This document shows positions 1-29,424 of a DNA stretch of 29,424 nt, piece by piece (position 1 is the stretch's first letter; each line of letters starts with the position of its first letter). A program made the position numbers and the translations under genes. The stretch is from positions 1 through 29,424 of the IMG/VR virus record IMGVR_UViG_3300017917_001350, one strand, 5' to 3'. The notes beneath the pieces were generated by a model that saw only the letters and a list, made by a program, of their open reading frames with translations, made no database searches and was not told where the DNA came from. Source of the DNA: a virus.

Positions 1-50
1 GTTGCAAATACTGGTTGTGCACCACCGGAAACGATAGTAATATAAGCCAT
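1..50 (-). CDS. Start of a late, probably virion gene (partial)
   Basis: Only the first 16 codons are in the window; the reading begins MAYITIVSGGAQPVF and runs off the left edge. The start is well supported. A strong Shine-Dalgarno AAGGAG lies at 58-63, eight bases upstream of the ATG, and a CTAAATA late-type promoter box lies further upstream at 92-98. The promoter-leader-SD arrangement matches that of the virion-like gene at 18818-19324, so a structural product is a reasonable inference. The family cannot be named from so short a piece. Confidence 0.6.
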   Translation of the reverse strand, partial: MAYITIVSGGAQPVFA

Positions 51-91
51 TTTTAAATCTCCTTAATATGTGGACTCAAAGGTCCTACTAA

Positions 92-98
92 TATTTAG
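92..98 (-). promoter_or_regulatory. T4-type late promoter box CTAAATA
   Basis: Read on the minus strand, CTAAATA matches the core of the T4 late promoter (TATAAATA) and the CTAAATA form seen in related marine phages. It lies 41 bases before the ATG of the partial gene at 1-50, leaving a leader of roughly 35 bases that contains AAGGAG. It sits in the only non-coding gap at this end of the window, between the partial gene and the stop codon at 132-134. Confidence 0.6.
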
Positions 99-131
99 CA
101 TCTGAGACAAAAAACGTGAGATTGGGTTGGA

Positions 132-2078
132 TTATTTGGGATTTACCGCACGGTTTGCACGGGTAAAACCAAAGCGATTCACAAACTTGACCATACCACC
201 GGGCACTGTAACTACCCAGCCTTCTTGTCCAGGAACTTGACGATCTAGTTGTTGTAGGATGTCCATTTTGATATCGTGCAACAAGATAAAGGCCGCAAAA
301 GCAGCAGTTAATCCTGACATGTTGCTACGTGGACTTTGTACATATTCCACAATGTTGTTGTATTTCTTTGGAGTTACTGTGACCTTTAACCAGTTGAAGA
401 AGTCAGTCACAATATTGGCCGCATCAAATCCACCCACTTGATCCGTGTCATGTCCGGTGTTGTGTATTAGATAGTTGATAAAATCCACTGCCAATTTGGG
501 CAAGTCTGTGATCTGTTGAGCACGAAGTTCTGCCGGATTAAACAGGCCGTCAATGGCCGCGCCATTTTTACTGATCAAGCTCTTGAGTTGTTTGACCAAC
601 TTAGTGTCTGTGGGCTGAACGTTTTCTGTTGGAGCAATAGGTTCCATCAACAATAATCCTGGTACAGGATTCAGTGCAGGACGTCCCAGGGCCTGCTTGG
701 CGGCACCCGGTTCTTTGTAACGAGTATGGATGGCAATACCCACTTCACTATCACTGATTTCTTGACCCAGTTTACTTGCGGCTGGAATTGCATATTCAAT
801 GGTGTTGGGTTTGAACATCAAGTTGCCGGCTTGTTCCGGTGGCGTTGCAGTGTACAACAAATCACCTTGTATAAAGCCCTTGAAGTTTTCAGGCACAGCG
901 GCCTGCAACATAGGAAATAATTTTTGATACATTGGACCCAGAGCTTCTACACGTCCAGCTGGTTTGCCCGCTTCGGCAGCTTGTGCATCACGTTTGGCCA
1001 ACAAGTTAATTGCTTGCTTAGGACTGCGGAATAGGCCATCATAACCTTTGGCAGTAAATCCAGCCACGTCTGTTAGGACAAATCCACCGTCGGGCATGCG
1101 ACCAAATACTAAGGCTGGCTTGCCGTCCCATTTGACTGTGGTCGACTTGCGAGTATTTTCGCCCATGTGTTCAATTACTGCCAGTGCTTCTTGTACACCT
1201 TTGGATCCTTTACGGAACACCAGGTCTTCAATATGCTCAATGCCTTTGGCACGTCCACCAACATTTTGATCTGCTTCAACTAGTGCAACCATGCCTTGAT
1301 TAACAATACGGTCACGCAGGCGAGCCAAAAAGTTGACATCGCTTACTGGTTGATATGGATTGGCATCGGTGCTTTCCATAAATGGCAGGCCTTCACGTTC
1401 CATGTGTGCTTTAAAGTCTGCTAGTTTTTGTTCACGTTTAGGATCTTTGGCCAATGCGGCTAGTATTGATTCTACTGATGCTAGGTCAGCACGAGTGGCT
1501 GATTTGTTCAACAACATCTTGGCCACTTGATCAGGATCATCTGAGATAATTTTGTTAGAAGCACGATCAGCAATACCAGCAATTTGATTTAACTTATAAC
1601 CCATGGCCTTGGCAATTGAGTTCATTAAGACATTACGCTCTCGACCTTTGTATTGGCTGTCTGCGGGCATGGCGCCTAGCACAAACTTTGACCATGGAAT
1701 GTTTTTAAGAAACATAAAGTCTGTTTGTACATATCCACGATCCGGACGACCTGTGATAGGTGTTTTAAAGTGTACACCTGCGCCAGTTTGTTTGACCCAT
1801 TCTTCAGGTTTAAATCCGTGGCTTTGAGCCCACTGCTGTAGGCGGGTAGTTAATTGCAGTTTGGTTACTTGTTCAGGATCTACTGCAATATCCAAGTCGC
1901 CCGAAGTGTCTTTGATACCGGTAGAGCCTAAGGTATTGCCTTGTATGTCTAGACCCGGAAGTAGTTCTTCTAACCAGGCCAAGGTGGGTTTAACATCAGT
2001 CTGAGCAATACGCTGTGTTAGCGCACGACCATCGCCGTCTTTGAATACGTTACCACCTTCTTTTAAGATGCCAATCAT
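132..2078 (-). CDS. Pol-beta-type nucleotidyltransferase fused to a ligase-like (DUF6267-like) domain
   Basis: A 648-aa protein with two nucleotidyl-transfer modules. Near the N-terminus, GS at 51-52, GDLDIAV with D61 and D63, and a third Asp at D120 in VQTDFMF form the pattern of Pol-beta/CCA-type nucleotidyltransferases. The middle carries KWDG at 316-319, the motif I of ATP-dependent DNA/RNA ligases and capping enzymes, followed by a motif III-like GDLLYT (405-410) and a motif IV-like NTIEYAIP (about 426-432). The C-terminus (EGWVV, then GMVKFVNR and FTRAN) resembles the DUF6267 phage family; I recall this from memory, not from a search. The start overlaps the upstream gene by ATGA, so the two are translationally coupled. 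The role is unknown: tRNA end repair or a head-associated enzyme are both possible. Confidence 0.7.
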   Translation of the reverse strand: MIGILKEGGNVFKDGDGRALTQRIAQTDVKPTLAWLEELLPGLDIQGNTLGSTGIKDTSGDLDIAVDPEQVTKLQLTTRLQQWAQSHGFKPEEWVKQTGAGVHFKTPITGRPDRGYVQTDFMFLKNIPWSKFVLGAMPADSQYKGRERNVLMNSIAKAMGYKLNQIAGIADRASNKIISDDPDQVAKMLLNKSATRADLASVESILAALAKDPKREQKLADFKAHMEREGLPFMESTDANPYQPVSDVNFLARLRDRIVNQGMVALVEADQNVGGRAKGIEHIEDLVFRKGSKGVQEALAVIEHMGENTRKSTTVKWDGKPALVFGRMPDGGFVLTDVAGFTAKGYDGLFRSPKQAINLLAKRDAQAAEAGKPAGRVEALGPMYQKLFPMLQAAVPENFKGFIQGDLLYTATPPEQAGNLMFKPNTIEYAIPAASKLGQEISDSEVGIAIHTRYKEPGAAKQALGRPALNPVPGLLLMEPIAPTENVQPTDTKLVKQLKSLISKNGAAIDGLFNPAELRAQQITDLPKLAVDFINYLIHNTGHDTDQVGGFDAANIVTDFFNWLKVTVTPKKYNNIVEYVQSPRSNMSGLTAAFAAFILLHDIKMDILQQLDRQVPGQEGWVVTVPGGMVKFVNRFGFTRANRAVNPK

Positions 2079-2959
2079 GCCTGTACCTTGAATCCACTTT
2101 TTGCAAGTAATTGATCGGCTTCGGTGTTGCCAGTAGATTTTACTACGGTGTTAGTCGGAGACGTCGGTGATGTTGCTTTGGTATCAACTTTAGTTTCGGC
2201 TTGGGCAGCTAATGTAACTAATTTTTTAAATAATTCTAATTCTTGTGATGGGTCTACTGCTTCTTTAACTGCACCCTTAGTAGCTTGTTGAATCATTTGT
2301 TGAAACTTAGCTTGTTCTGCGGGAGTAGGTCCGCCGGCCTTGGGTGCAGGCGAAACCTTAGGCATCTTACCAGAAGCACTGGGAACTTTTCCTGCTCTTA
2401 CACCTTTAGCAGGTGTCGCTACCGGTGCTTGTTTTGCTTGATGAACTTTTCCAGTATCAGTTTGTGTAACGGTACCGCCGGTGCTGGATGTAGCCTGCGC
2501 ACCAACTTCTGTTCCTTTTCCTAACTGTTGTGCCATTTGACCAAATGCGCCTGCTCCACCAGTTTGAACTGGTTCGGCTGCAATTTGTTTTACAACCTTT
2601 GAAATTTGATCCCTATTAATTAACGAAGAAAACTGTTTTTGCCCTAGTAGATTTTTTTGAACAAATGCTAATAGTTGTTGTTCAACTTGAGAGGCACTTG
2701 CTTTGCCGCCAGGTGCAGCTTTATCTAATTGTTGACGATATGCTGACCATGCTCGATATGCTTTGTTAGCAATAGAATTAGTTTTAGCATCAACTTTTCC
2801 ACTGCGATATCCTGCGGCTACATCTCTAAATGGACTGGCAATAGCAGTCCCGGCTTTTTTAACTGCGCCAATACCTTTACCAACTGCTCCGCCAATGTCT
2901 GACGCAATACCTTCGTCAACTTGTTGAGATTTTTTTAAAGTTAGTTCATGAATTTGCAT
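2075..2959 (-). CDS. Low-complexity, possibly head-associated protein of unknown function
   Basis: A 294-aa protein rich in Ala, Gln, Lys, Pro, Thr and Gly. The N-terminus (MQIHELTLKKSQQVDEG) resembles the short N-terminal tags on many head and prohead proteins of T4-type phages, where a cut after Glu is common; that resemblance is an inference. The middle is a disordered-looking TSSTGGTVTQTDTG and Pro/Ala/Lys-rich stretch. No membrane segment or enzyme motif is visible. Its start overlaps the end of the 82-aa gene upstream by 14 bases, and its stop overlaps the nucleotidyltransferase start (ATGA), so the three genes form one operon. A packaged internal head protein would fit, but this is not proven. 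Confidence 0.55.
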   Translation of the reverse strand: MQIHELTLKKSQQVDEGIASDIGGAVGKGIGAVKKAGTAIASPFRDVAAGYRSGKVDAKTNSIANKAYRAWSAYRQQLDKAAPGGKASASQVEQQLLAFVQKNLLGQKQFSSLINRDQISKVVKQIAAEPVQTGGAGAFGQMAQQLGKGTEVGAQATSSTGGTVTQTDTGKVHQAKQAPVATPAKGVRAGKVPSASGKMPKVSPAPKAGGPTPAEQAKFQQMIQQATKGAVKEAVDPSQELELFKKLVTLAAQAETKVDTKATSPTSPTNTVVKSTGNTEADQLLAKSGFKVQA

Positions 2960-3194
2960 CTGTTTTTCTCACTGTTCTTGTAAATTTACCCGGATCACGC
3001 AACTTGATAGCATTGATCAATTTACGGGTGAGATTCTCGGCCTGGTCAGGAGTGTAATTTTCGTCTATTTGCTCCAACAAGCGAATAGCACTAGCAATAA
3101 TGTTAGATGCACGATTTTCTATGACATGGCGCTTGTCGCGCTCGATGTACATACTGTCTAATTCTTCTAATAAACTGCGGGTCTTCTTTTGCAT
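2946..3194 (-). CDS. Small conserved-type hypothetical protein, 82 aa
   Basis: A short charged, probably all-helical protein (MQKKTRSLLEELDSMYIERD...) with no recognisable catalytic motif. It is the first gene of the three-gene minus operon 3194-132. Upstream at 3216-3231 are both an extended -10 box and an AATAAATA late-like box. The Shine-Dalgarno is weak (AAAAGG, 12 bases before the ATG). I do not recognise the family. Confidence 0.6.
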   Translation of the reverse strand: MQKKTRSLLEELDSMYIERDKRHVIENRASNIIASAIRLLEQIDENYTPDQAENLTRKLINAIKLRDPGKFTRTVRKTDANS

Positions 3195-3215
3195 TTTGGG
3201 CTAGAACCTTTTTAT

Positions 3216-3231
3216 TATTTATTTGATTATA
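3216..3231 (-). promoter_or_regulatory. Promoter region for the 3194-132 operon: extended -10 plus late-like box
   Basis: On the minus strand TGCTATAAT is an extended -10 element (TATAAT at 3231-3226) with no convincing -35. Six bases after it lies AATAAATA (3223-3216, overlapping the spacer), a 7-of-8 match to the T4 late box. Either could drive the small gene starting at 3194. Having both would allow transcription by the unmodified host polymerase and again late in infection. Confidence 0.5.
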
Positions 3232-3244
3232 GCATAGAGTGTTC

Positions 3245-3251
3245 TTAAATA
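3245..3251 (+). promoter_or_regulatory. Late-type promoter box TTAAATA for the radical SAM gene
   Basis: TTAAATA lies only four bases before the ATG at 3256, with no Shine-Dalgarno in between. If used as a late -10 element, transcription would begin at or inside the start codon. The same box is found before other genes in this window (20895-20901 and its mirror image). Confidence 0.4.
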
Positions 3252-3255
3252 CTGC

Positions 3256-4305
3256 ATGGATACATTTTGTGTTTTACCGTGGTACAGTTCAGAATTACCA
3301 GACAATCGTCCCTGCTGTTGGATGGCAAAAGATGCCAACATTGATCAAGTAAAAAAAGACCTATTAGCAGGTGTAAAATCACCGGCTTGTGCCAAGTGCT
3401 GGCAACTAGAACAGCTGGATAAATCCAGTCGCCGACAGCTGGAAAATCAATCCCTAAATCACAAATTAAATCAAGGTCTGGAACAACTAAAAGAGTCCTG
3501 CGAACAGGGCCTAAATCAAACTGTTTTATATCAAATTACTACCAGTAACTTGTGCAATCAAGCCTGTGTCAGTTGTAACAGTAAAGCATCTACCAAGTGG
3601 GCCGAAATTGAAACTCGCATGACCATGAGCCCTTGGGTAGATATTGGTGTCAAAGTAGACTCCTGGATTCCATATCCTTATACCTATGTTGATCCTAACG
3701 ACCTTGATATCAATTATCAAACTGCACGTAGAATTTCATTCCTGGGTGGTGAGCCCTTTTATGATTCTGCTACCTTCCGTATCCTGGAAAAATTAATAGC
3801 AGCCAAAAATCACGACTGTTTTATTTCCATAGTGACCAACGGCAGTGTTACTTTAAATACCGCTCAAATTCAACTGCTACAACAATTTACAGATCTAAAT
3901 ATCTGCATCAGTATCGACGGTACTGGTCCTGTGTTTGAATACATGCGCTGGCCCGGCAACTGGAACCAGCTGGTTATCAACTTGAAACAATACAAAACCA
4001 TTACTGAAAACATCAGTGTCAGTTATACCATTAGTGCCCTGAATGTTTTTTACCACGAACAAACGGTTGAGTGGTTTGAACGCAACAATCTCAAATTCAA
4101 CTACAACACAGTGTCCTGGCCCTCATGGCTAGCCTTGTCAAACACTCCAACTGTGCTGAGAAACAATCAGTTTGTACAGGACTTTTGTAAAGACGATGTG
4201 GGCATTGATCACTTTGTAAAATACATTGAAAATCAAGATCGAGCCAAACGCATACACATCAAAGACTATATGCCCGAAGTGGCTGCCTTGATTGGCTTGG
4301 CTTAG
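3256..4305 (+). CDS. Radical SAM protein, Twitch-type
   Basis: A 349-aa protein with the radical SAM iron-sulfur motif CX3CX2C at C100, C104 and C107 (NLCNQACVSC). Family-typical parts follow: FLGGEPF for SAM contact, VTNGS, and ISIDG before EYMRWPGNW. The N-terminal part carries extra cysteine pairs (FCVLPW, CCW, CAKCW), as in Twitch-domain proteins that bind a second cluster. It probably cleaves SAM to make a radical; the substrate is unknown. It is a paralogue of the protein at 10790-12262 (shared RWP-NW and DY-PE motifs). It is one of only three plus-strand genes, and its TAG stop overlaps the TAA stop of gp41 tail-to-tail by four bases. The ATG was chosen because FCVLPW must lie at the extreme N-terminus. 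Confidence 0.85.
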   Translation: MDTFCVLPWYSSELPDNRPCCWMAKDANIDQVKKDLLAGVKSPACAKCWQLEQLDKSSRRQLENQSLNHKLNQGLEQLKESCEQGLNQTVLYQITTSNLCNQACVSCNSKASTKWAEIETRMTMSPWVDIGVKVDSWIPYPYTYVDPNDLDINYQTARRISFLGGEPFYDSATFRILEKLIAAKNHDCFISIVTNGSVTLNTAQIQLLQQFTDLNICISIDGTGPVFEYMRWPGNWNQLVINLKQYKTITENISVSYTISALNVFYHEQTVEWFERNNLKFNYNTVSWPSWLALSNTPTVLRNNQFVQDFCKDDVGIDHFVKYIENQDRAKRIHIKDYMPEVAALIGLA

Positions 4306-5699
4306 GTTTGTTTGATTTGCCCTAGCAAGGCTTTGAGTTTGTTGCTTTGTAGTTCAGCTGTGATCTTGCCTGAGTCTTCATCATCTTGTGGCGCCGTTGC
4401 CTGCATGGTACTCTTGGCTTTGATTGAATCCAACAAGTTGCTCTTGCCAAATGAGTTCACAGGACCTGCATCTTCGCCTGGATCTGTAATACGCATGGTT
4501 TCAATGTTGTAGTCCAGGTCAATCTTTTGTCCTACACCTGTTGAACTACGTGACTTCATACACTGAATTTGATACTTGCCACGCTCACGCATAGCACGAC
4601 TTGTAAAGATACCAAACACGTTATCTGCTGTATTGATCTTTGAAATACCACCCGAGATATGACTGTGATCAAATTCAACTTCTTCCACCGCTGAACGATT
4701 CAACTGCGAAGCTGTTACAAACAGCACATTGAGTTCTTTGGCCAAGTTACGCAATTCTTCTGAAACATACTTGTCCTTGACAAACAAGTCATTTGGGCTA
4801 ACCTTGGCACTAACCGGCATCAGCAAGTCCAAGTAGTCACACATGATAAAGTCTACCCGGAGTCCTGTCTGTACCTGTACTTCTTTGATGTATGCTCTAA
4901 TATCGTTGATGTTGCTCTGTGCTGGCAGAGCTTTGATACGATACTGCCCGGACTTCTTGCTCACAAGTTTGACTTTAAGTTCAGTTTGATCAATGTCTTT
5001 ACGAATCTCTTTGGTACTCATTCCTGCCAACATGGCATCTGTTCTTAGGGCACATAGTTCTTCACTAAGTTCTAAACTAATGTACACACCCGACAGTCCA
5101 GCTTGTAACCAGCTCAGTGCTATGTTCATCATAACAAGTGATTTACCAGATCCTGATCCACCAGCAAAGATGTTGAGTTCGCCGCGACTGAATCCGCCAT
5201 ACAAGATCTTGTCCATCTGTGGCCATCCTGTTGATACTTGTCCACCTGAGTTGAAATACTTGTTGATACGACTCTTAGGATCATCAAAGTAGTCTGTACC
5301 CATGTCCTTGGTCAATGAGATCTGTACTGCATCCTTGATCAACTTCTCTACAGGATCATACTCGCCCTTCTCCAACAAGTCTGCACTCTTAAGAATAGCA
5401 CGTTCTAGTTCTTGGCGTTTGGTAAATGATTCAAACTCTTGCATGAACCATTCACCATGTCCATCATTTAGTTCTGGAATGTCCTGTAGGGCAATACCTG
5501 TAGTTGCCTTGATTTGATCTCTTGTGGGCAAGGTCTTAAAGTCATTGCTGTGCTTCTTGATAAACTCGGCCACTGGACGCAAACTTCTATCAAAGTTCTC
5601 TGGATTGTAAATGTTCTGCACACGCACATAGCTTTCTGCGTCATGCAACATCATTTCCAAAAATAGTTTTTGTACGTCTAATGAATAGTCTTTAAGCAT
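4302..5699 (-). CDS. 41: Replicative DNA helicase gp41 (DnaB-type)
   Basis: A 465-aa DnaB-family helicase, about the size of T4 gp41 (475 aa). The N-terminal helical domain (about 1-130) is followed by the RecA-like motor domain with Walker A GGSGSGKS (180-187), a Walker B-like hydrophobic stretch ending in CDYLDLL and ASQLNRS, and a C-terminal arginine-finger region (MRERGKYQIQCMKSRSS). It unwinds DNA at the fork, with primase gp61 encoded two genes upstream. A near-consensus sigma70-like promoter ends six bases before the ATG and there is no SD sequence. The C-terminal tail after about residue 415 is hydrophilic and probably flexible. Confidence 0.93.
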   Translation of the reverse strand: MLKDYSLDVQKLFLEMMLHDAESYVRVQNIYNPENFDRSLRPVAEFIKKHSNDFKTLPTRDQIKATTGIALQDIPELNDGHGEWFMQEFESFTKRQELERAILKSADLLEKGEYDPVEKLIKDAVQISLTKDMGTDYFDDPKSRINKYFNSGGQVSTGWPQMDKILYGGFSRGELNIFAGGSGSGKSLVMMNIALSWLQAGLSGVYISLELSEELCALRTDAMLAGMSTKEIRKDIDQTELKVKLVSKKSGQYRIKALPAQSNINDIRAYIKEVQVQTGLRVDFIMCDYLDLLMPVSAKVSPNDLFVKDKYVSEELRNLAKELNVLFVTASQLNRSAVEEVEFDHSHISGGISKINTADNVFGIFTSRAMRERGKYQIQCMKSRSSTGVGQKIDLDYNIETMRITDPGEDAGPVNSFGKSNLLDSIKAKSTMQATAPQDDEDSGKITAELQSNKLKALLGQIKQT

Positions 5700-5705
5700 A
5701 TTAGT

Positions 5706-5735
5706 ATTATATAATCATTCAAGGGCAAGTGTCAA
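5706..5735 (-). promoter_or_regulatory. Sigma70-like promoter of gp41, on the start codon
   Basis: Minus strand: TTGACA (5735-5730), an 18-base spacer, TATAAT (5711-5706), six bases, then ATG (5699). This is the best sigma70 consensus match I found in the window. The expected start point is the A of the ATG itself, so the transcript should be leaderless; no Shine-Dalgarno is present in the 37-base gap. Confidence 0.75.
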
Positions 5736-5736
5736 A

Positions 5737-6495
5737 TTATTGTGCGGAATATTTAGTTTGTATCTCAATCACATCTGCCCAGTTGACAAACTTTTGGGTG
5801 TCTATGGACCATAATCTAGTTGTTTCAGCAAGACCATTGACCAATTCATACACAAAGATGGTCCAGGCCACGGACCATTCATCAAAGTGCTGTTCAAAAT
5901 TCCAAAGTTCTAGTAGCTGTTCAATGGACTGTGGACCTGTAGGAATGCTCAACTCATAGGGCAGTTGTTGTTGCCAGTAGCGATCAAAAAAGTTGTGTTG
6001 ACTAGGAGATAACTCAATGCCCAATAGTTTTTCTACTGCTGACTTGTCGGTCAAGATCCAATAGTCAGTGCAGTCACGGTCAGGACGACGATCCACAATA
6101 CGCTGATACCACTGACTGATGTGTATCAAATGATTGTCAATCACGTTGGCAATTTTTGTATCCAGTTTCTTAAAACACACATTGTACAGCACATTGCCTA
6201 TGTGAGTGTAGGGATATATCTGCACCAGTTTGGCCCGAGGAAATTCTTTGGCCAACAGCTCAAGGTCAAAGTTGTGCGTAACTACCACGATCTGATCTTT
6301 GAATTTGGTCATTGCAACGGGCCAGTCCTCATATCCGTCAATGGACAACACTTGTGGATGTTGGTTGGTATCTACTCTAAACAGAGTTTGGTCTTCAGAC
6401 AGTTGGTCAGCATACAGTCGTCCTAGGAAATTTCCTGAACAGCCTTCCAAGTGACTGATTACAAGTTGAACTGCGTTTTTATTTGTTGTGCCCAT
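5737..6495 (-). CDS. Possible sulfotransferase-like P-loop protein
   Basis: A 252-aa protein. The N-terminal hydrophobic strand followed by EGCSGNFLGRL (17-27) looks like the phosphate-binding loop of sulfotransferase-like proteins. VVVTHN and FPRAKLVQIYP further on resemble later core strands of that fold. C-terminal residues are Trp- and Gln-rich without clear motifs. The assignment is weak and rests on fold-like patterns only. The gene starts inside the end of the SGNH-like gene (37-base overlap) and lacks a clear SD, so it probably depends on coupling. It ends just before the gp41 promoter. Confidence 0.4.
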   Translation of the reverse strand: MGTTNKNAVQLVISHLEGCSGNFLGRLYADQLSEDQTLFRVDTNQHPQVLSIDGYEDWPVAMTKFKDQIVVVTHNFDLELLAKEFPRAKLVQIYPYTHIGNVLYNVCFKKLDTKIANVIDNHLIHISQWYQRIVDRRPDRDCTDYWILTDKSAVEKLLGIELSPSQHNFFDRYWQQQLPYELSIPTGPQSIEQLLELWNFEQHFDEWSVAWTIFVYELVNGLAETTRLWSIDTQKFVNWADVIEIQTKYSAQ

Positions 6496-7061
6496 AATTT
6501 GTGTGTAAGTGGTCCTGGATGTGTTTGATCTTCGGCTCGATCAACAAATGATTCGTAATCAAATCCTGCTAGATTGTTGTGCAGTTGTTGATCAACAACA
6601 AAGCATTTAACTCCGTTGGGAATTGTGATTGGTGCTGTGTTGTATTCAAATTCTCTTAGTTGTAAAATTATCATGCCCTGAGTAATAGTTTCACGTTGTA
6701 AGTGTTCAATGATATTGTTGTTGGTTGCCAAGAAGCCAGCAGTAGCATAGCAATTCACACGATATGGTCCTAGCAGTTGATGCCAGCACTGTTCAAACTC
6801 AATGCCTACTCCAAAACTAAAACTGCTGCCAAACACACTGATGTCTGGATCTGCATAGTGTTCGGGTCCTCTATAACCCTGACTGTTGAACTGGTACCGA
6901 ACAGGGTGTCCTGACTGGTGACGTGCAAAATAATCAAATGTTTGATTTGCGTAGCGTCCAATCCAGTCTGGGTAGGACTTTACATAACCAGAATCATAGT
7001 CGCTTGGCAAGTTGTTTTTTTCTAAGTTCAATTTTGATTCGACTAGTTTCTCGGTGTTCAA
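6459..7061 (-). CDS. SGNH/GDSL-like hydrolase with unclear start
   Basis: About 200 aa. SVFGSSFSFGVGI resembles SGNH block I with Ser in the nucleophile position. Near the C-terminus DQTHPGPLTHKLWA resembles block V (Asp-x-x-His). Such enzymes hydrolyse esters, for example acetyl groups on glycans. No in-frame ATG exists before the conserved region. Possible starts are TTG at 7061 or two later TTG codons within the first 20 residues; I give the longest. The gene overlaps the primase 3' end by up to 68 bases. The ATGA at the primase stop is in another frame, giving only MILVM and stop, so a sequencing frameshift near the start is possible. Confidence 0.5.
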   Translation of the reverse strand: MNTEKLVESKLNLEKNNLPSDYDSGYVKSYPDWIGRYANQTFDYFARHQSGHPVRYQFNSQGYRGPEHYADPDISVFGSSFSFGVGIEFEQCWHQLLGPYRVNCYATAGFLATNNNIIEHLQRETITQGMIILQLREFEYNTAPITIPNGVKCFVVDQQLHNNLAGFDYESFVDRAEDQTHPGPLTHKLWAQQIKTQFNL

Positions 7062-7962
7062 GTATGGTCAACAAGGTTCCTACTCGACCCAGTTGTACAA
7101 CAGCATCATTGACATCCTTACAACCTTCAGGCCACTCAGGCATGCTTACTGCCCAGCCTAGTTCCACAGCACGATCTACCAGCTTCATGCCAGCTTCGTC
7201 TTGATCTGGAACTACTATAACGTCTCGGCCCAAACTTCTAATTAATCTAACTTGTGCGTCGTTGATTTCTGCGTGTAGCACTGCAAGCCCGTTAATGGCT
7301 AAGGCATCAAACACACCTTCTACCACAATAGCATACTGCCACGTATCACGTTGTAGGTCTGTGCCAAACACATAACCGTGTTGCATGTCGTTGATATACT
7401 TGGGTGTGCGGTCGTCTAAGAATCTAACAGCATGTCCTACCATGGTGTGATTGTAAGTAAACGGAATGATAATACCGGGCCGGTTTGAGTCAACCGGTTT
7501 CATAAATGGATAGTCAGTGGGCGCAGATCGACCACGCAAATAGCTCACATGCTCAGGATGTTCTGCGCTAATCAATTCTGAAAATGGCGGCAAGTCACGT
7601 TCTTCAAACGCAATACCTTGCAGTTCATTGCTGACTTGTTGACGCTCTGTTAGTAATCCAGCAATACTTTTGTGCTTAAGGCTTTCAAGATTGATACGTT
7701 CGATTTCTTCACCTGGTACATTCAACCACTGTAGCAGTTTGCGAGCTTTGAATGAGAGATTACGGCCTAACACAAAACTGGCAGTGTACCCACAGTTAAA
7801 ACAATGATAAGACCAAGAACCATCCGGTGTAGGTTTCAAGCCACCACGTTGCCGCTTGTCTCGATTCTCACCATTGTGCTCGCAACAAGGTGCGTTGAAA
7901 CTTATCCAACCTGAACTTGTTGACTTTTTCTTAGCAGGTAAAAAGGAGACCACATCTATCAT
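6994..7962 (-). CDS. 61: DNA primase gp61
   Basis: A 322-aa primase, similar in length to T4 gp61 (342 aa). An N-terminal zinc ribbon is built from C26/C27 with H29 and HCFNC (C54, C57). A TOPRIM domain follows with the acidic VVEGVFDAL (E215) and VVPDQDEAG (D253, D255), which bind the catalytic metals. It makes RNA primers at the fork together with helicase gp41. The ATG overlaps the stop of the SGNH gene upstream by ATGA. A sigma70-like promoter lies inside the end of that upstream gene, with TATAAT six bases before this ATG, so both coupled and leaderless translation are possible. Confidence 0.9.
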   Translation of the reverse strand: MIDVVSFLPAKKKSTSSGWISFNAPCCEHNGENRDKRQRGGLKPTPDGSWSYHCFNCGYTASFVLGRNLSFKARKLLQWLNVPGEEIERINLESLKHKSIAGLLTERQQVSNELQGIAFEERDLPPFSELISAEHPEHVSYLRGRSAPTDYPFMKPVDSNRPGIIIPFTYNHTMVGHAVRFLDDRTPKYINDMQHGYVFGTDLQRDTWQYAIVVEGVFDALAINGLAVLHAEINDAQVRLIRSLGRDVIVVPDQDEAGMKLVDRAVELGWAVSMPEWPEGCKDVNDAVVQLGRVGTLLTILEHRETSRIKIELRKKQLAKRL

Positions 7963-8639
7963 GTAGCTATTATAGCATGATCTATGTGATTAATCAACTG
8001 TTGGGCAATCTTTTCATGTCCAGTTTCGTCCGGATGACCACCAGGTTTGATGTTGGTTGTTTGAGATTTTAAACATATTTCTCCAAATAGAGTAGGCACA
8101 TCCATTATATACGGTTCTGGAAAAACATTAAACTGCATCATGGGAATATCTCGTCTAGCACTAACTCCGTCAAACAACAATACCGCATCTTGATAACGTA
8201 GGTCATGCAATTCAGCACAATCGGTTAGGACTGTTTGTTGTTTGATCAAGGGTTGAAACTCAGATTCCAAACTCCAACTACTGTGAACAAAACGATTCCA
8301 TTCAGGATCATCTAGCATGACTTGATGCCGCGGATTGTAGTAACTAAAACGATAAGGATTAGTTATAGCATGCAGGACCAGACATGATTCTGGATCGGGT
8401 TCGTGTGCCAACCACCACAAAAATGTCCAGCGAGCACTGTCTAGGCTACCTCCCATGATACCAAAATTTTCTGTAGGAACCCGATAGTGTTGTCCAAGCT
8501 GTCCTAAAAAACAACGACTCTCTCGATAGGCTTTGTGTTGTAGGCCGCGTTCGTGAGGATTGGTTGCAGTTACATTCGGTTCTGTGAGCTCGTCACCATA
8601 CATCCAGCTGTCGCCGAATCCGACTATCTTTTTAAACAT
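7959..8639 (-). CDS. SGNH/GDSL-family hydrolase
   Basis: A 226-aa protein. Block I is VGFGDSWMYG with the GDSW nucleophile Ser at residue 11. FGIMGGSLDS fits block II, a HAITNP segment may be block III, and GGHPDETGHEKIA fits the block V Asp-x-x-His region. Members are esterases, lipases or carbohydrate deacetylases; in a phage they may trim host surface or phage glycans. No signal peptide is visible, so it acts in the cytoplasm or is carried in the particle. It lies 10 bases downstream of the BppU-like gene, has no SD, and couples into primase at its own stop. Confidence 0.75.
   Translation of the reverse strand: MFKKIVGFGDSWMYGDELTEPNVTATNPHERGLQHKAYRESRCFLGQLGQHYRVPTENFGIMGGSLDSARWTFLWWLAHEPDPESCLVLHAITNPYRFSYYNPRHQVMLDDPEWNRFVHSSWSLESEFQPLIKQQTVLTDCAELHDLRYQDAVLLFDGVSARRDIPMMQFNVFPEPYIMDVPTLFGEICLKSQTTNIKPGGHPDETGHEKIAQQLINHIDHAIIAT
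7969..7997 (-). promoter_or_regulatory. Sigma70-like promoter of primase, inside the upstream gene
   Basis: Minus strand: TTGATT (7997-7992), 17-base spacer ending TGC, TATAAT (7974-7969), six bases, ATG (7962). The TGC makes it an extended -10. It lies within the last codons of the SGNH hydrolase gene. The predicted transcript begins on the A of the primase ATG. Confidence 0.7.
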
Positions 8640-8649
8640 AAATTATGTA

Positions 8650-9804
8650 TCAGCGATACATGAGGTTCACAACAAAACCTGTGCTGATTACCACAATAGC
8701 ACCTTGTTGGTTTGCTGGAACCGGGCTTGGCTGTGCGCCTGGGTTTGGTTGACTTGGAACTGGCCAGTAACCGGATCCAGGATTTGTAACAGTAATGCCA
8801 ATTACCTGACCAGTTGGACTGATTTCAGCCACTGCTTCAGCACCACTACCGTTGCCAATGATATCAACCTTAGGTGGTGCTAGATATCCAGAGCCACCGT
8901 TGAGAACTTCAATGTTGGATATCTGTCCGTTGTCAACAAAAGCCACCGCATAAGCAGGATAGCCAGGTTGGTTAGGAGTAGCAAACACACTGTTGTTAAA
9001 TGCCAGGCGCAATAGCGGATACCATCCAATAACATTTAAGTGGACCGTTCCTGTGTGATTTAGATAGGTTGTTGATTCAGTAATATTGTACCAAAGACTT
9101 TGATAATTTTCTGCCCACTGTGCTTTGATAGTACCTGTGTAGCCGACTAGATCCATTTGGATTGTGGTTACTGGGCCACGTGGCTCAATAAAACTACTGA
9201 AATATTCGGTGTTCATTAGACTGGTCCAGTAGCCAGCACCACCGTTGGAAATCCAATTCCAACCACCTGGATACTGTCCATAACTAACACCGCCGTACTG
9301 TATTTGGTTGCTTAGTTCCAAGGTAGGAATTGTCAACTCACTGCTAGGAACAAACTGTGGGAATATGCTGTCTACAATATCTACAGGAGCACGTGCTCCG
9401 GCTTGAGCGTTAACAAACACTGCATCGCTGTAGCCGCCCATGGGTTGAGTTCTTTGAATACTGTAGTTTGCTGGCTGTGCTTCAATTTCTAATAACTGTT
9501 CTGCATCTAATGTAACTTTGGCACGACCTGTTGGACCATTTAGTATGGTCATGGGTGCTTCAACCAACAGCTTATCGCCAGCTTGGTTTATAGCACGGAA
9601 AATGAAACTGCTGCCAGTGATGTTGACTGGCTTTTCCTCTTGATTGACAAATTCAAACAAAATTGTGTTGTCAACACCCTTGTTAATGGTTAATTTTTTT
9701 GCGTACACAGGATCATACCTATAGATAAATGTTTCGCCCGCACCAGTATCCATCAGCAATACTCGTGTTAACTGTTGATAGAGATAAACTTGGGTTGAAT
9801 ACAT
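8650..9804 (-). CDS. BppU-like baseplate/fibre protein with GSGY repeats
   Basis: A 384-aa probable virion protein. Residues about 20-160 (YDPVYAKKLTINKGVDNTILF..., FVPSSELTIP) resemble the N-terminal domain of BppU-type baseplate upper proteins. The middle is a Trp/Tyr/Gly-rich beta region. The C-terminus contains two copies of a fibre repeat, NGGSGYLAPPKV and TNPGSGYWPVP, separated by a glycine-rich strand. I chose the ATG at 9804 over the GTG two codons upstream because CTAAATA (9817-9811) lies exactly six bases before the ATG, as in other genes here. It is monocistronic or followed by the SGNH gene 10 bases on. Receptor binding or baseplate attachment is the likely role. Confidence 0.7.
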   Translation of the reverse strand: MYSTQVYLYQQLTRVLLMDTGAGETFIYRYDPVYAKKLTINKGVDNTILFEFVNQEEKPVNITGSSFIFRAINQAGDKLLVEAPMTILNGPTGRAKVTLDAEQLLEIEAQPANYSIQRTQPMGGYSDAVFVNAQAGARAPVDIVDSIFPQFVPSSELTIPTLELSNQIQYGGVSYGQYPGGWNWISNGGAGYWTSLMNTEYFSSFIEPRGPVTTIQMDLVGYTGTIKAQWAENYQSLWYNITESTTYLNHTGTVHLNVIGWYPLLRLAFNNSVFATPNQPGYPAYAVAFVDNGQISNIEVLNGGSGYLAPPKVDIIGNGSGAEAVAEISPTGQVIGITVTNPGSGYWPVPSQPNPGAQPSPVPANQQGAIVVISTGFVVNLMYR

Positions 9805-9810
9805 ACACAC

Positions 9811-9817
9811 TATTTAG
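9811..9817 (-). promoter_or_regulatory. Late promoter box CTAAATA of the BppU-like gene
   Basis: Minus-strand CTAAATA followed by six bases and ATG at 9804. No Shine-Dalgarno fits in the gap. It is paired back-to-back with the TATAAATA box at 9846-9853, which faces the other way. Confidence 0.6.
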
Positions 9818-9845
9818 CGTTTACATAACCGTTGACCAAAATGGT

Positions 9846-9853
9846 TATAAATA
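9846..9853 (+). promoter_or_regulatory. Perfect T4 late promoter TATAAATA
   Basis: An exact match to the T4 late -10 consensus TATAAATA, nine bases before the ATG at 9863. With late initiation about six bases after the box, the leader would be about three bases, again without a Shine-Dalgarno. This is the clearest single sign that the phage uses T4-type late transcription. Confidence 0.75.
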
Positions 9854-9862
9854 TCTCTGACT

Positions 9863-10240
9863 ATGAGCAATGACATTTTTAACAAATTAGCAGAAAAATA
9901 CCCGTTTATAACGCTCTGTGTCTATGCCTCTCAAGAATACGTGGGCATTGTGCAAAATCGTGATGATGTAATTACTACAATTTACGACTTTGGTAGCATA
10001 CAAGATCTAGATAAAAAGCGTCAGTTTTTAGAACTGGCCAACACCTGGTGGTGGGAAAGCAATCGTAGCATTCCTATTAACATATTTCTCAAAGATGAAT
10101 GGGATCCATTCAAAATGTATCTGCGTACATTTGTCAACAAGGATCTAGAAGTGTTACACGGGCCTGTGTGCAGTCTAAGCGAAATGGCTCGCAAAAAGTC
10201 CAAGCGTAAATCAATTACACTTGTACGTCGGATTGATTAA
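9863..10240 (+). CDS. Hypothetical protein, 125 aa, late-expressed
   Basis: I do not recognise the family. The N-terminal half alternates hydrophobic and charged residues (FITLCVYASQEYVGIVQN). The middle has WWWE, and the C-terminus is strongly basic (ARKKSKRKS), which would suit nucleic acid contact. It is one of three plus-strand genes, driven by a perfect late box at 9846-9853. Its last 26 bases overlap the end of the opposite-strand DnaE-like gene. Confidence 0.65.
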   Translation: MSNDIFNKLAEKYPFITLCVYASQEYVGIVQNRDDVITTIYDFGSIQDLDKKRQFLELANTWWWESNRSIPINIFLKDEWDPFKMYLRTFVNKDLEVLHGPVCSLSEMARKKSKRKSITLVRRID

Positions 10241-10793
10241 GCAGATTCATGTGCAGGGCTACCAAAGCCGCATAACTGATACTGTGGCTGTGCTTGAACA
10301 CAAAGCCCTTTGAATCATCACCATCCCAAACTGACTCAAACACTTCGGACCAAGGCTTGTTTTGTAAGTGTGACTTGCCCGGTCTAATAATAGCAATAAA
10401 TGCGGCCATTCTAGTAATGCTATCAGGACGCATGGTCTTGAGCAATTCTGTATAGTTGCCCACGTGTACCAATTTACTGGCCCAGGCTGGATCAGTCCAT
10501 AGTCGTTGCCAAGGTGGTTCCAAGGCCAACATTGCCTCATAGTGTTCAGGACTCTTGATCAGTTCGTACACACTCATGTTAAGCAAGTCAATTTTAAAGT
10601 AGCCCAGTTGTTCGGCTGTTTCATAATCTATTGCGGCACAATCGTTAATGGGATCATACGGAATGTCTGTAACATATACACCCGAGTTGTGCCTACGTAC
10701 CTGTCCTTGATGCAGTTGTCGTGCAGGAACAGCATCAATCAAGTTGAGCAAGATTGTTCTATCGGCCAAGTCTAAGTCAATGTCTGCGCTCAT
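10215..10793 (-). CDS. Miniature DnaE-like protein (C-family polymerase palm remnant)
   Basis: A 192-aa protein whose short blocks line up, in order, with bacterial DnaE/PolIII alpha. ADIDLDLADR (3-12) matches PDFDVDF with the two catalytic Asp (D6, D8). RRHNSGVYV (33-41) matches the RKHAGGVVI loop. AIDYETAEQLGYFKIDLLNM (54-73) matches the TQFD...VKFDFLGL block with the third catalytic Asp at D69. LLKTMRPDSITRMAAFIAIIRPG (118-139) matches the segment ending ALFRPG. FKHSHSISYA (166-175) matches FNKSHSAAYA. The PHP domain, most of the fingers and the beta-binding C-terminus are absent. Alignment is by eye against remembered E. coli DnaE. The start overlaps the radical SAM gene stop by ATGA; it is the last gene of the uvsW operon. 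Activity is unknown. Confidence 0.7.
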   Translation of the reverse strand: MSADIDLDLADRTILLNLIDAVPARQLHQGQVRRHNSGVYVTDIPYDPINDCAAIDYETAEQLGYFKIDLLNMSVYELIKSPEHYEAMLALEPPWQRLWTDPAWASKLVHVGNYTELLKTMRPDSITRMAAFIAIIRPGKSHLQNKPWSEVFESVWDGDDSKGFVFKHSHSISYAALVALHMNLLNQSDVQV

Positions 10794-12262
10794 AGTCGCT
10801 GCCTTGCCTGTTCTAGTTCAGGAATATAGTCTAGTAATTTTACACTTCTTGAAGCATCAAGTCTATCGTTAAAGGCAAAAAAAGTTTTGAGTTTGTGTAG
10901 ATCTACTGTGGGATCCTGTTCGTAATGCGAAATCAAACCATCTATGGTACTGGCCAACAAGGGATCGTTTTTGTAACAGTTTAGATTTCTAATCCGTTTC
11001 AATTGATCTACATCAAGATCTGGAAAGTTCAAGGCCGACAACATGTCATCATTTGACATGGCCAGTTGAGCATGAACCAATCGTTTAGGAAACTGCTGAT
11101 CAAAAAATTCCAACAGTGAATACAGCCGATTGATATTGTAGATTGAAACAGTCACATTGAAACTTACCACATGTCGTTGCGACAGGTACTGAACGTTTTC
11201 AACTATAGCCGACCAGTTGCTGGGCCAGCGTATATAATGATTGAGTTGATCTAGTCCATCAATGCTGACAATGAATTGAAAATTATCAAACTGTTCCAGT
11301 TGCTTTTTAAATCTAGAATTGATTTTGGTAGCATTGGTGTTGACTACAAATTCAAAGTCTGTTTTGTTTTGCTGTATGCAACGATCTAGAAAATCATAAA
11401 ACTCAGGCATGGCAGTGGGTTCACCACCGGCCACATACAACTTCTTGAGATTTGAAAAATCAATAAAATCAAAGTTGCTGTATTCGTCATCTAGTATGTC
11501 ATTAGACACCAAGTTGATTCTTTTGTACTCTCTAGCAATCAAATGACTGTAGCTTGGACTACAACTTCTACACTGTAGATTGCAAACATTACTAGGACGA
11601 ACTTCGTAGTACACTGGAGTTGTTATAGACTGCAAATCTTCTACACTAGATAAACCTAATCGATTGGCCCACTCTACTGTTTCTTGTTGTCGGGCACTGA
11701 TAATACCAGCTTGTTCTAACTTGTAACAGCTAGAGCAGTGATCGGGCACCAGTTCACCTTGCAACATTTTGGATCTAATGTCTAGATAATTTTTGTCTGT
11801 TTGAAAGTTGGTCAACTCAGTCAACTTGGTAATGGGTCTGGTTGATCTACAACAAACTGTGGTATTGCCATTCAAGGCCAACAGTTCTATAAAAGGAAAA
11901 ATACAAAAACTTGAATTGGTCTTGACAAGGTTTTCAAAAAAGTCTATGTCTTGTGCATAGCTGTCGTCTAAAAATTTACCATTCTTTAACTGCTTGACCA
12001 ATCTTACTGTGCGATAAAATGCATCTGGATGACTGTATTGTTCTTTGGGCTGATCCAACATGAGTACTTGATCAAATTCCTCAGCCAGTTCTACCAAACG
12101 ACCGTATTCAATGTCGTACACACTACTATGATACCAGCCATCGTGCAAGTCAGGCAGGACGCCATCCAGTTCCGACAGTAATCCGTGACATGCTGTGTCA
12201 GCTAGTTCGCGAGTTCTAGCATCTGTGTCTTCGGTATTGTTGCCCAGGCATAGTACACGCAT
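10790..12262 (-). CDS. Radical SAM protein, Twitch-type, with N-terminal extension
   Basis: A 490-aa protein with CX3CX2C at C227, C231 and C234 (VCNLQCRSC), then VAGGEPT, VNTNAT and VSIDGLDQL before YIRWPSNW. A cysteine-rich pre-domain (FCIFPF, VCCRS, CSSC; about 118-179) fits the auxiliary-cluster region of Twitch proteins. The first about 110 residues, absent from the paralogue at 3256-4305, look like a separate alpha/beta domain. The start is ATG 12262 within TAATG, overlapping the upstream stop by one base; a TTG two codons earlier is less likely. It couples to the DnaE-like gene by ATGA. The substrate is unknown. Confidence 0.83.
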   Translation of the reverse strand: MRVLCLGNNTEDTDARTRELADTACHGLLSELDGVLPDLHDGWYHSSVYDIEYGRLVELAEEFDQVLMLDQPKEQYSHPDAFYRTVRLVKQLKNGKFLDDSYAQDIDFFENLVKTNSSFCIFPFIELLALNGNTTVCCRSTRPITKLTELTNFQTDKNYLDIRSKMLQGELVPDHCSSCYKLEQAGIISARQQETVEWANRLGLSSVEDLQSITTPVYYEVRPSNVCNLQCRSCSPSYSHLIAREYKRINLVSNDILDDEYSNFDFIDFSNLKKLYVAGGEPTAMPEFYDFLDRCIQQNKTDFEFVVNTNATKINSRFKKQLEQFDNFQFIVSIDGLDQLNHYIRWPSNWSAIVENVQYLSQRHVVSFNVTVSIYNINRLYSLLEFFDQQFPKRLVHAQLAMSNDDMLSALNFPDLDVDQLKRIRNLNCYKNDPLLASTIDGLISHYEQDPTVDLHKLKTFFAFNDRLDASRSVKLLDYIPELEQARQRL

Positions 12263-12936
12263 TACCAACCTGCCTTGGTCAACATTTCTCTAGCATACTC
12301 GTAGTCAGCTGGATAGTCTTTGAACTTGCGCATCCAAAAGTCTGCATCAATTATACTCCATATCATGGCTACCTGTGTTTGATCTAGCTCATTCAAGAAC
12401 TTCTGTCCGCTATCGCTACAGTAAATTACCCAGGGACTGATACGTCCTGTGCTGACAGCATAGGTCATGACATTGTCGTTGCCGTAGCGTAGGCAATCTT
12501 CGGGGTTGGCATTGTTCTTCTCGCCCCAATCAATACTGAACTCAATGGCACGGGCCAAGGCATCATTGACATTTTCCACTTTCAAATAGTCTTGTAAGTA
12601 TTCACTATAGACTGAATCTTTGGCCCAGTGGTCTAACTTCTTGTTTTGTTTTAAGACCCAGCGAGTAAACTGTTCTGGATTAATAGCCTTAACATCTACA
12701 CAATAACGACCAAACTTGACAAAGGCCTTGTAGTAAGGACTGTCAGCAAAGTCATCGAATGTTTTTAGTTTGGCACTACCTTGTGTTAGTTCATAGAACT
12801 TGATGTAGGCCTGAAACCCTAGACGCACTCCTGCTTCGTCTTTTTCCATGCGACGACGTCTTGGCTCGCACGAATGCACAGCCAAGCTAGACTCTTTTAT
12901 AAAGTCTTTCTTGCAGTACTGACAGGTATATGTCAT
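12262..12936 (-). CDS. Hypothetical protein with N-terminal zinc-finger motif, 224 aa
   Basis: The N-terminus reads YTCQYCKKDF, then SSLAVHSCEPRRRR: C5, C8, H21 and C23 form a compact C2HC zinc-finger-like site followed by a run of arginines, which suggests nucleic acid contact. The remaining 190 residues are Trp/Tyr/Lys-rich and mainly helical, with no motif I know. Both ends overlap neighbours (GAATGA upstream, TAATG downstream), so it is made as part of the uvsW-downstream operon. Homologues in other T4-type aquatic phages are likely, but I cannot name them. Confidence 0.6.
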   Translation of the reverse strand: MTYTCQYCKKDFIKESSLAVHSCEPRRRRMEKDEAGVRLGFQAYIKFYELTQGSAKLKTFDDFADSPYYKAFVKFGRYCVDVKAINPEQFTRWVLKQNKKLDHWAKDSVYSEYLQDYLKVENVNDALARAIEFSIDWGEKNNANPEDCLRYGNDNVMTYAVSTGRISPWVIYCSDSGQKFLNELDQTQVAMIWSIIDADFWMRKFKDYPADYEYAREMLTKAGW

Positions 12937-13172
12937 TCTTCTGTGTTTACTGGTTTAAAATGTTTTTCTAAATTATTGGCACGAATATATGCCCATCGAT
13001 CTGTTGTTAAAGTTTCAGTCATGGCCACCGGCCATAATAATGCAACATCATACGACGAAATTGTTTTTGAAGGTTTATAAACATACAATATGCCTTTGTC
13101 GTCTCGAAGTCTCAAACCTTGAAAGAGCGGTACCGTGGATTCGTCTGTTTTCTTAAAAGGATTCCAAATCAT
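12933..13172 (-). CDS. Small hypothetical protein, 79 aa
   Basis: An unrecognised small protein beginning MIWNPFKKTDES, with a beta-looking middle (GILYVYKPSKTISSYDVALLWPV) and a charged C-terminus. Its reality is supported by context: ATGA overlaps at both ends lock it between two other operon genes. No membrane segment is convincing. Confidence 0.55.
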   Translation of the reverse strand: MIWNPFKKTDESTVPLFQGLRLRDDKGILYVYKPSKTISSYDVALLWPVAMTETLTTDRWAYIRANNLEKHFKPVNTEE

Positions 13173-13615
13173 TTTTTTACTTCCTGTCCTGTGTTTTTTA
13201 GATATTCGTCGAGATCTTTTTTAGTATTAAGTCGAGCCATAAGCTCTAGTTCGTCATCCTTCATGGTAGGATACAGTTCTGCCAACTGCTTTTTGATACT
13301 ACTACCGCCGGCTTCTTTTTTCTTGGGAGCTATCCAGTTGTGTCGCATGGTGCCCATGTCTGGACTTACAGTTGTAGCACACAACCATTGTAACTTAGGA
13401 TGGCGATTGATAGCAAAGAAGTGTTTGTTAAGACGTTCGTTGGTAGCAACCAAATAGAAATGCTGTAGGTCTGCACTGCCGTTAACACTTGATCCATAAC
13501 GAATCATCAAGAAGTTGCTGAACTTTTTACGTTCTTCATCAGTTAGGCTATCGTAGAACTCACGGTTCTTACGATCAAACTGTGTCATTTCATTTTGTAT
13601 TGATAACTTATCCAC
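13169..13615 (-). CDS. Hypothetical protein, perhaps gp62-like clamp-loader small subunit
   Basis: 148 aa, starting at GTG 13615, which overlaps the stop of the gene upstream by eight bases. The pattern of a short helical N-terminus, FSNFLMIRYGS, a NERLNKHF helix, then a HPKLQWL strand and a lysine-rich loop before a helical C-terminus (LYPTMKDDELELMARLN) is reminiscent of gp62, the small clamp-loader subunit of T4-type phages. I base this on remembered architecture, not on strong identity. No gp44 or gp45 is in the window, which weakens the case. It may equally be an unrelated conserved operon protein. Confidence 0.45.
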   Translation of the reverse strand: MDKLSIQNEMTQFDRKNREFYDSLTDEERKKFSNFLMIRYGSSVNGSADLQHFYLVATNERLNKHFFAINRHPKLQWLCATTVSPDMGTMRHNWIAPKKKEAGGSSIKKQLAELYPTMKDDELELMARLNTKKDLDEYLKNTGQEVKK

Positions 13616-13841
13616 GGTTTCTTACTAGGTTAACAATGTCACTAAGATCACTTTTTAATCGGCCAATGTCTCTACGCAACTTCAATATTTCTTTGTGTTG
13701 CATGACCAATTGTTGTTCAAGTTGTTCTATTTTAATGTCGGCACCAGTTTTTGTTGTAATAGACTTTTTTGGAGTAACAGGTACTGTACCGGTGTCGGCA
13801 ACAGGTTCATTTTTGTATTGTTCTGGATTCTTCATTACCAT
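13608..13841 (-). CDS. Small protein with C-terminal coiled coil, 77 aa
   Basis: The first about 30 residues are polar and disordered-looking (PVADTGTVPVTPKKS). From about residue 35 a heptad-like helix (IEQLEQQLVMQHKEILKLRRDIGRLKSDL) predicts a coiled coil, so it probably forms a dimer or oligomer. Two starts are possible: ATG 13841 (used here) or ATG 13835, which would give a TAATG one-base overlap as at other junctions in this operon. The function is unknown. Confidence 0.5.
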   Translation of the reverse strand: MVMKNPEQYKNEPVADTGTVPVTPKKSITTKTGADIKIEQLEQQLVMQHKEILKLRRDIGRLKSDLSDIVNLVRNRG

Positions 13842-14335
13842 GCCTTGTTATAGTCTATAACTTCACAGTTACGACTGATGTCTTTGACAAAGTACACACA
13901 GTCGGGTTGATCTTCCCCGCCCAATGGCACACACAGCAGTTGACCATTTTTTAATTTAGGAGCATACCAAGCCACTTCTTGATACACGTCTACAATTTCA
14001 ATGTCAAGAAAGCTGGGTCTAAAACTACTTAGTGGATTGAACTGAAATGCCTTGAAACCTCGATCATTGATACTGGTCAAGGGCAGGACTTCCAGGTCAC
14101 CTAGGTCAGGTTCTCCGATCAAGATCTGCCAATCCACTGGCATGCGTACCTTGTGTTCTCCAATGCGTAACACCAAGGCCGGTGCATTAAAACTTTCCAA
14201 GAAGATCAAAGGAATGTAATGATAATCAGGTTCCTGTGGATTGCTATTGTCTAAGATAGCAAAACGCATGTCATCAACTTCCTCTGGAAGATGATCTAAG
14301 TCAAACGGCTCATTTTTTAGTGTTAGTATTCGCAT
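13835..14335 (-). CDS. Conserved-type hypothetical protein, 166 aa
   Basis: A beta-rich soluble protein (MRILTLKNEPFDLDHLPEE...), with a well-ordered middle (HKVRMPVDWQILIGEPDLGDLEVLPLTSI) and a Trp/Tyr-rich C-terminus. I do not recognise a named family. It heads a six-gene sub-operon under its own promoter at 14342-14370. The -10 lies six bases before the ATG with no SD, so the message may be leaderless. Confidence 0.6.
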   Translation of the reverse strand: MRILTLKNEPFDLDHLPEEVDDMRFAILDNSNPQEPDYHYIPLIFLESFNAPALVLRIGEHKVRMPVDWQILIGEPDLGDLEVLPLTSINDRGFKAFQFNPLSSFRPSFLDIEIVDVYQEVAWYAPKLKNGQLLCVPLGGEDQPDCVYFVKDISRNCEVIDYNKAW

Positions 14336-14341
14336 GTTTAT

Positions 14342-14370
14342 ATAATATAGGATTTGTCACAGAAAGTCAA
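14342..14370 (-). promoter_or_regulatory. Sigma70-like promoter between uvsW and the 14335 operon
   Basis: Minus strand: TTGACT (14370-14365) directly after the uvsW stop, 17-base spacer, TATTAT (14347-14342), six bases, ATG (14335). It fills the 37-base gap completely. It allows the downstream genes to be expressed independently of uvsW. Confidence 0.6.
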
Positions 14371-14372
14371 CA

Positions 14373-15842
14373 TTATTTTATCTTCATCCATTCCAACTTC
14401 TCTTGTGTAAATGGATAGTTGGCCTCTTTGTAAAACTGTTTACGTTTGGTCAAGTGTCTTTTGGCAAATTTGCAGGTGCTTGTGACGTCCCAGATTTGGA
14501 CGAAATCTTTATCTTCAGCCTTTCGTATTCCGCGTCCGATGCTTTGGATAACCCTAACAAATGATTTGCCAGGCTCCACAAGAACAAGATTAAAAATACG
14601 GGGAATGTTAATACCCACAGCAGCAATACCATAGGTAGCAACAATAATTTTATCATCACTAGTAGCAATTTCGTCATACTCATCTTGTCTTACCTTTCCT
14701 TTTGTTGCGCCCGATACAAACACAGCCTTCTCACCTAAGCGTTCAACTAGAGCATGCCCTGGCGCAATACGATCTACCAGCACTAGAGTATTGCCTGTAA
14801 GGTTAACTTGTCTAATTAGATCAGCCATAGTGTCCAAGCGACCTTTTTCTTCCAGCAAGTATTTCAATTCACTTTGATAATCCTTGTATTCCACATGATC
14901 AACCAGCTGTACAATGTTCACATGGCATTGTGCTAGTACACCACGATCCTGTAGTTCACTGGCCGACAGTTGACTGATTACTGGACCAATTGAACATAGC
15001 AGGGCCTTGTATTCATAATCTTCTTTGGGTACTGTGCCTGTCAGGCCCCAACGAATAGGAATACGACTCATTATACCTGTGAGTAATGTTTTTAAAGCAT
15101 CTGCTTTGGCCATGTGTACTTCGTCAACCATAACACAAACCACACCTTCAATAAAGTCACCTATGGTACAGTCTGTGTCACCTGATTTAGTATTTTTTAA
15201 CAAGACGTTTAGACTTTGCCAGGTACAGATGGTGTGTGTTTTACCCCACTCTTTACGATCGCCAAAGTAAACACCTACATCAAGTCCTAGATTTTTGTAG
15301 TCTGCTTCGGTCTGCGTTACCAAACTCTTATTAGGCACAATAACAATGCTACGACCATATCGTTCTACGCTGTGACTCAAGGCCGCGGTCATGATAGTTT
15401 TACCAGCACCCGTGGCCACTTCCTGCAAGCATTGTGGATTCTTTAAAAACTCATTGATAATCTTAACTTGATAATCGCGCAACATGATGGGTTGGCCGGC
15501 CTGTGGGTGTGTAGCGGGCCATACACGATCACTGAATGTATCTTCTGTAACTGGTTCAAAGTCAAATGTTGTGCTATAATCTCGTTGATCATCTAGTTCA
15601 ATATCGTAGTTGAAGTTTTCTAAGATAGGAATAATTTCGGGCAACAGGTTTGTATACGTGCTACCACCTAACTGGAAGTAGGCTACCTTGCCGTCCCAGC
15701 GTCCTAGTCTAACTGCGGGTTGATATCTGGCTCCGGGTATTTCGTATTTGAAAGTGCTGACCAGTTTCTTTCTAGCGTCTAGTTCAAGACCTTCTATCTT
15801 GATATTAACTTCGTCTTTAATAACGATTGTAGCTGTTCTCAT
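14373..15842 (-). CDS. uvsW: UvsW-type SF2 helicase
   Basis: A 489-aa SF2 DNA/RNA helicase, close to T4 UvsW (503 aa). The N-terminal substrate-binding domain includes RLGRWDGK (45-52). Walker A is ATGAGKT (143-149), with a Q/RDYQ motif before it (about 122-125), Walker B DEVH (240-243), LTGT (about 267-270) and motif VI QSIGRGIRK near the end. UvsW unwinds D-loops and branched DNA and helps switch origin-dependent to recombination-dependent replication. Its ATG overlaps the preceding stop by ATGA. A strong promoter of the next operon starts at its stop codon. Confidence 0.93.
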   Translation of the reverse strand: MRTATIVIKDEVNIKIEGLELDARKKLVSTFKYEIPGARYQPAVRLGRWDGKVAYFQLGGSTYTNLLPEIIPILENFNYDIELDDQRDYSTTFDFEPVTEDTFSDRVWPATHPQAGQPIMLRDYQVKIINEFLKNPQCLQEVATGAGKTIMTAALSHSVERYGRSIVIVPNKSLVTQTEADYKNLGLDVGVYFGDRKEWGKTHTICTWQSLNVLLKNTKSGDTDCTIGDFIEGVVCVMVDEVHMAKADALKTLLTGIMSRIPIRWGLTGTVPKEDYEYKALLCSIGPVISQLSASELQDRGVLAQCHVNIVQLVDHVEYKDYQSELKYLLEEKGRLDTMADLIRQVNLTGNTLVLVDRIAPGHALVERLGEKAVFVSGATKGKVRQDEYDEIATSDDKIIVATYGIAAVGINIPRIFNLVLVEPGKSFVRVIQSIGRGIRKAEDKDFVQIWDVTSTCKFAKRHLTKRKQFYKEANYPFTQEKLEWMKIK

Positions 15843-16690
15843 GCTAGTTCCACTCGAGTAATTGTTTGATGTTGACGTAGTTGTTCAAGTAATTGTTCTC
15901 TTGGTTTGGTTTCGATTAATTTTGCCACTGGAAAACGCAACGGTATTAATCTAGGGCTGGCAAAATCTTTGTAGCCATGCTGTATAAAGAATTCACGATT
16001 ATCGTGATGGTATTGGGCCATGGCTATTATGCGTTGAGCTACTTCGTTAACAGTTTCTTCAAAAAATTTAACTACAAAGTCAGCCGAGTAATGGTTGAAC
16101 GGCCTAAATGCATCATCGCCTATGTAGTTATCCCTATCTTTGGTAAGATCCTCTAAAGTTTTGCCTATCTCGCAATAGTTCAAACAAACCGATCCAAACT
16201 TGGGACTCAATGTTCCGTACTCTTGCATCAACTCATCAGTTAGCGTTTCTGTTTTAGGCAAGCCGTACCAGGTACAAACAAATCTAGGACGATTGCCACG
16301 AGCAACACTTTCACATCTATGAACTGCCAAATTTAAATCAGCCAACACAGGAGTCAGTTCATCCGACCTATCTTCTTGTTCAAGAAATCCATGGCGTGTT
16401 TCAAACACATGATGCCAGTAGTTAAGTTGGTCTTGGTCTCGAACATCTGTAACAGGGCCTGCAACAATATCTGGATACCGTAGTTTAATCTGTGCAATAC
16501 AATGATTGATCTTGTCCAATGCAATTTTTTCTTCTTGATCCTGACTTCCAAATCCATAGAATCTTGTAGCATCATCCAAGGGGTATTGATTTCTAACAGC
16601 CATGCGATCTAACCATAGGTCAGCTACCGGTGTATCTAATACTTGAAATTGTAATGTAAAAGAGTTATCAAACTCTATGTTTAGGATCAT
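15839..16690 (-). CDS. Hypothetical protein, 283 aa, upstream of uvsW
   Basis: I do not recognise this protein. It is soluble, rich in aromatic and charged residues, with His/Cys-bearing segments (HRCESVARG, CLNYCEIG, MAQYHHDNREFF) that could bind metal, though no known motif is complete. It is the first gene of the transcription unit leading into uvsW, with which it overlaps by ATGA. It has a sigma70-like promoter immediately upstream of its ATG and no SD. Confidence 0.6.
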   Translation of the reverse strand: MILNIEFDNSFTLQFQVLDTPVADLWLDRMAVRNQYPLDDATRFYGFGSQDQEEKIALDKINHCIAQIKLRYPDIVAGPVTDVRDQDQLNYWHHVFETRHGFLEQEDRSDELTPVLADLNLAVHRCESVARGNRPRFVCTWYGLPKTETLTDELMQEYGTLSPKFGSVCLNYCEIGKTLEDLTKDRDNYIGDDAFRPFNHYSADFVVKFFEETVNEVAQRIIAMAQYHHDNREFFIQHGYKDFASPRLIPLRFPVAKLIETKPREQLLEQLRQHQTITRVELA

Positions 16691-16695
16691 ATGCT

Positions 16696-16724
16696 ATTGT
16701 ACACTATTTAAGTACAAAGATCAA
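16696..16724 (-). promoter_or_regulatory. Promoter of the 16690-uvsW unit
   Basis: Minus strand: TTGATC (16724-16719), 17-base spacer, TACAAT (16701-16696), five bases, ATG (16690). Inside the spacer lies TTAAATA (16711-16705), a late-like box 14 bases before the ATG, so early and late use are both possible. The -35 overlaps the T-tract of the upstream terminator by two bases. Confidence 0.55.
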
Positions 16725-16754
16725 AAAAACAGGAACCTTTTTACGGGTTCCTGT
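16723..16754 (-). terminator. Rho-independent terminator
   Basis: Minus strand: a 9-bp perfect stem ACAGGAACC / GGTTCCTGT (16754-16746 with 16737-16729), loop CGTAAAAA, then seven T (16729-16723). It ends the transcript coming from the AAA+ ATPase, membrane protein and HAD genes. The loop is identical to that of the terminator at 18765-18793. Confidence 0.85.
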
Positions 16755-16760
16755 GAAAGT

Positions 16761-16780
16761 GGGTAGTTAAAGAACTACCC
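16761..16780 (-). other. Perfect 8-bp hairpin ahead of the terminator
   Basis: GGGTAGTT and AACTACCC form a perfect stem around a four-base loop (CTTT on the minus strand). No T-tract follows, so it is not a terminator itself. It lies between the HAD gene stop (16806-16808) and the terminator and may protect the mRNA 3' end. It also overlaps the short in-frame extension described in the findings. Confidence 0.6.
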
Positions 16781-16805
16781 AGGAGCTACCATCATACTTA
16801 CCTAG

Positions 16806-17132
16806 TCAATAAGGGAAGTCTGTATTTTTGAAATCAGCAAAAAGCTTCTTATTGTGATCTACGTTACTTGGTAAGTCATCAATCCATACATCAATTCTGA
16901 TACCTTGTTCAAACATAAACTTTGCTTTGGCTCGTTGGCTAGTAAAGTAACAGTTATCCTTGCCAATTAACCTACCGATGCTATCATATACTTCGTGTTG
17001 ATTAATTGGTGTATTCTCTCTAGCTGTAACACAGTAAACCTCGTGTTTAAACTCCCATGCCATCTCTATAAAGCGGTTCCAAAACACAGGATCTCTTGTG
17101 TAAGTATCATCAAAGTCTAGGCTAATATTCAT
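16806..17132 (-). CDS. HAD-superfamily phosphatase-like protein
   Basis: A 108-aa protein with all small HAD motifs: LDFDDT (D6, D8, T10) as motif I, VTARE as motif II, a Lys in RAKAKF as motif III, and WIDDLP as motif IV. It has no room for a large cap domain, so it resembles small nucleotidase or polynucleotide-phosphatase-like HADs. A phosphate-removing role is likely, on an unknown substrate. The ATG at 17132 overlaps the stop of the small membrane protein (ATGA); longer upstream readings would run through that gene. A hairpin and a terminator follow. Confidence 0.75.
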   Translation of the reverse strand: MNISLDFDDTYTRDPVFWNRFIEMAWEFKHEVYCVTARENTPINQHEVYDSIGRLIGKDNCYFTSQRAKAKFMFEQGIRIDVWIDDLPSNVDHNKKLFADFKNTDFPY

Positions 17133-17305
17133 TTTCCAATGTCCACAGTTACAGGTTCTTTGCCATTTTTCCAACCTGCAGCAAATATCAAGGCAAGTAT
17201 GAATAACCAAGCACTTGCATCCTTGTAGTAGACCAAATAACTGGCACCAGCCAACAGTGCCAAGTTATAGATGATTACTAATACGATTTCTGCGATGCGA
17301 TTCAT
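17129..17305 (-). CDS. Small membrane protein, 58 aa
   Basis: A short gene reading MNRIAEIVLVIIYNLALLAG, then a second hydrophobic stretch SAWLFILALIFAAGW, and a polar end (KNGKEPVTVDIGK). Two transmembrane helices are likely. It starts one base after the ATPase stop codon and ends in an ATGA overlap with the HAD gene. That tight fit is the main support for it being real. The function is unknown. Confidence 0.7.
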   Translation of the reverse strand: MNRIAEIVLVIIYNLALLAGASYLVYYKDASAWLFILALIFAAGWKNGKEPVTVDIGK

Positions 17306-17306
17306 C

Positions 17307-18377
17307 TTAGCTGTTCTTCATGCATGTTGAACGAGCAAGAGCTTTCCAATTCATACCAGATACCTTGGTCAAGTCTGCCAGTTTCAGTGCCATACGCAAT
17401 GACATCTCACGTAGTCGATCTTTGTTCTCGTCCATAAACTGTAGAATCTCATCACCTTGTTCAGGTGTAAAGTCATAGTCGTTAAACAGTTGACCTTGTC
17501 CAAAGATCTGCTTGATGCGTAGATACTTGTCACGCATGGTGTTGAGTGTGAGATCCAAGAAGTGACAACGACTCTGTAATGCCTCTAAATGGTCCTTCAT
17601 CTTCTTGCTTTGAATGTTCTCAAACTTCAAGTTTGTGATAAAGATACAGCCACCTTTGAAGTCAAACACATCTGGAACGCCTTCACGACGCAACATAGCA
17701 CTATCACTATTCCAGTGAATACGACGCTTCTTACCTGAGTCCAGTGCGGCTTTGAGAATGTTTAGTGCCAACTCGTCTTGGAATACCGAGTCACAGTCAT
17801 CAAACACTAGAACATTGTTTGCATCGCTATGCTGATAAAGTGTAGTGTACAGGCCAATTGGCGTCATAGCACCTTTGACTACTTCGTACTTGATCTTGCG
17901 ACCTGAGATCTTGTCAAACAAGCCTGACTTCTCAAGCTCAAACTCTACACCATATGATTTACCTACACCAGGAGGGCCTACCACAATCATTGCTCGTACG
18001 TCACCGGCAATAACTGCACGAGTCATTTGATGCAGGATTTCAAAACGCTCGCCAATACGAACCATTACTTGTTCCTCTGACTCTACAATAGGACCTGTGG
18101 CCTGCTTCACAAAGTCTGCGGGCACATAGGCATCACGATTGATAGTATCAACAGAGTATGTGACAGCGGGTGTACGACTACCTACCACTTCTACATCTTC
18201 AATTGAATCTACTGTAATGCGAACTACCTCTGGCACATTGTCGCCAAAGAAGCCATCACTTTTTACAGTCACAAAGTTGCCTTTGGCACCGGTTTGAAAG
18301 TCTTTCACAAGTGTAAACATCATGTCATTGACACGAGTTCCACGATACATACCATTCTTAATTTTTACTGTTGTCAA
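17307..18377 (-). CDS. AAA+ family ATPase
   Basis: A 356-aa protein with Walker A GPPGVGKS (134-141), Walker B VLVFDDCDS (189-197) and a sensor-like IFITNL followed by a LQSRCHFLDL arginine region. The first about 100 residues form a separate beta-rich domain (NFVTVKSDGFFGD). It is not clamp-loader gp44: the motif spacing and N-terminus differ. Remodelling of a protein or nucleic acid partner is all that can be said. The start is TTG 18377, supported by SD AAGGGAG seven bases upstream and a sigma70-like promoter at 18411-18439. Confidence 0.8.
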   Translation of the reverse strand: MTTVKIKNGMYRGTRVNDMMFTLVKDFQTGAKGNFVTVKSDGFFGDNVPEVVRITVDSIEDVEVVGSRTPAVTYSVDTINRDAYVPADFVKQATGPIVESEEQVMVRIGERFEILHQMTRAVIAGDVRAMIVVGPPGVGKSYGVEFELEKSGLFDKISGRKIKYEVVKGAMTPIGLYTTLYQHSDANNVLVFDDCDSVFQDELALNILKAALDSGKKRRIHWNSDSAMLRREGVPDVFDFKGGCIFITNLKFENIQSKKMKDHLEALQSRCHFLDLTLNTMRDKYLRIKQIFGQGQLFNDYDFTPEQGDEILQFMDENKDRLREMSLRMALKLADLTKVSGMNWKALARSTCMKNS

Positions 18378-18410
18378 GGTTAGCTCCCTTAATTAATTGT
18401 TGATACTACT

Positions 18411-18439
18411 ATTATAGTTTTATTTTGATTTCTGGTCAA
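18411..18439 (-). promoter_or_regulatory. Sigma70-like promoter of the AAA+ ATPase gene
   Basis: Minus strand: TTGACC (18439-18434), 17-base spacer, TATAAT (18416-18411). The -35 lies inside the last codons of the 84-aa membrane protein gene. The leader is about 27 bases and carries AAGGGAG. The sequence is a near copy of the promoter at 18722-18750 (TTGACCAGAAA at one end, CTATAAT-N-GTAGT at the other). Confidence 0.75.
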
Positions 18440-18674
18440 CCATCTCTTTGAGTTTGGTTTGATATTTGAGTTTGGTTACACGCATATCGTACATAATGCC
18501 ACCAACAAAATACATTGCGCCTGCAAGCATACAAAATTGTGCGGCTGTCAACATTGTTTCAATACCGTATGTATTGGTTAGATATGTCAAAATTGATTGA
18601 ACCCCTGCAACTACTAACGAGGCCACTACAACTATACCTACTACTTCTAATCCTGCTCTTACTTTAATATTCAT
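18420..18674 (-). CDS. Small membrane protein, 84 aa
   Basis: Two hydrophobic segments, VVGIVVVASLVVAGVQSI (about 11-28) and FCMLAGAMYFVGGIMY (about 47-62), predict two membrane helices, with a basic, helical C-terminus (KLKYQTKLKEMVDQKSK). The start is supported by SD AAGGAA six bases upstream and by a strong promoter at 18722-18750. I do not recognise the family; holin-like topology is possible but there is no lysis gene beside it. Confidence 0.65.
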   Translation of the reverse strand: MNIKVRAGLEVVGIVVVASLVVAGVQSILTYLTNTYGIETMLTAAQFCMLAGAMYFVGGIMYDMRVTKLKYQTKLKEMVDQKSK

Positions 18675-18721
18675 ATATTTCCTTTTCCGGAGTTAACGAT
18701 TAATTTACTACTATAACTACA

Positions 18722-18750
18722 ATTATAGATGAAAAGTCTTTTCTGGTCAA
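18722..18750 (-). promoter_or_regulatory. Sigma70-like promoter of the 84-aa membrane protein gene
   Basis: Minus strand: TTGACC (18750-18745), 17-base spacer, TATAAT (18727-18722). The leader is about 40 bases and ends with an AAGGAA SD. It sits immediately downstream of a terminator, so it begins a new transcription unit. Confidence 0.75.
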
Positions 18751-18764
18751 GAGCTTTTAACCAC

Positions 18765-18793
18765 AAAAAAACCTGTTGTTTTTACGCAACAGG
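18765..18793 (-). terminator. Rho-independent terminator after the virion-like gene
   Basis: Minus strand: CCTGTTG (18793-18787), loop CGTAAAAA, CAACAGG (18778-18772), then seven T (18771-18765). It ends the late transcript of 18818-19324. Confidence 0.88.
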
Positions 18794-18817
18794 CTTGTTT
18801 TGTTAGTAGATACTAAC

Positions 18818-19324
18818 TTATTCTAGTCCAGCAACTACTGCCACATCGCAACTAAAAACAGCGGACTGTCCAGATGCTACTTCAATCTCGTAACCCCAAG
18901 CACCGGAAGCTTCTGGTGGGCGTGGATCAGTTGGCTCAGGAGTGTAGTAGGTTGCGCCAGTGCAGGTCACATTAGAACGAGCATCTCCGGAACCGTTAAT
19001 AGGTCCAAATTCTGTAGGGCCACTTGAGTCTGTGCCGACTGCTGTGTAGTTGGCAAGAATCTGTTCCAAAAACACGTCATCACCAGTGATAGTGCATGAC
19101 ATTGGAAATGTTCCTTGTAGATCCATTGGAATTTCAAATGTAAACAAAACCTGTTGATCTGTTGGCAGACGCTGAATGTCTGAACTTTCTATTGTAGGTA
19201 TTGCGCCTGAAAATACTTCCGTACCATTAAAAGTAGCGGTAATAGTGCAGGGTGTTAAACTTAGTCCACCAGCAGGTGGTAAACTGTATCCTTGGCCCCA
19301 AACTTGAACTGTTCTGTTAGTCAT
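18818..19324 (-). CDS. Beta-rich, probably virion-associated protein, 168 aa
   Basis: A Thr/Ser/Gly/Pro-rich protein with alternating beta patterns (TVQVWGQGYSLPPAGG, CTITATFNGTEVFSG) and four or more Cys, typical of small decoration or fibre proteins of T4-type aquatic phages. It has its own late promoter (GATAAATA at 19344-19351), a good SD (AGGAG, nine bases before ATG) and a strong terminator. It is thus a self-contained, highly expressed late gene. The family is not identified. Confidence 0.65.
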   Translation of the reverse strand: MTNRTVQVWGQGYSLPPAGGLSLTPCTITATFNGTEVFSGAIPTIESSDIQRLPTDQQVLFTFEIPMDLQGTFPMSCTITGDDVFLEQILANYTAVGTDSSGPTEFGPINGSGDARSNVTCTGATYYTPEPTDPRPPEASGAWGYEIEVASGQSAVFSCDVAVVAGLE

Positions 19325-19343
19325 AATATGATTCTCCTACAGT

Positions 19344-19351
19344 TATTTATC
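19344..19351 (-). promoter_or_regulatory. Late promoter box GATAAATA
   Basis: Minus-strand GATAAATA, a 7-of-8 match to TATAAATA, overlapping the TGA stop of the glycosyltransferase gene upstream. It lies 19 bases before the ATG at 19324, with an AGGAG Shine-Dalgarno between. Confidence 0.65.
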
Positions 19352-20078
19352 ACTGCCAGTGTTGAACTATCACAGGATCCTGTATTTCGCTGGGTTTGGG
19401 TTTTCCATGGAAAATCAACACACTTGTAGGGTCTAGCACTGTGGTTCCTGTGTTGGGTCGTAAATGACGTTTTTGTATAAAATTGTATCCACCGTCCAAG
19501 CATTGCCAACGCCAACTTTTAACACGCTCGATGTCAAAGAACTGTCTTTTTGCGGGTGCAATAATTTCAGTTATGTAGTCTTGATCGCCGTTGTATTTTA
19601 ACAGTATTTGATCCAGCTTGTTTTTTTGAAAATCTTCCCAGACATAGTTGAATTTTGTTGTGTCAAACCACATGATGCTGGAATTCACTGAATAGTTGTT
19701 TGGGCGCCATAGTCGTTTAAAGTCGCGTACAGTCCAAAAGTAATTTAGATTTAACTCACATATCCAGTTGATATTGTCCACAATCACTGTGTCTAGATCA
19801 AAGTACAACAAAGGACCTGCATGGAACTCCTGGTTAAAAATTTGCATTTTGTACCACCAACTTTGTTTGGGGCCACCAATGCCCCAGTCTATCAACTCAT
19901 GCTTGATATAGGGTGCTGGCACTGTTCTGTCTGCTTCTGTGTAGACATGTAATCTAACCTCTGCGCTGAGATGCCTGGACAACATGTTGTAGAGTCGATC
20001 TACATATTGCCAGTCGTATCCATCACCGTGTATTACACAGGCGCAGTCGATAGGGCCGGAAGTATTCTTTGTAACCAT
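19350..20078 (-). CDS. Putative GT-A glycosyltransferase
   Basis: A 242-aa protein. LYFDLDTVIV (91-100) has the DxD metal/nucleotide-sugar motif (D94, D96), followed by SSIMWF and NGDQDYI, as in GT8-like enzymes. The C-terminus (LIFHGKPKPSEIQDPVIVQHW) parallels that of the protein at 23314-23970 (LIFRKPSSKP, KKHWL), so the two are paralogues. The ATG at 20078 has an SD (AAGGAA) and overlaps the upstream gene by 46 bases. The sugar and acceptor are unknown. Confidence 0.75.
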   Translation of the reverse strand: MVTKNTSGPIDCACVIHGDGYDWQYVDRLYNMLSRHLSAEVRLHVYTEADRTVPAPYIKHELIDWGIGGPKQSWWYKMQIFNQEFHAGPLLYFDLDTVIVDNINWICELNLNYFWTVRDFKRLWRPNNYSVNSSIMWFDTTKFNYVWEDFQKNKLDQILLKYNGDQDYITEIIAPAKRQFFDIERVKSWRWQCLDGGYNFIQKRHLRPNTGTTVLDPTSVLIFHGKPKPSEIQDPVIVQHWQ

Positions 20079-20893
20079 GTTCCTTGTTTGATTTCTTGTA
20101 GGGTATATTCAGTGTGACATATCTCAACCAACCACCGGTTTCGATCTATAAAATAAGGTTGTTCTATTTCAGCATAACTTACTGACACAGAGTATGCTAG
20201 ACTGGATCTATCTACTATAGGACGTGTGCCTGAAATTGCAGCCTGTGTGCCTGGGCCTGAGTTGTAGTTGACCACAGCATGACAATCAAAGTGCATGTCA
20301 AAACTGTCATAGGTATTGGCCAAGGGATGTGGCTCTTCAAACACCGTGTCCGCTGGCAGTTGTTTTAGGTCTAAGGGAGATCTAGGATGAGGACGTACAA
20401 CAATCGGGCGATCAGTAAACTGACGAATCCTAACTATCTGTTGATTGATCCAATCTTCTACACTTGAAAGATCTGCCACTTGTAAACTTTTTTTATGCTG
20501 TGCAGCTATCAGGATCTCTGGCCTATTAAATGCAGGCACGGCCAAACTAACACCCAGTTTCTTGGGTCGGTCCCAATCTAAGTTTTCAGTGTGTCCATAG
20601 TAGCCATCAGCTGACACATTGTTTACGCTGATTTTCCATGTGACGCCTCGATACAGTGCGCCAACTTCAACAATGATTACTGGCAGGCCCTGGCGTCGAT
20701 AATGATTGTATATTTCTTGATTGGTTTTCATTCGGCCATTCCACAGCACCGACCATATCACAGCCGCATCTGAGCTCAGTGAATTCTCTTGAAGTTTTAC
20801 GCCAGCTCGACGGAATACATCAAGCAGAGCTTCCATTACCGGTCCGCTGTTCAATGCACACTGTTGAGGAAAATATGCTATAGTTTTTATCAT
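20033..20893 (-). CDS. Putative GT-B / capsule-synthesis-like glycosyltransferase
   Basis: A 286-aa protein. IRQFTDRPIVVRPHPRS (156-172) and HAVVNYNSGPGTQAAISG form the donor-binding half typical of GT-B capsule or teichoic-acid-type transferases. The first half is a less conserved Rossmann-like domain. It is a paralogue of the protein at 21651-22565, sharing RPIVVR-HP, YNS and a C-terminal EIK-G/EVKSG helix. The ATG is six bases from a TTAAATA box that belongs to a palindrome shared with the divergent gene at 20909. No SD is present. Confidence 0.65.
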   Translation of the reverse strand: MIKTIAYFPQQCALNSGPVMEALLDVFRRAGVKLQENSLSSDAAVIWSVLWNGRMKTNQEIYNHYRRQGLPVIIVEVGALYRGVTWKISVNNVSADGYYGHTENLDWDRPKKLGVSLAVPAFNRPEILIAAQHKKSLQVADLSSVEDWINQQIVRIRQFTDRPIVVRPHPRSPLDLKQLPADTVFEEPHPLANTYDSFDMHFDCHAVVNYNSGPGTQAAISGTRPIVDRSSLAYSVSVSYAEIEQPYFIDRNRWLVEICHTEYTLQEIKQGTWLQRILPALSTAPV

Positions 20894-20894
20894 G

Positions 20895-20906
20895 TTAAAT
20901 ATTTAA
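20895..20906. promoter_or_regulatory. Palindromic bidirectional late promoter TTAAATATTTAA
   Basis: The 15-bp gap between two divergent start codons is almost entirely a perfect 12-bp palindrome, TTAAATATTTAA. It offers a TTAAATA late-type box on each strand, six bases before the minus-strand ATG (20893) and seven bases before the plus-strand ATG (20909). Neither gene has a Shine-Dalgarno. Confidence 0.55.
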
Positions 20907-20908
20907 CC

Positions 20909-21682
20909 ATGCTGATGCCACCCATATACGGAACTTGCAATCAAAACAGTTTTTTCATTTATGCTGCTTGCGACTCTGTTTACTTTGATGAATTTGGTCC
21001 GGCCTTTATCACAAGTATTCGTCGCAATACCCAGGCTGGTGTTCATCTACATCTGTTTAATCCAGACCAACGGCAGATTGAGCATTGTTACGCATTAGGT
21101 GCCACAGCAACTTGGGAATCTGTTCCATTGTCCTTGTTTGAACCTGCGGCTACAACACTATTAAGTCCAACCGAACTAGATCGAACCAAGAACGCCATGA
21201 TCAAAGGTGGCGATCAAAACTTGTTGGAACGCATGCAGAAAACTTATTATGCCTGTGCTAGATTTATACGACTGGCCGAACTGTTTGACCCTACAGTAAC
21301 TACCTTAGAACTGGATGTGGATGCTGTTGTTAGAAAACCCATACCCCCATTGAGTGAAACCTGCGATTTTTACATTCATCACATTGCCGGTAAAAAGGCA
21401 AGATTCTTAGCTGGAGGTCTTTATCTGTGTGCTAACTCACATGGTCAGCAATTTTTAACTGAGTATGCTCTGCAACTTAGAAACTATATTGAACGAGATT
21501 ATATCTATTGGGGATTGGATCAGGATCTGCTAGATCCAATAGTGCCGCGCTATCAGCATCAACAGTTGCCCATGAGTTTGATTGACTGGAACATGCAACC
21601 CGACAGTTGTGTTTGGACAGCCAAAGGTACACGCAAAGATCTAGAAATATTCAAGGCTGAGAAGAACAAATATACTGTTTGA
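20909..21682 (+). CDS. Putative GT-A-fold glycosyltransferase, plus strand
   Basis: A 257-aa protein beginning MLMPPIYGTCNQ. FFIYAACDSVYFDEFGPAFITSIRRN is a typical nucleotide-sugar transferase N-terminal strand-helix. TLELDVDAVV (132-141) carries DxD (D136, D138). AGGLYLCANS and GLDQDLLDP resemble later GT8-like blocks. The start is ATG 20909 or 20915, set by the TTAAATA box; the longer open reading into the opposite gene is not used. The 3' end overlaps the opposite gene at 21651 by 32 bases. Confidence 0.7.
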   Translation: MLMPPIYGTCNQNSFFIYAACDSVYFDEFGPAFITSIRRNTQAGVHLHLFNPDQRQIEHCYALGATATWESVPLSLFEPAATTLLSPTELDRTKNAMIKGGDQNLLERMQKTYYACARFIRLAELFDPTVTTLELDVDAVVRKPIPPLSETCDFYIHHIAGKKARFLAGGLYLCANSHGQQFLTEYALQLRNYIERDYIYWGLDQDLLDPIVPRYQHQQLPMSLIDWNMQPDSCVWTAKGTRKDLEIFKAEKNKYTV

Positions 21683-22565
21683 TAGCAGCCCATAAACGGC
21701 CGCTCTTAACTTCTTCATTGCTCCAGTGTATGTTGGCAATTTTGTCAAACCAAGGACCGCGGTCAGGCAAAGGTGGGCTTTCAATTTGACTTAGGTTAGC
21801 AAAGGCAATGTCTGCGGCCCAACTGTGCGTGGGATCTGTGACATAAACAGGAACACCTTCGATGCCGGCTACAACATTAGGAGTTGAATTGTAGCCCACA
21901 GCACACCAACAGTTGACCAACTCATCACGTATGTTGGGTTTAGTGCTTATCGCAATGGTATTTCCATATTTCTTCTGTATTTTTTCTATTTGCTTGTCTC
22001 TTTTTCCGTCGCCAGGGTGCATACGCACTACAATAGGACGATTACTGTATTGTCTAATTTCAGCAATGGTTTGGTCCAGCCAGACGTCTTGATCGTTTCC
22101 AAACAGGTTCCAGCCCTTGGGACGTTGACACAAGATCAATATGTGTTGACCACTGGCACGCCAGGGACGTGGATTAACACGATGCCAGTTAGAATAAGTT
22201 TTCCATTTGGTTCGATCTAACTCGCCAAAAAAGTACACGCCAGTATTGGGATACACACTATTCAAACTGTATCTATGCCACTCGTGTTCGGGTCTGGCAT
22301 AATGTAAAATGTTGCTGTCAACAAATATTCTAGGAGTGTTCTGTAATTCTAGTTGTGTAATAATCTTTTTACGGAAATTATCTTCTAATGTGTAACCCAA
22401 TACAAATCCAGCATCCAAGGGTTGATCTGGCAGGGCATTGCCATGATAATCAACAACTTCGTCACCATTAACCAAGACTCCTGCTTTGAAGTTGTCCATC
22501 AACATTGTTTTGTTGCTAAACTTGGCAGGATTACTGATTGAGTTATAAAAAATTCCTACTTTCAT
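21651..22565 (-). CDS. Putative GT-B / capsule-synthesis-like glycosyltransferase
   Basis: A 304-aa protein with IRQYSNRPIVVRMHPGDG (170-187) and AVGYNSTPNVVAGIEGVPVYVTDP, the donor-side features of capsule-type GT-B enzymes. The middle CQRPKGWNLFG and WLDQTI blocks are shared with phage and bacterial relatives, as far as I can recall. It is paralogous to 20033-20893. The ATG at 22565 overlaps the upstream GT25 stop (ATGA). It is the last gene of the operon that begins with gp32/uvsX. Confidence 0.68.
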   Translation of the reverse strand: MKVGIFYNSISNPAKFSNKTMLMDNFKAGVLVNGDEVVDYHGNALPDQPLDAGFVLGYTLEDNFRKKIITQLELQNTPRIFVDSNILHYARPEHEWHRYSLNSVYPNTGVYFFGELDRTKWKTYSNWHRVNPRPWRASGQHILILCQRPKGWNLFGNDQDVWLDQTIAEIRQYSNRPIVVRMHPGDGKRDKQIEKIQKKYGNTIAISTKPNIRDELVNCWCAVGYNSTPNVVAGIEGVPVYVTDPTHSWAADIAFANLSQIESPPLPDRGPWFDKIANIHWSNEEVKSGRLWAAIKQYICSSQP

Positions 22566-23317
22566 TTGTCCCAATCCTTGCTTTTTGTCATACTAATGTT
22601 GCCTTCTTCGGGCAAGGTATTGCGACCCATTAGATGATTGTGAATTTGTACAGGACAAACAAAGTGATTGATAGCATTGTCAGCTGGATACCAATAGGGT
22701 TTGTAAAACTTTATAAGTCCTCTAGCTGCATCAGGTTTGATTGCATAACCACTGGCACCAGGCATGCTAAAGTTGGTCCACTTGGCTGCATACGGTGTTC
22801 CTGTTGGTTCTTCCAAATAGGTTTTCCACGGTTCTTTCAAAAAAGAAGTCTTGCCTAAGGAAAGTATTAACACTCCTTCAAATTCTACTGGCTGATAGTT
22901 TCTATAAAACAACACGTCATCTTCAAAAATCATTATGGGTTTATTGAGATCCACACAGCGTTCCCACAAACTGTAGTGACTGTAAAAACAACCTATGACT
23001 CCCGGACGACTCATCTTATCTGCGTCATCACCGATGGGCATTCTTTCGTAGACTTCGGCACGATGCTTTACAAAAAAATTGTCATGATACTGTTTGCGTA
23101 ACATTTTTTTGATTTCATCTTCGTTTAATCTACGACTTTTGATACTGTAAGGATACAGAGTTTTGCCTGACTTGCGAGCCAGTTCTACTGCTTCTTGGCC
23201 GTTGGTTCCTGCAAATAACTCAGCATCTATGCCATACTCTTTGAGTTGGTCAACCATGTATTCAGCATGATCTACGCTGTGCGGTCTATCAGGAAGATGT
23301 ATTACAAATGCTTTCAT
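22562..23317 (-). CDS. Glycosyltransferase family 25-like protein
   Basis: A 251-aa protein matching the GT25 (LPS galactosyl/glucosyltransferase) layout: MKAFVIHLPDRP at the start, GVIGCFYSHYSLWERC (106-121), PIMIFEDDV (127-135) with the acidic motif, and a later GASGYAIKP block. In bacteria GT25 enzymes add hexoses to LPS. Here they may modify host or virion glycans or the phage DNA. The ATG at 23317 overlaps the previous stop by ATGA. Confidence 0.82.
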   Translation of the reverse strand: MKAFVIHLPDRPHSVDHAEYMVDQLKEYGIDAELFAGTNGQEAVELARKSGKTLYPYSIKSRRLNEDEIKKMLRKQYHDNFFVKHRAEVYERMPIGDDADKMSRPGVIGCFYSHYSLWERCVDLNKPIMIFEDDVLFYRNYQPVEFEGVLILSLGKTSFLKEPWKTYLEEPTGTPYAAKWTNFSMPGASGYAIKPDAARGLIKFYKPYWYPADNAINHFVCPVQIHNHLMGRNTLPEEGNISMTKSKDWDK

Positions 23318-23970
23318 AACCAATGTTTCTTTACTAAGTCGTGTGTGGGCATGTTAGAAGGTTTACTACTTGGTTTTCTAAAGATCAATATTCTTGTTTC
23401 AGACAAATCAAGTTGTGCATCTCTCTTGCTTGCTATATGTATCCAATTTTTAGGACACAGATCATTAATGAAAACATGTTCAGTCATGGAACTTATTACT
23501 GCTTGATCTCCTACCAATCGTTCTGCGCCTTGGTTGGCTGTGCTGTAACGGTCTTCGTACCAGGTGTGATTGAGAGCATACGAATTAAAAATGCCTGAAT
23601 AGTCACCAGACCAAAACATAATGGCACTACTGCTTATGTTGTAATCGGGATCTCTCCACATGACAAATTTGTCTTGTTCAAGGCATCGTTCGACCAATTC
23701 ATCAATGTTGTTGCAAATTAATGTGTCTAGATCAAGATACAATACCGGAGTGTCAAATAGGCCTGCTTGGAATAGTTGTAGTTTGGCCCAATATCCTGAG
23801 CCCAATGATCCTAATGGTATGCGCTCACACTCAACCGCGCAATCACTAAGACAAACAAAACGATGCGGAATAGTTAGATGTCGCTTGACTGCATTTTGTA
23901 GTTTATCAACCCAGGTAGCATCGTAACCAACCTTACCATCTTGGCGCAACACACAGGCCACTGTTATCAC
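23314..23970 (-). CDS. Putative GT-A glycosyltransferase
   Basis: A 218-aa protein. VLYLDLDTLICNN (76-88) has the DxD motif (D80, D82), preceded by GYWAKLQLF and followed by ISSSAIMFW and GDQAVI, the pattern also seen in the paralogue at 19350-20078. The start codon is GTG 23970, forming a GTGA overlap with the upstream stop. The position within an unbroken coupled series supports the annotation. Confidence 0.75.
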   Translation of the reverse strand: MITVACVLRQDGKVGYDATWVDKLQNAVKRHLTIPHRFVCLSDCAVECERIPLGSLGSGYWAKLQLFQAGLFDTPVLYLDLDTLICNNIDELVERCLEQDKFVMWRDPDYNISSSAIMFWSGDYSGIFNSYALNHTWYEDRYSTANQGAERLVGDQAVISSMTEHVFINDLCPKNWIHIASKRDAQLDLSETRILIFRKPSSKPSNMPTHDLVKKHWL

Positions 23971-24647
23971 TCAATGCCTCGTTGTTGACAGTATTCAGTA
24001 AGTATGCGTTCCTTGTGCCATTCTTCACCTTGTGGCGTGGCAGCAAATTCGTGAAAGCAAGGAGTTCCTAATGTATAGTGTAACAGTTTTGCGTCAGGAT
24101 TAGGTCCTAGTTCGTCGGGCAACCAGTTCCATTCCTTGGGTAATTCACCAATTCGACTATCGTCAATCCAGGTAAAGCGATGTAGGTATGCACCAGTTGA
24201 GTTTTCAATAAACTCTGGTGTAAGTTTGTGATTAGGTTGATTGCCACAGTTCCAAAGTATTACACTGGACCAATTTTTACGTGGGTAATTTTCATTCTTG
24301 CTACCAAGATACTTTTCTGTCATCTTGGTTTTGTAGTCATGTTTAACTACCATTACATCCATGTAGTTATTGCGTAGATCCCATAACTTGGTAATGTCGT
24401 CGCGAACAACCATGTCGCCATCAATAAAGATAGCCCAACCCTTGTAACCCATCAAGTGTGGAACCAAAAAACGACTGTAGATAAATTGATTGCTGCCGTC
24501 GGTATGAGTTTCAGTGTAATCTTTGAACAGATTCAACGCCAATGGAATTATGTTTACAGGTTGGCTAGCATGTCTTATTATGCTGTTAGCACACACATGA
24601 AATGCTATTGCTTCTCGAGGGTCATAACCTATAAAAATTGGAATCAT
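23967..24647 (-). CDS. GT8-like glycosyltransferase
   Basis: A 226-aa protein beginning IPIFIGYDPREAIAFHVCANSI, a GT8-like opening. AIFIDGDMVV (72-81) is the DxD-type motif (DGD). NYPRKNWSSVILWNCGN and LLHYTLGTPCF follow in the expected order, as in glycosyltransferases of aquatic T4-type phages. It is coupled at both ends (ATGA and GTGA). The substrate is unknown. Confidence 0.8.
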   Translation of the reverse strand: MIPIFIGYDPREAIAFHVCANSIIRHASQPVNIIPLALNLFKDYTETHTDGSNQFIYSRFLVPHLMGYKGWAIFIDGDMVVRDDITKLWDLRNNYMDVMVVKHDYKTKMTEKYLGSKNENYPRKNWSSVILWNCGNQPNHKLTPEFIENSTGAYLHRFTWIDDSRIGELPKEWNWLPDELGPNPDAKLLHYTLGTPCFHEFAATPQGEEWHKERILTEYCQQRGIE

Positions 24648-25303
24648 GGATTGTATATATCACGTTTTAGTTTTGCAACTAGCAATTCACCTTCCTGGGC
24701 TATCCAATCTCTGTAACCACGTTTATCTGCTTTCCAACGGTCGCTGGATTCTATGTAGGTTTGATCACGTGCAGATTTATCCATGGAATAATGCAGGTGT
24801 TCAACTACAACATCGTCCAAGCGATATATGTTTCCTAGATGTTCACCTAGATAGCGCCATACAGTATCTGTAAAAAAATGGTGGCATGCAGGAATACCAA
24901 ACCAGCCAATGGCCCGCACTAGATCTCCGCCAACACAAGGATGAGTGGGCTGTGCAGTTTCTTTGGCACCATCGTTGGGATATGAAATGTCGGTTGAGCC
25001 GGCTTTTTCAATCAACAGTTGATCCCACAAAGGTGTTTGAGGAACTAGATCATCGGCCAAAAACCCATACCAGGCTTCGTCAGGATGCTGTTGATACATT
25101 TCATTTATTGATCGACTAAGTCCAATTCTAGGACCAACGTGTACGGAAAATTCCTTGGGCCAATCTAGTTGCGTTAGTGTAGCAAGCTCAGGATCATCGG
25201 CATCTAGTCTAACATAAACAGGACTAGTTGCTTGTGTATCATGCCAGGCCTGGATAAATCTTTTACAGTTGTCTGGCCTGGACCTTGTTGCCAATGCCCA
25301 CAT
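24644..25303 (-). CDS. GT2-like glycosyltransferase
   Basis: A 219-aa protein with the GT2-like GLSRSINEMY helix (61-70), the acidic GFLADDLVPQ (80-89; D84, D85) and a VGGDLVRAIGWFG acceptor-side block followed by HHFFTDTVWRYLG. The C-terminus (SSDRWKADKRGYRDWI) is typical of phage members. The ATG overlaps the methyltransferase stop by one base (TAATG). Confidence 0.75.
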   Translation of the reverse strand: MWALATRSRPDNCKRFIQAWHDTQATSPVYVRLDADDPELATLTQLDWPKEFSVHVGPRIGLSRSINEMYQQHPDEAWYGFLADDLVPQTPLWDQLLIEKAGSTDISYPNDGAKETAQPTHPCVGGDLVRAIGWFGIPACHHFFTDTVWRYLGEHLGNIYRLDDVVVEHLHYSMDKSARDQTYIESSDRWKADKRGYRDWIAQEGELLVAKLKRDIYNP

Positions 25304-26064
25304 TACTGTTGACTAAAATCACACAGGCTATGATCCAGCCACGGCAGTACTAGATCTTGTTGACGTAGTTCGCTGTGTGCGTACACACTTCGATCTGCGG
25401 TGTCTGGCAATAACTTTTTTTCCATTAGATCAAACCAAGAAGTACAGCGAGGATCCATTGGCTCGTGTGAGCTTTTATAAACTACCGCATGGATCCATGG
25501 GTCTCTTGGATCTTTCTTGAAAAATCCTGACTTGCAATCCCATCCACTAACTGCCAGCATGTGAATAAGATTGACCATGGTATAATGATAATAGGAATAA
25601 TTATCTTGAGTAAATGCCAACTTGTTCCTGCGTATGTTTGTGGTTTGTGGTACTACCAAAACCAACATGCCGCCATCACTGGCAATATGCCACCAATTAC
25701 TCAATGTAGCCACGGGATTCAATGCATATTGAAATGCGTCATGACACCATAGGACATCAAACTTACTTTTTCCAGGAGTATGAATTGTTTCTTCAAAATT
25801 GGTTTTTTGATAGGTTACATTGGGCTGTGCCCTTGCAATGGCCAACTCATCCAACATATCGACTCCGGTACATTTGATGTTTAATGGTTGAGGATTGTCT
25901 TCGCGAGTTGTTCTGGTTGCCCACCATTCTAAATCGCGCCCTGAGCCACAGCCCAGATCAACTAGAGTTTGTATGCTTTCCATAAACTCATCGTACTCCT
26001 GCAAGGAGTCAAGAGTCAGGAGACTGTGTTTGTGACTTTCGTCATCGTTGACTAGCAAACTCAT
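25303..26064 (-). CDS. Class I SAM-dependent methyltransferase
   Basis: A 253-aa protein with motif I LVDLGCGSG (34-42), a motif II acidic end TGVDML, the LWCHDAFQYALNP block and a GGMLVLVVPQ strand, all of the class I methyltransferase fold. The acceptor is unknown; being the first gene of the glycosyltransferase run it may methylate a sugar. The start is ATG 26064, overlapping the uvsY stop (ATGA); a longer upstream reading would run into uvsY and is unlikely. Confidence 0.83.
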   Translation of the reverse strand: MSLLVNDDESHKHSLLTLDSLQEYDEFMESIQTLVDLGCGSGRDLEWWATRTTREDNPQPLNIKCTGVDMLDELAIARAQPNVTYQKTNFEETIHTPGKSKFDVLWCHDAFQYALNPVATLSNWWHIASDGGMLVLVVPQTTNIRRNKLAFTQDNYSYYHYTMVNLIHMLAVSGWDCKSGFFKKDPRDPWIHAVVYKSSHEPMDPRCTSWFDLMEKKLLPDTADRSVYAHSELRQQDLVLPWLDHSLCDFSQQ

Positions 26065-26513
26065 ACTGTGATATCTTCCATTCCGGCCGTGCGTAAACGT
26101 ACAATGTGGCCCATTTGCCACTGTTTGCTATCAAGACCTTTTAATATACCCAACCACTTGTTACGCAATAGTGCAACTTCGTTAATGATGGTCTCAAAGT
26201 CAATGACTTCATCTTCGCCATCCACATACTTTTCAGCATCACGACTTGTTAGCGCACGAGCATAGCCTTCCAAGTACTTTTGAAAGTGTTTGCGACGTAT
26301 CTTGCGTAGTTGTATATTGAGGTGATTTAGGATTGCTTCAATCTCTTGTAGTTGATTAAAGCGATGCTCAGTAATACCCGGTAAGGCTGTAATGTTTTTT
26401 TCAACAAGTCCGCCAATACGACAATCCTTTTTTGCTTCATCAAGCTCACGCTCATAGTAGGCAATAAAGTCCGGGATGTTACCAAGATCGCTTGTAACCT
26501 TGCTATACCACAT
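26061..26513 (-). CDS. uvsY: UvsY recombination mediator
   Basis: A 150-aa protein, close in length to T4 UvsY (137 aa). The layout fits UvsY of aquatic T4-type phages: an N-terminal YYERELDEAKKDC helix, a basic RRKHFQKYLEG core resembling the UvsY LKARLDYY region, LTSRDAEKYVDG, and a C-terminal IKL/RNKWLGILKGL and GHIVRLRTAG segment. UvsY loads UvsX onto gp32-coated ssDNA. Its ATG overlaps the small acidic gene by one base, and uvsX lies just upstream. Confidence 0.82.
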   Translation of the reverse strand: MWYSKVTSDLGNIPDFIAYYERELDEAKKDCRIGGLVEKNITALPGITEHRFNQLQEIEAILNHLNIQLRKIRRKHFQKYLEGYARALTSRDAEKYVDGEDEVIDFETIINEVALLRNKWLGILKGLDSKQWQMGHIVRLRTAGMEDITV

Positions 26514-26773
26514 TAGTAGTCGTCATCCTCATCGTCGTACTCAAAACTTTCATCATCTTCATCTTCTTCCTCATCATCGGCATGATCTTTGAGATAATGC
26601 GCTAGTGCGGCTTTGACTGCTGAATCTGATTTGAATACTGACTTGATATCGTCTGCATCGCAATCGTTATCGATTAAAACGCTTACTAAGGTTTCTGCGG
26701 CGTCGTCTTTGTCAACTGAGTTAACATAACGCTTGAGTTCGTCCCAAATTTCCTTGGCTAATTCTACTGACAT
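26513..26773 (-). CDS. Small very acidic protein between uvsX and uvsY
   Basis: An 86-aa protein. The first 60 residues look like a small helical domain (VELAKEIWDELKRYVNSVDKDD...). The last about 25 are almost pure Asp/Glu with Phe/Tyr (ADDEEEDEDDESFEYDDED). The SD GGAGG spaced seven bases from the ATG lies over the uvsX stop. Acidic tails of this kind occur on gp32-type proteins and DNA mimics; a regulatory role in the UvsX/UvsY/gp32 complex is an inference. Confidence 0.65.
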   Translation of the reverse strand: MSVELAKEIWDELKRYVNSVDKDDAAETLVSVLIDNDCDADDIKSVFKSDSAVKAALAHYLKDHADDEEEDEDDESFEYDDEDDDY

Positions 26774-26775
26774 TC

Positions 26776-27849
26776 TTATTCCTCCGAAAATGTGTCATCA
26801 GTACTTAGTTCGGCCGCTTCAGTTTCAACTGCTTGTTTACCGAACTCACTAATGATTACATCCAAGCAACCATCTTCGTTAGCTTCCCATTTTTTACGGA
26901 ACTGCTTGATGATTTCGCCATCTAATGTAGTGTACACTAAACTATTGCCTTCTTTCTTGAGCAAGCCCTTCTTCTCTGCCAAGTCAACCATACCTGAGTA
27001 TGGGCTCATACCTGTTGAATAAGGAATCTTAACTTGAACACCTTCAAATGGTTTTGCGTAACGTGTTTTCATAATCTTACAACCAGCACGGATACCATTT
27101 ACTTCACTTACTTTGTTGCCATCTTCATCTTCTTTCAACTTCATTTTCTTCATAGCAACCACAATACTTGAAGCATAGATAAAGCCCTGGCCGCCGGAGA
27201 TCTTGTCATCTGGATCAAACATGTCTTGTGACGCATACGTGTGGTTAGTACATACCATACCTACATTGTAACTACCAAACATGTTGACACAGTTACGAAC
27301 AAGTGCTGTAAGTGCCTTAGGTTTACGACCCATGTCACCTTTTAAATCACCTGCTTCAAACTGATTCATATCAGTCGGTGTCAGCAACATACCCAACGAG
27401 TCAATAACAAACAAGACCTTCATGCGCTCGCCTTCTGGCAGGGCTTTGTAATCGATCATGAATGTTGAAATAGTTTTTGCTACGTCATCAATCATGGCCA
27501 TGTTAAGTTTTAACAACTTATCTTCGCTGGTATCTACTCCTAGTGCGTGTAACCATTTCTCATCGAGTGCGTTTTCCGAGTCGATCAATATAGGAAAAAT
27601 ACCTTGCTCTTGTGCGTGTTTAACAATGTTGCCAGAGCAGATGTATGATTTACCTGCGCCAGACTCACCAGCAAACACAGTAACCTTGCCTAACGGAATA
27701 CCGCGGTTAAAGTCTCCAGAGATCAAGTAGTTCAACGCATAGTTGCCTGTACTAATCCAATCTGTTGGATCATTGAATCCAATACTAAGGCCGTCAATGC
27801 TCTTAGTGATGTCCTTGCGGAACTTGCTTATATCAAATGGTTTTGCCAT
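26776..27849 (-). CDS. uvsX: UvsX recombinase (RecA-like)
   Basis: A 357-aa RecA-family protein (T4 UvsX is 391 aa). Walker A is GESGAGKS (61-68), with a Walker B-like KVLFVIDSLGML, a CTNHTY segment and a GGQGFIYASSIVV region as in phage RecA-like proteins. The C-terminus is acidic (DDTFSEE). It forms filaments on ssDNA with UvsY and drives strand invasion and recombination-dependent replication. The ATG has SD AAGGAAG, which is also the end of the upstream gene, two bases away. Confidence 0.95.
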   Translation of the reverse strand: MAKPFDISKFRKDITKSIDGLSIGFNDPTDWISTGNYALNYLISGDFNRGIPLGKVTVFAGESGAGKSYICSGNIVKHAQEQGIFPILIDSENALDEKWLHALGVDTSEDKLLKLNMAMIDDVAKTISTFMIDYKALPEGERMKVLFVIDSLGMLLTPTDMNQFEAGDLKGDMGRKPKALTALVRNCVNMFGSYNVGMVCTNHTYASQDMFDPDDKISGGQGFIYASSIVVAMKKMKLKEDEDGNKVSEVNGIRAGCKIMKTRYAKPFEGVQVKIPYSTGMSPYSGMVDLAEKKGLLKKEGNSLVYTTLDGEIIKQFRKKWEANEDGCLDVIISEFGKQAVETEAAELSTDDTFSEE

Positions 27850-27851
27850 GA

Positions 27852-28754
27852 TTATCTTCCTTTGTTTAATTTTATACTAAAACTATTGCGATTGCGAATA
27901 TTTCGGTAGACTATTAATCTATACTCTGTTAACCTTGAATCAAGATCGGGTAGATTTCCAATGTTTAGATAGTTGCCACTAGGCACTTTGTTGTGCTTGC
28001 GACACCATGCTATATATTCCTGAGACAACGGTATAGTTTGGTTTCTGAACAAATTAACATCAACAAATCCCAACAGCTCGTCAAAAGAATTTTCATCATC
28101 ATACTCTAAGGCATCATCAAAGAATTGATACTTGTTGTATAAGCATCTGCCCAGGTGATGAAATGAAATTCTAAAATTACACAAGTCGTTGTTGATTAAA
28201 GACTTTGAAAAACAGTTTTCAAATTGTGTCCATGTTTTTGTACTGAACTTGATGCTGTTGAAACTTGATTCCAAGTCATGCACACGATCATTGATCTGGT
28301 GATACTCGGTGTGTCCTAGTTTTTCTAACACTGTACTCAAAGTCAAAGTTTCCACATCGTCTGAACACTGTTCATGTAATTTGTCTGCTATCTTTGCTAT
28401 TTCAGGATCAGGTGATTGTCTGTTTTCTTGTATATTATATTTGTAGTTCTGCGATCTTACCCAATCTGCATGCAGTCGGTTAAGTGTAGACTGATCAATA
28501 TAATCTTCCGTAGAATATTCCTCAATCGATTTTCCAACTATATTTTTGATAAACCCGTTTGACTCGATAATGCTTTGATGTAGGTTGTTGATCAATGCAT
28601 CTATGGTGTCAGCCGGTATGGTACTGGTGAACAGATTAGAATCTAACCGTGCAAGATTATCTACATAGTACTCTAGTACTTCAGCTCTAGTAGAATCCAA
28701 GGTTATAAATTCTAGCTCGTCGCCAGATTTATCAAATACGATTGAAAATTTCAT
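27852..28754 (-). CDS. Hypothetical protein between gp32 and uvsX, 300 aa
   Basis: I do not recognise this protein. It is soluble and mostly helical at the N-terminal and middle parts (DALINNLHQSIIES, LHADWVRSQNYKYN), with an aromatic-rich FRISFHHLGRCLYNKYQFFDDALEYDDENSF segment and a basic C-terminus (RNIRNRNSFSIKLNKGR). It is transcribed from the gp32 side. A strong GAAA-capped hairpin sits immediately upstream of its start codon and probably limits translation or holds the gp32 mRNA end. Confidence 0.6.
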   Translation of the reverse strand: MKFSIVFDKSGDELEFITLDSTRAEVLEYYVDNLARLDSNLFTSTIPADTIDALINNLHQSIIESNGFIKNIVGKSIEEYSTEDYIDQSTLNRLHADWVRSQNYKYNIQENRQSPDPEIAKIADKLHEQCSDDVETLTLSTVLEKLGHTEYHQINDRVHDLESSFNSIKFSTKTWTQFENCFSKSLINNDLCNFRISFHHLGRCLYNKYQFFDDALEYDDENSFDELLGFVDVNLFRNQTIPLSQEYIAWCRKHNKVPSGNYLNIGNLPDLDSRLTEYRLIVYRNIRNRNSFSIKLNKGR

Positions 28755-28763
28755 CCAGTGAAT

Positions 28764-28781
28764 GGGGGAGTTTCCTCCCCC
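28764..28781 (-). other. GNRA-capped RNA hairpin after gp32
   Basis: Minus strand: GGGGGAG, loop GAAA, CTCCCCC, a perfect 7-bp GC-rich stem with a GAAA tetraloop. It lies in the 34-base gap between the gp32 stop (28791-28789) and the next ATG (28754), with no T-tract. It is therefore more likely an mRNA-stabilising or processing element than a terminator. Confidence 0.75.
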
Positions 28782-28788
28782 AGTATCA

Positions 28789-29424
28789 TTACGCTTTTTG
28801 ACGAGCGCGGATCATTGCCAAGATGTCGTTAGCATTTTGTGTAGAAGGTTTGGCTTCTACTGGTGCTGACGCCACTGCTGGCTCTTCATCATCAAAGTCA
28901 CTTGCGGCAGCCGGTGCTGGAGCACTTGCTACTGCTGGTGCGCTTTCTGCGGCAGGAGCACTATCAGTACTACCTGCTGGAGCTGCTACACCTGCTGGAC
29001 GGAAGTATTGACCCCAACGCTCTGTGTCGTAGCTTTGACCATCAACAGATGCTTCAAACATCTCTTTGATAACTTTCAACTCTACTTCGCCTGGGCGTTT
29101 TGGCAAGAAGCTTGCCAAGTCAAACAAACCATATTCAGCGATTGCAGCCTGTTCAGCTTCGGTCAGTGCTGTCTCTTTACGAGCCCACTTACTTGTGCTG
29201 TAGTCAGCATAGCCACCTTTGGATGTTTTAGTAATACGGAAGTCTAGACCACGCAACAAGTCTGTTGGCAATTCTTCCAATTCTGGATCCATCAACGCAC
29301 CTTTGATAGTTGCGAAGATTTGTGGACCAATAATGAAACGACGGATTGGATTTGCTGGAGCCTTGTCATCTGCCAAAGGATTCTCACGAACAAAACCTTG
29401 GAAAATGTAACTGCGTTTCTTCCA
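28789..29424 (-). CDS. 32: ssDNA-binding protein gp32, C-terminal part (partial)
   Basis: The open frame runs off the right edge, so only the last 211 residues are seen; the N-terminus is missing. WKKRSYIFQGFVREN, NPIRRFIIGPQIF and DLLRGLDFRITKTSKGGYADYSTSKWARKE are recognisable gp32 core segments of aquatic T4-type phages, and the Ala/Pro/Glu/Asp-rich linker (about the last 80 residues) is the usual flexible tail. The extreme end (NANDILAMIRARQKA) is basic rather than acidic. gp32 coats ssDNA and organises UvsX, UvsY, gp41 and the polymerase. Confidence 0.92.
   Translation of the reverse strand, partial: WKKRSYIFQGFVRENPLADDKAPANPIRRFIIGPQIFATIKGALMDPELEELPTDLLRGLDFRITKTSKGGYADYSTSKWARKETALTEAEQAAIAEYGLFDLASFLPKRPGEVELKVIKEMFEASVDGQSYDTERWGQYFRPAGVAAPAGSTDSAPAAESAPAVASAPAPAAASDFDDEEPAVASAPVEAKPSTQNANDILAMIRARQKA

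Follow-up and report, generated by a model that had tools for sequence, protein, structure and literature searches.

What might a phage use a protein of 192 amino acids for, when that protein carries the active site of the bacterial replicase DNA polymerase III alpha (DnaE), and is such a protein an enzyme in its own right, a relic, or part of something larger? The question is raised by an open reading frame in a 29,424-nucleotide viral sequence, IMG/VR record IMGVR_UViG_3300017917_001350 (the window, in its entirety), where a first-pass annotation made from the sequence alone had noticed five short DnaE-like blocks in the right order. The open reading frame, which starts with ATG, is a genuine conserved gene, and its five blocks are not the product of chance. 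It belongs to the PHROGs family phrog_11778, annotated "DNA polymerase" (E 2.2e-52), and matches full-length phage DnaE (phrog_405) only weakly (2e-6). Homologues are found in 63 GenBank phage records and relatives in more than 500 IMG/VR contigs, and the window protein, from a metagenomic relative, is about 29-41% identical to the proteins of isolated phages. The gene is under strong purifying selection, with a dN/dS of about 0.06 relative to its closest relative. Our preferred reading, to which we give a probability of roughly 80%, is that it encodes the C-terminal subunit of a split minimal phage C-family polymerase, auxiliary to a B-family replicase. The feature and the motifs within it are as follows.

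10215-10793, minus strand: C-terminal half (C-half; phrog_11778) of a split miniature Pol III alpha, comprising reduced fingers and the metal-binding part of the palm; assigned by family, fold, and residue conservation
10770-10784, minus strand: DIDLD, with D4, D6, and D8 equivalent to E. coli D401, D403, and D405; invariant in 106/106 homologues
10680-10691, minus strand: H35-x-x-G38, equivalent of the KHAGG loop; H35 and G38 invariant in 106/106
10587-10595, minus strand: K67-I-D69, equivalent to E. coli K553-F-D555 (third catalytic aspartate); invariant in 106/106
10374-10385, minus strand: R137-P138-G-K140, counterpart of the RPG segment in DnaE; R137, P138, and K140 invariant in 106/106
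10272-10298, minus strand: FKHSHSISY (residues 166-174), equivalent of DnaE FNKSHSAAY; H170 invariant in 106/106

Fold and active site of the C-terminal half

A single-sequence Pfam search with the C-half returns only a weak match to the finger domain (0.058), and profile and fold searches were required to expose its DnaE homology. The best PDB match of a 91-sequence C-half profile is E. coli Pol III alpha (E 0.003), the AlphaFold2 model of the C-half (mean pLDDT 92.7) retrieves Pol III alpha chains as its top thirteen Foldseek matches, and VIA-align 2 aligns 178-191 residues of the model with fifteen DnaE or PolC entries (Z 6.3-10.0), no other fold scoring above 3.3. As modeled, the C-half possesses the C-family (DnaE) palm fold with its three catalytic aspartates, and the five blocks noticed in the first-pass annotation, together with the fold that it implied, are borne out by each of these searches.

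To gauge residue conservation we used 106 non-redundant C-half homologues, with pairwise identity below 80%. Invariant in all 106 are D4, D6, D8, H35, G38, P45, K67, D69, W95, R137, P138, K140, and H170, and the C-subunit motifs of the phrog_11778 group (DIDID, HxxG, KxD, RPxK, and FxKxH) are present in the window protein. The E. coli alpha sequence PDFDVDF spans residues 400-406, which places D4, D6, and D8 at D401, D403, and D405, and D69 at D555. In E. coli alpha, catalysis is carried out by D401, D403, and D555. D69 had thus been named correctly as a catalytic aspartate, but the pair given as D6 and D8 should be D4 and D6, D8 being the equivalent of D405; D6, D8, and D69 had been proposed as the residues whose conservation to check, and they are as invariant as D4.

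What has been lost is as clear as what has been kept. Only 26 residues separate D8 from H35 in the C-half, compared with 105 in E. coli, which indicates loss of the thumb domain, and the mid-fingers between RPG and FNKSH have shrunk from about 115 residues in DnaE to about 28. The HhH, clamp-binding, and OB regions are missing, the C-half model ending at E. coli residue 781 of 1160. No PHP domain (PF02811) match was obtained in any of 13 C-half phage genomes, the control being found in 14/14. The stripped C-family palm of the earlier description, with PHP, clamp-binding, and OB domains gone and most of the fingers lost, is supported.

The partner protein and the split site

Where, then, is the nucleotide-binding GRGS motif of DnaE? 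It is absent from the 192-amino acid open reading frame; in relatives it lies on a partner protein. A second small open reading frame (Pfam DNA_pol3_alpha, PF07733), distant from the C-half gene, is present in 10 of 11 C-half phage records. This N-terminal half (N-half) is phrog_11127, about 171 amino acids long, and the GxGRGS nucleotide-binding motif is invariant in 49/49 N-halves. The N-half open reading frames contain WGVGRGSSVASYVLF, which is the DnaE palm segment found directly before PDxDxD, and terminate at EFLR, EFLK, or EFLN. In the N-half model (mean pLDDT 84.6), residues 73-171 match the same solved C-family polymerases as the C-half, at Z 7.2-12.0, and no DnaE region aligned with residues 1-72 in that structure comparison. 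The first 70 or so residues of the N-half (L197:6001-6216) are a phage-specific extension.

The N- and C-half structures were predicted as separate single chains, and their coverage of solved polymerases is contiguous and complementary: 279-393 and 399-781 in E. coli alpha, 305-413 and 418-808 in the M. tuberculosis enzyme, 296-455 and 460-841 in that of T. aquaticus, and 824-964 and 969-1304 in PolC, for the N-half and C-half respectively. The two ranges adjoin without overlap, about five residues being skipped in each comparison. According to these models, one DnaE palm is cut in a loop. The nucleotide-binding motif and the metal ligands end up on different chains, and neither half would therefore be expected to be active alone. 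Since the GRGS half is found on a separate protein, the C-half is half an enzyme rather than a self-contained one, and the stand-alone miniature polymerase of the first-pass annotation has to be given up. Together the halves amount to about 360 residues, and in the structure alignments E. coli residues 1-278 and 782-1160 have no counterpart in either. No intein sequence is seen at the split, where the halves end with EFLR/EFLK and begin with DIDID, leaving no room for one.

The two halves strictly co-occur. Both are present in 61 of the 63 GenBank phage records, 60 being identified by BLAST with the N-half of phage RaK2 (all 60 of these fall within the 63 C-half records) and one more, Alishewanella phage Slicko01 (OQ508956, 141 kb), by profile; the profile test behind this count took in Slicko01 and a 109-kb record, the third C-half record without a BLAST match being that of Slicko01's relative Slickus01. 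In the 109-kb record, an unverified one of a phage type of about 350 kb, the profile detected no N-half. The N-half is also present in the near-complete IMG/VR relatives G001, G003, G004, G017, G039, and G040, and six IMG/VR contigs of at least 317 kb have both halves. There are long IMG/VR contigs with an N-half and no C-half (e.g., 286 kb and 250 kb), which we take to be incomplete. The window is a 29-kb fragment, too short to include the partner gene, and its partner is accordingly inferred from relatives. The N- and C-half distance matrices of 20 phages correlate (r = 0.83), as would be expected of any two core genes, and we give this correlation no weight as evidence of contact between the halves.

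Gene neighborhood and possible role

The genes around the C-half, and their conservation, are as follows.

4302-5699, minus strand: DnaB-like replicative helicase (gp41-like); downstream of the C-half in 54/54 relatives
6994-7962, minus strand: DNA primase (gp61-like); downstream of the C-half in 54/54 relatives with enough sequence
9863-10240, plus strand: convergent 125-amino acid gene (phrog_11637) that overlaps the C-half gene at the latter's 3' end; present in 119 of 132 close relatives and 62 of 78 distant ones
10790-12268, minus strand: radical-SAM gene whose stop overlaps the polymerase-half start; lineage-specific
12262-12936, minus strand: conserved upstream neighbor (phrog_11058); at most 3.5 kb from the C-half in 97/97 close relatives
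14373-15842, minus strand: UvsW-like DNA helicase upstream of the C-half; gene order as in RaK2

The position of the C-half is fixed: uvsW comes first, followed after a few genes by the C-half, the convergent phrog_11637 gene, and then the primase and helicase. The phrog_11637 gene may be functionally tied to the polymerase half. Coupling to the radical-SAM gene had been suggested for the window, and the stop of that gene does overlap the polymerase-half start by four bases (ATGA), but it is a neighbor in only 2 of 132 close relatives and a functional coupling can be dismissed. In RaK2, Paride, and G001 the N-half has a slot of its own, its gene immediately preceding that of the clamp loader, and in Slicko01 the two halves are at most 12 kb apart with the clamp loader in between. 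Elsewhere in the window, positions 19350-25303 hold a run of open reading frames that by eye resemble glycosyltransferase or sugar-related genes.

A B-family polymerase is present in each complete genome checked. The polymerase domain (PF00136) is found in G001, G003, G004, and G005, with none seen within the 29-kb window, and the exonuclease domain (PF03104) is found in 13/13 genomes with a C-half. The coexistence of a stripped C-family palm and a B-family polymerase, proposed in the first-pass annotation, is supported by the genomes of relatives. A DnaQ-like exonuclease was considered as an obligate third subunit and rejected, PF00929 being found in just 7 of 13 genomes and absent from the close relatives of the window.

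How might the two chains work together? The N-subunit, from its separate gene near the clamp loader, would supply the GxGRGS helix-turn, which in this polymerase superfamily binds the phosphates of the incoming nucleotide, and the C-subunit would contribute the three catalytic aspartates and the reduced fingers. From the homology and fold of both halves and their conserved slots, we infer that they assemble physically and polymerize, rebuilding a single palm of the Pol-beta type, about 360 residues in size and devoid of PHP, thumb, HhH/clamp-binding, and OB domains. With thumb and PHP missing, it is doubtful that the pair could bind DNA by itself, and most likely it would work distributively, as a second polymerase alongside the B-family replicase. 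It could be recruited at the fork near the primase-helicase and clamp loader and serve in primer extension, hand-off, or gap filling and repair; it is gene order that suggests such a role, the C-half lying by the primase-helicase and the N-half by the clamp loader. A more ambitious proposal, which we advance tentatively and would not bet on at even odds, is that the pair is the smallest active C-family DNA polymerase known, thumbless and of about 360 residues, dedicated to Pol-alpha-like primer extension or gap filling as the second polymerase of a T4-type replisome run by the B-family enzyme. If the pair does polymerize, it would define how little of the bacterial replicase suffices, it would present a Pol-beta-type active site cleanly divided between two chains, and the phages of this group would have a mixed B-family and C-family replisome.

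Could the active site serve some other purpose? Members of the Pol-beta superfamily often change substrate, and a nucleotidyltransferase derived from the DnaE palm that no longer extends DNA primers, adding nucleotides instead to RNA, protein, or a small molecule, would be in keeping with the loss of the thumb and most of the template-gripping parts. However, the fingers keep conserved RPG and FxKxH segments, and the genes for both halves sit among fork genes, which makes this alternative improbable. We consider slightly less probable still that the protein is a dead or regulatory mimic of DnaE, which poses as host Pol III alpha, titrates replisome parts or sites, and shuts off host replication. 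The phage owns a B-family replicase, and the clamp-binding, PHP, and thumb regions needed for ordinary replication have all been lost, as such a mimic would allow. Yet a decoy needs neither metal ligands nor a GRGS motif on a partner, and both are invariant across very diverse phages; two complementary genes are retained together; and the regions lost are precisely the host-interacting ones, for Pol III alpha contacts epsilon through its PHP domain and the clamp and tau through its C-terminal parts. As for the small pieces being decaying relics of a full DnaE, much of DnaE is indeed missing, but the low dN/dS, the invariant active site, the hundreds of IMG/VR relatives, and the fixed gene slot refute decay for practical purposes, as the first-pass annotation had surmised from the metal-binding residues.

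Relationship to other split C-family polymerases

The split minimal polymerase reading places the window protein in a known group. Iyer et al. (2021; PMC7824862) described a split minimal DNA polymerase III alpha in group 2.2 jumbo phages, encoded by distant genes, with an N-terminal nucleotide-binding part and a C-terminal Mg2+- and template-binding part, alongside a family B polymerase, and raised the possibility that it models an ancestral replicase. Earlier genome papers had noted one small or "truncated" alpha (PMC5259590; PMC6102473). A stripped C-family palm in such phages is therefore not the surprise that it had been called. The window protein is likewise phrog_11778, does not differ basically from the published pair, and is a divergent metagenomic member of this already described split Pol III alpha of large T4-type phages. 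To the picture of PMC7824862 we add the exact split site, the loss of the thumb, the residue conservation, and the occurrence in Slicko01, a 141-kb non-jumbo phage. We found no experimental work on the split mini-DnaE pair, which has been described from genomes.

Compared with bacterial DnaE and PolC, which are single chains of about 1160 residues, the phage pair shares the palm fold, catalytic aspartates, HAGG-like loop, RPG, and FNKSHA, with GRGS on the partner; it has about 360 residues in two chains and is without PHP, thumb, HhH/clamp-binding, and OB domains. The DnaE of Cellulophaga phage phi13:1 (KC821625, 31606-35206, gp038 and gp039) is also split between GRGS and PDxDxD, in the palm loop where the mini pair is divided. 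That DnaE is full-size and its genes are adjacent, unlike the stripped mini pair with its distant genes, and the phi13:1 split is presumably an independent fission; it indicates that a break in this palm loop is tolerated elsewhere. The DnaE of actinophages Beyoncage, Poultress, MacGully, and MontyDev is split at the PHP/palm boundary instead.

Cyanobacterial DnaE is encoded by two distant genes, and its product is joined by the Ssp DnaE split intein. This is reminiscent of the phage pair in that one C-family polymerase derives from two distant genes, but the split site is different, the product is full-size, and protein splicing is involved; the phage halves leave no room for an intein.

A further DnaE-like protein is encoded in IMGVR_UViG_3300010354_000736 (L143:12809-14518, minus strand), whose locus is closely related to that of the window and has a mini C-half as well. 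This protein is unsplit, lacks the PHP domain, is 566 amino acids long, and its gene adjoins the gp41 helicase gene. The presence of both on one contig may reflect an assembly chimera; the best GenBank match of the 566-amino acid protein is in a 484-kb uncultured phage, at 37%.
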